A stretch of 64,000 nt of DNA from Bryobacterales bacterium F-183 (GTDB lineage Bacteria > Acidobacteriota > Terriglobia > Bryobacterales > Bryobacteraceae), in the NCBI GenBank assembly GCA_016865505.2, contig AP025252.1:3410001-3474000 (forward strand). Reading direction: 5' to 3'. Each line of letters opens with the position of its first letter. Positions within the stretch are counted from its first letter, which is position 1. Under the pieces are notes generated by a model. That model worked only from the letters and a program-made list of their open reading frames with translations, made no database searches and was not told the origin of the DNA. Below are positions 1 to 64,000 of the stretch, piece after piece. The translations under genes and the position numbers were made by a program.

Positions 1-2
1 GC

Positions 3-881
3 AACCTTGAAAACCCCGCCTGGCGTCACGCCGAGAACGGAGAGATCCAAGGCCGCCCAGCGCGCCAACTCGTTCTACGCTCGGCAGCCGTCATCGGCAA
101 CTACGACTACATCATGGACTGGCGCTTTGAACAGGACGGCACCATCGAAGTCGCCGTCGGCGCCACCGGCATCATCGAAACCAAGCCCGTCAAAGAGAAA
201 ACGGCCTCGTCCACGCACGACCACACCACCACACACGAGACCGGACAGTTCGTCGCCCCCAACACCCTGGGCGTCAACCACGACCATTACTTCTCCTACC
301 GCCTCGACCTCGACGTCGACGGACCCGCCAACAGCTTCATGCTCCACCGCCTCGTACCCAAGCGCATCGAAAACGACCCCATGCGCAAGTCCATTTGGGT
401 ACTCCAACCGTCCACCGCCCAGCGCGAAAAAGACGCCATCCTCGACATCCGCGCAGACTCCCCAGCCATGTGGATGTTCATGAACCCTTCCACCAAGGGT
501 CCCCTCAACTACGAGACCGGCTATGAGGTCATGCCCGGCGCGACTGCCAAATCGCTCATGTCGGCCGATGATCCGGTACAAAAGATCGGCGCCTTCTCGG
601 CTCACGCCTTCTGGGTCACGCCCTACAAAGAGGACGAGCGCTACGCCTCCGGCACCTACCCCACCAGTTCAGACGCCAACGAAGGGCTAGCCGTTTGGAC
701 CCAAGCCAATCGCCCCATCGTGAACACGGACATCGTCGGCTGGTACACCCTCGGCTTCCATCACGTGCCGCGCGCGGAGGATTGGCCGGTGATGCCGGTC
801 ATGTGGCATCACTTCCACATCCGCCCGTTCCACTTCTTCCAATCGAACCCGGTGCTGGACCTGCCCAAGACCCTGCAGTAA
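3..881 (+). CDS. Copper-containing primary amine oxidase, 3' part (5' end outside window)
   Basis: C-terminal catalytic region of a copper/topaquinone amine oxidase, which oxidises primary amines to aldehyde, ammonia and H2O2. The frame is open from the window edge, so the start lies upstream. The cofactor motif NYDY is encoded at about 99-110, its Tyr being the residue converted to topaquinone. The HDHYFSYRLDLDVDG stretch supplies the His-x-His copper ligands, and GFHHVPRAEDWPVMP near the end supplies the third His. The terminal segment MWHHFHIRPFHFF matches the family's usual C-terminus. About 293 codons are visible of a family of roughly 650 residues. The family call is secure; the substrate cannot be told. 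Confidence 0.93.
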   Translation, partial: NLENPAWRHAENGEIQGRPARQLVLRSAAVIGNYDYIMDWRFEQDGTIEVAVGATGIIETKPVKEKTASSTHDHTTTHETGQFVAPNTLGVNHDHYFSYRLDLDVDGPANSFMLHRLVPKRIENDPMRKSIWVLQPSTAQREKDAILDIRADSPAMWMFMNPSTKGPLNYETGYEVMPGATAKSLMSADDPVQKIGAFSAHAFWVTPYKEDERYASGTYPTSSDANEGLAVWTQANRPIVNTDIVGWYTLGFHHVPRAEDWPVMPVMWHHFHIRPFHFFQSNPVLDLPKTLQ

Positions 882-883
882 TT

Positions 884-2215
884 CTAAGGAGCCAGCAACC
901 CCGCTACCTTCTTCCAGTCCAAAGCCGACCACATTGCGACATGCCGGGCGCAACCCTGCGGTGGCACGATCGATTTCACCGGCAATGGATAAGGCGTAAG
1001 TTGGCCGTTCACAACCTGAAAGCATCGGCCAAACGCCTTTGCCGTAAGGATTTGCGGCACGTGGCGAGGCAGTTTCGGATCAAAGTAGGCGTAGTTTTCA
1101 ATCACAATCGGGTGGCAACCGGCGGACACCCCGGCAACAATCTGGCCCTTTATCTTGTACCGGCCCTGCTCCTTCGGGGCCGCAACAAAACAAGCCGGAG
1201 CCGCGGCTTCCGCCGGACTCATGCTTGCCAACCTACGCTGCGCATCGGCGTATGCGTCCATCGGATGCCAGTACCAGTTCCCGGCCTCGTCCCGCTGGGG
1301 ATTGGCGTCCTGTTTTGCCTTATCGCGGTTGTAGCGTAACTCCCGCTCCATGCCAGCCAAGCGGCCCTCGTACTTCTTTGGGTCGCTGGTCCGGAACGCC
1401 CCTGAGTACTTCTCCAGGTGATCTCGCATCGCCTGTTCATAGGCCGGCGCCAGTGTTTCCGCTTCTTTGGCCTTCAACCCGGCCAGACGTTGCTCCGCCG
1501 TTTTGCGATCGCTCTCAAACTCAGCCATGGCCGCCCGCAACACCCTTCCGTACGGCGCAGGCGCAAACGGATCCCGTCCCGGTCGCGCGATCACCAGCTC
1601 CTGCCCATCCAGGACCGGGAACCCGGCATACGTTGTGCTCGCGTCCGGACGCAGAAAGAACCGGACCGGTCCGCGATCCGCAACCTGCTCCTGCGCGATC
1701 ACCGGCTGCTTACCTGGCTCAGGCAGCCGGTTGAACGTGAAGTAAATGCCCTCGGTCTCGCCGCCGGTGACTTCTTTATAAGCGCCCTTTATCAGGGTGT
1801 CCGCCAGATAGAAAGGATAAAAACCGGCCTCAAAAATGATCGGCACGGACGCCGGCGTCAATCCGGGAGGTAAGTCGTAAGGGTTCTCCAGAAAGTAGCT
1901 CCGCGGCTCCTTCATAAACCAACCGGTAATCTGCGAACCCTCGGGTGTGGCGCGCAACATTGCGGAGAGCGAATCGAGCACCGCCAGCATACTCTGGCGA
2001 GCCGCGGGAGTAACACCCGCCGTACCACCGCGTGCAGAAAACGCACTCGGGGTCCAAGTACCCTTCCGCTTCCAAACGTAGCGGCCGGTTTTGTTCGGAT
2101 ACTCGACGAACCCCTCAGGGTCGTTCGGATCAAAAGGAGGTGGATTAGGGAGGGGAACAGTCTGTGCCGCGGCAAGCGTACCAACCACGGCGAGAAGGGC
2201 AAAGCGGGTGGTCAT
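884..2215 (-). CDS. Exported protein of unknown function
   Basis: A 443-aa protein from the chosen ATG at 2215, which gives a signal peptide (MTTRFALLAVVGTLAAAQ) and has a GGAG upstream. A longer in-frame start at 2293 would read through the palindromic repeats and is unlikely. The mature part begins with a Pro/Asn/Asp-rich stretch and has an acidic/basic mixed central region (about residues 220-300) that could be helical. I do not recognise a family. It converges on the amine oxidase with a 2-nt gap. Regulation through the two palindromes just upstream of the start is plausible. Confidence 0.75.
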   Translation of the reverse strand: MTTRFALLAVVGTLAAAQTVPLPNPPPFDPNDPEGFVEYPNKTGRYVWKRKGTWTPSAFSARGGTAGVTPAARQSMLAVLDSLSAMLRATPEGSQITGWFMKEPRSYFLENPYDLPPGLTPASVPIIFEAGFYPFYLADTLIKGAYKEVTGGETEGIYFTFNRLPEPGKQPVIAQEQVADRGPVRFFLRPDASTTYAGFPVLDGQELVIARPGRDPFAPAPYGRVLRAAMAEFESDRKTAEQRLAGLKAKEAETLAPAYEQAMRDHLEKYSGAFRTSDPKKYEGRLAGMERELRYNRDKAKQDANPQRDEAGNWYWHPMDAYADAQRRLASMSPAEAAAPACFVAAPKEQGRYKIKGQIVAGVSAGCHPIVIENYAYFDPKLPRHVPQILTAKAFGRCFQVVNGQLTPYPLPVKSIVPPQGCARHVAMWSALDWKKVAGLLAP

Positions 2216-2237
2216 CAGCAGATTATCTCCAGTCAAA

Positions 2238-2273
2238 TACCCAAAATGGGTACTCAGATACCCAAAATGGGTA
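2238..2273. promoter_or_regulatory. Tandem palindromic operator-like sites
   Basis: Two identical copies of TACCCAAAATGGGTA lie at 2238-2252 and 2259-2273. Each is a palindrome of 6-bp arms around AAA, and the centres are 21 bp apart, i.e. two helical turns, so two dimers would bind the same face. They lie 22-58 bp upstream of the ATG of the leftward exported-protein gene, within the likely promoter region, and 140-180 bp upstream of the rightward YdeI-like gene. The regulator is not identifiable. Confidence 0.6.
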
Positions 2274-2414
2274 CGATGCAAAACGGCAGGCATGAGTTGA
2301 AAAACAAGGACTTATCTGTCCCAACCCGCCATCCGAGGTCGCCTGAGAAAAAAGAAACAACCTCCTCCGATCTTACGCCATCATTCCGAACGCGCTGTTA
2401 CCTATCGCACAAAG

Positions 2415-2984
2415 ATGACCATCGGATCGACGCTGGACCCCGGGCAACGTTCGGCATGGCGAGCCTGGCTGGCCGCGAATCACGCCACAGAATCGGAAAT
2501 CTGGCTCCTCCTAAGACCCAAGCTCGAAGGCCACATCACGTACCTCGACGCGGTCGAAGAGGCCATCTGCTTTGGCTGGATCGACGGCATCACCAAGACC
2601 TACCAAGGTGCGTCTGCCGTTCGCTTCACGCCCCGCCGCCCCCGCAGCAATTGGACGGAATTGAACAAGGAGCGAGCCCGCCGCCTGATCGCTGAGAATA
2701 AAATGACGGAAGCAGGCGCCAGAAACTTGCCCGACCTCAGCGAAACCACCGTACGAGTCCCCGCCGACATCGAACAAAAGCTTCGGGAAGCAGGCGCCTG
2801 GCAGAACTTCCTCGCGTTTCCGCCCCTGTACGCCAGAGTCCGCATCGGCTACATCGAAGAGTTCCGGAATCGTAAGCCGAGCGGCGAATGGGAAAAGCGC
2901 TTGCAAAACTTCATACGCCAAACCGCCCAAAACAAGATGTTCGGAAACTGGGACGACTCCGGCCTGCCAAGAACAGAATCGTGA
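2415..2984 (+). CDS. YdeI/OmpD-associated family protein (OmdA-like)
   Basis: A 189-aa protein of the YdeI/OmdA family (COG4430). Family features seen are the N-terminal region with IWLLLRPK and YLDAVEEAICFGWIDG, the basic FTPRRPRSNWTELNKERARRLI segment, and the C-terminal segment with YIEEFRNRKPSGEWEKRLQ. These proteins are linked to stress and bacteriocin protection, but the biochemical role is unclear. The stop overlaps a GTG at 2981 in a GTGA arrangement, so the next gene was probably translated by coupling. Confidence 0.85.
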   Translation: MTIGSTLDPGQRSAWRAWLAANHATESEIWLLLRPKLEGHITYLDAVEEAICFGWIDGITKTYQGASAVRFTPRRPRSNWTELNKERARRLIAENKMTEAGARNLPDLSETTVRVPADIEQKLREAGAWQNFLAFPPLYARVRIGYIEEFRNRKPSGEWEKRLQNFIRQTAQNKMFGNWDDSGLPRTES

Positions 2985-3671
2985 CGCGAACCAACGTCCA
3001 GCTTGTTCTCATCGGCTCGGCCGCTCCGGCCCTCGCCCTCAGCCTCTGGCTTCCTCTCGCGGTACATTCGGAGGCCACCCTTCGCGGTGGCTCAGCTTCG
3101 GAGGCTTCCGCCTCTACCTCGCGCCTGTGGTTCTGCCAGCGACGCTGTTCTTGCTGGGTGCCGTAACCAGCCTCTCACCCCTCGTCTACTTCGCGATCGC
3201 AGCCACAACTGCACTCGTACTCACCCTGCAACCGGATGCCGCCCAACTCACCGCGTATGCGTTGGCGACGCTGACGGCGTTCCTCGCCTCAGGTGTACGC
3301 CGCCGCTTGCAAGCGCTGTCTCTATTGATTCTCCTGGCGGCGTGCCTCACGTCGCGTGGCGAATACCAGATCCCCTCGCTCCCGTACCGTTCGTCGAAGG
3401 CGTCTTCAAAATCGCCGCGGCGGCTTCCCCGGTAGCTTTCCTCGCCGCACTCGCGTCTGCGGCCCTGCCGGTGGCCGGACTCGTTTGGGTCGCCCGGACA
3501 AGTGGTTGCAGCAGCGCGCTCGCTGTTGCGGTGTACTACGCGACACTTTTTGCACTGGCCCCTCTGGAGATCACTCCGGTGCCATTGCTCGGCTTTGGCT
3601 CGGGCCCGATATTGGGGTACTTCCTGGTTACCAGTTTGCGGCGCACGATGCTACCCTTCGGTGATTCATGA
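2981..3671 (+). pseudogene. Membrane-protein gene with two apparent frameshifts
   Basis: About 230 codons of hydrophobic protein spread over three frames. GTG at 2981 opens a good membrane segment (QLVLIGSAAPALALSLWLPL). Near 3050-3090 the hydrophobic reading passes to the next frame (LYLAPVVLPATLFLLGAVTS and TTALVLTLQPDAAQLTAYAL). Near 3345-3385 it passes again (PFVEGVFKIAAAASPVAFLA to the stop at 3671). Both shifts have the same sense, consistent with two single-base losses. Both ends are coupled to neighbours by 4-nt overlaps (GTGA at 2981, ATGA at 3668), which argues that one gene once spanned the interval. Real mutation and assembly error cannot be separated here. Confidence 0.65.
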
Positions 3672-4168
3672 GATTGGGTAGGCTCTTCTGCATGTGCTGT
3701 CTGGCGACCGTGGTCTTTGCGGCCGCGCCGGATTTTTCGGGGTCCTGGGTTGGGGAGTTGAAGAACTATCCGCCAAGGCCGGGTGCGCCCTCAGTGACAG
3801 TGAAGAGGGAGATTGGACCTTTTCCGGAAGCCGACAACACCTGCTCAACATTCAAGACGACCTATTTCGAGAATGGCGTCCAGCGCGGGGTGAAGGACTA
3901 CAAGCTCTGTCGGGGTAAGGGACCGAATGACCTCTACTTCGACGAAGGCGGCGGAGTCCGTCTAGACGCGCAGTGGCTCGGCGACGTGCTGGTCGCGCCA
4001 TTCAAGTACGACAAGCTGCTGCTGATTTCGCTGCTGCGTTTGCGTGGGGATGTCCTGGAAGAAGAGATCTACACGGTTCCGGATTCGGACTCCAACAAAG
4101 GTATTTTGCCGCTAGCCGCGAAGTCTCTGCAGCGTTTGGAATTGCGGAGAGCTGCGACGAAGCAGTAG
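3668..4168 (+). CDS. Small exported protein of unknown function
   Basis: A 166-aa protein with a signal peptide (MRLGRLFCMCCLATVVFAAA), followed by DFSGSWVGEL, an opening typical of small secreted acidobacterial beta-rich proteins. Two Cys (in NTCSTF and KLCRGKG) may form a disulfide. The start ATG overlaps the stop of the upstream membrane-protein gene, so both probably lie in one transcript with the YdeI-like gene. No function can be assigned. Confidence 0.75.
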   Translation: MRLGRLFCMCCLATVVFAAAPDFSGSWVGELKNYPPRPGAPSVTVKREIGPFPEADNTCSTFKTTYFENGVQRGVKDYKLCRGKGPNDLYFDEGGGVRLDAQWLGDVLVAPFKYDKLLLISLLRLRGDVLEEEIYTVPDSDSNKGILPLAAKSLQRLELRRAATKQ

Positions 4169-4170
4169 CT

Positions 4171-5319
4171 CTACGAGGTCCACTCGATTCCCCAACGCTG
4201 GCGTAACACCTGCGGGATTTGAAATGACGGCCGGTTGCCTTGGCGCATCACGTGAATCAAGCCGACGATGAGGAGTCTGCTAAAGGTTTCGGAAAGCGGA
4301 CCGTAGTAACCGACGCCTTGCAGGGTTTTGGAGCCGCCACGGATCAGCAACCTTGCGGGGTGTTGCAGCAGGCCAGACAGCGCGTTGGGATGGACGCCAA
4401 TGAGCGCGGCATCTTCTTCTCCCATGAGGTAGCGGATCAAGGCTGCGGGTGCGAAATCGAATGCGTCGCCGGGGACGATGTGGGTCATCATGCCGACGAG
4501 AGCGGCCGTCATCTCTTCGCCCTCTTTGCAATTGGCGTACAGCCTGCTCTTGATGGACGATGCCAACTCGCCGGCCTCTTTGGCGGACTGGGGAAGCAGT
4601 TCCTCGCGAATTCCCAGGATGTAGCCGACTACGTTCCAGCAGTGCTGGTAGTCCTCTGCCTCTGCGCCAGTAACTTCGATGCCCAGCTTTTGCAGGCCGT
4701 CGAGGACTACCCAGCTGAAAGACAACAGCGTGCCCACCAGATCCTCTTGGTTGATCGGCTGGTCCCAATCGGGGTTCCATCGACCGGATTGGAGGGTCAG
4801 GCGGCGAACGGCGGCGTGCATCAATCGAACCTTCTGCGCGGTGAGAATGCCTTTACCGGAGCCGGGGTCCATGCCTCCTGGCGACAGGACGTCGACAACC
4901 ATTTGCGCGGTTTCGATGATGCGGCGAGTGGGATTTGAGGAAAGGCGTCCGGTGAGAGCCAACACCTGGACTCCTTTTTCTGCCGCGTAACAGAAGGGCA
5001 AGGAGTAGCAATGCAGAATGGCAATGATTTTGGGGCCATACCGCCAAAAGAGCTGTTGTCCGTTTTCGATCCGGGCGGGGTCGGCCCAGGTTGGCCATTT
5101 ACTGGTGTCCTGCAGAAACTTTGCGACTTGCGGAGGAAACTCGGCGGAATCGATACCGTCGTTTGCGACTAGTGTCCGCATGACGAGGTTGACGTTTTCA
5201 ATGGTTCCTTCCCGAAACAGTTCGTCGACCACCGAGTCCGCAAGCGGATCTTTTTCCTGTCGCATGCGATCGAAGTACTCGTTGCCGCGCTGGGGGACCG
5301 GTACGGTGTTTTGGCTCAT
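4171..5319 (-). CDS. MpaB/Lcp-like (DUF2236) oxygenase-family protein
   Basis: A 382-aa protein resembling the DUF2236 superfamily, which includes latex-clearing protein (a b-type haem rubber oxygenase) and fungal MpaB. The central helical core shows YSLPFCYAAEKGVQVLALTG, then LSSNPTRRIIET and VRLMHAAVRRL; His168 in the last motif matches the conserved haem-ligand region. There is no signal peptide, so it is probably cytoplasmic, unlike secreted rubber oxygenases. It ends 2 nt from the converging exported-protein gene. Family call good; reaction unknown. Confidence 0.8.
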   Translation of the reverse strand: MSQNTVPVPQRGNEYFDRMRQEKDPLADSVVDELFREGTIENVNLVMRTLVANDGIDSAEFPPQVAKFLQDTSKWPTWADPARIENGQQLFWRYGPKIIAILHCYSLPFCYAAEKGVQVLALTGRLSSNPTRRIIETAQMVVDVLSPGGMDPGSGKGILTAQKVRLMHAAVRRLTLQSGRWNPDWDQPINQEDLVGTLLSFSWVVLDGLQKLGIEVTGAEAEDYQHCWNVVGYILGIREELLPQSAKEAGELASSIKSRLYANCKEGEEMTAALVGMMTHIVPGDAFDFAPAALIRYLMGEEDAALIGVHPNALSGLLQHPARLLIRGGSKTLQGVGYYGPLSETFSRLLIVGLIHVMRQGNRPSFQIPQVLRQRWGIEWTS

Positions 5320-5613
5320 TGGGAGAGTATACTTCAGGGTCTCCTGGGCCTAGCTGTCAGTTCTGGCGGCGCAGAACTTTGATGGTTAAAAATAACCAGC
5401 CATGTCAGGCCGTGCAGTGCTGCCGATCGTCAACGCAATAAAGGAAGCGGGATCATTCAAAAGCTGGGGTCTGGCGCGAGCGGCGCCGGCTTCAAGTTCG
5501 TGCAAGAAACTCATACTGTTCACTCGTAATCCTTATCGGCGGATGGGCTAGGTTCGCAAAAGTGATCTGCAGCCCGTCTCCTTCAAAGTGTCATGTCGGA
5601 TTAAGATAAACCG
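5320..5613. other. Intergenic region with no supportable gene
   Basis: This 294-bp stretch separates the DUF2236 gene from the broken ORF at 5614. A 49-codon frame starting at 5402 (MSGRAVLPIVNAIKEAGSFK...) has some resemblance to the C-terminal part of serine recombinases, but it is too short and unsupported to call. Confidence 0.4.
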
Positions 5614-6108
5614 ATGGACAATAAACAATTGCCGCCGCCCGGCTGGTATATCGATGCTGTCGATGAGCAGAAAGCGTTCGCAGAGTTCGTGGGACGTTTC
5701 GGACAGTTACAGGACAGGTTCTTCTCGGAACTCGCCGCAGAATTGTCGACCTTCGCCGCTAGCAGTTAGCATACTACCGAGCAGGATGGCAACCAGTTCA
5801 CTCTTAGTACTTCCAAGGCTCGGAACAGTAATCGTTATCGCCTGCTTCAGATTAGGTTCAAGCCATCGAGCAAGATTCCGGAACAGCGGAAGCTCGATTA
5901 CACAATTGGGTATTTGGTGCAATCGCGCATGACGTACGACCACACTCACATCCCGGATGGGCGCGACATCGAGTACGAAGTCACGGTGAGCGAAAATGGC
6001 GATTACAAGTTATGCGACACAACCGGGACTGTCGCGTTCCGACGAGATTTTGTGAAAGTTCTGTTGAAAGACTTCCTATTCCCAGCGCTTAAGAACAGCC
6101 GCCGTTGA
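5614..6108 (+). pseudogene. 165-codon ORF interrupted by an in-frame TAG
   Basis: From ATG 5614 the frame reads MDNKQLPPPGWYIDAVDEQK and on to ELAAELSTFAASS, then meets TAG at 5767-5769. It continues in the same frame for 112 further codons with ordinary protein composition to TGA at 6106. A single CAG-to-TAG change would explain the break (SS-Q-HTTEQDG). The downstream half could start at TTG 5914 or GTG 5917 if re-initiated. The product would be small and soluble; no family recognised. It lies just left of the attachment site in a stretch unlike the neighbouring host genes. Confidence 0.6.
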
Positions 6109-6188
6109 ACGCTGCAAATCGGCTCTCCACCTGCGACACCCGCCGCCCCTTTATCGGTATGACCGCAATACCCGCGTTATTCTGTTGA

Positions 6189-7076
6189 TTGATGGATGAG
6201 TCTAAGGCGACCGATTTGAAAATTCGCGTTTACGAGGACGTTGCATCACCAGCCGCAAAAGAGATCGGACTTACGTTAGCCCAATCTGTGCGGGGTTTAC
6301 TCAGACCGGTCAGTGGCCTGTTTTGGACCTTCAATGCCGCTGCCGACTGGGTTGGGGCTGCAGTCGAACGAAGGCTTGCTTTCTTGCACGCTCCTCCAGA
6401 AAAACTGACGGAGCCTCCGTTTGAAACCCAGCGAAGGGTGCTTCTCGCTCTGCAATCTGCTGGCCCGTCGTCAGATCCACTTCCGCGGAACCTGTTTGCT
6501 GCGCTGCTGGCAAGCTCTATGTCCGAGGCTTCAGAGCATAACCATCCCTCGTTCCCGGAGATACTCCAGCAGATCACGGCGGATGAATGCCGCATCTTAG
6601 CGGCCGTCTGTTGGAGGCGTCGACAGACCGAGATCAGCTTGAAACTCAATTGGTACTGGTCTAGTTTGACACCGTCACCAACTGTCACGCCGAGAGCGGT
6701 TTACCATCGATGGTCTCCCATCGAAGATGCCTGTGGGCTGAGTAACCCAAAATTGCTGCACGTTTATGTAACCAACCTAGAGCGCCTCGGGTTGATAACG
6801 AACCAGGACGACGACCCAACTCCGCGCTTTGATGACGAGCCCGAGCTGATCCGCGCCATGACGACAGATGAGAATCTGATTGCCTGGACGCAACAAGAGC
6901 ATCCCAACTTCCGGCCAGTCCTTGCGGGAACCCACCGTCACAATGTGGACGTCGAGGCGTCTGTTGATCGAGTGGAGATTACGCCTTGGGGCCGCATTTT
7001 CTGTGACGCCTGTGCGGTCCACGAGTTCTTCGACGTGCGACTCGACAAGATCGTAATGCCCGACTGGGCAGCGTAA
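6189..7076 (+). CDS. DUF4393 (Abi-alpha-like) protein, possible abortive-infection factor
   Basis: A 295-aa soluble protein resembling the Abi_alpha/DUF4393 family. An N-terminal helix-rich part (KEIGLTLAQSVRGLLRPVSG) is followed by the family pattern LPRNLFAALLASSMSEASEH..HPSFPEILQQITADECRIL. The C-terminal part (VTNLERLGLITN) looks like a winged-helix-type region. Members have been linked to abortive phage infection, but the mechanism is not established here. It stands alone beside the attachment site, suggesting it arrived with an earlier insertion. Confidence 0.7.
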   Translation: MMDESKATDLKIRVYEDVASPAAKEIGLTLAQSVRGLLRPVSGLFWTFNAAADWVGAAVERRLAFLHAPPEKLTEPPFETQRRVLLALQSAGPSSDPLPRNLFAALLASSMSEASEHNHPSFPEILQQITADECRILAAVCWRRRQTEISLKLNWYWSSLTPSPTVTPRAVYHRWSPIEDACGLSNPKLLHVYVTNLERLGLITNQDDDPTPRFDDEPELIRAMTTDENLIAWTQQEHPNFRPVLAGTHRHNVDVEASVDRVEITPWGRIFCDACAVHEFFDVRLDKIVMPDWAA

Positions 7077-7122
7077 ACACAAGTGGAGCGGGGAACGCCC
7101 CCTTATGCTTCGCTGCCCTCTC

Positions 7123-7566
7123 CTATTGACCGCCGAGCGCTCCGGTTGCTTCGCCAGCCTTGTTCAGTACTGGGCCAACGATGGGCCCGGCATGTCGCCG
7201 TATCCATCGTTTGATTGCCTTGTCCTTGGCGGACCCGCTGGCTTTTTCGTCAACCAGGATTCCGAGCAAATTGCCAGTGTCGCCCAACGTCGGGAGCGAC
7301 GGCCCGGCCAGGAACTCCAGCCAGCGCTTGTTACCAGTGGTTTGCAGGATATCGCCTAGCACACCCAGCACAGACGCCGCCGCCAGCGCATCCCCGTACC
7401 ACGCAAAAGCACTGTCGTACTGCTTTTCCTCTCCCTTGATCGCCTGACGTAGAGCCAGCACCGCGGCGCCCTGCAGAGGGAACAGCGTGGCCAACAGGAA
7501 GAACGACCGGAGGCCGCGTGTCCCCCAGGAAGTCCCCAAAAATGGCCGTTTGATGGTTTCCTCAGC
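7123..7566 (-). pseudogene. Truncated phage-like C-terminal fragment next to attL
   Basis: The frame is open from just after TAG 7567-7569 down to the stop at 7123, about 147 codons, with only a weak TTG (7539) as a possible start. The protein has a hydrophobic segment (SFFLLATLFPLQGAAVLALR), then DALAAASVLGVLGDILQTTG and FLAGPSLPTLGDTGNLLG. This arrangement resembles the C-terminal domains of very large polyvalent phage proteins. Its 5' side abuts the attachment repeat at 7573, so integration or deletion there probably removed the rest. Function of the fragment is unlikely. Confidence 0.55.
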
Positions 7567-7572
7567 CTAGAT

Positions 7573-7635
7573 ATAAGTGCTTTGTTTAGTTGGCTCCTCG
7601 GGTAGGATTCGAACCTACAACCCTCCGGTTAACAG
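7573..7635. repeat. Left attachment site (attL) with displaced tRNA-Asn 3' fragment
   Basis: Matches 27963-28025 over 63 bp with two mismatches; 7589-7635 is identical to 27979-28025. It contains the tRNA-Asn T-arm, variable region, anticodon arm 3' half and CCA end, but the next bases diverge, so no tRNA can be made. The match continues 18 bp past the tRNA CCA end (ATAAGTG and TTTGTTT blocks), so the shared sequence is larger than the tRNA portion. Confidence 0.92.
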
Positions 7636-7783
7636 GTGGTGTCTTACACTCTCAAAACAAAGGACTTATCTTTAAAATGAGCAGCTTATCGCTAAAGTGA
7701 CCTACGATCCTGTACGCTCATTTTCGCCCCGTTTTCCGCTGGCATCGCTAAGGTTTTCGCTAAAGTGTGAGTGGTTCACCGAC
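7636..7783. promoter_or_regulatory. Left element end with candidate integrase arm sites
   Basis: No gene is seen in these 148 bp. TCGCTAAAGTGA occurs at 7689-7700 and TCGCTAAAGTG again at 7757-7767, the same motif as at 27925-27936 near the other end. Repeats placed this way, inside both ends, are typical of the arm-type binding sites of tyrosine integrases. The role is inferred from position and repetition. Confidence 0.5.
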
Positions 7784-8476
7784 CTAGGCCCACGTCTCCG
7801 CAATAAGGACTATTTTTTTCTCCCATGGGTCATAGTTGAGTTCTATCCGCGAAATTGGCAGACAGCGGATCTTTGGCGCATCTACGTCTAGGTTTTCAAG
7901 GGTGACGTACCACTGGTTGCAATCAACTAGTCTCATCCGCTTATGTCTAGGACCCATGCGAGGCCCGATATCCAATCTCACAGATTCCCCGAGGTGCTGG
8001 CGAAGTTCGCGCACTAGGCCACTGCGCTCGGCGAGCAAGGCTTGATAATCGTCGGCGGATGCCTCTCGAATCCCATCCTCCCGGCGAACGTACGCTTTGC
8101 CGGCGAAATGCGGGCGTTCAGGACTACCAGGAATGATGACTGCCACACAGCAACCTTCCGGCGTCGTCAGTGGCACAACGTGCCGATAAATTGCAGGGTA
8201 GGCCTGGTCAAGCACGCCGGTCACGGTACGGACCAAGGTCTCCAGGTGTTCCGGCTTCTCCTGAGGTACTCCGTCGTCACTGGCGCCGGCGAAAAGAATG
8301 CAAGGCCAGCCGATCGGTGCTGAGTTGGCGAAGGCGACCGCTACCTGCAACCATTCACCTTTTTGGCTTTTTGGCTTGCGCTCGACGAAATCATGTTCCG
8401 TGCTCTTCAGGCGCAGGAGGAGCGCCTGTTCGGACAAAGACTCGGCAAGCTCTTTGCTCGGGTAAGAACTGCTCAC
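7784..8476 (-). CDS. Schlafen/AlbA_2 domain protein
   Basis: A 230-aa protein with the AlbA_2 (Schlafen-type putative DNA-binding/ATPase) domain in its first half: TEHDFVERKP opens the domain, followed by VAVAFANS and the turn ILFAGASDDG. The GKAYVRREDGIREAS motif closes it. The last 70 residues are not recognised. The GTG start directly follows the TAA of the upstream KGG-type gene, so the two are probably co-translated. Such proteins occur in mobile elements and defence islands; a regulatory or defence role is possible. Confidence 0.78.
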   Translation of the reverse strand: MSSSYPSKELAESLSEQALLLRLKSTEHDFVERKPKSQKGEWLQVAVAFANSAPIGWPCILFAGASDDGVPQEKPEHLETLVRTVTGVLDQAYPAIYRHVVPLTTPEGCCVAVIIPGSPERPHFAGKAYVRREDGIREASADDYQALLAERSGLVRELRQHLGESVRLDIGPRMGPRHKRMRLVDCNQWYVTLENLDVDAPKIRCLPISRIELNYDPWEKKIVLIAETWA

Positions 8477-8815
8477 TTACTTACCATCCCTCGCAACCTT
8501 GCTTGCCACTGATTTTGCCTTTGAACGCCCCTTCTTCACGGCCGACTTGGGGTCCGCGGCCTCTTCCGCCTTCGCCCAGCGCGCCGCCGGTGCCTTCTGT
8601 TTTGTCTTGTTAGCCGGAAGCTTAGGGCTCTTGACGCCCGTCGCCTTCTCGGCCGCTCGCTTCGCTTCTCGCGCAGCAACCGCTTTCCGGGCGATCTCTG
8701 AGCGTTGCTCAGGCGTGAGATTGGCCGCTCGGGCTAATCCACCCTTCCTCCCTCCCTTCAATCCCTGCTCACGAAAGTACTCGATGACATCGGGAGGAAG
8801 TTTTTTCGTTGCCAT
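8477..8815 (-). CDS. Small basic protein with KGG-type N-terminal motif
   Basis: A 112-aa Lys/Ala/Arg-rich protein. It opens with a predicted helix, then GLKGGRKGGLARAANLTPEQ and RSEIARKAVAAREAKRA, a motif seen in many small stress or nucleoid-type proteins. The remaining basic tail (AKSVASKVARDGK) would suit nucleic-acid binding. It is the first gene of a two-gene leftward unit with the Schlafen-like gene, and the operator-like repeats at 8821-8888 lie directly upstream. Confidence 0.65.
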   Translation of the reverse strand: MATKKLPPDVIEYFREQGLKGGRKGGLARAANLTPEQRSEIARKAVAAREAKRAAEKATGVKSPKLPANKTKQKAPAARWAKAEEAADPKSAVKKGRSKAKSVASKVARDGK

Positions 8816-8820
8816 TTCAA

Positions 8821-8888
8821 CATCTTACCCCCGGTATGTTAAGTTTCGCAAACAAACCTCTTGCATCTTACCCCCCGTAGGATCTAAG
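8821..8888. promoter_or_regulatory. Paired operator-like repeats between divergent genes
   Basis: CATCTTACCCCC begins both copies, 8821-8843 and 8864-8888, 43 bp apart. Each copy then has GTA and ends in TTAAG or CTAAG, so the outer parts (ATCTTA and TAAGAT in the second copy) form an interrupted palindrome. They fill the 105-bp gap between the divergent genes at 8815 and 8921 and could bind one regulator controlling both. Confidence 0.55.
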
Positions 8889-8920
8889 ATCAGCAACAGA
8901 AAGGGACGGAAACAACGCAA

Positions 8921-9211
8921 ATGACGCCAAAGAAACCCAACGGTCGAGAACACTCCCTGCGGGTTCCGCGTCTGCCTCTTGTTTCGGTACGCCGCGTGAT
9001 CTGGGAGGCTGCGCTGGAGTTGCAGCGCGACGGTCGGTCGATCTCCGCCACGCTGGCGAAGCGCTTCGATCTGCCCGCCCAAACGATCGAGGCGGTATTG
9101 CTGTTAGAAGGCGCCCGTCATGAAAGGACCGCCGCGGCCTTGCGAACGGGAATCGCCAACACATTGGAGCTAGCCAGGGAGGCCGGTGGCGCGGAAGAGT
9201 TTGCCGCCTAG
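8921..9211 (+). CDS. Small protein of unknown function, possible DNA-binding
   Basis: A 96-aa protein. Residues about 40-60 (GRSISATLAKRFDLPAQTIE) look like a helix-turn-helix in spacing: a helix, a turn at FDLP, then a second helix. It is divergent from the KGG-type gene across the repeat pair at 8821-8888, which it may regulate. Not assigned to a family. Confidence 0.6.
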   Translation: MTPKKPNGREHSLRVPRLPLVSVRRVIWEAALELQRDGRSISATLAKRFDLPAQTIEAVLLLEGARHERTAAALRTGIANTLELAREAGGAEEFAA

Positions 9212-9295
9212 TTCCAGAAGAGATCGTTTGTTTCGAAAGAGATAGAGGACTCGCGTTTTACGCGCGTGGCCGCTTTGGCGCATACTGTGCGTCTC

Positions 9296-9733
9296 ATGGC
9301 GAGTGCTCAACTGAACCTGAACCTCAATCCGGATCCTGACAGCGAGGAGTTGCGCAGCATAAAGCGCGACGTCCGATTTGTTGCCGAGACCGTAACCGCA
9401 ATTTTAGAGAACCTGCCGGTACAGCGGAGGCCATTGTCCGACGCATCAAAGGCGCTGCATGTGCGCGCCGTCGCCCTTCGTCGCAATGGGTACTGTCCGT
9501 GCTGTCAACGCACGCCCGTATGTGGAATCGAGGGGCGCTTACCGGCTGCAGAGTTCGACCATTGGTTCGGCCGCCACCGAAATGGAGTGACCGAGACTTG
9601 GTTGGTGTGCTCCGACTGCAACCGCCGTCTAGAGAACCCGGAGTTCAAGACGGAAAAGCGAAGCTGCTTCGATGCCTATCAGGCAGCGTTGCGACCGTTC
9701 CTGGTCGACGGCCAGTCGAGCATGTTTCATTGA
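9296..9733 (+). CDS. HNH-like zinc protein
   Basis: A 145-aa protein from ATG 9296, the first good start after an upstream in-frame alternative at 9266. The C-terminal half has CPCCQ, then AEFDHWFGRHRN, then VCSDCNRRLENP: two CxxC pairs flanking a central Asp-His, the layout of zinc-stabilised HNH endonucleases. The N-terminal half is a helical region with no motif. It is probably a small phage or island nuclease; activity is not certain because the final His/Asn is not clear. Confidence 0.65.
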   Translation: MASAQLNLNLNPDPDSEELRSIKRDVRFVAETVTAILENLPVQRRPLSDASKALHVRAVALRRNGYCPCCQRTPVCGIEGRLPAAEFDHWFGRHRNGVTETWLVCSDCNRRLENPEFKTEKRSCFDAYQAALRPFLVDGQSSMFH

Positions 9734-9751
9734 CACAACGAAAGGCCCCAT

Positions 9752-9964
9752 ATGCCCCAACAAACCATCACATCCACGCCGGTCTTCGCACCGGAACCCT
9801 ACCGGCCGCGCCCGGTCGTCACCCGCGTAACGCAGTCAGAACTTTTCCTGTACTGGGCAAGTCGCCGCGCGGTTGAGTACTTCGAGTCCAAGCTACGCGG
9901 CGCCCAGGCTTTGCGAGTTGAGCCCGGCGAGCTTACCGTTCCCGCGCTCCGAGCTACCCACTAA
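9752..9964 (+). CDS. Small protein of unknown function
   Basis: A 70-aa protein starting 18 nt after the HNH-like gene, with AAAGG upstream of the ATG. It is Pro/Arg-rich at first (FAPEPYRPRPVVTRVTQSEL), then has one helix (LYWASRRAVEYFESKL). It shares direction and close spacing with 9296 and 9998, suggesting one operon. No family recognised. Confidence 0.55.
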   Translation: MPQQTITSTPVFAPEPYRPRPVVTRVTQSELFLYWASRRAVEYFESKLRGAQALRVEPGELTVPALRATH

Positions 9965-9997
9965 CCCAACAACAGAGACACACAGGAGAACCAAACC

Positions 9998-10669
9998 ATG
10001 TCGAACAACATTGCCCCCGCAGACCGCGAGTTCATCGCAGAGATTGCAAAGGTCGTTTGCGCCCGTCCGCGCGAGGAATGGGAACAACTGGCAGCAAGCG
10101 CCGCCGCGCCGGATCCAGCGCCGCCCGAATCCACCAATGGCGAAGTGCCCCGGGCCTTCGAAGAGACGCCGGAACTAAAGCCGTTTGACACCGAACTCTC
10201 TTCCGAATCGTGCCATGGGTTCTACCTCGAAGCGTGGGACAACCACGACAAGGCCCAAAGCATCGTCCTCAGCCGGGAGGAGTACATCGCGGCAAAGCGC
10301 TTCATCGGCTTGCGCCGCGGCGTGGTCACCCTTAACGGCAGCGGGGGCGGCGAACATCCCCGCACCATGTCCGATATCGAAGCGCTAGAAGTGATCGACA
10401 GCGCCAGCGGTTCGGAAGCCGAACTCATGGCAAAAGCGCTGATTGCAGTTCGCGAGGATTGCGGGATGCATACGCCGGTTGAAAACTTCATCGCCTGCAT
10501 ACTACGTCAACATGCGTTTTTCGGGGATACTCTCACGCCGGAAGACGCTGCCAAAACCGTGAGCGACTTCCGGGAGAACGTAGAATGGGCCGTTGCCTTG
10601 GTGCGAGACCTTCCGCGGAAGCATCCGCAACTGTTCGAGGACCCAGGGGACGCGACAGAAGCCGTCTAA
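9998..10669 (+). CDS. Soluble protein of unknown function
   Basis: A 223-aa acidic protein; ACAGGAGAACC lies before the ATG, a clear ribosome-binding site. The N-terminal 60 residues are Ala/Pro-rich and probably disordered; the remainder is mixed (FYLEAWDNHDKAQSIVLSRE; REEYIAAKRFIGLRRG). It is the last gene of the 9296-10669 unit, followed by a strong terminator. No family recognised. Confidence 0.65.
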   Translation: MSNNIAPADREFIAEIAKVVCARPREEWEQLAASAAAPDPAPPESTNGEVPRAFEETPELKPFDTELSSESCHGFYLEAWDNHDKAQSIVLSREEYIAAKRFIGLRRGVVTLNGSGGGEHPRTMSDIEALEVIDSASGSEAELMAKALIAVREDCGMHTPVENFIACILRQHAFFGDTLTPEDAAKTVSDFRENVEWAVALVRDLPRKHPQLFEDPGDATEAV

Positions 10670-10695
10670 GCCTTCCTTACATTCACCAAATACCG

Positions 10696-10722
10696 AAGGG
10701 CCGCGCTATGCGGCCCTTTTCT
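10696..10722 (+). terminator. Rho-independent terminator
   Basis: A 9-bp perfect stem AAGGGCCGC/GCGGCCCTT (10696-10704 and 10710-10718) with loop GCTAT, running into TTTTCTT. It lies 26 nt after the stop of the 9998 gene. Confidence 0.85.
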
Positions 10723-10753
10723 TGCGTTCTAACGGCGCTGATATGATACTCGG

Positions 10754-11404
10754 ATGCGTTTTCTATTACCGCTGTTGTTTGTTTTGAGCGTTCGTGCTGA
10801 ATCAGTCGCTCTTTGGACTGGCTACCACCCTTCTATTTACAACGGGAAGGTATGGGGGATGACTAGTTTCGGAGATGTATCCGATACAGGTGACGGTGGG
10901 ATCTATTACGAGTCTTACGTCTCGATTGACTCACCACCTCACGGCAAAAGAAGAGGCTTTATGATCTTCAAGAGGCCTTCAAGCCCTCCACTTGGTACAA
11001 GTGCTTCATTCGGCATGTACTGTCTTGGTTGTAGCTTCTCATCCGCCCCTTTCCCCGAGAGACCCAAGGAGCGCATTCTACTGTGGAGTGTTGAAACGCC
11101 CTTGAGCGAAATAACCGATTACCCCATGAATCCCACTGTTGGTATGAAGCTCTACGAGGATCTTGGGCACGGGAGATTCTACGGCTCCGCGACTGGTTAC
11201 GTCCATCGTGACGTTGAGTATGGAGACTCGATGTACCTATTCGCGTATCATCTTACTCCCGCCGCTGTCACTGCGCTGAACTCATCAGGCGAGTATTTCG
11301 CCATGGGATTCTCCCTTGATCGGGTGCCGGAGCCGTCGCAGTTTGGGTTCCTCGCGATCTCCGGCATAGCAGCACTCTGCGTCCGACGGATTCGGAGATT
11401 TTAG
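10754..11404 (+). CDS. PEP-CTERM sorting-domain protein
   Basis: A 216-aa exported protein with an N-terminal signal peptide (MRFLLPLLFVLSVRAES). The C-terminal tail is VPEPSQFGFLAISGIAALC followed by VRRIRRF: a PEP motif, a hydrophobic span and a basic end, as cleaved by exosortases. The mature region is Gly/Tyr/Ser-rich and probably beta-structured. Such proteins reach the outer envelope or biofilm matrix. It is cargo within the element and looks host-derived. It overlaps the converging gene at 11401 by 4 nt. Confidence 0.82.
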   Translation: MRFLLPLLFVLSVRAESVALWTGYHPSIYNGKVWGMTSFGDVSDTGDGGIYYESYVSIDSPPHGKRRGFMIFKRPSSPPLGTSASFGMYCLGCSFSSAPFPERPKERILLWSVETPLSEITDYPMNPTVGMKLYEDLGHGRFYGSATGYVHRDVEYGDSMYLFAYHLTPAAVTALNSSGEYFAMGFSLDRVPEPSQFGFLAISGIAALCVRRIRRF

Positions 11405-11667
11405 ATGTCATCCTTTCGCCCGCCGGCCTCCGGCTGTGCGCATGGGAACTTCTCCATCCTCCGATGGAAGTGTGCCCGGTCGCCGGTGAGAACCTCGGCA
11501 AGCTCGTCGATAGCGTCCATGAGTGCCGACGTCGCGCGGTAGACCGCCCCGCCTATCGGTGCCTTCGTGCAAGCCGCGACACAGGCCGTCCGACACACGC
11601 CAACCGCCGCCAGGAGTACTCGCCCGTCGCCGTCGTCAAAAACCCGCCCATTCACCCGCCGCCGCAT
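11401..11667 (-). CDS. Small phage-type protein of unknown function
   Basis: An 88-aa protein from ATG 11667; a longer TTG start at 11709 is possible. It has a hydrophobic stretch (VLLAAVGVCRTACVAACTKA) and then a helical segment (YRATSALMDAIDELAEVLTG). Four Cys fall within the first half. It could be a small membrane-associated phage protein, but no specific function is supported. Confidence 0.45.
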   Translation of the reverse strand: MRRRVNGRVFDDGDGRVLLAAVGVCRTACVAACTKAPIGGAVYRATSALMDAIDELAEVLTGDRAHFHRRMEKFPCAQPEAGGRKDDI

Positions 11668-11784
11668 GGAAACGAGGCTACCACAGGAAGGCGAACGAAC
11701 GGCGAACAAACACGGGAAAATCTGGTGCCAGGGTAACCCCGCCGGGGAATGGAATGGAAGGCGAATGCGCCCGATACTTGGACC

Positions 11785-12219
11785 ATGAAGCCCGCAATAC
11801 TGGCCATCGCGCTACTGCTCGCGAGTGTCTGCCGTGCCGAGACCGCCACCGTCGCCCGAATTGTGGACGGTGACACACTGCGGGCCGTTGTGGACGGCCA
11901 GGAACTTCGGGTAAGGCTTTGGGGTATCGACGCCCCCGAACGTGGCAGGGAAGGCGCCAGCGACGCGACAGAGGCCCTCGCACGGCTCGCGCCGGTAGGT
12001 TCCAGCGTCCAACTCGAGCGCGTCGACGTTGACCGCTACGGGCGAACCGTTGCTCGCGTGATTGTGAATGGAGAGGACGTGGGGGAAAGGCTAGTCTGCG
12101 CCGGCTATGCCCGGTGGTACCGCCGGTACGCGCGCGGCGCCGCGAATCTCGCAGCGTGTGAAGCGACAGCCCGCGCCGACGCCCGCGGCGTATGGAGCGA
12201 GACGGCCGCCCGCCCATAG
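11785..12219 (+). CDS. Secreted thermonuclease (SNase-like)
   Basis: A 144-aa staphylococcal-nuclease-fold protein with a signal peptide (MKPAILAIALLLASVCRAET). The core VARIVDGDTLRAVVDGQEL supplies the first calcium-site Asp, RLWGIDAPERG the catalytic Arg and Glu and the second Asp, and DRYGRTVARV the second catalytic Arg, so it should be active. It would hydrolyse DNA or RNA in the periplasm or outside. ATG 11785 is chosen over 11749 because it starts the signal peptide. It lies alone between phage-like genes and the large NTPase gene. Confidence 0.85.
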   Translation: MKPAILAIALLLASVCRAETATVARIVDGDTLRAVVDGQELRVRLWGIDAPERGREGASDATEALARLAPVGSSVQLERVDVDRYGRTVARVIVNGEDVGERLVCAGYARWYRRYARGAANLAACEATARADARGVWSETAARP

Positions 12220-12424
12220 ACGCCTAACCTTTATCGATCTGAGCCAGCGCAGATCGCAGAGTTCCAGGCAATAGGCGATTGACTATTCACCCAATCACCA
12301 GGAGTACAGGTACGCCCCCTGCTCAATACGGTCTGCGCTGAGAGAATCCGGATCACCAGTTGCTCACACTCAGCCATCGAACCTGTGCTGGTAACAACGC
12401 TACCCGCGCTTGTATCCTGAGCTT
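12220..12424. other. Leader region of the large NTPase gene
   Basis: 205 bp without a supportable gene, terminator or convincing promoter. It separates the thermonuclease gene from the large NTPase gene, which therefore probably has its own promoter here. Confidence 0.4.
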
Positions 12425-15400
12425 ATGCCCTTCCCAGGCGGGTCGTCAGATAAACTCGGAAATCGCTACGAGTCGTGGTGGACGGTCCTTGTGTTGCAGA
12501 AGATGCTCCTCGGAGAAGGCCACTCTCTTCGAATTGAGAAGCCCAGTCTGGACGATGCGGAGTTCGTCGTTCAGTGTAACGGCTATCAAGAGCTTCACCA
12601 AACCAAGAGAAGCCATCCGACAGGCCAGTGGACAATCAGTTCTCTTGCGGCAAAGGATCAGGAAGTCCTACAGGCGATGTTCGAACAACTTGACGGAAAC
12701 GATGACCGCTTTGTGTTTGTCTCGTCGAGCCATGCGGCAGAACTAAACGAGCTGGTTTTCCGGGCCAATAGTGCGGAGACCGCAAGCGAGTTCGAAAAGG
12801 TAGGACTTGAAGCGAAGGCGGTAAAGGATACTTTCGAACGACTTCGGAAGGCCTGGAAGCAATGCACGGTCGAAAAGGCCTGGGGAGTTCTGCGCAGAAT
12901 TGAGATCCGCTCCATCGATGAGTATACCCTCCGAGATCAGGCACGGGACCGGGCCAGAGCGCTCTTTCTTTCAGATCCCCAAGCTGTGTGCTCTGCGCTA
13001 CGAACAATCGTTCTTGATTCGGTGCACCAAACGATCACGAGAGATGATCTTATCGAACGAATGAGGGAGAGTGGATTCGCTTTGCGTCGGCTTACCAATG
13101 GCTTGCACGCGAGCGCGGTCGTCAAGGAGGCCACGAATCAATACCTCGCAGACGCAAAGCGGCGATTGATACGAAACACCCTAATGCGTCGAAGCGCAGT
13201 CGACAAGCTTCTTTCGATGCTAGGGACCACGGCGCGTGATGTGGTCGTAACCGGGAGGGCTGGCACTGGAAAGACTGCCTGCATGGTGGCTTTCGTCGAA
13301 GAACTAGTGGCTCTTGACGTGCCAGTGCTTGCGATTCGCCTCGACCGGATCGAACCTATATCAACCACATCCGAATTGGGAACGAAACTTGCGTTCGAGG
13401 ATTCGCCGGCGTTGATTCTTGCGGCAGCAGCGCAAGGTCGGGAAGCCGTTCTTGTCATTGATCAACTCGACGCGGTGAGCACAACCTCAGGTCGAGCTAT
13501 TGGTTTTCTAGAGGCGGTTGAAGGGTTATTGATAGAGGCGCGCGGATTGCGGGTACGTCACCGCCTCCATATGATCGTGGTTTGCCGTGACTTCGATTGG
13601 AATAACGACCATAGATTGCGGACGATACTTCTCAACGAGCACGCCAAAGTGGAGATCGGAGAATTTGCGCCTGATGAAGTGTCTAGGATACTCGTTGCTG
13701 AGGGTTTTAGTCCAAATCAATTTCAGCCAGGACAATTGAGGATACTGTCTTTGCCGCAAAACCTCTCGATGTTTCTTGGATGCGATTTCGATCCCACTCG
13801 GCCACCCGCGTTCAACACTGCTATTGATCTTTTCGATAGGTACTGGAAGGAGAAACGGAGGGCGGTAAACCTGCGTGCAATTCCGACGAGTGACTGCTGG
13901 GTGCAGGTAATTGACGCACTGGTGGACGAGATGGCCGCAACTCAGCAGCTCTCTGTTCCGCAGGAGAGATTAGATGCTTTCCCCGAAGACTACATCGAAC
14001 AGATGGCCTCCGAAGGAGTCGTATCACTGAGTGCCCGACGATATGCTTTCAGTCACGAAAGCTTCTTCGACTACTGCTTTGCGCGGTCGTTTATGCGCGC
14101 TAATCAGTCCCTTGTGTCGTTCCTCACATCTTCTGAACAGCATCTGTTTCGTCGTACTCAGGTTAGACAGGTTCTTACCTATCTCCGGGGTGCTGATCGT
14201 AACAGATACTTGCGAGAGATGCAGGATCTATTGTCGGCTTCAAAGATTCGGCCCCACCTGAAGGCCTTAACGATCTCGTTGCTTTCGGACGTTCCAGATC
14301 CGAGCGACGAAGAGTGGACCATCTGGGAGCACGTCCTTTCACCTTTTCTCCAACACGTCGTAGAGGGGCGCGCGCCAACAGACAAGTTCTCGGCGATGTC
14401 ATGGTACCGATTCAGCCGCTCGCGCTCTTGGTTTCGGTACGCGGTGGATAAAGTCATCATCGAGAACTGGTTGTCTTCCGCGGACCCAATGGCGGATACG
14501 GTCATACCGTACATCTGCTGGCATCAGCGACAATCACCCGATTTGGTCGTTGCGTTGTTAGAGCGGTACGTCGGACTGGGTGGGGGTTGGTCGGCCCGAC
14601 TCCGCTACGTTGTGCAATGGTCTAACCCCTTCGCAAGTCGGCGGTTTTTCGAGTTGTTTCTTGGACTGATTGAAGACGGTACCCTTGATGATCTTCGTTC
14701 AAATGCTGCTGCAAACGGCACCTTTTGGAGCATGATGTCCGCGGCTGGAAAAGGGCGCCCTGAATGGGTTCCCGAGCTTTTGGCGCGATGGATGCGCCGG
14801 CGAATGACGCTCGCGAATGTCGCGGGGATGAGGCTGCAGCAAGATCCATCGTTTGGAAAGGATTATTTCGCCGATCGGCCTATCTTGGAAAGTGCCCGCA
14901 GTGCGCCGGCACCTTTCGTCCAATACGTACTTCCCATAATCTTGCAGATCTCCGACGATGCAAGGAATGCGCTGCAGGAATCTCCGAAGCAAGACGCAGT
15001 ATGGCCGTATTGGTTTGAGTATACCGATCGCTCAGGCCCAAGCGCAGCGACGTTGGAGGGACTGAAAACATCGCTAAGGTTACTCGCGAAAGATTTGGCG
15101 GTTGATCTCTCCCCTGTCATTTCGGAACTCCGTAGCAGAGAAACAAACACCGCGAACTCCTTATTGCTTACGCTCTATGCCGCAAATGGTGCTCGCTTCG
15201 GTAACGAGGCCATTGCTCTGCTTGGTGAGGATCCTTGGCGATTTAGGTGCTTTTGCATTGAGAACGAGTACTGGCTCGCGATGGAGGCCATAGGTGCGGC
15301 CGTCCCGCATTGCTCCGCCGAGAACCGTGCTCGTCTTGAGGAGGTTGTCTTAGACTATGTTGCACCGTCCGAGCGCCTGCCAGACGGGTACAGGTCCATG

Positions 15401-16936
15401 GGAAAAGCATGCTTTAACTTGCTCTCTGCTATTCCTGAAGGGCTGCGAAGCACGGTTGCCAACGCGCGATTTCGAGAACTTGAGCGGAAATTCCGTCAAC
15501 CGTATCAGGCGCCGCGGGCTATTAGTGGGGGCTGGGTAGAGTCACCGATTGATGCCAATGCCGTTACCAAGATGACGGATGAGCAATGGCTTCGTGCACT
15601 CAGGAAGTATAACACTGATTGCAGTCTGGTTACGCAGTCAGATAACTTTCTGAGGGGCGGTGCCGTAGAACTAGCTCGCCAGTTGGAGACGTGCGTCGTT
15701 CGGGAACCGGAACGTTTTGCAAGGCTAGCGCTTCAATTTCCCAGCGACACGAACTTCCAGTACTACGTACACACCCTTCGCGGTATCCAAAGTGCGGAAA
15801 TCTCCGGCGACTTGAAGCTTCAGGTATGTCACAAAGCCTATGCGGATTGTAGAGAAGATTGCGGTGAGGCCATCGCGGACTTGCTCGGCGAGATCGATGA
15901 TCCACTGCCGGTCGATTCGATCGCAATGCTCGATTGGCTTGGCACTGACCATCCCGATCCTGAAAGCCAGGCGAGTGACGATGACGCCAGCGATGACTTA
16001 GACGCCTATACCAAAGGCCTAAACACTACTCGTGGCAGAGCTGCCTTGGCGGTTGCCGTGCTGATCTACAAGGACGCCGCTTACATTGAACGATTCAACG
16101 CCACTCTTATGCGGATGATTCGGGATTCGAGTTCGGCTGTTCTCTCCTGTGTGGCTGACGCGATTCGGGCAGTCATGCAGCACGATGTTCAAGATGGGTT
16201 GTCGCTCCTAGCGCAGATGGACATCACAGATGACAGTCTTCTTGCGACGCCGTCTGTCTATGAATTGGTCAAACGCGCACTTCAAAGCAACTTCCAAGAG
16301 GTGAGGTCTCTCGTAGAGAGAATGTTACGTTCAGAGCGCTCCAGGGCTGCCGTGAACGGGGCAATGTTAGCGGCTTTGGCTTGCTTCTTTCATCCGGAGG
16401 CAGAGGAGCTAGCCGCTGAAGCGCTCGCGGGAAATGCCCATCAGCGACTGGGTCTCGCTAAAGTCTCCGCAGCAAATATCTCGTGGGAGCGTTCGCGATC
16501 GTGGTGTCAACAGCGATTGGTGGTCCTATTTGATGATGCTGACGAAGCAGTACGAAGGGAGGCCGCACTTGCTTTCCGCAGTTTGGAGGGTGCGGATCCT
16601 GAAGAGTACGCCGATCTCGTTCAGTCCTTTTCTAACAGCAAAGCCTTCTGCGATGATCCGTCTCCCATTCTAGACGTTCTGCGGGAATCTATCCGTAGAC
16701 TGCCGGGTACGACATGCCACATTTGCGAGAAGTTCCTGGAACGCTTCAGGAATGGGGCAAGTAGCGGTTGCACTTCCCACGTAGGCGACGCTCACACAGT
16801 AGTTGAGCTGCTCTTTAGGACGTACCAACAGCATCAGGAAGGCGAATGGGCCAAAAGATCGCTTGATCTCATTGATCGCCTATGCTTAGAGAACTTCGAT
16901 GTTGTGGACGAGACATTCCAGGCATTTGAGCGCTAG
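12425..16936 (+). CDS. Large STAND-type NTPase with PD-(D/E)xK-like N-terminus; candidate NLR/Avs-like antiphage protein
   Basis: A 1503-aa protein. N-terminus (about 1-120): YESWWTVLVLQKML, then DDAEF (43-47) and ELHQTKR (56-62), the spacing of a PD-(D/E)xK nuclease as in Cap4/DUF4297-type effectors. Centre: Walker A GRAGTGKT (277-284) and Walker B VLVIDQLD (342-349), with a following Arg-rich VVCRDFDWNNDHRLR segment, typical of STAND/NACHT-like NTPases. From about residue 600 to the end it is a long helical, HEAT-like region suited to ligand sensing. Bacterial proteins of this architecture detect phage products and then cleave DNA. Base composition is visibly less GC-rich than its neighbours, and it is a single-gene unit in mobile DNA. 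Architecture is seen; defence role is inferred. Confidence 0.8.
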   Translation: MPFPGGSSDKLGNRYESWWTVLVLQKMLLGEGHSLRIEKPSLDDAEFVVQCNGYQELHQTKRSHPTGQWTISSLAAKDQEVLQAMFEQLDGNDDRFVFVSSSHAAELNELVFRANSAETASEFEKVGLEAKAVKDTFERLRKAWKQCTVEKAWGVLRRIEIRSIDEYTLRDQARDRARALFLSDPQAVCSALRTIVLDSVHQTITRDDLIERMRESGFALRRLTNGLHASAVVKEATNQYLADAKRRLIRNTLMRRSAVDKLLSMLGTTARDVVVTGRAGTGKTACMVAFVEELVALDVPVLAIRLDRIEPISTTSELGTKLAFEDSPALILAAAAQGREAVLVIDQLDAVSTTSGRAIGFLEAVEGLLIEARGLRVRHRLHMIVVCRDFDWNNDHRLRTILLNEHAKVEIGEFAPDEVSRILVAEGFSPNQFQPGQLRILSLPQNLSMFLGCDFDPTRPPAFNTAIDLFDRYWKEKRRAVNLRAIPTSDCWVQVIDALVDEMAATQQLSVPQERLDAFPEDYIEQMASEGVVSLSARRYAFSHESFFDYCFARSFMRANQSLVSFLTSSEQHLFRRTQVRQVLTYLRGADRNRYLREMQDLLSASKIRPHLKALTISLLSDVPDPSDEEWTIWEHVLSPFLQHVVEGRAPTDKFSAMSWYRFSRSRSWFRYAVDKVIIENWLSSADPMADTVIPYICWHQRQSPDLVVALLERYVGLGGGWSARLRYVVQWSNPFASRRFFELFLGLIEDGTLDDLRSNAAANGTFWSMMSAAGKGRPEWVPELLARWMRRRMTLANVAGMRLQQDPSFGKDYFADRPILESARSAPAPFVQYVLPIILQISDDARNALQESPKQDAVWPYWFEYTDRSGPSAATLEGLKTSLRLLAKDLAVDLSPVISELRSRETNTANSLLLTLYAANGARFGNEAIALLGEDPWRFRCFCIENEYWLAMEAIGAAVPHCSAENRARLEEVVLDYVAPSERLPDGYRSMGKACFNLLSAIPEGLRSTVANARFRELERKFRQPYQAPRAISGGWVESPIDANAVTKMTDEQWLRALRKYNTDCSLVTQSDNFLRGGAVELARQLETCVVREPERFARLALQFPSDTNFQYYVHTLRGIQSAEISGDLKLQVCHKAYADCREDCGEAIADLLGEIDDPLPVDSIAMLDWLGTDHPDPESQASDDDASDDLDAYTKGLNTTRGRAALAVAVLIYKDAAYIERFNATLMRMIRDSSSAVLSCVADAIRAVMQHDVQDGLSLLAQMDITDDSLLATPSVYELVKRALQSNFQEVRSLVERMLRSERSRAAVNGAMLAALACFFHPEAEELAAEALAGNAHQRLGLAKVSAANISWERSRSWCQQRLVVLFDDADEAVRREAALAFRSLEGADPEEYADLVQSFSNSKAFCDDPSPILDVLRESIRRLPGTTCHICEKFLERFRNGASSGCTSHVGDAHTVVELLFRTYQQHQEGEWAKRSLDLIDRLCLENFDVVDETFQAFER

Positions 16937-16971
16937 GCTGTTCAAATCACCAACAGACGGCAGGGTGCCGG

Positions 16972-17373
16972 CTAGTTCGGCTTTGCGCCGTTCGGTACCG
17001 CGATCTCTGGGGTTCCGAAGTAGTGGTAGAACAGCCCCAGGATCTCGTTGATCACTTCTTCCGATGGCGGATCTGGAAGCGCCCGCAATACTTCATCCGG
17101 CCGCGGTGGAAGTCCCGCCGGATGCAAGGTGATCTTTCCGTATGTCCTCTGATGCGCCGCCATCGCCGTCGCCAGCTTGTAGGCGAGCACGGGTACCAGC
17201 GTCCAGGGAATCGTGAGCATGCTGTGATGCACCACGCTTACCGCTCCGTTGGACTGCGAGAGGTTCCCAAAGATGAGGGACAGGTCATAGTAGGTCGTTT
17301 CGATGGCCACCTGGTTAGCGCGTCGATCGACACAGTCCGCCGAAAGCAATTGCTGTTGGTTCTTCTCTGACAT
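16972..17373 (-). CDS. DUF3467-like small protein
   Basis: A 133-aa protein from ATG 17373, preceded by GGAAGGAA at good spacing (an upstream GTG at 17388 lacks one). Residues 15-75 (ANQVAIETTYYDLSLIFGNL, later MLTIPWTLVPVLAYKLATAM) resemble DUF3467, a small fold of unknown role. The C-terminal part is Pro-rich and then helical. It directly follows the tape-measure gene on the same strand, so it may be a late-gene product. Confidence 0.6.
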   Translation of the reverse strand: MSEKNQQQLLSADCVDRRANQVAIETTYYDLSLIFGNLSQSNGAVSVVHHSMLTIPWTLVPVLAYKLATAMAAHQRTYGKITLHPAGLPPRPDEVLRALPDPPSEEVINEILGLFYHYFGTPEIAVPNGAKPN

Positions 17374-17388
17374 AGTCGTTCCTTCCAC

Positions 17389-20193
17389 TTACGGTGCTGA
17401 AAGCCCCATGATTTCCTGGTTAAGTGGGTGCGCTTCTTGGAGGGATTGCCGCACCGCGTCAGAGATCATGGAGCGGTTGTCGATGAAGCTCTTCGCGTCC
17501 ATCGTGTTGATATTCACCACCACGTACCGCCCGCCCTGGTCGTAATAGTTCTGCCGCCCGTAGATGTCTTCCTCGTACGAGCCGGAGCCGGGGCCGCTGT
17601 ACATCGCCGCCGAGATGTAGCGGTCCTGTGCGCGCGACCGCGCCGCCTTCGGGTCTGGCAGTAGCGTCTTTGCAAATTCGATGCCGAGCGCCGCGCCCGC
17701 CGCAATGGCTGCGCCAACCGGGCCGCCACCGATCGCGCCAACCGCCATCAGCGTGGAGATTGTTCCCGCGCCAGCACTGGCAGCGGTGAAGCCGCCACGC
17801 AAGCCGCCTTGCCGCACGCCGGAGAGGATGCCGAAGCCGCCAGCCAGCCCCGCGCCCGCGATGCCGACACCTTTGGCCAGGCCGGAAGCGCCGGCTGGGG
17901 CGTAGCCGTCAATTTCGCCGAGTTCGTTGAAGATCGGCGTCCCCTGGTTGGTGCTGCTGGACCTGCGAGCCGCGCTGAAGATCGGGGAAGATCCCAGCGA
18001 GCCGCCGAAAACCGAAGTCGGCAACATGATGCCGCCTGGTAACGTGATCACTCCACCGCCGCCGGCCGGATCGCCGCCGTAGCTGATGGTCGAGATAACC
18101 TTTGTCAGTTCCTGCGTCGCCCGGGTGTTTGCATCGACAGCGGTAGTATTCTCCGTAACCGGACCGCTCTGCGCCGGATCCAGGAACGTACCCGACAGCA
18201 ACCCACCCAAGCCGGTAGCCTTCCCGATGTCCCCGAACGTCCCACCGATGCGCCGATAAGCTGCCCCGAAGGCGTTGCGGCCAATGGTCAGCGCGGTGTT
18301 TCGCGCGAAGTCGCCCGTCGAAGTTTGACCAATCGCGACACTGAAAAGCTGATCTGCAGAGTTATTGAGCGCCGCCTTCTGCAGGGAGAGGATCTGCATG
18401 GTCCGATCCATCTTCGCCTGGTCGCGCTGACGGTCAATATCGGCGTTCCTGCCGATGAGTTCCTCTTCCTTGTCGAGCGCCTCAAGCCGCAGAGCCGTGA
18501 TCCGGTTGATCGCCTCAACTTCGCCGCCCGGCCCGGTCATCAGTTCGACCATGCGCGCCTGGAAGTCCAGCCGCTGCCGGCCCGCGGCTAGCGACTCTTC
18601 CACCACCTGCTTGTACTGTTCGGCGCCAAAACTGCCGACGTTGGTAGGCAGTAGGCTGCGCCGCCCGCTGGGCAGGAGGTTAACGTCGTTCGTGGACAGC
18701 GCCGCGAAAAGCTCCGTTCCGGCGATATCGGCGTCTGATAGCCGCTTCTGCCCGAACCGCCCAATCTGCCCGTCCGGTCCGCGGTAAACCGTCGGCAGGT
18801 TCGGATAGACGCGGTTCAGCACTCCGGTAAGGCTGCCGCCGTCCATGAACCGCTTCACCGCCTGCTGGTCGACAAGTTGTTGTTTGAGCCCCGTCAGTAG
18901 TGCGAGCGTCTCGCGAACCTGGTTCTCGTTGTTCGCAGCGATCGCATCGGCGAGTTCCTTCTCGGCCCGTTGAATCCGTCCCTCGGTGCCGTCCCGCGAG
19001 GCAATAAGTCCCGTGATCCGATTGCGCGTGGAAAGCTGAAGAGTTGCCTCAAGGTCCGCCGTCGATGGCCCGGCGAATCCCCCGACTCGTAGCGCGTCGG
19101 AGTTTGCCCGTAGGGCTTGCTGGATGAGCAACGCCGCCGGCGTGTTGGCGGCCGTATACTTCGGTGAACCATCTGCGTTCATCGTGTCCGGCCGGGCAAT
19201 CGGAAGGTCCGCCCAGTTGGGTCTTTGGTTCGTCGGCTGCTTTAGTCCCAAGGCGCCCAGGTCGAGCTTTCCGTTTGCCGCCGCGGCGAAGAACGCGAGA
19301 AGCTGAAGGGCGCCGTCAAACTTCGAGGAGCCCAGTTCGCCTAGATTCTTCTTCAGCACCGAAATGTTCGTATTGAGGCGATCGAGCGCGGTGTCGAACT
19401 TCAAGGCTTGCGCGGCCGCCTTGTCTTCAAGTCCAACACCCAGCGTGTCCAGTTCTTTCAGCGTGCCGGCGAGGTTCGATGTGAGGAGGGGTAGGAGCTT
19501 GAGGCCCGGTTCTCCAAGAATCTCGATAGCGCGTTGCGCACGCTTGGCAGGATCCTGGACAGCTTCGAGACCTCCTGCGATCTTCAAAATCATGCGGTAG
19601 GTGGATTCAGGGCCGCCGTATGGAGTGTTCGGATTGACGCCGATCGCTGCCAGCGCCTCGCGTGCCTTCTTGCTCTCGTCGCCCGCGGTGGCCAATGCTC
19701 TCGATAGGCCTTTGTAGGATTCGAGTAAGCCCTCAGCGCCCACGTTTGCATTTTCGGACGCGCTCTTGAGTAGCGTGATTTCCTTTATGCTTAGGCCGGT
19801 CTGCGCTGAGAGATTGGCCGCCGCCTCGGCAGACGCCGCCAGGTTCTTGGCGTAGCCGAAAAGCGCCGTACCGCCAGCGACTACCGCCGCGGTTCCGGCC
19901 CCAATCACAACCCCAAACGTGCCAGCCGATTTGACGATGTCGTCAAACTTGTTTTGAGCAACAGAGAGAGGATTTGCGGCGAACTCCCGCAGCGTTTCGC
20001 CAAAGCCTTGCGTGGCCTCGCTTGCCGATGCTGCACTATCGCGTACACGTTGGATCTGGGCGCCCGCTTTGTCCGTCTTGTCGGCTGCAGATAGGACGCT
20101 GTTGATCTGCTTCTCAAGCGCAGCAAGCGCCTGCTCGCCCGTAGTTCGAGCTTCCAAGAGCAACGATAAGCGTTCGCTGGCGGTGCTGCCCAT
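17389..20193 (-). CDS. Phage tail tape-measure protein
   Basis: A 934-aa protein. N-terminal coiled coil (LLLEARTTGEQALAALEKQI, residues 1-100), then a hydrophobic membrane-type stretch (GVVIGAGTAAVVAGGTALFG), then helical repeats (GLSIKEITLLKSASENANVG) and a second hydrophobic, Gly-rich region near residues 780-860. This order is characteristic of tape-measure proteins, which set tail length and help DNA entry. It is the only clear tail gene in the element; no sheath, tube or baseplate gene accompanies it. The gene is intact. Confidence 0.88.
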   Translation of the reverse strand: MGSTASERLSLLLEARTTGEQALAALEKQINSVLSAADKTDKAGAQIQRVRDSAASASEATQGFGETLREFAANPLSVAQNKFDDIVKSAGTFGVVIGAGTAAVVAGGTALFGYAKNLAASAEAAANLSAQTGLSIKEITLLKSASENANVGAEGLLESYKGLSRALATAGDESKKAREALAAIGVNPNTPYGGPESTYRMILKIAGGLEAVQDPAKRAQRAIEILGEPGLKLLPLLTSNLAGTLKELDTLGVGLEDKAAAQALKFDTALDRLNTNISVLKKNLGELGSSKFDGALQLLAFFAAAANGKLDLGALGLKQPTNQRPNWADLPIARPDTMNADGSPKYTAANTPAALLIQQALRANSDALRVGGFAGPSTADLEATLQLSTRNRITGLIASRDGTEGRIQRAEKELADAIAANNENQVRETLALLTGLKQQLVDQQAVKRFMDGGSLTGVLNRVYPNLPTVYRGPDGQIGRFGQKRLSDADIAGTELFAALSTNDVNLLPSGRRSLLPTNVGSFGAEQYKQVVEESLAAGRQRLDFQARMVELMTGPGGEVEAINRITALRLEALDKEEELIGRNADIDRQRDQAKMDRTMQILSLQKAALNNSADQLFSVAIGQTSTGDFARNTALTIGRNAFGAAYRRIGGTFGDIGKATGLGGLLSGTFLDPAQSGPVTENTTAVDANTRATQELTKVISTISYGGDPAGGGGVITLPGGIMLPTSVFGGSLGSSPIFSAARRSSSTNQGTPIFNELGEIDGYAPAGASGLAKGVGIAGAGLAGGFGILSGVRQGGLRGGFTAASAGAGTISTLMAVGAIGGGPVGAAIAAGAALGIEFAKTLLPDPKAARSRAQDRYISAAMYSGPGSGSYEEDIYGRQNYYDQGGRYVVVNINTMDAKSFIDNRSMISDAVRQSLQEAHPLNQEIMGLSAP

Positions 20194-20276
20194 AAAGTCG
20201 GTCCCTCACTCTTTGGCCGCCGCTAGCATATTGTTCGCGCGGCGGCCCTGTTCTGTTGATTTTCGAAACTACGTCC

Positions 20277-21020
20277 CTAGGCGGCGTTGCCGAAGATCGA
20301 CCAGCCGCGGCGCCGCATCCGCTCATCCAGCGGGACGGATTCGACTTCGGTTTGCGCTTCTGCGGGTGCAACGGCCTTCGGCTCGTTCCGATACTTCAAC
20401 CGCCACCGCAAGTCTGTGAGAGGCTCCAACCCCTTGCCCAAAGCTTGGGCAGCCGGGAGGCTTTGCCAGTCCAGCGACGTCCACCGTTTACTTTCTTCGT
20501 CGTACACCTGCTGGCGCATCTCGACTCGCTCGTCCGCATTGGCAGGGCTGCGAAACTCCGCTTCCGCGGCGTCCACCAACCTTCCAAACCCAAGCGCCGA
20601 ATTGAGCGCCGCAATGCGAACAACGCAGGCGCCCAAGCGCTCCGCGGCTTCTCGCCATTCAGCCTGAAGCTTGGCGACTTCCTCACGCCAGAAAGACTCC
20701 GCCCGTTCGTTGACGGTGGACTCCATCGCCGCCAAGTTGTCGTCACACATGCGAAGACGGGTCTGAAGGCCCTGGAGCCGAACCGACAAGGTGCGCCCAA
20801 GCTCGTCGAAAAGTGCGAGAGACGCTGGCTCCGCGGTCGTCTCGCCCAGCGCCCGCATTGCCTCCACCTCGGCGATCTGTGTAATCGCCGTTTCGCGATC
20901 TTCGGAGAGTTTCGCGATCTCGCGTTGTACGTCGGCGATTGCCGTCTCGATTTTGGCTCGCAAGGTGAGCTCGGCTTCGCCGGCGGCAATCAGCTTGCGT
21001 AAATCCTGAGGGAGTTTCAT
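20277..21020 (-). CDS. Coiled-coil protein of unknown function
   Basis: A 247-aa protein, mostly charged helices over residues 1-120 (KIETAIADVQREIAKLSEDR), then a Trp-rich C-terminal half (ESKRWTSLDWQSLPAAQALG). Its ATG directly follows the TAA of the 62-aa gene upstream, indicating coupled translation. Position before the tape-measure gene would suit an assembly chaperone or scaffold-like role, but this is position-based only. Confidence 0.6.
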   Translation of the reverse strand: MKLPQDLRKLIAAGEAELTLRAKIETAIADVQREIAKLSEDRETAITQIAEVEAMRALGETTAEPASLALFDELGRTLSVRLQGLQTRLRMCDDNLAAMESTVNERAESFWREEVAKLQAEWREAAERLGACVVRIAALNSALGFGRLVDAAEAEFRSPANADERVEMRQQVYDEESKRWTSLDWQSLPAAQALGKGLEPLTDLRWRLKYRNEPKAVAPAEAQTEVESVPLDERMRRRGWSIFGNAA

Positions 21021-21209
21021 TTACTTCGAACCTTTCTGCAGTTGTGCGCGGACGTATTCCGCAAAACTAAAGGGCGCCGCGCCTGCTTCGCCGGCGGTCT
21101 GGACTTCGGTCGCCACTGTTGCGCCAGGCGTGTAGGTTTTCCGGACGCCGGTACTGGTGCTGTATTCGTGACGGGTGAAGTATGGTGTGTTTTGCTGCTG
21201 TTGGGACAT
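21021..21209 (-). CDS. 62-aa protein of unknown function
   Basis: From ATG 21209 (AGAGG upstream) it encodes a short Gln-rich start (MSQQQQNTPYFTRHEYSTST), a Thr/Val-rich middle and a helical end (PFSFAEYVRAQLQKGSK). A longer start at 21263 is less likely. It ends directly against the coiled-coil gene. Confidence 0.5.
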   Translation of the reverse strand: MSQQQQNTPYFTRHEYSTSTGVRKTYTPGATVATEVQTAGEAGAAPFSFAEYVRAQLQKGSK

Positions 21210-21275
21210 TCTGGCCTCTATCCTTCCCTGGTGGTTGTCGTCCCCTTTTGCGGGGGTTTTCAAAAAAAATGCGTT

Positions 21276-21476
21276 TCAGTTCGGGCGCCCGAAGCCAAAA
21301 GCTGCATCGGCCTCTACGGTGTGGACCCTGAGGGACGCGCGCAATACCCGGTGCTCGGAGAGTTCTTGAATCGCCGCCACGATCGACAACCCGCGGGCGA
21401 TCATGTCGTCTGCCAGTTGCGGCAGTTCCGCCAGGCTGCAGGCGCCGCGGATGCTTGTTGCTGTCGCCTCCATCAC
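21276..21476 (-). CDS. 66-aa protein of unknown function
   Basis: A small helical protein (SLAELPQLADDMIARGLSIV). The ATGA overlap with the preceding gene's stop at 21473 supports translation in the operon. No family recognised. Confidence 0.5.
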   Translation of the reverse strand: MMEATATSIRGACSLAELPQLADDMIARGLSIVAAIQELSEHRVLRASLRVHTVEADAAFGFGRPN

Positions 21477-21676
21477 GCCGCAAGCCTCCCGGCAGCAAGC
21501 GCGACACGGCCGATCTCGCGGTCCAGTGCTCGCCGAATCACCTTCGGCATGGTCGACGTTGGTGTTTTGCAGCGTTCGATAATCCGGGTTGCATCCCTGC
21601 CGCGAACGTCCACCAACCGCAGTAGTCGGCGCGCTTCCGTCGGCGAAATGAGTTCTAACGGTTTCTGTACACGCAT
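21473..21676 (-). CDS. 67-aa protein of unknown function
   Basis: A basic small protein (ISPTEARRLLRLVDVRGRDA, then TSTMPKVIRRALDREIGRVA). Its stop overlaps the next start by 4 nt. Charge and helices could suit DNA binding, but no fold is clear. Confidence 0.5.
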   Translation of the reverse strand: MRVQKPLELISPTEARRLLRLVDVRGRDATRIIERCKTPTSTMPKVIRRALDREIGRVALAAGRLAA

Positions 21677-21691
21677 GGTGTTGAGAACATG

Positions 21692-21931
21692 TTAAGCCGG
21701 GTTTGTTTGATCTGTTACCGGAGGATAAAGGGAAGAAATTTGCGCCAATCTTCCAGCCACATGCTCGCGCTGTGACTTGTCGATCTGCCCCGTTCGGAGA
21801 ATCCGGCGAAGCGTTTTTTCAGTGATGTTGGCAAGCCGGCAAACTTCCGTCTGCGGTAGTTGTGTGGAGAGGCGGTCCAGGCGCGCCGCGATCTGAGCAT
21901 CAGCCACCAGGCGGGATCTTCGCTGCGTCAC
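21692..21931 (-). CDS. Small HTH-like protein
   Basis: A 79-aa protein with a possible helix-turn-helix at residues 24-48 (QLPQTEVCRLANITEKTLRR). The start overlaps the stop of the small-terminase gene (ATGA, 21928-21931). Probably a small DNA-binding protein of the element. Confidence 0.55.
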   Translation of the reverse strand: MTQRRSRLVADAQIAARLDRLSTQLPQTEVCRLANITEKTLRRILRTGQIDKSQREHVAGRLAQISSLYPPVTDQTNPA

Positions 21932-22488
21932 TGCTCACCCTCCTTTTCCATGTTTTCGGCTTCGATATCGCCGGTCGATGCCAGTTCGTCCAGTACTTCG
22001 TAGACCGCATCTTTGAGAGTTGCTTCGGTGGTTGTCCGCGCGTTCTCGATGGCCACGGCGGCGAGATCGCTCACGCCGGCCGCCACAATCGCGCGCTGTG
22101 CGATCTCCGCACCATAGCGGGCCGGTAACGCGAGCATCTTCGACCGGACCCGCGCCACCAGTTCGTGCTTGTCTTCCATGGACTCGTCGATGGTGATTAC
22201 CTCGCCGGATGCCTTCGCCGTCTCCAACTCCGCAAGTTGCATCTTGGCGAGGCGGGTTCGCCGGTCGATCTCGTCCTCTCGAATGTCGGTGCCCTTCATC
22301 GCATCGGCCGCGGCACGCTCGCGAATCCACGCGAACACCTCACGCGATCGGAACTCCAGCGACTTGCCCCGCCTGGTATGCGGCAATCCTGCGCGGAGCC
22401 AAGCGTCGATGGTGGTAGGCGCCACGCCGGCGAAGTCAGCGAGTTTCGAGCGGTTCAGTCTTGGTCCTGCAGGTTGATCGTTCGTCAT
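21928..22488 (-). CDS. Nu1-like terminase small subunit
   Basis: A 186-aa protein. The N-terminal winged-helix region (LADFAGVAPTTIDAWLRAGL, then GKSLEFRSREVFAWIRERAA) matches Nu1-type DNA-packaging proteins, which bind cos or pac sites and recruit the large terminase. The middle (IDRRTRLAKMQLAELETAKA) is the usual helical dimer region, and the acidic tail ends in EKEGEQ. No large terminase lies next to it, which is abnormal for a phage but known for satellites that redirect helper packaging. Confidence 0.82.
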   Translation of the reverse strand: MTNDQPAGPRLNRSKLADFAGVAPTTIDAWLRAGLPHTRRGKSLEFRSREVFAWIRERAAADAMKGTDIREDEIDRRTRLAKMQLAELETAKASGEVITIDESMEDKHELVARVRSKMLALPARYGAEIAQRAIVAAGVSDLAAVAIENARTTTEATLKDAVYEVLDELASTGDIEAENMEKEGEQ

Positions 22489-22741
22489 GCTTCAGTCCGT
22501 AAGTTGTTGTTGTCGTGGCACAAAAAGAGGTTTACTCTAGCGAAGTTGTGCAATAGGTTTACCGGCGGGCAACAGGCTCAAAAGAGGACCCGTGATGGGG
22601 GGGAGGGGGTACCCCTGTCTCATCCGTGAGACATCCCACACCAACCCCGTCGAAAGGTACTCGGCAACGAGAGCGTGCGCGGGTGGTCCGATCGCACAGG
22701 GTCCCCAGCGCTACCGCATGGAAACTGAGGGGGAAAGGCAT
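22489..22741. other. Intergenic region with two short inverted repeats
   Basis: 253 bp without a convincing gene. A stem TGTCTCA/TGAGACA (22616-22622 and 22627-22633, loop TCCG) and the palindrome GGGGTACCCC (22606-22615) sit side by side. No T-tract follows, so a terminator is not supported; they may be regulatory sites ahead of the packaging genes. Confidence 0.4.
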
Positions 22742-23020
22742 CTAGGCGGCCTCCTTGTGGGCCATGGGTGTCTCGGGGTCTTCCGCGGGCGCGAGCACCG
22801 TCAGCAGCGCTCGGAGGCGCGCCGCGCGGGCCTCGGCACAAACCGGACAATGCGCCTCGCAATAAATCGTCCAGATGCGCCCGCTTGTGGAGTCTGGCAC
22901 CAGGTGCGCGTGATCGTCTCGGCGGCATACTGAGCATGGCTGGACGCCGCCGCGATTGATCGTGTGAACGAGTGCGCTGCTGGTGGCGGGCTTGATGCGC
23001 TGGCAGTCGATTGAGGTCAT
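22742..23020 (-). CDS. Small Cys-rich, putative zinc-binding protein
   Basis: A 92-aa protein with CSVC, a nearby His pair (DDHAH) and a second group CEAHCPVC, suggesting two zinc sites. The rest is helical (EARAARLRALLTVLAPAEDP). Its ATG overlaps the upstream gene's stop by 4 nt. It is the last gene of the early operon; function unknown. Confidence 0.55.
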   Translation of the reverse strand: MTSIDCQRIKPATSSALVHTINRGGVQPCSVCRRDDHAHLVPDSTSGRIWTIYCEAHCPVCAEARAARLRALLTVLAPAEDPETPMAHKEAA

Positions 23021-23235
23021 ATGGTTTCCTTTCCGCCTGGTAGTGAGAGGCGCGCCGGCCGCGCCTTGAGCGCGAAAGTCAGGATGTTTGCGAGGTTGCC
23101 GACGCGTGAGCGTTGGGCCTCGGGAAGATCGGGAAGCATACGCCGTAGACCTTCGCGAACGTGAACCGCGGCGCGTGCAAGCTCGACATGCTCAGGCGCC
23201 CATTGCCGCCGCGTGGCTTCCATAGGTGCGCTCAT
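23017..23235 (-). CDS. 72-aa protein of unknown function
   Basis: The ATG at 23235 overlaps the preceding TGA in an ATGA arrangement and is preferred to a longer frame starting at 23352 that would overlap the upstream gene extensively. The product is helical and basic (EHVELARAAVHVREGLRRML). Not assigned to a family. Confidence 0.55.
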   Translation of the reverse strand: MSAPMEATRRQWAPEHVELARAAVHVREGLRRMLPDLPEAQRSRVGNLANILTFALKARPARLSLPGGKETI

Positions 23236-23429
23236 ACTGCGGTTGTCTCCCCCTCGTCCTCGCGTGGCAGGACTCGAGGCCGAAGCAGTTCGGTCAGTTG
23301 CGATTCGTATTGGGCGATAAGCTGGCGGGAGGCCTCGCAGGACTTCGGCCATTTGGCGAAAAGTTCCAGATTCCGTTCCTGGAACTGGATCTCGAAAACG
23401 AGCTCTCTCACAGTACGGGGAGCCCTCAT
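23232..23429 (-). CDS. 65-aa protein of unknown function
   Basis: A small helical protein (RELVFEIQFQERNLELFAKW). Both ends overlap the neighbouring genes by 4 nt, so it is a coupled member of the early operon. Confidence 0.55.
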   Translation of the reverse strand: MRAPRTVRELVFEIQFQERNLELFAKWPKSCEASRQLIAQYESQLTELLRPRVLPREDEGETTAV

Positions 23430-24493
23430 GCGGCTGCTCCTGCCGCTTTCAGCACGCCGCGCTCAATCTGGTGTGCTACATACTCCGGGCTCGCACAGGC
23501 GCAGGCGATCATGTTGCCTTCGGCCATCATGAGACCTTCGCCACGTTTTCGACTTCCGCAGAGCGCGCATCGATAGCCAGCTTCTTCTGCGGCAATGCGC
23601 TTTGCCTCAGCTTCGGCCGCTGTCATCGGCGCCACCGTTCGGGTGAGCTTCCGAAAGCCCTTCGAGCGGCTGCGAATGAAAGCCGGCGGGTTCAGCCAAT
23701 TGCCCTTGAGGTGCTTCCGAATCTCCGCGACGAAGTCAGCCATCTCGACACCGTTGCTCACCAGGTCGGCGCGGATCTGATCGAGTAGGAAGATCGGGAT
23801 CTGCTCTCCCGCCTTGTGACGGAAGATCGCCTTCAGCTCTTCGTCTGCGCTCGCCCAGGGACCGCGAAGCGAATCATCATCATCAGAAAAATCAGAATTG
23901 GAAACTCGGGGCTCGGTCTCGGGGAAAGCTCTCGCCGGCGAAGCCGATAGAGAACATCTCTCCTGATTTGAGGTTTCATTCGTTGAGGTTTGATGATGAG
24001 GTTTAATAGTTGCTTCTTCTTGTCTGGACACCCTTGTCCTGTACCTCTGGACAGGTTTGTCCAGTACGGTCTGGACCGCTGCGTCCTGAGGGTAGGGGAC
24101 AAATTTGTCCAGTGCCACATCAGATATCTCGAAGCACGGATGCCAAAGAAATATGACTCGATTGGTTGTCCGCTGCCCGTTCTCTCGTGTTCGCATTTCT
24201 AACCTCACGAGCTTCGCGTCGACGAGTTCTTTAGCTGCCCTCTGAACGGCTTTGTGACGGGCAGCTTTGTTGCCGGTAAGGCCGATTCCATTGGCTGCGT
24301 CCTGGATGGAAGGGAAGCAGTTGCCTGTGGGGCCGCCTCTGTGTCGCCAATGGCCATAAAGTCCTTTTGCGGTCCAAGACACGCCAGGGAAGGCTGCAAG
24401 TCCATACGGGATGCGCGTACCGTCCATACCGGGATAGTCATCACGGGGATTGAACTCTTCGCCGACCTTCGGATGTTTGAGGCGAGCGGCCAT
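23426..24493 (-). CDS. HTH replication-type protein with C-terminal Cys cluster
   Basis: A 355-aa protein. The first 130 residues form an HTH_36-type winged-helix domain (WTAKGLYGHWRHRGGPTGN to VRLEMRTRENGQRTTNRVIF), as found in phage and plasmid replication initiators. A polar linker (about 155-225) is followed by a helical part. Near the end CALCGSRK and CACAS suggest a zinc-binding site. It lies at the head of an operon of overlapping small genes. It probably takes part in replication or its control; no polymerase, helicase or primase motif was seen. Confidence 0.65.
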   Translation of the reverse strand: MAARLKHPKVGEEFNPRDDYPGMDGTRIPYGLAAFPGVSWTAKGLYGHWRHRGGPTGNCFPSIQDAANGIGLTGNKAARHKAVQRAAKELVDAKLVRLEMRTRENGQRTTNRVIFLWHPCFEISDVALDKFVPYPQDAAVQTVLDKPVQRYRTRVSRQEEATIKPHHQTSTNETSNQERCSLSASPARAFPETEPRVSNSDFSDDDDSLRGPWASADEELKAIFRHKAGEQIPIFLLDQIRADLVSNGVEMADFVAEIRKHLKGNWLNPPAFIRSRSKGFRKLTRTVAPMTAAEAEAKRIAAEEAGYRCALCGSRKRGEGLMMAEGNMIACACASPEYVAHQIERGVLKAAGAAA

Positions 24494-24541
24494 CGGCTCA
24501 TTGGTCCGCCTTTACTAGCCGCAGCAGAATGATCATGTTTC

Positions 24542-24763
24542 CTACGCCGCCTCCGTCGTGTTGACGCGGCCCGCGCGGATGATGTCTTGCACTTCGTTGA
24601 GGTCGTAAATCACCTTCCCGCCGAACTTATAGAACGGGAACCCGGTTCGGAAGAGACGATGCTTCTGGAGGGTGGCTACTTTGATGCCGGTGAGTTTCTC
24701 GACATCGCGCTCACTGCCATAATTGGGAGCGCCTTGTTTCGGTTGGGATAGTGTGCGCTGCAT
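24542..24763 (-). CDS. AlpA/excisionase-like DNA-binding protein
   Basis: A 73-aa protein of the MerR-like HTH_17 type: VEKLTGIKVATLQKHRLFRT is the helix-turn-helix, and FPFYKFGGKVIYDLNEVQDI the typical wing and following helix. Such proteins direct excision or activate early genes of integrative elements. A palindrome (24764-24776) touches its start codon and a repeat group lies just beyond, suggesting self-control. Confidence 0.8.
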   Translation of the reverse strand: MQRTLSQPKQGAPNYGSERDVEKLTGIKVATLQKHRLFRTGFPFYKFGGKVIYDLNEVQDIIRAGRVNTTEAA

Positions 24764-24776
24764 TGGGGTAACCCCA
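24764..24776. promoter_or_regulatory. Palindrome at the start codon of the AlpA-like gene
   Basis: TGGGGTAACCCCA, a 6-bp inverted repeat around one base, directly abuts the ATG. A bound protein would block the ribosome-binding region or promoter of this gene. Confidence 0.5.
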
Positions 24777-24795
24777 GATTGGTGCAGCTACTGCA

Positions 24796-24835
24796 ACTCG
24801 GTCCAGACCGAGTTAGGCCGAGTTGAGCCGAGTCA
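24796..24835. repeat. Iteron-like CCGAGT repeats
   Basis: CCGAGTT/C occurs at 24809, 24819 and 24829, exactly 10 bp apart, with an inverted copy AACTCGG at 24796-24802. Helical phasing suggests cooperative binding by one regulator or by the replication-type protein. The array lies between the AlpA-like gene and the 24850-25731 gene. Confidence 0.6.
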
Positions 24836-24849
24836 TTAAATTCAGAGAG

Positions 24850-25731
24850 TTACGCGTCGAACCGAGTGCGCAAATCCTGGGGTATGTGCATTTTGAGTCT
24901 TATGGCCTCTGCACATATTGCCGCCTCGATGGCGCGAGCTTTGGGCTCGCTTACTCTTCCGGCGATCCGTCCCGCTATGTAATCGCCCAGCGCGGTCTTC
25001 GTCACGCCATCATAGGAATCGAACGTCGACTTGTTGACCTTAACAATAATCCGTTTGTAGAGATCAACGAATAGCGCATGCTGGTGACGCTCGGGATGAG
25101 GCGGCTCTGTCCCGCCGGTTTTACAGGGGGTCTCGGTGGGAGGATCTGCCGGGCTCGGCGACGATGAATTGCTCGTTTGGTCGTCTATTGAGAGACCGGA
25201 CCGGGCGGCTTCTCGTGCCTCTTCCTCGGCCTCCCGGCAGGAAGCTAGCATGGCCTCCCACCTAGCAGCTTGTTCGGCTCGTATAGCCTCTTGTTCCTCC
25301 TCGTCCCAAATCGCAGATGTGGGGCACCCTCCGAGTTCCCAGTCGAGACGTCGACGCTCGACTTCGCGAAGCATCTCTCTTCTACACAGGTCGACCAGCC
25401 ACGCTTTATCCGAGGATAAGGCGCGAATGACTGAAGGATGACCGCAGGACTCCGCGGCTTGCCGGCAGACCACGGAAACATAATCGGAAAAATCAAACGC
25501 CAGTGGATCGGGGATGTGAGATCCCTGTAACAGAAGAGTTAAGTGGGATCTGGTGACCTGGCTGAAATAGACGTCGATTGCCTCTGTTGTTCGAGAGCGT
25601 GAAAAGTATTCTCGAAGCGACCACCAGCGACCCTGATTCGCGGGCGGTAGTTGCTCACGGAGCTTGCTGAGTTGCTCGGTCTTCCGCAACTCGAAGGCAT
25701 AATGCAGACGGGACGGCAGTTCAAACGGCAT
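24850..25731 (-). CDS. Soluble protein of unknown function
   Basis: A 293-aa protein with AAGGAAG before its ATG. Highly charged helices (residues 110-175, e.g. RREMLREVERRRLDWELGG) are followed by a Ser/Pro/Thr-rich linker (180-210) and a compact C-terminal domain (ALFVDLYKRIIVKVNKSTFD). It is transcribed toward the iteron-like repeats and the AlpA-like gene. No family recognised; a regulatory role is a guess from position. Confidence 0.55.
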   Translation of the reverse strand: MPFELPSRLHYAFELRKTEQLSKLREQLPPANQGRWWSLREYFSRSRTTEAIDVYFSQVTRSHLTLLLQGSHIPDPLAFDFSDYVSVVCRQAAESCGHPSVIRALSSDKAWLVDLCRREMLREVERRRLDWELGGCPTSAIWDEEEQEAIRAEQAARWEAMLASCREAEEEAREAARSGLSIDDQTSNSSSPSPADPPTETPCKTGGTEPPHPERHQHALFVDLYKRIIVKVNKSTFDSYDGVTKTALGDYIAGRIAGRVSEPKARAIEAAICAEAIRLKMHIPQDLRTRFDA

Positions 25732-25849
25732 CGCTTCCTTGGCGATCTCCTTTTGGATAGGTTGCCGCCAACAGGTAGGATTCCTGCGTTCGCCTGGCCG
25801 GGCTAGGCGGCTCTCTCAAGGTAACATCAGTGTCCAAAAATGTTCCCGG

Positions 25850-26689
25850 CTACTTCGCAGGAAGCTCAAATGGGATCTCGTAAATTAGGCCTCGTAGCGG
25901 AACTCTTAAGACCACCTCTTTGGGGGCTGGCTTGCCAGCTTTGAAGTGCAGCTTCCCCACCGTGTTCTGTCGTTGAAAGAGGGTGTGCTCTCGAAGGGCG
26001 CTCGAGTTCACGTCCGCGGCCCTTTGCCTCTTCTCCGCAGCGCGTTCGTTAAGCGTCCGGGTAGCATTGGCTCTCGCTTCGACGTCGGGCACTTCGAAAG
26101 AATCACCTTTTGCGGTGTGGACCGTTGTGTTTGCGCCAGAGGCAGAAATCCCGAGGAAAAACTCTTCCCATGTACCTTTGAGAGCCTTGGCGGCAACCTT
26201 CTCAGGAGGGACGATTTCTAGAGTACGCGAATTGGCGCCGAGATCATGCAAGGTTATTTCGCTGGGCATGACGTCTAACTGCTTTTCATGCAGGTTGGCA
26301 ACTACGATGGTTGCGCTCACCATATCCTTCTGTCGTTCCATTGACGCGGCAAGGATGACCCCGTGGTCATCATTCAGGATGATCGCCCGGAATCGGCTGC
26401 CGCTCACCCAAATCTCTTTCGAAACGACGTCCTTATCGAGACCCCATACCCACCAGGAAACCTTGCCGTCTCGTGCGGCGAGAATCTTCGCCGCTGTTAT
26501 ATCGTCAGATATTCGCAGCGGATCTGCCGCTCTCAAGGTGCGGATTTGAGCGATTACCGGAAGCGCTATCGTTTGTGGTGAACGGAGAAGGGCGACAAGG
26601 GCAGCGTTCTTTGCTTCTAGTGACGTCGACTGATCTTGGCCGATGCATACGAACGACCCGCAAAAGGCCGCGAACAACAAATGCTTCAT
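25850..26689 (-). CDS. Exported protein of unknown function, cargo
   Basis: A 279-aa protein from ATG 26689, which starts a signal peptide (MKHLLFAAFCGSFVCIGQDQ). The mature part is mixed alpha/beta with no motif; the C-terminal stretch (LHFKAGKPAPKEVVLRVPLR) looks like a beta domain. Style and signal resemble host secreted proteins rather than phage genes. It is divergent from the integrase gene. Confidence 0.65.
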   Translation of the reverse strand: MKHLLFAAFCGSFVCIGQDQSTSLEAKNAALVALLRSPQTIALPVIAQIRTLRAADPLRISDDITAAKILAARDGKVSWWVWGLDKDVVSKEIWVSGSRFRAIILNDDHGVILAASMERQKDMVSATIVVANLHEKQLDVMPSEITLHDLGANSRTLEIVPPEKVAAKALKGTWEEFFLGISASGANTTVHTAKGDSFEVPDVEARANATRTLNERAAEKRQRAADVNSSALREHTLFQRQNTVGKLHFKAGKPAPKEVVLRVPLRGLIYEIPFELPAK

Positions 26690-26774
26690 GAACGTGTTTC
26701 CCGAAATGCTACCACGAGAGTCGAAACGCACTTCACTATAAATGTTCGATGCGTAGTACCTTGGGAAACGATAT

Positions 26775-27899
26775 ATGGCCGTATATCGACCCTCCTATAA
26801 AGACCCTAAAACGGGCGACACAAAGCAGTCCGCGGTGTGGTGGTACAACTTCACCTACGCCGGCAAGCGGATCCAGGAATCCAGCAAAAGCACCCGAAAA
26901 ACCGTCGCCGTTGAGGCCGAGAAGAAGCGCCGCCGCGAGCTCGAGCAAGGCTTCAATGCGATTAAGGACACGCGGAAGGAACGGATCAAGTCGATCGCGG
27001 AACTCGCTGACGACTACCTCGATGACTACCGCCTTCGGAATCCGCGGTCGATCGCATTTGCCGAATGGGCGGCCGGCCACGTGAAGCGCGTGCTCGGGAA
27101 AACCATGGTGGTCGACGTCACCGAAGAGACGATCGCGACGTACCAGCGCACCCGGCTAAAAGAGGGCGCCGCGGCGAAGAGCGTGAACATGGAAGTCACA
27201 ACGCTTCTGCGGTTGCTCGGCGACGCGGGCGATCTTCTACGCCTACGGATGAAGAGAAAGAAAACTCTCAAGCTCGCCGCCAACAATCGCGTTGCGAAGG
27301 CGTACAGCGAGGAAGAGAAAGCGGCCATGCTCGTAGAGGCGAAGCGCCGCCGGTCCCCTGCTATCTACCCGGCCCTGATGCTCGCGCTCAATGCGGGCAT
27401 GCGCGCGAGTGAGATCAAGGGCCTTCAGTGGGAACGCCTCGACCTTGCCGGCGAAATGGTGACCGTCGGCAAATCAAAAACGGATGCAGGCGAAGGGCGA
27501 ACCATTCCGCTCAATAGAGAAGCGCTGGAGGCCATGCGTGAGCATGAGGCCTGGTACCTGGAGAAGTTTGGCGAGACGCGGCCGGAGTGGTACGTGTTCC
27601 CATTCGGCAAGCCACAGCCTACCGATCCGACGAAGCCCATGGTGACGCTCAAAACTGTGTGGGGACTTGTTCGGGAGAAGGCAGGCGTAACGGGCCGCTG
27701 GCACGATAGCCGCCACACTTTCATCACTGAATTGGCCGAAAGCGGTGAGGCCTCGGACGAGACGATTCGAGACATCGCCGGCCACGTGAGCCCGCAAATG
27801 CTGAAGCACTACTCACACATTCGAATGGAAGCGAAGCGCCGCGCCGTGGCCGCTCTGAGTGGAAAACCGAAGAAGGAAAAAATCGAAGGAAAGAAGTAG
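26775..27899 (+). CDS. Tyrosine recombinase (integrase)
   Basis: A 374-aa phage-type integrase. The N-terminal part holds an arm-binding-type region (WWYNFTYAGKRIQESSKSTR) and a SAM-like core-binding domain (about 70-165). Catalytic residues: Arg210 (GMRASEIKGLQW), the Lys-bearing VGKSKTDAGEGR, His310-x-x-Arg313 (WHDSRH), His337 (IAGHVSPQ) and Tyr346 (KHYSHI). All are present, so it should be active. It lies about 80 bp from the tRNA-Asn 3' end, the usual arrangement for integration at attR. Confidence 0.95.
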   Translation: MAVYRPSYKDPKTGDTKQSAVWWYNFTYAGKRIQESSKSTRKTVAVEAEKKRRRELEQGFNAIKDTRKERIKSIAELADDYLDDYRLRNPRSIAFAEWAAGHVKRVLGKTMVVDVTEETIATYQRTRLKEGAAAKSVNMEVTTLLRLLGDAGDLLRLRMKRKKTLKLAANNRVAKAYSEEEKAAMLVEAKRRRSPAIYPALMLALNAGMRASEIKGLQWERLDLAGEMVTVGKSKTDAGEGRTIPLNREALEAMREHEAWYLEKFGETRPEWYVFPFGKPQPTDPTKPMVTLKTVWGLVREKAGVTGRWHDSRHTFITELAESGEASDETIRDIAGHVSPQMLKHYSHIRMEAKRRAVAALSGKPKKEKIEGKK

Positions 27900-27924
27900 A
27901 GCCCAATCGGTGCTACTAAAGAAG

Positions 27925-27945
27925 TCGCTAAAGTGACTTTAGTGA
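27925..27945. promoter_or_regulatory. Right-end candidate integrase arm site
   Basis: TCGCTAAAGTGA (27925-27936) overlaps an inverted near-copy (TGACTTTAGTGA, 27934-27945). The same motif lies at 7689 and 7757 inside the left end. Possible arm-type binding sites; also close enough to the integrase stop to be read through. Confidence 0.5.
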
Positions 27946-27962
27946 TCTGCTGAGCGAAACGG

Positions 27963-28025
27963 ATAAGTGGTTTGTTTTGTTGGCTCCTCGGGTAGGATTC
28001 GAACCTACAACCCTCCGGTTAACAG
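27963..28025. repeat. Right attachment site (attR)
   Basis: The copy of the 63-bp repeat that keeps the tRNA-Asn gene whole. The perfect core is 27979-28025. Confidence 0.92.
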
Positions 28026-28055
28026 CCGGATGCTCTACCGTTGAGCTACCGAGGA
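27981..28055 (-). tRNA. tRNA-Asn (GTT)
   Basis: 75 nt including an encoded CCA. The acceptor pairs TCCTCGG with CCGAGGA, with discriminator G. The D-arm has AGCTCAACGGTAGAGC, the anticodon loop CTGTTAA reads GTT, and the T-arm has GGTTCGAATCC. The 3' part is duplicated at attL. Confidence 0.97.
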
Positions 28056-28099
28056 ATCTTGGTGGTGGGTGGTTACTGCGACTGCTTGACTACCTCCAC

Positions 28100-28129
28100 A
28101 TTACACCAAACCCCGCCGCGGCCTGTCAA
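28100..28129 (-). promoter_or_regulatory. Sigma-70-type promoter of tRNA-Asn
   Basis: On the minus strand TTGACA (28129-28124) and TGTAAT (28105-28100) are 18 bp apart, 45 bp upstream of the tRNA 5' end. Confidence 0.7.
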
Positions 28130-28160
28130 CAAAGTGCAGCCGAAAACTCATGGTGATAGA

Positions 28161-29519
28161 ATGCCGCCCATGGCGCTTCTCACTAGACGGTCCCTGTTGG
28201 CTGCCAGTGCCTATTCCTATGGCAGGATTCTTGGCGCAAATGACAGGATCCAGGTTGGATTCATCGGCTACGGCCTCATCGGCGCACAGCACGTGCACGA
28301 CTTCAAAAATCAGCGGGATTGCGATCTTGCTGCCATGAGCGACGCGTATCAGCCTCGCATGGAGGAAGGCATCCAGGCTTGTGGCGGCAAGGCTCGCGGA
28401 TATCGCGACTTCCGCAAGCTTTTGGACGACAAAGATCTGCAGGCTGTGGTCGTGTCTACTCCGGATCACTGGCACGCCATGATGTCGATTATGGCTTGTG
28501 CGGCGGGCAAGGACGTCTATGTCGAGAAGCCGATGACGCTCTTCGTCCGTGAAGGCGAGTGGATGACCAAGGCGGCGCGAAAGTACAAGCGCGTGGTGCA
28601 GTGCGGCACGCAGCAGCGCAGCGGACGCCACTATCAAAAAGCCAAACAGCTGATCCAGCAGGGCTACATCGGCAAGGTTCATTCGATCCGCATGTCGTCG
28701 TTCCGGAACGTGATGCCCGGGTTCGGGTCGCCACCGGACGGCGCGGCGCCGGCGGACTTCGACTACGACATGTGGCTTGGTCCTGCGCCGAAGCGGCCGT
28801 TCAACCCGCATCGCGGAATCTACCATTTCCGCTGGTACTGGGATTATTCCGGCGGACAGATGACCAATCTGGGGGCGCACTCGATCGACATCGCGCAATG
28901 GTACATGGGCGTGAAGGGCCCGAAGGGTGTGTCGTCGTTCGGCGGACGCCTGGTGATCGATGAATCGGGCGAGACGCCGGATACGCAGGACGCGATTTAC
29001 GACTACGGCAACTTCACCACCACTTGGTCGCATCGCGAAGCCAATCAGGGGCGGCGCGCGCCCGGGACGTTCGGTCTGGAGTTCCACGGAACAAAGGGCA
29101 CGTTGGGTGTGAGCCGTGGCGGGTACGAGGTGTATTCGGACATGAAGTCTGACCCGGCTAACCTGATCCCGCGGTTCCAAGGGCAGACAGCAGGTGGACC
29201 CCGGCGTTCGGAGTTCAAGCCCACGCCTTGGGTGGAAAACATCAAGGAACCGGGGGACTCGAACGAGCAATTTGATCTGCATGTCCGCAACTTTTTGGAC
29301 TGCATCCGGTCCCGGCAGCGGACCGTCGCCGATGTGGAAGACGGGCATCAGACGGCTGTCGCCTGCCACTTGGCAAACATCTCATTACGGCTCGGCGGGC
29401 GCAAGCTGACCTGGGATCCGGAAAAGAACACGATCGTTGGAGATAAAGAAGCGGCTGCGTATCTTGAACGGCCATACCGCAAGCCTTGGGATCAGGTGTT
29501 GAGGAGCTTCAACCTGTGA
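28161..29519 (+). CDS. Gfo/Idh/MocA-family oxidoreductase with Tat-like leader
   Basis: A 452-aa protein; starts at 28161 or 28170 both keep the leader TRRSLLAASAYSYGRILGAN. The Rossmann motif is VGFIGYGLIG, followed by STPDHWHA and the catalytic-region motif VEKPMTL. The C-terminal domain has YHFRWYWDYSGGQMTNLGAH. It would oxidise or reduce a sugar derivative with NAD(P), after export if the leader works. It begins a cluster of sugar-type genes. The longer frame back to 28041 overlaps the tRNA and is rejected. Confidence 0.88.
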   Translation: MPPMALLTRRSLLAASAYSYGRILGANDRIQVGFIGYGLIGAQHVHDFKNQRDCDLAAMSDAYQPRMEEGIQACGGKARGYRDFRKLLDDKDLQAVVVSTPDHWHAMMSIMACAAGKDVYVEKPMTLFVREGEWMTKAARKYKRVVQCGTQQRSGRHYQKAKQLIQQGYIGKVHSIRMSSFRNVMPGFGSPPDGAAPADFDYDMWLGPAPKRPFNPHRGIYHFRWYWDYSGGQMTNLGAHSIDIAQWYMGVKGPKGVSSFGGRLVIDESGETPDTQDAIYDYGNFTTTWSHREANQGRRAPGTFGLEFHGTKGTLGVSRGGYEVYSDMKSDPANLIPRFQGQTAGGPRRSEFKPTPWVENIKEPGDSNEQFDLHVRNFLDCIRSRQRTVADVEDGHQTAVACHLANISLRLGGRKLTWDPEKNTIVGDKEAAAYLERPYRKPWDQVLRSFNL

Positions 29520-30520
29520 TGAACCGGCGGAGCTTTGTCGCTGCTGCGGCGGGAGCATCGATGGCGTACGCGGCTGCGGGTCCTAAGACCAAGATGGGGG
29601 TGGCGGCTACCTGCTATCTGACCGTCGCACGGCCGCGGGATACGCTGGCGTTTCTGGAGCAGCAGGCGGCAAACGGCGCAGGCGGCATCCAGATGCAGTT
29701 GTCGTCGCTCGAGCCCGAGTACTTGAAGAAGCTGCGGAGCCGGGCCGAGCAGCTTGGCATGTACCTGGAAGTGATGGGTCCTTTGCCGGGGGCGGATGAT
29801 ACGCAGTTTCGCAAGATCATCGCGGCCGCCAAAGAAGTGGGGGCGCAGTGTATTCGGTGCGGATGTCTGAGCGGGCGCCGGTACGAGACATTCGATACCG
29901 CCGAGAAGTGGAAGGCGTTTGTCGACAACTCGCGGAGTTCGCTGGTGCGGGCGGCGTCCATTGTGGAGAAAGAGAAGTTCCCGCTGGGCCTTGAGAATCA
30001 CAAGGACTGGACCAACGATGAGATGGTGGCGCTGATGAAGCAGTTTTCGAGCGAGTACTTTGGCGTGTGCCTGGACACGGGCAACAACATCTCTCTGCTC
30101 GATGACGCGAACGACACCATCGACGCGCTGCTGCCGTACGTGATGACCACCCATATTAAGGACATGGGTGTGAAGGAGTACGAAGACGGGTTCCTGATGA
30201 GCGAAGTGCTGTTTGGCGACGGGTTTTTGGACATCCCGAAGGTGGTGGCCAAGATCCGGCAGGCTCGGCCGAAGGCGAACATCATTTTGGAGGTGATCAC
30301 GCGGGACCCGCTGAAGGTTCCATGTCTCACCCCGAAGTACTGGACTACCTTCCATAACCGTAGCGGTGAAGTACTGGCACGGAGCCTGCGGTCCACCCGC
30401 CAGATGGGCAAGAAGGACCTGCCGTACATCAGTCAGCTCAGCAAAGAGGAGCAGTTGCAGGTGGAAAACCGCAATGTACAGCTGTGCCTGGACTATGCGG
30501 CGGCCAAGATCGCGATCTAA
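29519..30520 (+). CDS. Xylose-isomerase-like TIM-barrel protein (sugar isomerase/epimerase type)
   Basis: A 333-aa protein with a Tat-like leader (MNRRSFVAAAAGASMAYAAA). Barrel strands carry the usual metal ligands: GLENHKDW (Glu), CLDTGNN (Asp) and THIKDMG (His). It probably isomerises or epimerises a keto sugar supplied by the oxidoreductase before it. The start codon overlaps the preceding stop by one base (TGATG), so they form one operon. Confidence 0.83.
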   Translation: MNRRSFVAAAAGASMAYAAAGPKTKMGVAATCYLTVARPRDTLAFLEQQAANGAGGIQMQLSSLEPEYLKKLRSRAEQLGMYLEVMGPLPGADDTQFRKIIAAAKEVGAQCIRCGCLSGRRYETFDTAEKWKAFVDNSRSSLVRAASIVEKEKFPLGLENHKDWTNDEMVALMKQFSSEYFGVCLDTGNNISLLDDANDTIDALLPYVMTTHIKDMGVKEYEDGFLMSEVLFGDGFLDIPKVVAKIRQARPKANIILEVITRDPLKVPCLTPKYWTTFHNRSGEVLARSLRSTRQMGKKDLPYISQLSKEEQLQVENRNVQLCLDYAAAKIAI

Positions 30521-30626
30521 GTAATCAAAGATTCACTCAGACCGCAAAACTTTCTTCACAGAATGTGTTTGGAATGGGAGAATAGCTTGTACGTAAAGTT
30601 TGCAAAAGGCTATCTCCCAAACCTTT

Positions 30627-32582
30627 ATGTTCCGCCCAAGAATCTGCACCACCTTCCTAGCCCTGGCGCTTGCCGCCTACGGGCAAACCGAGGAACAAAT
30701 CCACAAGATGGCTCGCGCTACGACGGGGGCCACGAACGCCGAAGACGCCGATTGTGCGTTCTTTACGTCCGGCCGCCGGAAGCCCACCGCAAAGGACGAC
30801 TTTGGGAAGGGTCGCCTGGCTGCCGAGATCGGCAAGCAGTTGGCGCAGCCGGATTTTGCGCCGGCCGCCGCCCGCAGCCTGTCCTCCGCGACGCTTGCCG
30901 ATGGGGCGAATGGCCTGATCGACAAGTGGATCTTTGCCAAGCTGCAGGCGGAGAACGTCAAGCCTGCGGAGAAGATCAATGATTATGAGTTCATCCGGCG
31001 CGCGTCGCTCGATCTGACCGGACGCATCCCGGTGCGGGAGCGCGTGGAAAGCTTTGTCGCTGACAAGAGCGCGGACAAACGGCAGAAGCTGGTGGATGAG
31101 TTGCTGGCGAGTCCGCTGTGGGTGGACAAGTGGACGTACTACTTTGGCGACCGCCTGAAGAACACCCGGCAGATGAATTCCACGGGTACGCTGCGTGCGA
31201 CGTACGGCCGCGATGCGTTCAACCAGTGGATTCGCGAGAGCCTGCAATCCGACAAGGGCTGGGACGCGATGACTCGCGAGTTGATTGCGGGCCGCGGCGA
31301 TAACAGCTGGGAGCAGGGCAACATCAACTGGCTGGTGGGCGGGCGCGTCACCGGTGGGCCGAACAACGACATTTGGGATCAGCAGGCGGCGAACATCGCG
31401 GAAACCTTCCTGGGCATCACGTACGCCAACTGCATCCTGTGCCATAACGGCGCGTATCACCTGGATACGTTGAGCCTGTGGGGAGGCCGTGCGACACGCA
31501 CACAGATGTGGGGCATGGCGGCGTTCCTGTCGCGTACAACGATGGCCCGGAGCCCTGATGTGAATGGGGTCCAGAACCTTTATTACTGGCGCCTGGTGGA
31601 CAACCCCAACGCGGCGAGCTATCCCCTAGGGTCGACGACCGGCAACCGTCCGGCGCGCACGATTGTCAACAACGTGCGGAATGTCGCGCCGGTGTATCCG
31701 TTTAGCGGGCGTGGTCCGAATCCGGGCGAGCCGTACCGCGATGCTTTGGCTCGCGAGGTAACGTCTGACCCGCAGTTTGCGCGGGCGGCGGTGAACTACA
31801 TCTGGAAAGAGTTCTTTGGCCGCGGGATTGTCGATCCGGTAAACCAGTTCGATATCGCGCGTCTGGATCCGGAGAATCCTCCGACCGATTGCCCGCCGGA
31901 GTCGCCCTGCACGTTGCAGCCGTCGCATCCGGAGTTGCTGCGCGATCTGGCGCGGGACTTTGCGGCGAATGGGTATCAACTGAAAGACCTGATGCGGAAG
32001 ATCGTGAATTCGGAAGCGTATCAGTTGTCGTCCCGGTATAGCGGCACGTGGGAGCCGAGGTACGAGGCGCTATTCGCGCGGCACCTGCCGCGGCGGTTGT
32101 GGGGTGAGGAACTGGCCGATTCGATGGTGCTGGCCAGCAACATCCCCAATCAGTATGCGTACCAGTTGGACGCGGAGACTCGCGTAACCAAGGATTGGGC
32201 GATGCAAATGCCGGAACCCAACACGAGCGGCGCGTTTGTGGCGGCGTTCCTGCCGGGCAATCGTGACGATGAAGAGCGGCGTGACGATGGGGCCGTGCAG
32301 CAGGGGTTGAACCTGATGAACAGCGGGTTTGCCATCAACCGGCTGCGGGCTACGGGTACGGGGTCCACGGCATCGCTGATTCAGCAGTTGATCCTGCAGG
32401 AGTCCACCGATGACGGGCTGGTGAACCGGATGTACATGAGCGTGTTGAGCCGTCCGCCAAGCAGTGAGGAACGGGCTGCTTCTTTGCGGTACATGCAGAC
32501 GGGTACGGGCAATCGTTCGGCGAGAGCGAGTTCGCTGCTGTGGGCGCTGTTCAACAAGGTCGATTTCATCTACAACTACTAG
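30627..32582 (+). CDS. DUF1549/DUF1553 protein with CxxCH motif
   Basis: A 651-aa exported protein (leader MFRPRICTTFLALALAAYGQ, which fixes ATG 30627). The DUF1549 part includes LIDKWIFAKLQAENVKPAEK and FIRRASLDLTGRIP; CILCH at residues 269-273 may bind haem or metal. The DUF1553 part follows from about residue 370 (REVTSDPQFARAAVNYIWKE) and ends with SVLSRPPSSEERAASLRYMQ. These proteins pair with DUF1501 proteins and are thought to act in polysaccharide-related breakdown; the reaction is unknown. A DUF1501 gene follows 15 nt later. Confidence 0.88.
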   Translation: MFRPRICTTFLALALAAYGQTEEQIHKMARATTGATNAEDADCAFFTSGRRKPTAKDDFGKGRLAAEIGKQLAQPDFAPAAARSLSSATLADGANGLIDKWIFAKLQAENVKPAEKINDYEFIRRASLDLTGRIPVRERVESFVADKSADKRQKLVDELLASPLWVDKWTYYFGDRLKNTRQMNSTGTLRATYGRDAFNQWIRESLQSDKGWDAMTRELIAGRGDNSWEQGNINWLVGGRVTGGPNNDIWDQQAANIAETFLGITYANCILCHNGAYHLDTLSLWGGRATRTQMWGMAAFLSRTTMARSPDVNGVQNLYYWRLVDNPNAASYPLGSTTGNRPARTIVNNVRNVAPVYPFSGRGPNPGEPYRDALAREVTSDPQFARAAVNYIWKEFFGRGIVDPVNQFDIARLDPENPPTDCPPESPCTLQPSHPELLRDLARDFAANGYQLKDLMRKIVNSEAYQLSSRYSGTWEPRYEALFARHLPRRLWGEELADSMVLASNIPNQYAYQLDAETRVTKDWAMQMPEPNTSGAFVAAFLPGNRDDEERRDDGAVQQGLNLMNSGFAINRLRATGTGSTASLIQQLILQESTDDGLVNRMYMSVLSRPPSSEERAASLRYMQTGTGNRSARASSLLWALFNKVDFIYNY

Positions 32583-32597
32583 GAGGAACCTGCCATC

Positions 32598-34007
32598 ATG
32601 ACTGAGAAACAAAGACTGGAACAGGCTCTCCTCAAAGGGGCCGCGGCACCTCGCAAGGCGTTCTTCAGCCGTCCGCACTGGACGCGGCGGCAGTTTTTTG
32701 GGTTGGGCGCAGCGGGCGTGACCGGTGCGGTGCTGGCCGGACGTCCGGCCGCAGGGGCCCAGGTGACGTCGCTTGGCGCCAAGACCAAAGGTACGGCCAA
32801 GAACGTCATCTTCATCCTGCTGGCCGGTGCGCCGAGCCACACCGATACGTTCGACTTCAAGATGATCGAAGGTACGACGCCGGCGGCCGCGAAGCCTGAG
32901 ACGATCAAGGGTTTGCTGTGGCCGACGGGTATCCTGCCGAAGCTGGGGTCGCAGTTAGATGACTTCGCGATTGTACGGTCTGTACGGGCTCGCGCACTGG
33001 TTCACTCGTTGGGCCAGACGTGGGTGCAGATTGGGCGGAGTCCGGCAGCGGTGCTGGGCGATGTGGCGCCGAACATCGGGTCGATCGTCGCGCTGGAAAA
33101 GACTCCGGATCGTACGCCGCAGAATGTATTTCCGACGTTTTTGGCGCTGAACTCCGCGAGCGCCATCGGGCCGGGGTATTTTGATTCGAAGTTCGCGCCG
33201 TTCAAGACCACGCCGACGGCCAGCGGGCTTGCGAATACGACGCATTCGGGCGGTGAGGCGCTGTTCAACGAACGCTGGAGCCTGCTGCATCAGGTGGATG
33301 ACCCGCTGCGGACATCGTCGCCGCTGGGCAAGGATGTGGAAGATATGGACGGCTTTTATGCCGCTGCGCGCGGGCTGATGTACAACCCGCTAGTGGATAA
33401 GGCCTTCCGGTACTCGAACGAAGACAGCGTACGGTACGGCGGCAATGGGTTTGGCAATGCTTGTCTCACGGCGAAGCAGGTGCTGGAAGCCAACGGCGGT
33501 ACGCGGTTTGTGCAGATCACGCTCGGCGGTTGGGACATGCACAACAACATTTACGGCACCAATGGCAATGTGAACAGCACCGGCATCTTTCCGCTGGGCA
33601 ACATTCTCGATGCCGGCATGTCCGCGCTGCTGGCCGATCTGAAGGCGACCGGGTTGCTGGAAGAGACGTTGGTGGTAGCAGTGGGCGAGTTTGGCCGTAC
33701 GGTTGGACGCATCACGGCGGCGGGCGGCCGCGACCACTTCCCGCAGCAGTTTGCGGTGTTTGCGGGCGCTGGTGTGAAGGGCGGCCGGGCGCTGGGCCAG
33801 ACCGATCCCACAGGGTCGTTTAGCGTGGCGACCGGTTGGCATCGCGATCGCGACATTGAGCCGGCCGACATTGAAGCGACGATTCTTTCGGCGATGGGCA
33901 TCGACTGGACGACGACGCGGCACGACGATCCCTTGGGCCGCGGGTTCGAGTACGTGCCTGGCGCGAAGGACGATTTGTACGGTCCGATCGACGCGCTCTG
34001 GGCGTAG
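32598..34007 (+). CDS. DUF1501 protein with Tat signal
   Basis: A 469-aa protein with a twin-Arg leader (TRRQFFGLGAAGVTGAVLAG, starting at about residue 29). The DUF1501 domain, related to alkaline-phosphatase/sulfatase folds, opens with NVIFILLAGAPSHTDTFDFK and contains LGGWDMHNN, VVAVGEFGRT and GRDHFPQQF, which supply metal-type ligands. GGAGG precedes the start. It is the standard partner of the DUF1549/DUF1553 gene just upstream and is probably exported folded. Confidence 0.88.
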   Translation: MTEKQRLEQALLKGAAAPRKAFFSRPHWTRRQFFGLGAAGVTGAVLAGRPAAGAQVTSLGAKTKGTAKNVIFILLAGAPSHTDTFDFKMIEGTTPAAAKPETIKGLLWPTGILPKLGSQLDDFAIVRSVRARALVHSLGQTWVQIGRSPAAVLGDVAPNIGSIVALEKTPDRTPQNVFPTFLALNSASAIGPGYFDSKFAPFKTTPTASGLANTTHSGGEALFNERWSLLHQVDDPLRTSSPLGKDVEDMDGFYAAARGLMYNPLVDKAFRYSNEDSVRYGGNGFGNACLTAKQVLEANGGTRFVQITLGGWDMHNNIYGTNGNVNSTGIFPLGNILDAGMSALLADLKATGLLEETLVVAVGEFGRTVGRITAAGGRDHFPQQFAVFAGAGVKGGRALGQTDPTGSFSVATGWHRDRDIEPADIEATILSAMGIDWTTTRHDDPLGRGFEYVPGAKDDLYGPIDALWA

Positions 34008-34026
34008 TGTGTAAGGCGCCGGGCCC

Positions 34027-34806
34027 ATGTTGGCCTATGATATGGAGATGCGACTCGGCGCCGTTACCTACAACGTCTGTAAGGATTGGGATCTCGAAAC
34101 TCTCATCACCAAACTGGAAGAAGCTCGCTTTGAAGCGGTAGAGCTTCGGACCACGCATAAGCACGGCGTTGAGATCACGCTGAATGCGGACGAGCGCCGG
34201 AAGGTTGCGGAGCGCTTTGCACGGTCGAAGGTACGGCTGCTGTCGTACGGTACGACGTGCGAGTTCCACTCGCCGGATCCGGCTGTGCGTAAGAAGAATG
34301 TGGACGAGGCGAAGCAGTGGATCGACCTCGCGCACGACACGGGAGCCTGGGGTATCAAGGTACGGCCGAACGGGTACCCCAAGGAACTGTCGAAAGAAGA
34401 AACCAACAAGAACATCGCGGCGTGCCTGCGCGAGCTTGGCGACTTTGGGGTCGGCAAGGGCGTGGAGATCTGGGTGGAAGTGCATGGCGCAGTGACCCAG
34501 GAGCCGCCAAACATGGCCGCGATTATGCGTGCCACCAATCACAAGAATGTTGGCTTGTGTTGGAATTCGAATCCTACCGATGTTATCAAAGGCAGCGTGG
34601 CGCAGAACTTCAATCTGCTGAAGCCGTGGATCAAGCACTGCCACATCAATGAGTTGAGTTCGGCGTACCCGTGGCGAGAGTTGTTTACGCTGCTGCGGAA
34701 GGCCAATTATGAGCGGTACACCCTGTGCGAATGTGCCGAAAGCAAGGAACCGGAACGCTTCCTGCGCTTTTATCGAGCGCTTTGGACGGAGTTGAATCGC
34801 GCGTGA
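34027..34806 (+). CDS. Xylose-isomerase-like TIM-barrel protein
   Basis: A 259-aa protein without a signal peptide; ATG 34042 or 34048 is equally possible and would begin directly at the barrel (RLGAVTYNVCKDW). Metal-site motifs include ELRTTHKHG, WVEVHGAV, GLCWNSNPTD and KHCHINELS. Probably a cytoplasmic sugar isomerase or epimerase. Its stop overlaps the GTG of the carboxypeptidase gene. Confidence 0.8.
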   Translation: MLAYDMEMRLGAVTYNVCKDWDLETLITKLEEARFEAVELRTTHKHGVEITLNADERRKVAERFARSKVRLLSYGTTCEFHSPDPAVRKKNVDEAKQWIDLAHDTGAWGIKVRPNGYPKELSKEETNKNIAACLRELGDFGVGKGVEIWVEVHGAVTQEPPNMAAIMRATNHKNVGLCWNSNPTDVIKGSVAQNFNLLKPWIKHCHINELSSAYPWRELFTLLRKANYERYTLCECAESKEPERFLRFYRALWTELNRA

Positions 34807-37187
34807 AACTGATTTCTGTTTTGTTGTTGTCGGCGGCGCTTGCTGCGACGGCCGCTGTGCCTACGCCGGAGAGCCACTTTGGCCACAAAATGGCCGAGGA
34901 CCGGAAGCTGCTCGAATGGTCGAAGATCGTCAGCTACTTTCAGTCGCTTGAGAAGAGTTCGGACAAGATCCGGTATCGCGAGTACGGTAAGTCGACCGAA
35001 GGCCGGCCGATGTTTGTCGGCATCATTTCGAGCGCGGATACGTTGAAGAAGCTGGACCGGTATCGCGAGATCCAGGCGCGGTTGGCGGATCCTCGGAAGA
35101 CGTTGCAGGCCGAGGCCGATGCGCTGACCAAAGAAGGCAAGACGGTTGTCCTGATCACCTGTTCGATTCACTCGACCGAGGTGGTGTCGACACTGACGGC
35201 GGTGGACTTTGCGTACCGCATGTTGACGTCCGAATCGCCGAAGATCAAGACGATTTTGGACAACACAATACTGCTGTTGGCCCCTTCGATCAATCCCGAT
35301 GGGAATGACATTGTCACCAACTGGTATCGGAAGACTTTGAATACGCCGCATGAAGGTACGGCGCCGCCGGAGTTGTATCAGAAGTATGTCGGGCACGATA
35401 ACAATCGCGACTGGTACATCTTTTCGCAGGCTGAGACTCGTGCGGTGATTTCGCAGTTGCACAACGTGTGGCATCCGCACATTGTCTACGACGTCCATCA
35501 GCAGGGGGCGACATCGTCGCGCATGTTTGTTCCGCCATGGATGGACCCGGTGGATCCGAACATCGACCCGGTGATCACTCAGCTTTGCAATGCCGTGGGT
35601 ATGAATATGGCGGCGGATTTGACGTCGGCGGGGTTGAAGGGAATTGCCGTGAATGCGATGTACGACTTTTGGCATCCGGGGCGGCACTATCAGGCCTATC
35701 ACGGCGGTTTGCGGATTCTGAGCGAGTCGGCGAGTGCGCGGCTGGCGACGCCGGTGGAGATCAAGCCGGAGCAGATTCAGGGTGGCGCGCAGGGGTATTC
35801 GCCGCGCGAGGCGTCCTGGAATTTTCTGGAGCCGTGGATGGGCGGGCGCTGGGCAATGAGTGACATTCACCAGTACCAGATGATTGCGTTTGAATCGGTG
35901 CTGTATCAGGCGGCGATGCGGCGTGAGGACTTTTTGAAGGCGTCGTACCTGACGTTGAAGCGGTCTGTTGAGCGCGCGGGTCCTGCAGCGTTTGTGATCC
36001 CGAAGGAGCAGGCGAATCCGGGCGGTGCGAAGAAGATGCTGGAGACCCTGGCGTTTGGCGGGATTGAGATCGATGTCGCGCGGGATAACTTTCAGGCGGA
36101 AGGCGTGATGTATCCGGCGGGGTCTTATATTGTCCGGATGGATCAGCCGTATAGCGGTTGGGCGAAGACCTTGCTGGAGCATCAGAAGTACCCGGATTTG
36201 CGGTTGTATCCGGGTGGTCCGCCGAAGCGGCCGTACGATGTGACGGCGCATACTTTGCCCTTGCTGATGGGCGTGAATGTGAAGACGGTCGCGGCGAAGT
36301 TCGACGCGAAGACGCAGCGGATGAGCGGTGCTCCGGCGTTCCCGGCGGTGTCGGCGAATTGGGCGGCGTCCGATGTGGATTCCTGGCGGAAGGCGAATGC
36401 GGCTTGGAAGGCGGGTACGGCGGTGTATCGCAGCAAGACTACGGGCGAGTTCGCGACGGCGGCGGTGTCGGCGGATTATGTGAAGGTCGCACGGCCGAAG
36501 GTGGCGCTGTACAAGTCCCACATGCCGTCGATGGATGAAGGCTGGACGCGGTGGATGCTGGAAGAGTTCGGGTTTGCGTACACGTCGCTGGGTAACGCCG
36601 AAGTGATTGGCGGCGGGCTGAAGGCGAAGTACGATGTCATCCTGTTTGCCGATCAGCAGTCCGCAGCGATCGCGGAGGGGTATCGCAAGGGAGCGATGCC
36701 GGACGAGTATACGGGCGGGCTTGGGGCGCAGGGTGCGGCGGCGTTGAAGGATTTTGCCAATGCCGGGGGTACGTTGCTGTTTCTGAATCATTCGACCGAC
36801 TACGCGGTGAATGAGCTTGGGGTGAAGGCTCGCAATGTGCTGAAGGGCGTGTCGAACCGGGAGTTTTATTGCCCCGGGTCGCTGTTACGCGTGTCGCTGG
36901 ATCCGAAGCATCCGCTGTCGTTCGGGCTGCCGAAGGATTTGACGATCTGGAACGAGGCGAGCCCGGCATGGGATGGGTTTGAAGGCGCTACGGCGGTGGC
37001 AAGCTACCTGGCGTCGAATGTGATGGCGTCCGGATGGCTGCTGGGTGAGAAGTATGTCGCGCAGAAGGCCGCGCTGGTGGATGTCGCGATGGGGCGTGGC
37101 CGGGCGATTTTGTTTGGTTTCCGGCCGCAGTATCGTGCGCAGAGCTACGAGACGTTCAAGATCCTGTTCAACGCGTTTCTGCTTTAG
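34803..37187 (+). CDS. M14-family zinc carboxypeptidase, exported
   Basis: A 794-aa protein from GTG 34803 (GTGA overlap with the previous stop), giving signal peptide VKLISVLLLSAALAATAAVP. The zinc site is His123-Ser-Thr-Glu126 (CSIHSTEVVS) with a later His (VYDVHQQG). NPDGND and HDNNRDWY supply the usual Arg and Asn substrate contacts. The region beyond about residue 350 is not protease-like and may be a glutamine-amidotransferase-type accessory domain (LLFLNHSTDYAVN). It cleaves peptides outside the cytoplasm. Confidence 0.85.
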   Translation: MKLISVLLLSAALAATAAVPTPESHFGHKMAEDRKLLEWSKIVSYFQSLEKSSDKIRYREYGKSTEGRPMFVGIISSADTLKKLDRYREIQARLADPRKTLQAEADALTKEGKTVVLITCSIHSTEVVSTLTAVDFAYRMLTSESPKIKTILDNTILLLAPSINPDGNDIVTNWYRKTLNTPHEGTAPPELYQKYVGHDNNRDWYIFSQAETRAVISQLHNVWHPHIVYDVHQQGATSSRMFVPPWMDPVDPNIDPVITQLCNAVGMNMAADLTSAGLKGIAVNAMYDFWHPGRHYQAYHGGLRILSESASARLATPVEIKPEQIQGGAQGYSPREASWNFLEPWMGGRWAMSDIHQYQMIAFESVLYQAAMRREDFLKASYLTLKRSVERAGPAAFVIPKEQANPGGAKKMLETLAFGGIEIDVARDNFQAEGVMYPAGSYIVRMDQPYSGWAKTLLEHQKYPDLRLYPGGPPKRPYDVTAHTLPLLMGVNVKTVAAKFDAKTQRMSGAPAFPAVSANWAASDVDSWRKANAAWKAGTAVYRSKTTGEFATAAVSADYVKVARPKVALYKSHMPSMDEGWTRWMLEEFGFAYTSLGNAEVIGGGLKAKYDVILFADQQSAAIAEGYRKGAMPDEYTGGLGAQGAAALKDFANAGGTLLFLNHSTDYAVNELGVKARNVLKGVSNREFYCPGSLLRVSLDPKHPLSFGLPKDLTIWNEASPAWDGFEGATAVASYLASNVMASGWLLGEKYVAQKAALVDVAMGRGRAILFGFRPQYRAQSYETFKILFNAFLL

Positions 37188-37563
37188 CGGGTACTTCGAG
37201 GGTGCCCATGGGCTGTTCGTTGATCACGACGGTGTAGGCGCCCTTCTTGAGCCCTTGTACTGGGACTTTGACGGAGAACGGCTGAAGCATCTGGGCGCAT
37301 GTGGCCTTGGGGTCTGCGACGGAGTACGCCTTGATGACGATCCGGCGTTTGGCGTCCGGTTTGCCGGTGTAGGCGAGGCGTAGCTGATGGCAGGAGGTCG
37401 GCAGGGAGCCGTCAATTTGTAACTGGGCTTGCTTTGGTTCGATGGTCCACTTGGCGCTATCGACGAAGGCGGGCCCGTTTTTCATTTTGGCGTCCTTGGC
37501 CGTTGGTTTATACGGCGGTTCCGCCGATATGCACAGCAGAAGTGGGAGAAGAGTGGCCAGCAT
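37168..37563 (-). CDS. Small exported protein of unknown function
   Basis: A 131-aa protein from ATG 37563 (leader MLATLLPLLLCISAE); the longer frame from 37611 has no leader. A conserved-looking SCHQLRLAYTGKP segment and two Cys are present, and the second half looks like a beta sandwich (FSVKVPVQGLKKGAYTVVIN). It overlaps the 3' end of the carboxypeptidase gene by 20 bp and is divergent from the subtilase. Confidence 0.7.
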   Translation of the reverse strand: MLATLLPLLLCISAEPPYKPTAKDAKMKNGPAFVDSAKWTIEPKQAQLQIDGSLPTSCHQLRLAYTGKPDAKRRIVIKAYSVADPKATCAQMLQPFSVKVPVQGLKKGAYTVVINEQPMGTLEVPAKAETR

Positions 37564-37612
37564 CAGGGTCCGATTCGTCCATGGAATACGCTTTCTAAAA
37601 TATACGCCCATT

Positions 37613-40600
37613 ATGCGCCCATCTCATTTGATCCTGCTGTTACCGCTTTTTGCTTTGGCCCAAACGGGTGTTGCGGTGGTTGTCGATCCAGCGGTGCGGG
37701 CGGAGGCGGCGCGGGAGCCGATGGTGCCGGTACTGATTTTGCTTCGGGATCAGCCACAAGCAGGCATTCTGCGGCGGATTGACGCTGGGGGACGGGATGT
37801 GACCGACCGGGAGACGTCGCGGATACGGGCGGCGGCGTTCCGGGAGTTTCGAGAGGCGGTGGAGCCTTCGCAGCGGGCGGTGCGGAACCGGCTGGTGTCG
37901 CGAAGCGCGACGGCTATCGGTGCGCTGACCGGCGTGAATCTGATGACGGCGTGGGTTCCCTCGGCGGCGATTGCGGAGCTAGAGCAGGACCCGAACATCG
38001 CGGAGATTGCGCTGTCGCGACTGTACAAGACGCAGTTGGACACGAGTGTGCCGGCCATGGGTACGTCTTCGCTGTGGAGCGCTGGATTTACGGGCGGGAG
38101 CCAGACGGTGGGCGTGATCGATACCGGTGTACGGCCGGATCATCCGGCGTTTCGTGGCGTGAACGTGACGGCGTTGGCGTTTTTACAGACGGCGTCCCAG
38201 GATCCTTGCTTTGGCGATCTGGCGAGTTCGGGCGTGGACCAGCAACTGCATGGCACGCACGTGAGCGGGATCGTGGTGGGGCAGGGCGTCAGCGGCGCTC
38301 CGAACAGCGTTGGGGTCGCGCCGGGAGTGGGGCGGCTGTATTCGTTGAAGGCGGGGTTCCGCACCAAGCCGGTAGCAGGACGGTGCCAGGCGGGCGAGGG
38401 TCGGTTTGCGACAGCCGACTGGCTGCAGGCGATGGATTTTCTGATTCAGAACACGCCGACGCGGGTGATCAACATGAGCTTCGGCGGTGGCGTAGAGGCG
38501 GACGATACGCTGCCGGCGCGCATCGTCGATTTCTATGCGGATCTGTTCGGTGTGACGTTTACGATTGCGGCGGGCAATGAGGGTCCTGGGGCGTATACGG
38601 TGGGGAGCCCGGGGATTGCGTACAACGCGATTACCGTTGCCAACATGAATACGCGCGGTACGGTGACGACGGCGGATGACGCGATTGCGCAGAGTTCGAG
38701 CCGAGGGCCGACGATCGGGTTCCGGAGTAAGCCGGACATCGCAGCGCCGGGGAGCAACATCCGGGCCGCGGACTTGAATTCGAACGGCTTGGTCGCGCTG
38801 ACGGGTACGTCGATGGCGGCTCCTCATGTGGCGGGGGCGGCGGTGTTGCTGCGGGATAGCGGGATACGGGATGCGTTGAGTATCAAGGCGCTGCTGATTG
38901 CCAGCGCGACCGTGCAGGTGGAAGGCTGGCAGGCGACGACGGGTTGGGGCTTTATCAATCTGGGTGCGGCGCATGCGGCGCGGGCGAACATTATTCGCAG
39001 TGAAATCGCGGCGGGGTCTACGCGGTACTACAAGGGATCGGCGTCCGGACTGCGTGCGGCGTTGGTGTGGAACCGAAGGTTTGCGACGAATCCGGCGGAT
39101 ACGACGCGGTCTTCGTTCCCGCTGAACAATCTGGATCTAGTGCTGTACAACGGCCGGGACAATACGGCGGTGTCGAGGTCGGCGACGCGGCAGAACAATG
39201 TGGAGGCGGTGAGCGCGTCGGGTCCTGGCGATTATGTGTTGAAGGTGAGCGCTCCGGATGCGGCGTTTGGCGGGGGGCAGGGTGACGAGCCATTTGCGCT
39301 GGCTTTGACGGCGCGTGGGTTTACTGAAGTCGCCGGGCCGCAGCCTTCGATGGAGTGCGCGGCGCCTACGACGGTAGCGGCGGGGGCGATCTTCAGCTTG
39401 CGGTGTACGGCGACGAATAGCGGGGGACTGGAGTTGTTCCGGCTGGCGGTGACGCCGCGGGTGCCTTCGGGCTTTACCGGTGCGTCCACACAGACCTTTG
39501 CGACTTTGGCGCCGGGGCAGGCGCAGACGTTGACCTGGACCTTGCGTGCGCCGGAAGCGTCTGGCGTGAGCGGGTCGATTACGGTTTCGGGTAGTGCGAA
39601 TGCGTTTGACGAGAGCTATGCCGTAGCGGCGGCTCCGATTGAGTTGGCGACGTCGGGTACAGGGTCGGGTAGCGGGAACGTGACCTTGACGTTGTCGGGG
39701 TCGGCGCTGAGCTTTGCGCAGACGCGCGGCGGAGCGCTGGCCGCCTCGCAGACGATCAACATCGCGGCGAGCAACGGGGCGGCGGTTCCGCTGTCGGGCA
39801 CGATCAATAGTATTTCCGGCGGTAGCTGGTTTGCGGCTTCGCTGTCGCAGACCTCGACGCCGAGCGTTTTGACGGTACGGCTGCAGGCGGCTGCGGCGAA
39901 CTTGGCGGCGGGGACGTACACGGGGACGATCAACCTGACGTCGACGGGGGCGAGCAACAGTCCGCTGTCGATTGGGCTGCGATTGGAGGTGAACGCTCCG
40001 GCATCGAGCACGATTTCGATTGAACGGCCGAGGATCGCGAAGACGGTGTCGATTGTCGATGGGTGTCCGGTGCCGGATGAGGTGACGCAGTTGGCGGCGA
40101 CCGATGCGCGGGCGTACCTGTGGTTTATTGCGCGAGGGGCGCGGACGGGCGATTCGCCGGTGGTGGAGTGGTACGGCGCGGATGGGTCGGTGTATGAACG
40201 GCAGAGCTTGTGGTCGCCCACAGCGGACGGTGCGTACTGCTACGCGCCGTCGCTGGCGATTGACCGGATTCCGGCGAGTGAGCGGAGCGGGACTTGGCGG
40301 GCACGGTTGCTGTGGAATGGCCAGCAGGTAGCGGAACAGACGTTTGCGTTGCTGGCGACACCTGCGATCTCGTCGGCGGTGATTAGCGGTACGAAGGAAG
40401 ATCCGGGCAATTGCGATCAGCCGGCCCGGGCGATGTTCCGGACGACGGATGAAGTGGTGAAGGCGTGCTTTGTGATCGCGCAGGTCCGCGCCGGGGACCG
40501 CTTTGCGATCCGGTTCCTGCGACCGGATGGGACGCGTCACGGGCAGTACGAGACAGAGCCGATTGCCGCAGATACGGCGGATTACATGATCTGGCAGTGG

Positions 40601-41650
40601 TACGCGATTCAGGGCTTTCCGGTGGCCGGGTTCACGGGCGAGTGGAAGGTGGAACTGGCGTGGAACGGGTCTGTGATTCGGACCTTGAACTTCCGGCTGA
40701 ACCCGGCGGTGACGGTGGAGCTATCGCGGGTTACGAATGCGGACCCTGAGCGGCTATCGTGCGCCGATCCGGGGAGCACGCGGTACTTTTTGCCTCGCGA
40801 TTTGACGGCGACCGTTTGGTTCACGGTGGCGGATGCGCAGGTGGGAGATCTGGTGAAGGCCGAGTTTGTGGCGCCGGACGGGAGTGTTTGGGACACGGTG
40901 GAATGGGACCCGATCGATGAGGATGGACAATGGTGCCTGTGGACGTGGATTGATGTCGCGGACGGGGTGGCGAAGGGGTTTGGGACCTGGAAGGCTCGCG
41001 TGTCGTGGAATGACGCGGCTGTGATGACGCAGGAGTTTCAGATCCTGCCGGTGGACGTGACGGGCTTCCGGGTGACGCGGCAGACGGTGCCGAACTCGGT
41101 GTGTTCAACGCCGGAGGAGAATACGACATTTGTGACGACGGATGTACAGGCGCGGCTGTGGTTCACCGTGGATTTGGCGAAGGCGGGCGATGTCGCGAGT
41201 GTGGAATGGTTGAGTCCTGCAGGGGCGGTGGTGAGCCGTACGACGTTTAATCCTTTGTCGAGCGGTGGCGCTTGGTGTTTAGCGGCGACGTTGCCGATTG
41301 CGGGGCAGAATCGCCCGGTTGGGGAATGGACGGTGACGGCGCTTTGGAACGGCGATGAAGTGGGACGTACGAAGCTGCGGATCGACCGGCCGGCGCTGGA
41401 GCCTGTGGTGGTGTCGAGTGTCGCGTCGGTAGAGCGCAGCAAGTTGGAGGAGATCCGCGAGGAGGCTACTCTGCGGTCGGCCGCCGATGGAGCCGAGTCT
41501 GTGGAGGCTGAGCGGACTGGACGGGGGGCGCGGCGGATGTCCGCGCAAGGCCGTAGAGAGACGACGGCAACCGGATCGCGACGGCGGGTTCAACCTGTGG
41601 GCAAGGCATTTGAAGCAGGTTCTGGAATGTCCGTTCGTCGTTCTAAATAG
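37613..41650 (+). CDS. Secreted S8 subtilase with four C-terminal repeats
   Basis: A 1345-aa protein from ATG 37613, beginning with a signal peptide (MRPSHLILLLPLFALAQTG). A propeptide-like region (about 25-140) is followed by the catalytic domain with Asp170 (VIDTGV), His213 (HGTHVSG) and Ser400 (GTSMAAPH). After an Ig-like/BACON-type region (about 560-800) come four repeats of about 115 residues. Each has a hydrophobic WFTV-type strand, GD, and a late WN turn (e.g. ARVSWNDAAV). The repeats probably bind or present substrate at the surface. The tail is basic (SRRRVQPVGK). A proteolytic role outside the cell is secure. Confidence 0.9.
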   Translation: MRPSHLILLLPLFALAQTGVAVVVDPAVRAEAAREPMVPVLILLRDQPQAGILRRIDAGGRDVTDRETSRIRAAAFREFREAVEPSQRAVRNRLVSRSATAIGALTGVNLMTAWVPSAAIAELEQDPNIAEIALSRLYKTQLDTSVPAMGTSSLWSAGFTGGSQTVGVIDTGVRPDHPAFRGVNVTALAFLQTASQDPCFGDLASSGVDQQLHGTHVSGIVVGQGVSGAPNSVGVAPGVGRLYSLKAGFRTKPVAGRCQAGEGRFATADWLQAMDFLIQNTPTRVINMSFGGGVEADDTLPARIVDFYADLFGVTFTIAAGNEGPGAYTVGSPGIAYNAITVANMNTRGTVTTADDAIAQSSSRGPTIGFRSKPDIAAPGSNIRAADLNSNGLVALTGTSMAAPHVAGAAVLLRDSGIRDALSIKALLIASATVQVEGWQATTGWGFINLGAAHAARANIIRSEIAAGSTRYYKGSASGLRAALVWNRRFATNPADTTRSSFPLNNLDLVLYNGRDNTAVSRSATRQNNVEAVSASGPGDYVLKVSAPDAAFGGGQGDEPFALALTARGFTEVAGPQPSMECAAPTTVAAGAIFSLRCTATNSGGLELFRLAVTPRVPSGFTGASTQTFATLAPGQAQTLTWTLRAPEASGVSGSITVSGSANAFDESYAVAAAPIELATSGTGSGSGNVTLTLSGSALSFAQTRGGALAASQTINIAASNGAAVPLSGTINSISGGSWFAASLSQTSTPSVLTVRLQAAAANLAAGTYTGTINLTSTGASNSPLSIGLRLEVNAPASSTISIERPRIAKTVSIVDGCPVPDEVTQLAATDARAYLWFIARGARTGDSPVVEWYGADGSVYERQSLWSPTADGAYCYAPSLAIDRIPASERSGTWRARLLWNGQQVAEQTFALLATPAISSAVISGTKEDPGNCDQPARAMFRTTDEVVKACFVIAQVRAGDRFAIRFLRPDGTRHGQYETEPIAADTADYMIWQWYAIQGFPVAGFTGEWKVELAWNGSVIRTLNFRLNPAVTVELSRVTNADPERLSCADPGSTRYFLPRDLTATVWFTVADAQVGDLVKAEFVAPDGSVWDTVEWDPIDEDGQWCLWTWIDVADGVAKGFGTWKARVSWNDAAVMTQEFQILPVDVTGFRVTRQTVPNSVCSTPEENTTFVTTDVQARLWFTVDLAKAGDVASVEWLSPAGAVVSRTTFNPLSSGGAWCLAATLPIAGQNRPVGEWTVTALWNGDEVGRTKLRIDRPALEPVVVSSVASVERSKLEEIREEATLRSAADGAESVEAERTGRGARRMSAQGRRETTATGSRRRVQPVGKAFEAGSGMSVRRSK

Positions 41651-41730
41651 TCCGTTCACCGGTGGAATGCAGTCCACTCGTGACCGGTTTCTCGGAATCG
41701 CGCCTGGGGTCCGGTACCGTCGAGGTGGAA

Positions 41731-43962
41731 ATGAAACTGCCTCTGCTGGTTGTTCCGACGCTCGTGTTTGCCATTGGACTCTTTGCTGCACCGCCGCCAC
41801 CGCCGGTGGGGAACGGCGCGATCCGCGGCAAGATTACGCTTGCGGCCAATGGCGATCCGGTGCATGGTGCGACGGTGACGGTGTCGCGCACGGGCCGTAC
41901 GGCGGTTTCCAACGACGACGGTGTGTATGAGGTGACGGGGCTGGCGCCTGGATCGTACCAGGTGGTGGTGCATTTGCAGTCGCTGACCGATCAGTCGAAG
42001 ATCGTGGATGTTGCGTCGGATGGTACGCCTGCGACGGCTGATTTTTCCTTACAGCTTGCAGCGGTGAAAGAGACGTTGACGGTTACGGCCAACGGGAATG
42101 AGCAGACGACGTTTGAGTCCTTCCAGACGGTGACGTCGCTCGATGGGGTGGACTTGGCTTTGAACTCGAAGCCGTCGTTGGGCGAGGTGCTGGAGTTTCA
42201 GCCTGGAGTGGCGAAGCGGAGTTTTGGTCCTGGGACGTCGCGCCCGGTGATTCGCGGGTTTGATGGGGACCGGGTGCTGGTGATGCAGGATGGGCTGCCG
42301 ACGGGTACGTTGTCGTCGCAGTCCGGCGACCACGGCGAGTCGATCGAAGCGGTGACCCTGGAGCGGTTGGAAGTGGTGAAGGGTCCGGCGACCCTGCTGT
42401 ACGGCAGCAACGCCATTGGCGGGGTTGTAAACGCCGTTACGGGGCATCACCTGCGCCAGGATAAGCCGCAGGATGGGCTGCAAGGGTTCCTTGCGACGTC
42501 GGCGGGTACGACGAATGCGCAGGCGAGCGGCGCGGGCGGTTTCAACCTCGGGATCGGCAACTGGAACATTTGGGGATCGGGCAGCGGGCAGCGGACGGGC
42601 GATTACAACACGCCTGAGGGCAAGATCCTGAATTCGTCGACGCGGGGTACGAATACCACGGGTGGCTTTGGCTGGTTCGGTGCGAAAACTTTCTTCGACA
42701 TGGGTTACCGGTACGAGGAAGGATCGTACGGGGTGCCGTTTGCGGGCGAGTTTGAGGCGCACGGGCACGAGGGCGAGGATCATGCCGATGAGGAGGAAGC
42801 GCCTGCCAACATCCGTTTGGCGTTCCGGCGGCACAATGTACGCGGGACTCTGGGGTGGAAGAACGCCGACAATTTTCTAGAAGGCTTCCGGCTGTCGCTG
42901 AACTATTCCGATTGGCGTCATGGCGAGCTCGAGAATGGTGAAGAGGCGACGGTGTTCCGCAATCGCCAGGGTACGTACCGCGGCGTGTTCAACCAGCGGC
43001 GGGTGGGCCGGGTGACGGGCAGCTTTGGTTTTCAGGGTGCGCATCGCGACTACAAGACCATTGGCGCCGAGGCTCTGGCACCGCCCGTACGGCAGGACAA
43101 CATCGCGGTGTTTGGGCTGGAGGAAGTGCAGTTTGAACGGGTGCGGTTCCAGTTTGGGGGCCGGGTGGAGAATACGCGGTACAAGCCGATGGGGCTGCCG
43201 AACCGTTCGTTCACCGGGTTTTCGGGCGGTGCGGGTATCAATGTGCCGATTACGGTGAATACGGCGTTTGTGGCGAATTACACGCACTCGTTCCGCGCTC
43301 CGGCGCTCGAGGAGTTGTACAACAACGGTCCGCACGTTGGGAATGTGACGTACGAGATTGGCAATCCGAATCTGGTGAGCGAGCGTAGCAACGGCGTCGA
43401 TCTGGCGTTCCGGCGGCAGACCAGCCGGATGCGGGCAGAGGCGAACTTCTTCCATTACCGGCTGCAGAACTTTGTGTACCTGGCTCCGACCGGCGAAGAG
43501 GAGGATGGATTGCCGAAGGCGCAATATTCGCAGGCGGGGAGCCGCTTTACGGGTACGGAATTGAGCCTGGATCTGGCGCTGGTCCGGTCGCTGTGGTTGA
43601 ACCTGGGTTCGGATTACGTCCATGCGGAGTTGGTGAGTGGTCCGCCGGTGCCGCGCATTCCGCCGTTCCGGGGTCGTGTGGGGTTTGACTATCGCAAGGG
43701 CGGGTTGAGCATCAAGCCGTTTGTGCGGCTAGCGAATCAGCAGGACCGGCTGTTTCCCACCGAGACTCGCACGGCCGGGTACGCGGTGTTCAACATCATG
43801 GGGTCGTACACGATTACGCGGAAGCACATGGTGCACATCTTTGGCGTGGATGCTTTTAACCTGAATGACCGGCTGTACCGCAACCACCTGTCGTTCATCA
43901 AGGATCGCGCGCCGGAGATTGGGCGCGGCATCCGGTTCAGCTACACGATGCGGTTCTTCTAG
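41731..43962 (+). CDS. TonB-dependent receptor, possibly for metal uptake
   Basis: A 743-aa outer-membrane receptor from ATG 41731 (GAGG upstream). A signal peptide is followed by a carboxypeptidase-regulatory-like domain (AIRGKITLAANGDPVHGATV to YEVTGLAPGSYQVVV), then a plug (RPVIRGFDGDRVLVMQDGLP, LERLEVVKGPATLLYGSNAI) and the barrel, ending in the aromatic tail SYTMRFF. A His/Asp/Glu-rich loop (EAHGHEGEDHADEEE) resembles the zinc-binding loop of ZnuD-type receptors, suggesting zinc or a similar metal. Confidence 0.88.
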   Translation: MKLPLLVVPTLVFAIGLFAAPPPPPVGNGAIRGKITLAANGDPVHGATVTVSRTGRTAVSNDDGVYEVTGLAPGSYQVVVHLQSLTDQSKIVDVASDGTPATADFSLQLAAVKETLTVTANGNEQTTFESFQTVTSLDGVDLALNSKPSLGEVLEFQPGVAKRSFGPGTSRPVIRGFDGDRVLVMQDGLPTGTLSSQSGDHGESIEAVTLERLEVVKGPATLLYGSNAIGGVVNAVTGHHLRQDKPQDGLQGFLATSAGTTNAQASGAGGFNLGIGNWNIWGSGSGQRTGDYNTPEGKILNSSTRGTNTTGGFGWFGAKTFFDMGYRYEEGSYGVPFAGEFEAHGHEGEDHADEEEAPANIRLAFRRHNVRGTLGWKNADNFLEGFRLSLNYSDWRHGELENGEEATVFRNRQGTYRGVFNQRRVGRVTGSFGFQGAHRDYKTIGAEALAPPVRQDNIAVFGLEEVQFERVRFQFGGRVENTRYKPMGLPNRSFTGFSGGAGINVPITVNTAFVANYTHSFRAPALEELYNNGPHVGNVTYEIGNPNLVSERSNGVDLAFRRQTSRMRAEANFFHYRLQNFVYLAPTGEEEDGLPKAQYSQAGSRFTGTELSLDLALVRSLWLNLGSDYVHAELVSGPPVPRIPPFRGRVGFDYRKGGLSIKPFVRLANQQDRLFPTETRTAGYAVFNIMGSYTITRKHMVHIFGVDAFNLNDRLYRNHLSFIKDRAPEIGRGIRFSYTMRFF

Positions 43963-43984
43963 GGCTCTGCGTACCATAGTGCCT

Positions 43985-44449
43985 ATGGGTTCGCACCATT
44001 TGGCACAGATCAACATCGGGCGATTGCTAGCGCCGGTGGATCACCCCTCGATCGCGGAATTCACGAATAATCTGGACGAGATCAACGCCCTTGCGGAAGG
44101 TAGCAAGGGCTTTGTGTGGCGGCTGAAGTCCGATGCCGGTAATGCCACGGACATCGCGTACAACGACGATCCGCTGACCATTGTGAACATGTCGGTGTGG
44201 GAGTCCATTGAGGATCTGCACGCGTACGTGTATCAGACACGGCATATCGAGTTCTTTAAGAAGCGCGCCAACTGGTTTGAGAAGTCCGCCGAGGCAACGT
44301 ACGCGCTGTGGTGGGTGCCGGCGGGGCATGTGCCGACTGTGACGGAAGGTCGCGAACGGTTGGAGCATTACCGGCAGCATGGGGCGACGGAGCATGCGTT
44401 CTGGTTTTCACAACGGTTCCCAATGCCGAGCCTGGCTGGTGTGCGATGA
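43985..44449 (+). CDS. DUF3291 family protein
   Basis: A 154-aa protein from ATG 43985. The dimeric alpha/beta-barrel-type fold is suggested by LAQINIGRLLAPVDHPSIAE, then VNMSVWESIEDLHAYVY and FFKKRANWF, typical of DUF3291 and ABM-like small monooxygenase-fold proteins. Catalytic role is not established. It overlaps the next start by ATGA. Confidence 0.78.
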   Translation: MGSHHLAQINIGRLLAPVDHPSIAEFTNNLDEINALAEGSKGFVWRLKSDAGNATDIAYNDDPLTIVNMSVWESIEDLHAYVYQTRHIEFFKKRANWFEKSAEATYALWWVPAGHVPTVTEGRERLEHYRQHGATEHAFWFSQRFPMPSLAGVR

Positions 44450-44661
44450 GAGCCTGCGGGATGTGCCAGCAGCCGATTCCTCCGATGTCGAAGATGGCGA
44501 AGAAGCTGACCGGCAACACGATGGAAGACGTGGTCCGGCAGATGCCGGTGTACGCGCCTGAGGCCCGGGTGCCGGTGAAGCAGGATGAGGCGACGGGTGG
44601 GTACTTCATTGAGCTTTGCATGTCCTGCTGGATTCATACGGGTGAAGGAAACCGCCGGTAG
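44446..44661 (+). CDS. Small zinc-ribbon-like protein
   Basis: A 71-aa protein with CGMC near the start and CMSC near the end, the spacing of a small zinc ribbon. The middle is helical (MSKMAKKLTGNTMEDVVRQM). The start overlaps the DUF3291 stop, so they are co-translated. Function unknown. Confidence 0.65.
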   Translation: MRACGMCQQPIPPMSKMAKKLTGNTMEDVVRQMPVYAPEARVPVKQDEATGGYFIELCMSCWIHTGEGNRR

Positions 44662-44695
44662 CAAGCCACGATATAGAATGGTCTCGCCGACATCG

Positions 44696-47029
44696 ATGAG
44701 ACGCTCTTTTGTATTGGCTGTTGTTTGCTCTTTCACCCTTGCGCACGCGGCGGTTGTGCTGCCGGAAGGTCCTGGCAAGGCGGAGACCGTGAAGGTTTGT
44801 ACGAAGTGCCATCCGGCGGATCAGGCCGTAGCGCTGAAGCAGGGCCAAGCGGGTTGGAGCGAGACGATCGCCAAGATGGTGAACCTGGGCGCACAGGGTA
44901 GCGACCAGGAGTTTCAAGTCATCCTGCAGTATCTCGTCAAAAATTACGGTGCTGCGACTCCTGCGGCGGCTGAGGTGGCGATCAAGCCGGGGACGCCTAC
45001 GGTGTCTGCGCCGGTTGCTCCTACGGGAGCGGGTGTTGCCAATAAGACAGCGACGCTGCCACTGACCGGTGCGCCTACCGATCCTGCAAAGGAATGGCAG
45101 ACGTACGGGCACGATTCGAACGCACATCGGTTTTCTCCGTTGAAGCAGATTACGCCAGGCAATGTTGGCAAGCTCAAGGTGGCTTGGACGTACCATATGC
45201 GGCCTGCCGGGTTTGTTGCTGAGGCGCCGCGCCGTGCTGCTGCTGCTGGAGGTCCTGTGGGGGATGAGCCTGCTGCGGCACCGGGGTCCGTGCCGGGGCG
45301 TAGCGGTGGACAGTTTGGGTCCGGGTTCCGGCCGAGTTCGGTGACGCCGCTGGTAATCAAGGGCGTGATGTACATCACGACGCCGTATTCGCGGGTGGCT
45401 GCGCTCGACCCGGTGACCGGGGGCGAGATCTGGTCGTTCAAGCTGCCGTCGGGTACGCCGGCGACGCGCGGAGTTGAGTACTGGGGTGGTGACGGCAGTA
45501 CGCCGGCGCAGGTGATTGTCGGGTCCAGCGATGGGAAGTTGTATTCGCTCGATGCCAAGACAGGCAAGCCGAATCCCGGGTTTGGCGATAACGGCGTGAT
45601 CAACCTGAATACCGAGGCGATTATGCGCGGGCTGCCGGGACGTAACGCGCTGACGACCCCGCCTACGGTGTACAAGAACCTGGTGATTACCGGAGGTACG
45701 ACGCAGGAGAATCCGCCGCTGGGTCCTGCAGGGGATGTGCGCGCGTGGGATATGCGCACGGGCAAGCTGGTGTGGACGTTTCAGTCGATTCCGGGGCCGG
45801 GGCAGAAGTACAACGATACGTGGGCTGGGGAGAGTTGGAAGAACCGGTCCGGCGTGAATGTTTGGGGCTTTCTGACGGTGGATGAGAAGCGCGGGATTGT
45901 GTACATGCCGTTTGGCGCGCCGTCGGTGGATCAGTATGGCGGGGATCGCGCGGGGGACAACCTGTTTGGGTCGAGCTTGGTGGCGGCGGATGCGAATACG
46001 GGCAAGTATTTGTGGCATTTTCAGGTGGTCCGGCATGATATTTGGGATGCGGATATGACGGGCGCGCCGTTGCTGTTGGACGTCAAGCAGAATGGCAAGA
46101 CGATTCCGGCGGTGGCGGCGATCAACAAGGTGGGGCTGGTATTTCTGTTGGATCGCGTGACGGGCAAGCCGATTTATGGCGTGGAGGATCGCGCGGTGCC
46201 GGCGAGTGAGGTCCCGCTGGAGCGGGCGGCGAAGACGCAGCCGTTTCCGGTGAAGCCGCCGCCACTGTCGCGCATGAGCTTTCAGATGTCCGATGTCGCG
46301 ACGGTGACGCCGGAGTTGGAGGCCGCGTGCCGCAAGCTCTTGGAAGGCGTGCAAGTGGGCGGACCGTACCTGCCGGCGGCGTACAACCGGTTGCGTGTAC
46401 AGTTTCCGGGCAATCACGGTGGCGTGAATTGGGGCGGTACATCGTTTGATCCGACGCTGGGGTATCTGTTCGCGAATGTGAACGAATTAGGCCAGATGAA
46501 TGGCTTGCAGGATCACGATCCGAAAAAGGGCTTGGCAATGGGGCAAGGGCAGGGAAATCGCGTGGATCCGAATGGGCCTTATGAGGGCTTTCCGGGTGGC
46601 GGGCGATTTAGCGTCAAGGGTCCGACGGCGCAGCAGTTGCCTTGCCAGCAGCCGCCGTGGGGTCAACTGGTGGCGGTGAACGTGAATACGGGGGACATCG
46701 CGTGGCGGGTGCCGCTGGGTGTTACCGATAGCCTGCCGCCGGGCAAGCAGAACACGGGACGTCCTGGAAACGGGGGTACGATTGCGACCGCGTCCGGCCT
46801 GATCTTTGTGGCCGCGACGGACGACGCGAGGTTCCGCGCGTTTGATTCGAAGACGGGCAAAGAGCTGTGGACGGTGCAACTGCCTGGTGCGGCGCAGGCG
46901 ACGCCGATGACGTATGAGGGTCGCGACGGGAAGCAGTACCTGGTGATTGCGGCGACGGGCGGCGGGTTCTTCAATAATCCTGTGACGAGCGATAGCATCA
47001 TCGCGTACGCGCTGGATAATGAAAAGTAG
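44696..47029 (+). CDS. PQQ-dependent dehydrogenase with N-terminal cytochrome-c-like domain
   Basis: A 777-aa exported quinoprotein (leader MRRSFVLAVVCSFTLAHAA; ATG 44678 is an alternative). An N-terminal haem-type motif CTKCHP is followed by a Pro/Ala-rich linker. The eight-bladed PQQ propeller begins at WQTYGHDSNAHRFSPLKQI and includes GGTTQENPPLGPAGDVRAWD and NHGGVNWGGTSFDP. It would oxidise an alcohol or sugar in the periplasm and pass electrons to a cytochrome. The WG-repeat gene starts directly after the stop. Confidence 0.87.
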   Translation: MRRSFVLAVVCSFTLAHAAVVLPEGPGKAETVKVCTKCHPADQAVALKQGQAGWSETIAKMVNLGAQGSDQEFQVILQYLVKNYGAATPAAAEVAIKPGTPTVSAPVAPTGAGVANKTATLPLTGAPTDPAKEWQTYGHDSNAHRFSPLKQITPGNVGKLKVAWTYHMRPAGFVAEAPRRAAAAGGPVGDEPAAAPGSVPGRSGGQFGSGFRPSSVTPLVIKGVMYITTPYSRVAALDPVTGGEIWSFKLPSGTPATRGVEYWGGDGSTPAQVIVGSSDGKLYSLDAKTGKPNPGFGDNGVINLNTEAIMRGLPGRNALTTPPTVYKNLVITGGTTQENPPLGPAGDVRAWDMRTGKLVWTFQSIPGPGQKYNDTWAGESWKNRSGVNVWGFLTVDEKRGIVYMPFGAPSVDQYGGDRAGDNLFGSSLVAADANTGKYLWHFQVVRHDIWDADMTGAPLLLDVKQNGKTIPAVAAINKVGLVFLLDRVTGKPIYGVEDRAVPASEVPLERAAKTQPFPVKPPPLSRMSFQMSDVATVTPELEAACRKLLEGVQVGGPYLPAAYNRLRVQFPGNHGGVNWGGTSFDPTLGYLFANVNELGQMNGLQDHDPKKGLAMGQGQGNRVDPNGPYEGFPGGGRFSVKGPTAQQLPCQQPPWGQLVAVNVNTGDIAWRVPLGVTDSLPPGKQNTGRPGNGGTIATASGLIFVAATDDARFRAFDSKTGKELWTVQLPGAAQATPMTYEGRDGKQYLVIAATGGGFFNNPVTSDSIIAYALDNEK

Positions 47030-48058
47030 ATGATTGCTGGGCTTTTGCTGGTGCTGCTGGCGGCGCCTGTCGGCGCGGCGAGTGAAGATCCGCCCGTAAA
47101 GGCGGAGAGTGCTGATGCCGGCCTCTTTCGAGTACAGCGCGCGGGCAAATGGGGCTTTGTGGATCGCGAGGGTCGCGTGGTGATCTCGCCCCGGTTCGCC
47201 TATGCTCGGGACTTCTTTGGCGGGAAGGCCGCCGTTCAGGATCTTGGCGGATTGTGGGGTTATATCGGGCGCGACGATGCTTTTGCGATTACGCCTAGGT
47301 TTACCGATGCGGGTGACTTTGGCGACGGTCGCGCAGTGGTGAATGGGAAGACGACGGTGATCCGCGAGGATGGGTCTGTTGTTGGCAGGTACGAAGAGGT
47401 GCTGCCGTATTCAGACGGGCTGGCCGCGTATCGCGAGGGGAATCGCTGGGGTTTTCTGGATCGTGAAGGGAAGGCCGCGATACGTGCGCGGTTCGACGCG
47501 GTGCTGCCGTTTTCGTCCGGCTTTGCGCGGGTGTGGAGCGAGAGCCAGAAGCGCTGGGGTGTGATCGGGCGGCTTGGGCACCTGACGGCGGATTATGTGT
47601 TCTCGGCGATTGGTCCTTTCGATGGAGGACTGGCGGGGGCGAAGGTCGCGGAGTCCGGGCTGTGCGGGTTTACCGATGGTGGATCGAAGCTGAAGATTTC
47701 GGCGGTGGATTGGTGCTTTGAGGATGAGGTGCCTGAGGGATACGGCGTGTTCCGCGATGGATTTGCCGCTGTCGTGCAGGATCATCATCTGGCGGTGTTC
47801 ATCGACAAATCAGGGCGGAAGCAGATCCCTTGGTTGTCGCTCTGGACGCGAGGGTTTTCTGAAGGTCTGGCAGCGATTCAGTTGGACGACGGGTATTGGA
47901 CGTACATGAATACGTCGGGTAAGCCAGCGATGGAGTTGCGGTTTTCTGAGGCGTTTCCGTTTCGTGATGGCTTGGCGCTGGTGAAGGCTCATGACGGTTG
48001 GCACTATCTGCGCAAGGATGGTACGTACGCCGTCAGAAATGTGTTTGAGGCAAAGTGA
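47030..48058 (+). CDS. WG-repeat protein, exported
   Basis: A 342-aa protein with a signal peptide (MIAGLLLVLLAAPVGAASE) and repeated WGF/WGY blocks (KWGFVDREGRVVISPRF, LWGYIGRDDAFAITPRF, RWGFLDREGKAAIRARF, RWGVIGR), each of about 45-50 residues. WG-repeat proteins form beta-propeller-like surfaces for binding. The ATG directly follows the TAG of the dehydrogenase gene, so the two are one operon. Confidence 0.85.
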   Translation: MIAGLLLVLLAAPVGAASEDPPVKAESADAGLFRVQRAGKWGFVDREGRVVISPRFAYARDFFGGKAAVQDLGGLWGYIGRDDAFAITPRFTDAGDFGDGRAVVNGKTTVIREDGSVVGRYEEVLPYSDGLAAYREGNRWGFLDREGKAAIRARFDAVLPFSSGFARVWSESQKRWGVIGRLGHLTADYVFSAIGPFDGGLAGAKVAESGLCGFTDGGSKLKISAVDWCFEDEVPEGYGVFRDGFAAVVQDHHLAVFIDKSGRKQIPWLSLWTRGFSEGLAAIQLDDGYWTYMNTSGKPAMELRFSEAFPFRDGLALVKAHDGWHYLRKDGTYAVRNVFEAK

Positions 48059-48546
48059 TGATTACGATTCGAACTGCCAGTGTCGCTGATGTGCCGCAGA
48101 TATTGGCCTTTATCCGTGCGCTGGCGGAGTATGAGAAGTTGGAGGATGCCTGCGTGGCGACGGAGGACGCGCTGCGGGCGACGCTGTTTGGTGAGCGTCC
48201 GTTTGCTGAGGTGTTGATTGCGGACTATGAAGGTACGCCGGCGGGGTTCGCGCTGTTCTTCCACAACTACTCAACGTTTTTGGCGAAGCCCGGGATTTAC
48301 CTGGAGGACCTGTTTGTGAAGCCGGAACTGCGCGGGAAGGGCGTGGGTAAGGCGTTGCTGACTCGACTGGCGAAGGTCGCGGTGGAGCGCGGGTGTGGGC
48401 GCCTCGAGTGGTCTGTTCTGGATTGGAATACGCCGTCGATTGGGTTCTATCAGAGCCTGGGCGCCGTACCGATGGACGAATGGACGATCTTTCGTCTGAC
48501 GGGCGACGCCCTGGGGAATCTTGCGTCTCAGGATGGGAGCTTGTAA
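48058..48546 (+). CDS. GNAT-family N-acetyltransferase
   Basis: A 162-aa protein starting at ATG 48058, one base overlapping the previous stop (TGATG). GNAT motifs: YLEDLFVKPELRGKGVGKAL (acetyl-CoA-binding loop and helix) and WSVLDWNTPSIGFYQSLGAV. The closest style is diamine/polyamine N-acetyltransferase (ALAEYEKLEDACVATEDAL), but the substrate is not certain. It overlaps the converging oxidoreductase by 19 bp. Confidence 0.86.
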   Translation: MITIRTASVADVPQILAFIRALAEYEKLEDACVATEDALRATLFGERPFAEVLIADYEGTPAGFALFFHNYSTFLAKPGIYLEDLFVKPELRGKGVGKALLTRLAKVAVERGCGRLEWSVLDWNTPSIGFYQSLGAVPMDEWTIFRLTGDALGNLASQDGSL

Positions 48547-49865
48547 GGCTTGCGGTACTCGTAGCCGAGGTACTGGTTTGCCTTGTCGTTGTTGGTGAAG
48601 CGTTCGGCCTTGGCGTCCCAATCGAGCTGTGCGCGGACCTTTAAGGCGATGTTGCCGAGTTGGGTGGCGCTGGTGGAGAGATAGCCGGTCTCAACGTCGC
48701 AATTGCACTTGGCACGGGACTTGACGCAATCGATAAAGTTGCGTGCGTGGAAAGCGGTGTCGGCCGAACCCTTGCTGCCGGCGGGTTCGATGCGGGTCTT
48801 CTTCGAGGGGTTGTACGCCTTTTCTGCGGTGCGATCGAGCGGGGTACGGGCAGGGAAGATATTGTCGGTGACCTTTTCGGGCACCACTTCCCAGCGATTG
48901 CCGTGCAGGTACATGGTGCCGAGGGTGCCGCGAATTTCCATTTCCGAGCCTTGGAGATTGGAAGGCGCTGCGTTGGCGTTGTACTGGCAGAAAATAATTA
49001 AGGCGTCGCCGTAATCCCAAATCACTTCTAATGTGTCCGGAATTTCGCGGTTATCCTGGACGGCATATTTGCCGCCAATGGCTGCGACGGACTTGGGAGA
49101 GTCCTTGCCAAGCGCCCAGCGGAGCATGTCGATGTAGTGGACGCCGAAGTTGGTGAGCTGGCCGCCCGAATAGTTGTAGAACCAGCGGAAGTCGTAATAC
49201 GTTCTGTTTTTGTTGTACGGAACCATGGGCGCGGGTCCTAGCCAGGCGTCCCATTCTTTGGCGTTGGCGGGGGCGGTGTCCGGCGCGTTGCCGATGCCGT
49301 TGGGCCACTCGTTTTGGATGTGGAAGCCGCGGGCGACCGTGACCTTGCCGAGCTTGCCGGAGCGGACGTACTCGGCGGCCTCCTGCAGGAACTTGGCAGA
49401 GCGGCGATGGATGCCGACCTGCACCACGCGCTTTGTTTTTTCCGCCATGTTGACCATGTAGCGGCCTTCCTTCTGGGTGAGGCTGAGCGGCTTTTCGCAG
49501 TAGACGTCCTTGCCGGCCAGACAGGCCTCGCCGAACATGATGGCGTGCCAGTGGTCGGGGGTAGCGATGGCTACGGCATCGATTTCCTTGTCCTCAATGA
49601 GCTTGCGGTAGTCCGTGTACTTTCTGGGGGTAGCGCCGCGGGACTTTTTGATGGCGAAGTCCATGTACTCATCGCGGAGGTCGCAGACGGCGGCGGTGAC
49701 GGCGTCGCCATGCTCGAGGAAGCCGTCGTGTACCTGGTCGCCGCGATTGCCTACGCCGATGTAGCCCATGCGGAGTTTCTCGTTGGCTCCCATGACACGG
49801 GAGTACGACAGGGCGGTCATGGCGGTGGCGGCAAAACTACGTCGGGAAATCTTGGGCGTGGTCAT
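48528..49865 (-). CDS. Gfo/Idh/MocA-family oxidoreductase with Tat leader
   Basis: A 445-aa protein with a twin-Arg leader (ISRRSFAATAMTALSYSRVM). Rossmann motif GYIGVGNRGD; ATPDHWHA; CEKPLSL, the catalytic-region motif; then FRWFYNYSGGQLTNFGVHYI. It is similar to the protein at 28161 but encoded elsewhere and on the other strand. Probably acts on a sugar or cyclitol outside the cytoplasm. Confidence 0.88.
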   Translation of the reverse strand: MTTPKISRRSFAATAMTALSYSRVMGANEKLRMGYIGVGNRGDQVHDGFLEHGDAVTAAVCDLRDEYMDFAIKKSRGATPRKYTDYRKLIEDKEIDAVAIATPDHWHAIMFGEACLAGKDVYCEKPLSLTQKEGRYMVNMAEKTKRVVQVGIHRRSAKFLQEAAEYVRSGKLGKVTVARGFHIQNEWPNGIGNAPDTAPANAKEWDAWLGPAPMVPYNKNRTYYDFRWFYNYSGGQLTNFGVHYIDMLRWALGKDSPKSVAAIGGKYAVQDNREIPDTLEVIWDYGDALIIFCQYNANAAPSNLQGSEMEIRGTLGTMYLHGNRWEVVPEKVTDNIFPARTPLDRTAEKAYNPSKKTRIEPAGSKGSADTAFHARNFIDCVKSRAKCNCDVETGYLSTSATQLGNIALKVRAQLDWDAKAERFTNNDKANQYLGYEYRKPYKLPS

Positions 49866-49906
49866 AACGTGGAAACCTTCCTACTATATCCTTGAGGGCG
49901 AGGCGT

Positions 49907-50734
49907 ATGCTGATCTCAATCTTAGTTCTATCCACAACTGCAGAGATTCTGGTACACGGGCACCGGGGGGCGCGGGCTACGATGCCCGAAAATACGATTC
50001 CGGCGTTTGAGTACGCGATCCAGGCCGGTGCGGATGTCCTGGAGTTGGACTTGGCGGTGACCAAGGATGACGTGCTGGTGGTGTCGCACGATAGCTTTTT
50101 GCATGCGCCGACGTGCAAGGGGCCTGTAGAGAAGGCTGCGATTCGGGAACTGACTCTGGCGGAGGTACGGAAGTGGGATTGTGGGGTAGTGCCGAATCCG
50201 CAGTTTCCGGGGCAGAAGAGAATTCCGGGTACGCGTATGCCTACGCTGGACGAGGTGTTCGGGTTGGCGAAGAAGGGGAAGTTCGAGTTCAACGTCGAGA
50301 CGAAGATCAGTCCGGCTCGCCCCGAGTTGAGCGCGACGCCGGAACGGTTCGCTGAGCTTCTGGCGCAAGCGATTGTGAAGCATAAGTTGGTGTCCCGGGT
50401 GATCGTGCAGTCTTTCGACTATCGGACGTTGGTGGCGATGCGGAAGATCAATCCGGAGATCCGGCTGTCGGCGCTGTTCACCAATTCGACGGAATCGTAC
50501 GCGGCGATCTCGAGGAAGGCAGGGAATGCGGAGTTCGTGTCTCCGATCTACACCGGAGTTACCGCGGCGCAGGTCAAAGCGGCGCAGGCTGAGGGCTTGA
50601 ATGTCGTGCCGTGGACGCCTAACACCACTGCCGAGTGGGATCGGTTGATCGAAATGGGCGTAGACGCGATTATCACTGACGATCCGGCGGCGTTGATCGT
50701 GCACTTGCAGAAGCGGGGCTTGAGAAAGCGCTAG
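49907..50734 (+). CDS. Glycerophosphodiester phosphodiesterase
   Basis: A 275-aa protein from ATG 49907 (GAGGCG upstream), with a short possible signal (MLISILVLSTTA). The catalytic motif is HGHRGARATMPENT (His19, Glu28), followed by ADVLELDLAVTKDDVLVVSHD, giving metal Glu/Asp and the second His, then NVETKIS. It splits glycerophosphodiesters to glycerol-3-phosphate and alcohol. Divergent from the oxidoreductase gene. Confidence 0.88.
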   Translation: MLISILVLSTTAEILVHGHRGARATMPENTIPAFEYAIQAGADVLELDLAVTKDDVLVVSHDSFLHAPTCKGPVEKAAIRELTLAEVRKWDCGVVPNPQFPGQKRIPGTRMPTLDEVFGLAKKGKFEFNVETKISPARPELSATPERFAELLAQAIVKHKLVSRVIVQSFDYRTLVAMRKINPEIRLSALFTNSTESYAAISRKAGNAEFVSPIYTGVTAAQVKAAQAEGLNVVPWTPNTTAEWDRLIEMGVDAIITDDPAALIVHLQKRGLRKR

Positions 50735-50754
50735 CGCGTGCTAACGTAGGGTTT

Positions 50755-51516
50755 TTGGACCACGCATTCGTACTCCGTACGCTCATCCTGAAAGATTTCA
50801 AGATCCGCTATCGCAACATGTCGCTCGGCATGCTGTGGAGCGTCCTGAATCCTCTGATCATGATGAGTGTCCTGACGTTCGTGTTCACGGTACTGAATCC
50901 GCCGAACGTTAAGAACATTTCGGACTATCCTTTATTTTTTCTATGTGGTCTGATCCCGTACAGCTTCCTTTCGGTGACCTGGGGTACGGGTACGAACTGT
51001 ATTGTCGATAACGCACAGCTACTCAAGCGCACAAAGATGCCGCGCGAGGCGGTTCCGATCGCGAGTGTCCTGGCGGCGGGGCTGCACCTACTGATTCAGC
51101 TTGGCTTGCTGCTGGGGATCACGTTGGTGAACGGTCACGGAATCAATGTGTACTGGCTTTGGCTCCCGTTGCTTTGGGCAGTCGCCGTGGTGTTTGTGGT
51201 CGGGCTAGTGCTGTTGTGTTCGGCGCTCGATGTGTTTATCCGGGACATGCGGTATCTGGTCGAGTCCTCGGTATCGCTATTGTTTTGGTTTATGCCAATA
51301 TTCTATTCGGCGAATATCATTAAGCCGAGCCACAAGGTGATTTGGGAACTGAATCCTTTGACGGTTCTGATCCTGGCACAGCGGGCGGTGCTGCTTGAGG
51401 GGCAGGCACCTGAGATGCGGCTGTTCTGGAAGATGTGCATTGTTTCCGGGATTACGCTTGCGCTTGGGTGGATCGTGTTCCGAAAGCTCGAGCAGAAGTT
51501 TTACGATTACCTGTAA
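50755..51516 (+). CDS. ABC-2-type polysaccharide export permease
   Basis: A 253-aa Wzm-like membrane protein with about six hydrophobic spans (SLGMLWSVLNPLIMMSVLTF, SVLAAGLHLLIQLGLLLGIT, etc.). LKDFKIRYRNMSLGMLWSV is the typical N-terminal amphipathic segment. Starts at TTG 50755. With the ATPase gene 3 nt later it would export O-antigen, teichoic-type or other lipid-linked glycan. Confidence 0.88.
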   Translation: MDHAFVLRTLILKDFKIRYRNMSLGMLWSVLNPLIMMSVLTFVFTVLNPPNVKNISDYPLFFLCGLIPYSFLSVTWGTGTNCIVDNAQLLKRTKMPREAVPIASVLAAGLHLLIQLGLLLGITLVNGHGINVYWLWLPLLWAVAVVFVVGLVLLCSALDVFIRDMRYLVESSVSLLFWFMPIFYSANIIKPSHKVIWELNPLTVLILAQRAVLLEGQAPEMRLFWKMCIVSGITLALGWIVFRKLEQKFYDYL

Positions 51517-51519
51517 ACC

Positions 51520-52248
51520 ATGGGTTTAATTCGCTTTCAGAACGTGTCGAAGACCTTTGCGCGTACGGCGCGACGGCAGGTTCTGGGTAGCCATTTGCGA
51601 AATATCGTTTCGCGGACGAAGTCGGCAGAGGAGCCGTTCTTTGCGGTTCGCGATATGACTTTTTCTGTTGAGCCCGGGCGGAGCCTGGGGTTGGTGGGGT
51701 CGAATGGCGCCGGCAAGAGTACGACTTTGGCGCTGGCCGCTGGGATCTGCCAGCCGAGTGCGGGTACGATTGAGGTGACGGGCCGGGCGGTCGGGTTGCT
51801 GGAACTGGGTTCGGGGTTCCATCCGGAACTTACCGGGGTCGAAAACCTCTATTTGAACGCCGCACTGCTGGGGATGACGGAGAAGGAAGCCAAGGCGGCC
51901 GAGCCTCGGATCGCGGAGTTCGCGGATATCGGAGATTACATTTACGAACCTCTCCGAACTTATTCATCGGGAATGATGTTACGGCTCGCGTTTGCGGTGG
52001 CCGTGCACTCGCATCCGGATGTGCTGATCGTAGACGAGGTGATCGGCGTGGGCGACTCGGCCTTCCAACAGAAATGCAACGAACGGCTGCGGCAGTTGCG
52101 TCAGAACCGGGTGACTATTCTGTGTACTTCGCATTCCGGGGACGTACTGCGGGATATGTGCGATGAACTGCTGTGGATCGACCATGGGCAGGTCAAGCGC
52201 CGGGGTACCCCTGACGAAGTGCTTGCCGCCTACCTACATCAGCACTAA
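51520..52248 (+). CDS. ABC transporter ATPase (Wzt-like)
   Basis: A 242-aa nucleotide-binding protein: Walker A GSNGAGKST (60-68), Q-loop-type GSGFHPELTGVENL, signature YSSGMMLRLAFA, Walker B VLIVDEVIGVGD, switch His in CTSHSGD. It ends soon after the NBD, so it lacks the C-terminal glycan-binding domain of longer Wzt proteins. Partner of the permease at 50755. Confidence 0.9.
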   Translation: MGLIRFQNVSKTFARTARRQVLGSHLRNIVSRTKSAEEPFFAVRDMTFSVEPGRSLGLVGSNGAGKSTTLALAAGICQPSAGTIEVTGRAVGLLELGSGFHPELTGVENLYLNAALLGMTEKEAKAAEPRIAEFADIGDYIYEPLRTYSSGMMLRLAFAVAVHSHPDVLIVDEVIGVGDSAFQQKCNERLRQLRQNRVTILCTSHSGDVLRDMCDELLWIDHGQVKRRGTPDEVLAAYLHQH

Positions 52249-52260
52249 CCTGGAAGTAGA

Positions 52261-54684
52261 GTGCCAAAACCTGAAGTGATGAGTCCGGCTGGCCATTGGC
52301 CGCAACTGCGGGCCGCCATTGAGGCGGGTGCGGATGCGGTCTATTTTGGCTTGCAGCACTTCAGCGCGCGGGCTAAGGTCGGGTTTACATTGGCTGAGCT
52401 TCCGGAGGTAATGCGGACGCTGCATCGGCGTGGAGTGAAGGGTTATGTTACGTTTAACACCCTTGTCTTCGAGCATGAGTTGAAAGAGGCTGCTCGAACT
52501 CTCACAGCCATATCGGATTCCGGTGCCGATGCCATCATTGTGCAGGACATCGGGGTGGCCAAGGTCGCGCATGAGATCGTGCCGGATTTGCCGCTGCATG
52601 GGTCCACCCAGATGACGATTACGAGCGCGGAGGGTGTCAGTTTTGCGCAGGATTTGGGGATCACTCGAGTGGTTCTGGCTCGTGAACTATCGGTTGAACA
52701 AATACAGGCTATTCGTAACAAAAAAAATATCGAACTAGAAGTATTTGTGCATGGCGCGCTGTGCGTGTCTTACTCGGGGCAGTGTTTCTCCTCGGAAGCG
52801 TGGGGTGGGCGGAGCGCCAATCGCGGCCAATGTGCCCAGGCTTGCCGGCTTTCCTATGATTTGATTGTCGACGGGCGGGAGCATGCGCTCGGCGATGCGC
52901 GATACCTTTTGTCTCCTGGGGATTTGTTTGCGATTGAGCAGGTACCCGCTTTGGCGGCTGCCGGGGTTCATTCCCTCAAGATCGAGGGTCGGTACAAGGA
53001 TGAGGCTTACGTCGCGCTGGCGACCGCGGCTTATCGGAAGGCTGTGGATTCGGTCCCTGTTTCAGAAGTTGAGAAGCGGAATCTGCAGCAGGCCTACTCG
53101 CGGGGGATGGGTCCGTATTTCCTCTCTGGGACGGATCATCAGCAGGTGGTTCAAGGACGTGCGCCACGACATCGCGGGCTTTACATGGGGAAAGTTCTGC
53201 AAGTAGATTATAAATCGATACTTGCGGAAAAGTCCGAGCTGAAGCCGGGCGATGGCGTGGTGTTCGATGCTGCGGACTGGCGGAGTCCGGACGAGCGGGA
53301 AGAAGGTGCTCGTGTCTATGGAGTGGAGTCCGTCGGGAAAGGGCAAGTTCGCCTGACCTTTGCAAACGGGGCTCTGGATCCGGGACGGATCCGGCCGGGC
53401 GATTGGATCTGGCGTACGGATGATCCGCAATTGGTGAATGCCGTGAAGCCGCTGATTGCGGAGAACCGCCGAAAGCAGCCGGTGCATGTCGTTGTCACCG
53501 CTGTGGCTGGACAGCCACTAAAGAGTGTCTGGAACGGACAGCTAGTGGAGAGTGACGCTGCATTAGAAGTCTCGAAGAATCAAGGTTTAACGGCAGAACA
53601 ATTCAAGCAACAGTTTGAGCGGCTCGGCGGGACTCCTTATGAGCTTGGTCACCTGGAAGCGACGATCGAAGGATCTCCTTTTGTGCCGGTCTCGTTGATG
53701 AATCAGATTCGGCGGCGGGCGGTTGAGATCCTGCAAGAGAATCAGGCGGCTCTTCCCGAGCGGCGACGTGCGATGTTTGTGGCGCCGACGCCACCCGCTG
53801 CGATAACTGAACCGGAGAGTGCGCAGTTGCATGTCCTGGTGCGGACGACGGCCCAGTTGGAGGCTGCTTTGGCGCTTCGGCCGACCAGCATTACTCTCGA
53901 TTATCTTGAACTCTATGGTTTAAAGCCTTCGGTGGAACGCATTCAGGAGGCAGGAGTTGTAGCTCGAGTGGCGAGCCCTCGAGTGCTGAAGCCGGCGGAG
54001 CAGAATGTCGTCCACTTCCTTCGCAAGTTGGGCTGTTCAATTGTCGTGCGGTCTGCTGGGTTGTTGCAGGATCTCGCTGGGGCTGAAGTTCCTCTGATAG
54101 GTGACTTCAGCTTGAATGTAACGAATTCGATTTCTGCGTCTATCCTTTTCGAAAAAGGGATTTTGCGAATCACGCCATCGTACGATCTGAACGCGGATCA
54201 GGTGCGGAAGTTGTCTATTGAGACGCATTCATCGCGGATTGAGGCGGTGATGTATCAGCACTTGCCGGTTTTTCATACCGAGCACTGTGTGTTCTGCCGG
54301 TTCCTTTCGACGGGGACCGATTACCGGAACTGCGGGCATCCTTGCGAGAAGCACCAGGTGGCGGTTCGGGATCAGAAGGGGCGAGCGCATCCTGTGATGG
54401 CCGATGTGGGATGTCGGAATACGGTGTTCGGTGCTCAGGCGCAGGAGGCCAGTCGGCATTTCGATAGCTGGCATGGCGCGGGCATCCGACACTTCCGGTT
54501 GGAGTTTGTGCATGAGACGCCGGACGAGGTCCGGAGCATTACGCGCGACTTTCAACAGTTGCTCAGCGGGAAGATCACTTCCGCGGAGTTGGCACGCCGC
54601 TGGCAGAAGGCGTCACCGCAGGGAATCACGGAGGGCAGCCTGTTCGTACCGGCGAATTACGATTTGTTGCCGATCTTACAATGA
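52261..54684 (+). CDS. U32-family protein (RlhA-like, 23S rRNA hydroxylation type)
   Basis: An 807-aa protein starting at GTG 52261. The U32 domain shows [36 protein letters not shown] and [15 protein letters not shown], with further Cys (RGQCAQAC) for an iron-sulfur site. A DUF3656-like middle (about 300-430) and a second U32-like half follow, ending with Cys motifs ([15 protein letters not shown]). In E. coli RlhA makes 5-hydroxycytidine at C2501 of 23S rRNA. The stop overlaps the rlmN start by ATGA, supporting an rRNA role. Protease activity is not expected. Confidence 0.83.
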
Positions 54685-55739
54685 CCAATATCGTCGGCAT
54701 GGATCTTCCCGAAATGCAGGCGGCGCTTGGCGCCGGCCTTCCGGCATACCGGTCCCGGCAGTTGTATGAGGCTGTGTACAAGCGGCGGGTGGATTCGCTC
54801 GAGAACATATCGAATTTTCCGAAGGATCTGCGCGCGCAGTTGGCCGAGGGGTACCGGCTGGGATTGCCTGAAGTTCAGACCCGGTTTGACTCGGTGGACG
54901 GTACTCAGCGGTGTCTGTTGAAGCTCGATGACGGCAAGACGGTGGAGACGGTTTTGATGCCGGAGGGCGAACGGTATACGTTCTGCATCTCGTCCCAGGT
55001 GGGGTGTCCGGTGAACTGCCAGTTCTGCCTGACGGCGCTGATGGGGCTGGAACGGAACCTGACGGCTGGGGAAATTGTCGGTCAGATCCTGAAGGTGGCG
55101 GCGCTGAACGGGCTCGAAACGTCGATCGACCGGTTGAACATCGTGATGATGGGGCAGGGGGAGCCGCTGCTGAATCTGCCGAACGTGATTCGGGCGACGC
55201 GGATTCTGCTGGACGAGGACGGCGTCGGGTTCTCGCCGAAGCGGGTTACGGTTTCGACCTCCGGGATCTTACCGAAGATGCTGGAGTTGGCGAAGGAGCC
55301 GGTGCGTCCGAAACTGGCGATCTCACTGAATGCTTCGACCGAGGAGCAGCGGCAGGAGATCATGCCGATTACGCGGAAGTATCACCTGAAGGATCTGATG
55401 GAGGTCTGCCGGAGCTACCCGTTGCGGTCCTGGGAAAAGTTGACGTTTGAGTACGTGCTGCTGAAGGGTGTGAACGACACCGACGCGGATGCGCGGCGGG
55501 TGGTGAAGCTGGTGAGCAACATCAACTGCAAGGTGAATCTGATAGCCCTCAACCCGGGGCCGGGGATCGATTTTGAGACCCCGACGCCGGAACGGGTGGA
55601 GAGTTTTCAGACGATTGTGCAGCGCGCCGTGCCTTGCTTTGTGCGAAAGCCGCGCGGGTTAGATGTCTATGCGGCTTGCGGTCAACTCAAGCGCATGGAG
55701 TTGACGCAGATTAGCGGCGGCTCCGGAACATCCGCATAA
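54681..55739 (+). CDS. rlmN: 23S rRNA/tRNA adenine C2-methyltransferase RlmN
   Basis: A 352-aa radical-SAM enzyme that methylates C2 of A2503 in 23S rRNA and A37 in some tRNAs. The cluster Cys are Cys109, Cys113 and Cys116 (GCPVNCQFC), and the catalytic C-terminal Cys is Cys333 (YAACGQL). MGQGEPLLN and SLNAST motifs bind SAM. All key residues are intact. It is translated together with the U32 gene. It overlaps the converging lipoprotein gene by 29 bp. Confidence 0.95.
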
Positions 55740-56640
55740 GTTCGCCGCTCATCAGACCTTCCACTACATCTTCATTCACGTTGGCAGCGATCTTTACGGT
55801 GGACTGCTCGATGCGGATGTCTACGCCATCGATAGCTTTGAGTACGTCCTGCTGATCGGACGGGGTGCTGAGGCGGGCGAAGCCGAGTAGGCCTCGGGCA
55901 GCGCCTTGGAGACCCTGGGCCATGTCGGGCGACTTGCAGTTGGCGACGATGGAGGCGTTGATGCCGCGGCTAAGGTTGAGGCCGACCCAACCACTTTCCA
56001 CGGAGCGGGCGACGCGGGCGAGGTTCGACCAGTTGGGATCCTTGACGTCGGGGATTTCGAGGGGGAGTCCGTTGAAGACGGCGAACATCTGGGTGCCGGC
56101 GGGGACGGAGGCGATGAGGCCTTCGAGCGATGGAGGGATGGACGGATTGTTGTTGCGGTCAACGATCTGCTTCAGTAACTCAGTGGAGCCGACGAGGGCG
56201 GTGGAGACGTTGATGAAGGCCCCGGCGTTCTCTTCGTCACCGAAAAAGTTGTAGCTCTTGTAGCGGAAGCGGCGGGCGCCTTCGCGTTCGAGGCGGGGTT
56301 CGAGGTCGGCGACGGCGAACTTGCCACGGCCCATCATGACGCCGCGCTTGCCGTCGGAGCAGATGAGGATTTCCCAAAGGTCTTTGCGCGGGTCGAGGCC
56401 GGTGTTGCGGGCGAACTCGTCGAAGCGTGAGGAAAGTTGGTCCTTGACGTAGCGGTCGTACACCGCGGAGTCTTTGAGCTTGTCGAGCTTGATGTCGGCG
56501 AGGTACTTGGTGTCATTCGGGATGAGCGCGGCCAAGGCGGGGTCTATGCGTACCGAAATCGCTTTGGGCTTGCTGCATGACATCAGCTGTAAGACGAGCC
56601 CGGCCACCACGGCGAAACGGGCGAAACTTTCGATCCTCAA
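55711..56640 (-). CDS. Putative lipoprotein of unknown function
   Basis: A 309-aa protein; TTG 56640 is the apparent start and gives a lipoprotein leader ending in LQLMSC, with the Cys as the likely lipidation site. The mature part has alternating charged and hydrophobic segments ([40 protein letters not shown]) with no motif. Not assigned; it resembles proteins restricted to acidobacteria in style. Confidence 0.72.
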
Positions 56641-56769
56641 GTGATCCTACTTTCCAGGTGTTCCTTATCGATTAGACGGAACGTGTCCCTTCTCTATTAC
56701 AGCGAATCCCAAGGTTTGGTGTTTCGGCGGATTTGCGCCAGGGATTTCACTTGGTATACCTTTCGTAAT

Positions 56770-57516
56770 GTGCGGATATTAGTGGTTACGAACGGCAGCG
56801 ATTCGGCTACGCTTATTCGCGATTCGCTGAGTACGCAGGGATTTCGGGTTGAGATTGGCCCCGAATTTACCGCAGCGAATGCACGAGTTTTGCAGGACCC
56901 TTTTGCGCTGGTTTTACTGGACGCGTCGTCTGTTATGCAGCATGGCGCTGGAAAACTGCGCGAAATTCGCAAGCATTCTGCGATTCCCGTGATTGTCGTG
57001 ATTGCCACAAATACCGCGGATGTACGCAGTGCGTGGCTTGAGGCCGGCGCGGACGATTGCATCGCTGTACCGGTACATATTCGCGAAGTTGTGGCGCGAA
57101 TTCGAGCCGTGTTGCGCCGCGATGCGAAGGGCCAGTTGGGCGTTGTGGAAGTAAATGGCGTGCGCCTGAATGTCGCAACTCGCGATGTGGAGGCGGCGGG
57201 CTCTACGTTGGCGCTCACGACGGTTGAGTTTGATGTCCTTGCTGTATTGATGCGTTCCGCCGGCCATCCGGTGTCACGAGATCATCTGATGGAAGCGTTG
57301 CATCAGCGTAAAGCTACGGCGTACGACCGGTCGATCGATATGCATGTCAGCAATCTGCGGAAGAAACTGGCAAGCGCGGGCGCCGGGCCGAATGTCATCA
57401 AGACGGTGCGCGGCGCGGGGTATCAGTTTTGTCCCTCGGGCGAGGCTGCTGAGACTTCGAGCGCTGCGGCGGCTGCCGGAGCTGGGGCTTCGTCTACGGG
57501 GCCTTTAAAACCTTGA
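56770..57516 (+). CDS. OmpR-type response regulator with degenerate receiver
   Basis: A 248-aa protein from GTG 56770. The receiver keeps Asp51 (VLLDAS) but lacks the acidic pair near the start (VVTNGSD where VVDDE is usual), and has Val100 in place of the conserved Lys (CIAVPV). The DNA-binding winged helix is normal (LALTTVEFDVLAVLM, SIDMHVSNLRKKL, IKTVRGAGYQF). The tail is Ala/Ser-rich. No histidine kinase gene is adjacent. It probably works without normal phosphorylation. It overlaps the converging gene by 23 bp. Confidence 0.85.
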   Translation: MRILVVTNGSDSATLIRDSLSTQGFRVEIGPEFTAANARVLQDPFALVLLDASSVMQHGAGKLREIRKHSAIPVIVVIATNTADVRSAWLEAGADDCIAVPVHIREVVARIRAVLRRDAKGQLGVVEVNGVRLNVATRDVEAAGSTLALTTVEFDVLAVLMRSAGHPVSRDHLMEALHQRKATAYDRSIDMHVSNLRKKLASAGAGPNVIKTVRGAGYQFCPSGEAAETSSAAAAAGAGASSTGPLKP

Positions 57517-58294
57517 CGTCGGCCGGCAGCAGAAATAAATTGTCGTTCAGGTTCTGATTAATGGTGACTTTTTCGGAAAAAATCTCGAAGATTTTTTCGC
57601 CGTCACGCTCGCGCCGGATGGCGTAGGGCCACTTTACGCCGCCACCTACGTCCCGGTACTTGGAAAACAGGGTGACCTCTTCAAAGCGGTCTTTTGTCTT
57701 GGGGTCGCGACGGTAGAAGAGTTGGCGGATGGGGAGCTTGGTCGAGTAGTGGAAATAGACTTTCACGACACGGTTTTCCGCATCGGTGAACTCGACGATG
57801 TTGACGGGTTCGTTGATGAGGACCTCGGTGCCGACGAACTCGATGATCATGCCGGGTTCTTTGAGGCGCTGGCGGAAGAGGTAGAGAATATTGCGCGGCG
57901 TGGAATCGGCGTAGCGCTGCAATTGTTCGGCGGAGAGCGGGCGTGCGCCGCGGAAGGTGATTTCCCAGCCATTTCCGTTTTCGTCGAATAAAACCGACTG
58001 GTCTTCGTCCTTGCCGAAGGTCTGTTTTTCGCGTACGGCGAGGCCTTTATCGGAGGTGGTGCCGAGATAACGGGTGTAAATGCGTGCGCGGGAGGCGCCG
58101 GTGAGGCGTTCCTGGTAGAAGGAGTAGAGACGGCCTTCTTCCACGCGATCCTCCATGTTGAGAAAGGCGTCGCCACCGAGCGCGGCCAGCGCCTCTTCCA
58201 CGACTTTCTTGCCTTTTTCGGCGGCAGATTCCGCGCCGCTTGCAGCGACTGCAGCGGCGGCGGAGAAGATGAGGGATCGGCGTGTCAGCAACAT
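57494..58294 (-). CDS. Exported protein, outer-membrane lipoprotein-sorting-like
   Basis: A 266-aa protein with a leader (TRRSLIFSAAAAVAASGAES). The body is beta-rich with repeated hydrophobic strands (SVLFDENGNGWEITFRGARP; VNIVEFTDAENRVVKVYFHY), a pattern seen in LolA-like folds. It lies 3 nt downstream of the inactive M16 gene, which has a C-terminal region of similar style, so the three genes probably form one operon. Confidence 0.72.
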   Translation of the reverse strand: MLLTRRSLIFSAAAAVAASGAESAAEKGKKVVEEALAALGGDAFLNMEDRVEEGRLYSFYQERLTGASRARIYTRYLGTTSDKGLAVREKQTFGKDEDQSVLFDENGNGWEITFRGARPLSAEQLQRYADSTPRNILYLFRQRLKEPGMIIEFVGTEVLINEPVNIVEFTDAENRVVKVYFHYSTKLPIRQLFYRRDPKTKDRFEEVTLFSKYRDVGGGVKWPYAIRRERDGEKIFEIFSEKVTINQNLNDNLFLLPADVKVLKAP

Positions 58295-58297
58295 GAT

Positions 58298-60406
58298 TTA
58301 TTTCGACTTTTGTGCGAGATCTTCCACCTTTAGGCCGGAATTCAGCTGATAGGAAACAACCTGAATCGACGCGAATTTCTTGCCGCCTTGTTCGATTACG
58401 ATGTCGAAGGGCAGCTTGACTCCTGCGCTGGTAGCCCGCCAGTCGGAATAGATTTCTGTAGTTTGTGATGCGCCGCCGGCCATTGCGGTTGACAGGTATT
58501 CCACTTTTTTTGGAAGTCCGTCAGAGGAAAGAGTGACGGTTGTGGGGCCGCCGGGTCCGGTAATGCGGAACGAATCCTCCGAGAGCGCCTCGAACTGCTT
58601 GCCTTCGGCGGGCAGGAAGAGCGTGACGGGAAGGCGGGCGAGTTCGCCACGGGCCTGCTGCAGGACTGGGGCCTGCATGGGCATGTTGCCCTGCGGACCC
58701 GTCATCCAGCCACCCTTGAGGTCTGTGTAGACTTCCAGCTTGCCGAAGGGGAGGGTCTGTTCCTGGCGGAGATGGTTGGGCAGGATGACCTTGGTTTTCT
58801 GATTGACCTTGAGCGCGGTGCCGCCGGTTTGCAGTTCCATGTTGCGCTCCATCTGGAGGTCGCGGATCGCTGCGAGAGCCGCGGAGCCTCCGAGAGCCTG
58901 GGCTGCTTTGGCGGCTAACGCTTTACCCTTTTCGGCGGCTTGCGGGATGGCGGCGGCAGGTGCCGGAGTGGCCGCTTTGGGTTCCGGAATCGTAAGGTCG
59001 AGCTTGGTGACGGGGATCTTGAGGTCCGTGAGAGGCTTGCCGAATTCGGCGGGGTTGCCGACGGCGACGATGGTGAAGTCACTGGACTTCCAGTGTTCTT
59101 TGGCTACGCGGAGGACGTCGGCTTTGGTGACCGCTGCGATGGCCTTCTGGTACTGGAACATGAAATCCTTGGGGTAGCCGAAGTATTCGTAGAGGACCAC
59201 GCGGTTGAGGGTCTTGCTGGGACGGTCGAAGTTGAAGACGAAGCTGTTGAGTACGCCGTCCTTCGCGGCTTGCAGTTCGACATCAGTGACTGGGGCGGTG
59301 CGGAGCTTTTCGATTTCCTCACGAGTGACGCGGATGGTGTCCACAGTGGAGTTCGACTTGGTGCTTCCGGCGATCTGGAAGAGGCCCGGGCTGTTGAAGC
59401 CAGCGCCCCAGCCTCCGCCGATGTTGTAGGCGTAGCCGAGCTTGGTTCGCACGGTGGCCATCAAGCGGCTGCTGAAGCCGGAGGCGAGGATGTTGGCGGC
59501 AACTTCGAGAGCCGGATAGTCCTTGTCGTTGAGCTTGCCTCCGATGTGGCCGAGGTAGAAGAAGGTTTGCGTGGTGTCGTCCTTTTCAGCGAGGAAGACG
59601 CCGGGTTGGGGCTTACCGGTCCAGTCCGGGAAGGCGGGTACGGGGGCCTGGTTGACGGTCCAGTCTGCAAAGAGCTTTTCGAGCTTGGCTCGCATCTCTG
59701 TGGCGTTGAAATCGCCGTAGAGGGTGAGGCGGGCGTTCTTGGGAAAGAAGTAGCGCTTGTAGAAGGCTTGCAGGTCTTCACGCTTGATGCGGTCGACGTG
59801 CTCGTAGTCGATGGTCCAGCCGTAGGGGCTGGTGCGGCCGTAGACAATGCTGGAGAACTCGCGCTGTGCGATGTCGCCGGGATCGTCGTTGCGGCGGCTG
59901 ATGGCGCTCTTTTCCTGCTGGACGGCGAGGTCGAACTTGTCCTGGCGGAATTCGGGATTGGTGAGTACGTCCTTGAAGATCGCCATGACCTGGTCGGCGT
60001 TTTCTTTGAGGCAGCTGAAGGATACAGAGCCGCTCGATTCGCCGATTTGGCTTTCTACGGAAGCAGCGATGTTTTCGAGCTCGATGTCGATGTCGTCGCC
60101 GGTTTTGGACTTGGTACCGCCGCTGCGGAGGACCTGGCCGGTGAAGTCCGCGAGGCCGCGCTTGTCTGGCGGGTCGAAGAGGTTGCCGGTACGGACGAGG
60201 GCGGAGCCGCTGACGACGGGCAGTTCATGATTCTCGAGCAGGTAGACCTTCATGCCGTTGGGCAGGGTGAAGGTGACGGGCTCGGGAATTTGCACCTGCT
60301 TGAGCGGCGGGTACTTCAGTTGCTTGTAGCTGGGGATGACCGGGGCGGCCGGCTGAGCGGCGGCGAGGATCGCAGAGGCGATGAAGAGTGACAGATGACG
60401 GCGCAT
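58298..60406 (-). CDS. M16-family peptidase-like protein, inactive type, with C-terminal LolA-like domain
   Basis: A 702-aa exported protein (ATG 60406; leader MRRHLSLFIASAILAAAQ). The two M16 halves are clear (VTFTLPNGMKVYLLENHELP; YAYNIGGGWGAGFN), but the HxxEH motif is replaced by Asp87-x-x-Gly90-Gln91, so zinc binding is lost. A Pro/Ala linker then leads to a 200-residue beta-rich region (MERNMELQTGGTALKVNQKT). It is the probable non-catalytic partner of the active M16 protein, whose gene lies 2 nt upstream. Confidence 0.86.
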   Translation of the reverse strand: MRRHLSLFIASAILAAAQPAAPVIPSYKQLKYPPLKQVQIPEPVTFTLPNGMKVYLLENHELPVVSGSALVRTGNLFDPPDKRGLADFTGQVLRSGGTKSKTGDDIDIELENIAASVESQIGESSGSVSFSCLKENADQVMAIFKDVLTNPEFRQDKFDLAVQQEKSAISRRNDDPGDIAQREFSSIVYGRTSPYGWTIDYEHVDRIKREDLQAFYKRYFFPKNARLTLYGDFNATEMRAKLEKLFADWTVNQAPVPAFPDWTGKPQPGVFLAEKDDTTQTFFYLGHIGGKLNDKDYPALEVAANILASGFSSRLMATVRTKLGYAYNIGGGWGAGFNSPGLFQIAGSTKSNSTVDTIRVTREEIEKLRTAPVTDVELQAAKDGVLNSFVFNFDRPSKTLNRVVLYEYFGYPKDFMFQYQKAIAAVTKADVLRVAKEHWKSSDFTIVAVGNPAEFGKPLTDLKIPVTKLDLTIPEPKAATPAPAAAIPQAAEKGKALAAKAAQALGGSAALAAIRDLQMERNMELQTGGTALKVNQKTKVILPNHLRQEQTLPFGKLEVYTDLKGGWMTGPQGNMPMQAPVLQQARGELARLPVTLFLPAEGKQFEALSEDSFRITGPGGPTTVTLSSDGLPKKVEYLSTAMAGGASQTTEIYSDWRATSAGVKLPFDIVIEQGGKKFASIQVVSYQLNSGLKVEDLAQKSK

Positions 60407-60408
60407 GG

Positions 60409-61902
60409 TTATTTGGCGCCTCCCTTGGGCTGGTAGGTCCAAACTACGGTGCGGTTCTTGGCCACGAGGTACTCTTTGGCGACGCGCATGACGTCGTCGG
60501 CCGTAATCTTGTTGATTTCGTCGATTTCGCGGAACATGTTGCGCCAGTCGCCGGTGGTGGCGTGGTAGCTGGCGAGTTCCCCGGCGAGGCCGGAGTTGCT
60601 GTCGAGCTTGCGGATGACGCCGGCGCGAACTTTGGTTTTGGTGCGTGCAAGAGCGGCTTCGTCGACTTTGGTGGTCTTGAGTTTTTCAACGATGTCGTAG
60701 CAGGTTTTTTCGTTCTCTTCGATGGTGCGGCCCATGTTGGGGACTAGGAAGAAGATGAACAGGTTGTCGTACTTGTCGCCGGGGAAGCTGGGCTGCGCGA
60801 TGGCTGCGAGCGACATCTTCTTGTCGCGCACCATTTCGGTGTACAGCATGCTGGTGCGGCCGCCGGCGAGGATGTCGGCGATGACGTCGAGGATCTTGGC
60901 GTCCTTGTGGTTGCGATCCGGGCGCTTGTAGCCGATTAGCATCAGCGGCTGGTCTTTGTGTTCAAAGCCGCTGCGCTTTTCGCCGAGTTGGGCCGGTTCG
61001 ACGGTACGGACCGGTGGAGGTAGAGGCTTGGCGGCGAGGCGTCCGAAGTATTTTTCGGCGAGGAGTTTGGCCTGCTTGGGGTCGACGTCGCCGGCGATGG
61101 CGATGGTCATGTTGGCGGGGACGTAGTGGGTCTTGAAGAAGTCCCAGGCCTCGGGCATACGGTAGTTTTCGATGTCGCTGGCCCAGCCTCCGGGCATGCC
61201 TTTATAGGGGTGTGCGGCGAAGGCCATGGAGAGCAGAGTCTCCATCAGCAGGCCCTGGGAGTTCGATTCCACACGCATGCGGCGTTCTTCTCGTACGACG
61301 TCGCGCTCTTTGTAGAACTCGCGGAAGACGGGGCGGACGAAGCGTTCGGATTCGAGCAGAAACCAGAGTTCGAGGCGGTTGGCGGGGAAGCTCAGGTAGT
61401 AGCTGGTGCTGTCCATGCCGGTGCCGGCGTTGAGTCCGACGCCGCCCTGGGATTCGATCAGGCGGTCGTACTCGTTGGGTTCGACGAAGGAGTCGGCCTT
61501 TTCGATGGCGCCCTTGAGGTCCGCTTCAAGGGAGGCGAGCTTTTTGGGGTCCGCTTTGCTGCCTTTGTACTTTTCCTGCTGGTAGAGGTCGTAGACTTTT
61601 TCGATGTTGGTGAGCGCCGCCTTTTCGAGCGGGTAGTTTTTTGTGCCGATGGTTTCGGTGCCCTTGAAGGCCATGTGCTCCATCATGTGGGCGATGCCGC
61701 TTTGACCCTTAGGGTCGTCGACAGAGCCGGCGTTGACGAAGGTCTGGAACGATACGACAGGGGCGCCGTGGCGTTCCACGATGATGAAGTGTAAGCCGTT
61801 GGCGAGGGTGAACTCGGTGACTTTTTTTTCGAAGTCCGCCAGGGACTGCGCGAGCAAAGCGGTGGCCGTAACGGCGGCTACCGCAACAAAGCGGCGACTC
61901 AT
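60409..61902 (-). CDS. M16-family zinc metallopeptidase, active type
   Basis: A 497-aa exported peptidase (leader MSRRFVAVAAVTATALLAQS). The inverted zinc motif HxxEH is intact at His72-Met-Met-Glu75-His76, with the distal Glu expected in NEYDRLIES or just after. The C-terminal half has the partner-domain fold. It would pair with the inactive protein encoded next in the operon to form a heterodimer. Confidence 0.9.
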   Translation of the reverse strand: MSRRFVAVAAVTATALLAQSLADFEKKVTEFTLANGLHFIIVERHGAPVVSFQTFVNAGSVDDPKGQSGIAHMMEHMAFKGTETIGTKNYPLEKAALTNIEKVYDLYQQEKYKGSKADPKKLASLEADLKGAIEKADSFVEPNEYDRLIESQGGVGLNAGTGMDSTSYYLSFPANRLELWFLLESERFVRPVFREFYKERDVVREERRMRVESNSQGLLMETLLSMAFAAHPYKGMPGGWASDIENYRMPEAWDFFKTHYVPANMTIAIAGDVDPKQAKLLAEKYFGRLAAKPLPPPVRTVEPAQLGEKRSGFEHKDQPLMLIGYKRPDRNHKDAKILDVIADILAGGRTSMLYTEMVRDKKMSLAAIAQPSFPGDKYDNLFIFFLVPNMGRTIEENEKTCYDIVEKLKTTKVDEAALARTKTKVRAGVIRKLDSNSGLAGELASYHATTGDWRNMFREIDEINKITADDVMRVAKEYLVAKNRTVVWTYQPKGGAK

Positions 61903-62013
61903 GCATACAGGCTAGCAGCAGAAAGGTGTTTGTTTGGAGGGGGTTTAGGTCGGGTTTTGAAAATTGGTGGAGGTGTTGCGGAATTTGGCGAAAATTGGTA
62001 TGTTTATTGCGGG

Positions 62014-63159
62014 ATGTTCCGGCGTCGCTCTATCTTCAAGAAACCACTGCCTGATCGATCCTATTTTTTGTTCGGGCCGCGGCAGACGGGGAAAACCACG
62101 TACTTGCGCGAGGAGTTTCCGGAGGCGAGGTTCGTTGACCTCCTAGACTCGTCGGTGTACCGGGACTATAGTGCGCGGCCGGAGTTGTTGCGGGAACGTC
62201 ATGAGAGCGGCCGGAAACTAATTGTGATCGATGAGATACAGCGGTTGCCGGAACTGCTGCATGAGGTCCACCTGATGATCCAGCGGGACCGCGAATTGCG
62301 GTTTATCCTCACCGGGAGTAGCGCGCGGGCACTTCGGACGGGCGGCGTGAATCTGCTTGGGGGACGGGCAAGAGTTGCGAATCTGTACCCGCTGACGTTT
62401 GCAGAAACGGGGCCGGAGTACTTTTTCCGGCGTTTGGAGGTGGGGTCGTTGCCGTCGATCCTGACGTCTGATTCGCCATGGCAGGACATGAACGCGTACG
62501 CGGGGCTGTATCTGCAGGAAGAGATTCGTGCCGAGGGTGCGGTGCGGTCCATTGAGGCATACTCGCGGTTTTTGGATATGGCGGGGGCGTCGAACGGGCA
62601 GTTGCTGAACTTTACGCAGATCGGGTCCGATGCGCAGGTGCCGTCGCGGACGGTTCGCGAGTATTACCAATTGCTGGAAGACACGCTGCTGGGGTTCCCG
62701 TTGAAGCCGTACGGGCGTACGGAGAAACGCAAGCCGGTGGCGACCGCGAAGTTTTACATGTTCGATGTGGGGATTGCAAATTATCTGATGAAGCGGCGGA
62801 GCATCCTGCCGGGGTCCAAAGAGTTTGGCGATGCGCTGGAGCATCAGATTGTTTTGGAGTGCCGGGCATGGCTGGGGTACAGCAAGCGGGAAGATGGACC
62901 GCTGACGTTTTGGAGGACGCATTCCAAGCACGAGGTGGATTTGCTGCTGGGAGACGATGTTGCGATCGAGGTGAAGGGGTCTGAAATTGTCAGCGATTAC
63001 AAGCTGGACGGGATGCGTGCGCTGGCCGAAGAGATCCCGCTGCGACGCAAGATTGTGGTGAGTATGGAACGGGTTGCGCGGCGGACGGCCGATGGGATCG
63101 AAATCGTACCTGCTGTGGAATTCGTAGAGAAACTTTGGAATGGTGAATTTGACGTTTGA
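62014..63159 (+). CDS. AAA-type ATPase with DUF4143 domain
   Basis: A 381-aa protein from ATG 62014 (an upstream in-frame start at 61930 is unlikely). Walker A GPRQTGKT (21-28), Walker B KLIVIDEIQRLP and sensor FILTGSSARAL. The C-terminal DUF4143 part has a PD-(D/E)xK-like core (HEVDLLLGDDVAIEVKGS). Such proteins are widespread in mobile and toxin-type loci; the exact role is unknown. Single-gene unit. Confidence 0.88.
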   Translation: MFRRRSIFKKPLPDRSYFLFGPRQTGKTTYLREEFPEARFVDLLDSSVYRDYSARPELLRERHESGRKLIVIDEIQRLPELLHEVHLMIQRDRELRFILTGSSARALRTGGVNLLGGRARVANLYPLTFAETGPEYFFRRLEVGSLPSILTSDSPWQDMNAYAGLYLQEEIRAEGAVRSIEAYSRFLDMAGASNGQLLNFTQIGSDAQVPSRTVREYYQLLEDTLLGFPLKPYGRTEKRKPVATAKFYMFDVGIANYLMKRRSILPGSKEFGDALEHQIVLECRAWLGYSKREDGPLTFWRTHSKHEVDLLLGDDVAIEVKGSEIVSDYKLDGMRALAEEIPLRRKIVVSMERVARRTADGIEIVPAVEFVEKLWNGEFDV

Positions 63160-63184
63160 CATTGGCGGTCCGGTCCGGTAACAC
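63156..63184 (+). promoter_or_regulatory. Candidate promoter of acpP
   Basis: TTGACA (63156-63161) and TAACAC (63179-63184) are 17 bp apart, about 90 bp upstream of acpP. The -35 is perfect; the -10 is weak. It starts just before the end of the DUF4143 gene. Confidence 0.45.
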
Positions 63185-63273
63185 TATCGGATTGAGGCCC
63201 GTCGCTAAACGCTCAGGGAACAGTGTGTTCCGGCGGCGAAGGGGACGGAGCCGGCAAGTTCTCTGGAGGATTC

Positions 63274-63507
63274 ATGTCCGTTTCTGAAAAGGTGAAACAG
63301 ATTATCGTCGAGCAGTTGGGCGTGGACGAGGGCCAGGTGGATTCCACTGCCTCGTTCGTCGACGATCTGGGCGCCGACTCTTTGGATATCGTGGAGCTGG
63401 TGATGGCGTTCGAAGAAGCCTTCGACCTCGATATTCCGGACGAAGAGGCGGAGAAGATCCGCACCGTCAAAGACGCAATCGACTACATCGAAGCGAAAAA
63501 GAAGTAG
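63274..63507 (+). CDS. acpP: Acyl carrier protein
   Basis: A 77-aa acidic protein; TGGAGGA precedes ATG 63274. Ser36 in [10 protein letters not shown] is the phosphopantetheine site; [20 protein letters not shown] is the typical third-helix region. It carries fatty-acyl chains for synthesis in the cytoplasm. fabF follows, the usual order. Confidence 0.97.
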
Positions 63508-63518
63508 TTTCCCTTCAC

Positions 63519-63573
63519 AACCCGGCTTTGCCGTACGGGATCGCACGTGATTCCCGCATACGCAGGCCGGGTT
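63519..63573 (+). promoter_or_regulatory. Inverted repeat between acpP and fabF
   Basis: AACCCGGC (63519-63526) pairs with GCCGGGTT (63566-63573), enclosing a second imperfect inverted repeat. Only a short T run follows, so it may lower read-through or protect the acpP message rather than end it fully. High acpP relative to fabF would fit. Confidence 0.5.
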
Positions 63574-63601
63574 TGCTATATGGTTACTTAGGAGATATTG
63601 T

Positions 63602-64000
63602 TTGGCTTCTCGTAGAGTAGTCGTGACTGGCGTTGGCCTTGTGAGCTGCGTCGGGAAGGATACTGCGTCCACCTGGCAGGCGCTGAAGGAAAGCCGGACC
63701 GGCATCGCACGGATTACGGCCTTCGATCCCACCGGGTACAACTGCCAGTTCGCGGGCGAGGTGAAAGAGTTCAACCCCGCCGACTTCGTCGATAAAAAAG
63801 ACATCAAAAAGATGGGCCGCTTTATCCAGTTCGGCATCGCCGGCGCGGATGAGGCAGTCAAGATGTCGGGCATCAAGATCGATGAAAGCAACAACGAGCG
63901 CGTTGGTGTGTACATCGGCAGCGGCATTGGCGGATTCGAAGTGATCGAGCGCGAGTACCGTGCGCTGCTCGAAAAAGGTCCGAGCCGCGTTTCTCCGTTC
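63602..64000 (+). CDS. fabF: Beta-ketoacyl-ACP synthase II, 5' part
   Basis: 133 codons to the window edge. TTG 63602 with GGAG upstream is the likely start (ASRRVVVTGVGLVSCVGKDT). VYIGSGIGGFE is a typical segment of the N-terminal half of KAS II. It elongates acyl-ACP chains; the catalytic Cys and two His lie beyond the window. Confidence 0.93.
   Translation, partial: MASRRVVVTGVGLVSCVGKDTASTWQALKESRTGIARITAFDPTGYNCQFAGEVKEFNPADFVDKKDIKKMGRFIQFGIAGADEAVKMSGIKIDESNNERVGVYIGSGIGGFEVIEREYRALLEKGPSRVSPF

Follow-up and report, generated by a model that had tools for sequence, protein, structure and literature searches.

In Escherichia coli, two nucleotides of 23S rRNA are modified by RlhA, which makes ho5C2501, and by RlmN, which makes m2A2503 as well as m2A37 in tRNA, and active RlmN is described as aiding the assembly of the 50S subunit (PMC11194073). 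RlhA (YdcP, the ho5C2501 synthase) is a U32 protein in which E161, C169 and C176 are reported as required (PMC6599085). Elsewhere in the U32 family, activity is described on U34 of tRNA, by TrhP (YegQ, the tRNA ho5U34 hydroxylase), and in ubiquinone synthesis, by UbiU and UbiV in anaerobic hydroxylation (PMC6599085, PMC6747719). A CX6CX15CX3C motif is given as common to most U32 families, its cysteines being proposed as ligands of an Fe-S cluster, and the domain groups RlhA1 and RlhA2 are given as mostly halves of the same proteins, split (PMC6747719). In the literature covered, at the level of titles and abstract openings and with the main RlhA papers falling outside that coverage, no rlhA-rlmN operon was found, which is a weak negative.

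The gene pair and its upstream run

The window (the whole stretch of DNA analysed here, 64,000 nucleotides) contains a gene for an RlhA-type U32 protein at 52261-54684 on the forward strand (GTG start, 807 aa) and rlmN at 54681-55739 on the same strand (ATG start, 352 aa), both taken from the list of open reading frames. A reading of the DNA made from the sequence alone (the sequence-only reading) had described RlhA-like and RlmN genes overlapping by 4 nt, and this description holds: both frames are present and share the forward-strand ATGA at 54681-54684, which serves as stop and start. The overlap is real but ordinary, since a rough gene call over the whole window leaves room for a 4-nt overlap in 3 of 27 same-strand neighbour pairs; spacing of 20 nt or less occurs in 11 of the 27. 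One other such pair lies at 48055 and joins a WG-repeat-like ORF with a GNAT-like ORF (names read from their translations). By itself, an overlap of two genes says little about whether their products work together.

Upstream, a run of forward-strand genes starts with a glycerophosphodiester phosphodiesterase (GDPD, from Pfam) at 49892-50734, continues with an ABC-2 type permease at 50755-51516, identified by profile matches, and reaches the U32 gene through an ABC transporter ATPase at 51520-52248, whose best NCBIfam matches, Wzt and TagH, stay below cut-off. The gaps along the run are 20, 3 and 12 nt, the last separating the ATPase gene from the U32 gene, and the GDPD and ABC-transporter genes (49892-52248) possibly form the front of a transcript with the U32 gene. 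It is from spacing, as the sole basis, that the U32 gene and rlmN may be regarded as a putative operon.

Identity of the U32 protein

In Pfam, the window U32 protein matches Peptidase_U32 in two stretches and DUF3656, laid out as an N-terminal U32 domain, DUF3656 at residues 383-494 and, closer to the C terminus, another U32 match that is weaker. A control scan of the E. coli proteins returned U32 (one stretch) with DUF3656 for RlhA, and U32 with U32_C for TrhP. Among the E. coli U32 proteins the window protein scores best against RlhA (256 bits, with 34% identity over 536 aligned positions), followed by TrhP (165), UbiU (135) and UbiV (41). In the alignment, the counterparts of E. coli RlhA E161, C169 and C176 are E160, C168 and C175, and those of C192 and C196 are C191 and C195, so that the CX6CX15CX3C motif is present as C168-C175-C191-C195; as TrhP also carries this motif, it does not discriminate between RlhA and TrhP. 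The active-site stretch GRSANRGxCxQACRLxY is common to the window protein and E. coli RlhA.

Other identities were tried and rejected. TrhP shares the U32 domain and the motif, but the E. coli protein carries PF16325, gives no match to DUF3656 and stands apart in the tree described below; the window protein has no PF16325 match and reaches 217.9 of the 534 bits set for TrhP. UbiU and UbiV also share the U32 domain (PMC6747719), but measure only 331 and 292 aa in E. coli, and the window protein stays well short of the curated cut-offs for both, at 178.5 bits against 440 and 89 bits against 275. That it passes no NCBIfam equivalog says little, because E. coli RlhA itself passes none of the NCBIfam models. 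A PDB sequence search found nothing when run with the protein alone; run with a profile, it gave one match, at chance level (E 0.62).

For the tree, 43 rows were picked by hand, so as to spread over the groups, from a set of 133 in which some genomes are present twice, and the first 330 residues of each were used. The window protein and E. coli RlhA fall together in a group of 32 rows that leaves out TrhP, UbiU and UbiV (support 96/93). Inside this group, the window protein belongs to a subclade of 20 rows (99/99), alongside long proteins (about 800 aa) from Chloroflexota, Planctomycetota, Verrucomicrobiota, Cyanobacteriota and Bacillota. E. coli RlhA sits in a clade of 7 rows (100/100), where its companions are about 610 aa long and come from the window's own phylum; the deeper branching order is unsure because the outgroup branches are long. 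The nearest named U32 loci include some from Bryobacterales, and also Chloroflexota at similar identity.

The domains, the conserved glutamate and cysteines, the E. coli scores and the tree thus bear out the sequence-only reading in calling the protein RlhA-like. It resembles E. coli RlhA in U32 plus DUF3656, in the essential residues and in the four-cysteine motif, and departs from it in length (807 against 653 aa), in having two U32 stretches instead of one, and in lying in a sister subclade. On sequence grounds, the right label is RlhA-type, of a sister subfamily, with a putative target.

This position, together with a second U32 match that has no counterpart in E. coli RlhA, makes a different target possible. 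The substrate of the hydroxylation might be not C2501 but some other position in rRNA, a tRNA or a small molecule, with RlmN a neighbour by coincidence, as would suit a family whose other members act on tRNA U34 (TrhP) and in ubiquinone synthesis (UbiU and UbiV), according to PMC6599085 and PMC6747719. Against this stand the likeness of the active-site stretch to the one in E. coli RlhA and the presence of DUF3656, and the two U32 matches are in keeping with a two-domain RlhA, given that RlhA1 and RlhA2 are described as coming mostly from the same split proteins (PMC6747719). The genome also lacks a TrhO domain and a convincing CmoB. Specifically, no TrhO N-terminal domain was found in it (the same search, as a control, found one in 6 of 14 genomes), and the CmoB family gave two weak, partial matches, one over the cut-off of 23.8 bits (27.9 bits) and one under it (22.9 bits), in frames of 246 and 235 aa; a role of the window protein at the tRNA wobble base is therefore unlikely, although not impossible. 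Overall, we consider a target other than C2501 rather unlikely. The target of the long (about 800 aa) U32 subfamily is in any case worth establishing.

The genome encodes a second U32 protein, a divergent open frame of 369 aa without the CX6CX15CX3C motif (C1:6112700-6116392, frame 1114-2220). Open frames of similar length were matched by it in three other genomes (G025, G027 and G005; loci L018, L019 and L022).

RlmN and the target nucleotides

The window RlmN contains the Pfam domains Radical_SAM and RlmN_N and passes the TIGR00048 RlmN model (363.4 bits against a cut-off of 290), while not reaching the cut-offs set for three RlmN models of narrower scope (PRK11194, PRK14461 and PRK14470). 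Its CX3CX2C motif is C109, C113 and C116, and C102 and C333 align with C118 and C355 of E. coli RlmN, so that all of E. coli C118, C125, C129, C132 and C355 are conserved. Solved RlmN structures are homologous to it, the best being 6fz6, and within its own genome it matches only itself at E 0.001. Cfr was rejected as an alternative, the protein scoring 206 of 530, 201.1 of 468 and 200.4 of 550 bits against the Cfr cut-offs. The second gene had been called RlmN from its sequence, and the TIGR00048 score and the catalytic cysteines confirm the call. The protein is like the described m2A2503/tRNA m2A37 methyltransferase and has nothing unusual in it; only its genomic neighbour differs.

A search of the genome with the pattern of positions 2496-2512, allowing at most one mismatch, returned a single site, which lies inside the 23S rRNA match and has its mismatch downstream of 2503. 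The pattern and the position numbering are what we take to be those of the E. coli 23S sequence. The site has C in position 2501 and A in position 2503. Of the earlier proposal that these two nucleotides are the targets of the pair, the enzyme families and the presence of both bases stand; the coordinated modification that it attached to them is not supported.

Linkage of the two genes across genomes

The sequence-only reading had suggested a survey of gene adjacency, and among the genomes checked the overlapping pair turned out to be confined to the window's genus. The sole other member of the genus drawn (G001, contig C667) keeps the ATGA overlap, with 80% identity over the ~157 C-terminal residues of the U32 protein, the rest of whose gene is off the contig, and 89% identity in rlmN. 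In the same family, a U32 match was found in 44 of 81 genomes and an RlmN match in 77. When the contigs were compared by eye, both matches lay on one contig in 2 of the 44 U32-bearing genomes, which are the two of the window's genus (G000 and G001), and in none of the other 42, of which 41 have RlmN on another contig and one (G350) has no match for it; most of these assemblies are fragmented drafts, in which a contig break between the two genes might have hidden a pair. The U32 gene itself is patchy, being present in those 44 family genomes and in 0 of 14 of the sister family f3, a distribution that suggests repeated loss or transfer.

In a sample of 297 genomes of the phylum, 37 had a U32 match, in 29 of them with E below 1e-40. 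One of these 29 is the window genome with its overlap, and in three (G162, G125 and G220) rlmN precedes the U32 gene on the same strand at a distance of about 1.2 kb; in 11 the genes are on different contigs or more than 1 Mb apart (among the matches listed), and in 14 no RlmN was found in the fetched surroundings of the U32 gene, some of these contigs being short. The three cases with rlmN upstream, all from one distant genus of the phylum, represent 3 of the 7 U32-bearing genomes of family f30; we do not read them as operons of the two genes, since acpS and, on the opposite strand, a laccase-domain ORF intervene. The order in this distant genus (loci L027, L028 and L029) is rlmN, the opposite-strand laccase-domain ORF, acpS and the rlhA-type U32 gene; L027 and L028 also have an M16 peptidase gene on the far side of rlmN.

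Elsewhere, among 80 named U32 loci (the best 80 of at least 589) drawn from several phyla, 0 had an RlmN in the fetched flanks; these loci are rich in Paenibacillus and so do not amount to 80 independent lineages, and the flanks reach at least 3 kb on both sides in 66 of the 80, and at least 300 nt downstream in 79. Clustering the neighbours of 104 U32 loci gave no family that recurs in more than 10, and RlmN is absent among the 25 clusters listed. In E. coli, rlhA lies at 1.51 Mb and rlmN at 2.64 Mb, about 1.1 Mb apart. A conserved rlhA-rlmN operon was accordingly rejected on the 0 of 42 other family genomes and the 0 of 80 named loci (again the best 80 of at least 589).

Independent enzymes or a coupled pair

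What is new at this locus is a genus-level arrangement of genes from known families, a long RlhA-type protein and a normal RlmN. The overlap does not show that the enzymes work together, as it is seen in the window's genus only, among the genomes checked. In our judgement the two are quite probably independent housekeeping enzymes, one RlhA-type and the other RlmN, that a local rearrangement has made neighbours. The U32 protein would hold an Fe-S cluster through C168, C175, C191 and C195 and would place a hydroxyl group on C5 of a cytidine, for which C2501 of 23S rRNA is the likeliest candidate; it would depend on the metabolite prephenate, as does the E. coli enzyme. RlmN, a radical-SAM enzyme, would methylate C2 of A2503 and of A37 in some tRNAs, and each enzyme would act alone. 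The rearrangement would have taken place in the ancestor of the genus, and the ATGA overlap would bring at most shared transcription and translational coupling, the pair perhaps being co-transcribed with the upstream GDPD and ABC-transporter genes. The nearness of rlmN to an rlhA-type gene in the distant genus of family f30 counts against this reading.

The overlap might instead have been selected, with joint expression setting the stoichiometry of ho5C2501 and m2A2503, or the order in which they are made, in a small module at the peptidyl-transferase centre. Its presence in both genomes of the genus is compatible with selection, the putative targets are two nucleotides apart, and no clear Shine-Dalgarno sequence is seen by eye before the ATG of rlmN, which fits translational coupling; in a Cfr-rRNA structure, moreover, C2501 is described as contacted by Cfr, an A2503 methylase (PMC13001441). 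The E. coli study of a strain with ten deletions is neutral on this point, as the effect of RlhA is reported there as left out of the analysis (PMC11194073). The distribution of the genes speaks against selection: no shared contig in any of the 42 remaining family genomes with the U32 gene (RlmN being present in 41), no pair at the 80 named loci (best 80 of at least 589), no U32 match in 37 of the 81 family genomes as against RlmN in 77, and wide separation in E. coli. We hold a selected overlap to be very unlikely, and the coordinated modification suggested from the sequence goes unsupported, with linkage in 2 of 44 family genomes, at 0 of the 80 named loci, and with about 1.1 Mb between the E. 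coli genes. Coordination is possible in the window's genus, where the overlap kept in two genomes is the sole measured point in its favour; that a coupled module sets C2501 hydroxylation and A2503 methylation together there, one favouring or blocking the other, is extremely improbable. Linkage through shared Fe-S or redox control, one transcript tuning two presumed Fe-S enzymes with no shared target, could appeal to the apparent inactivation of Enterococcus faecalis RlmN by superoxide (PMC10336011) and to the Fe-S binding proposed for the conserved cysteines of the RlhA family (PMC6747719), but the upstream genes encode a GDPD and an ABC exporter instead of redox or Fe-S functions, the linkage is genus-limited in the family survey, and this explanation is hardly credible.

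Some observations concern where rlmN lies in relatives. An M16 peptidase gene adjoins rlmN in 3 of the 9 same-family rlmN stretches fetched, and this position is perhaps the older neighbourhood of the gene. The two genes are divergent in three same-family genomes (loci L116, L117 and L118). In the window, an M16-like gene lies at 58298-60442, 2.6 kb downstream of rlmN, with 22-24% identity to the M16 genes that adjoin rlmN in the family.
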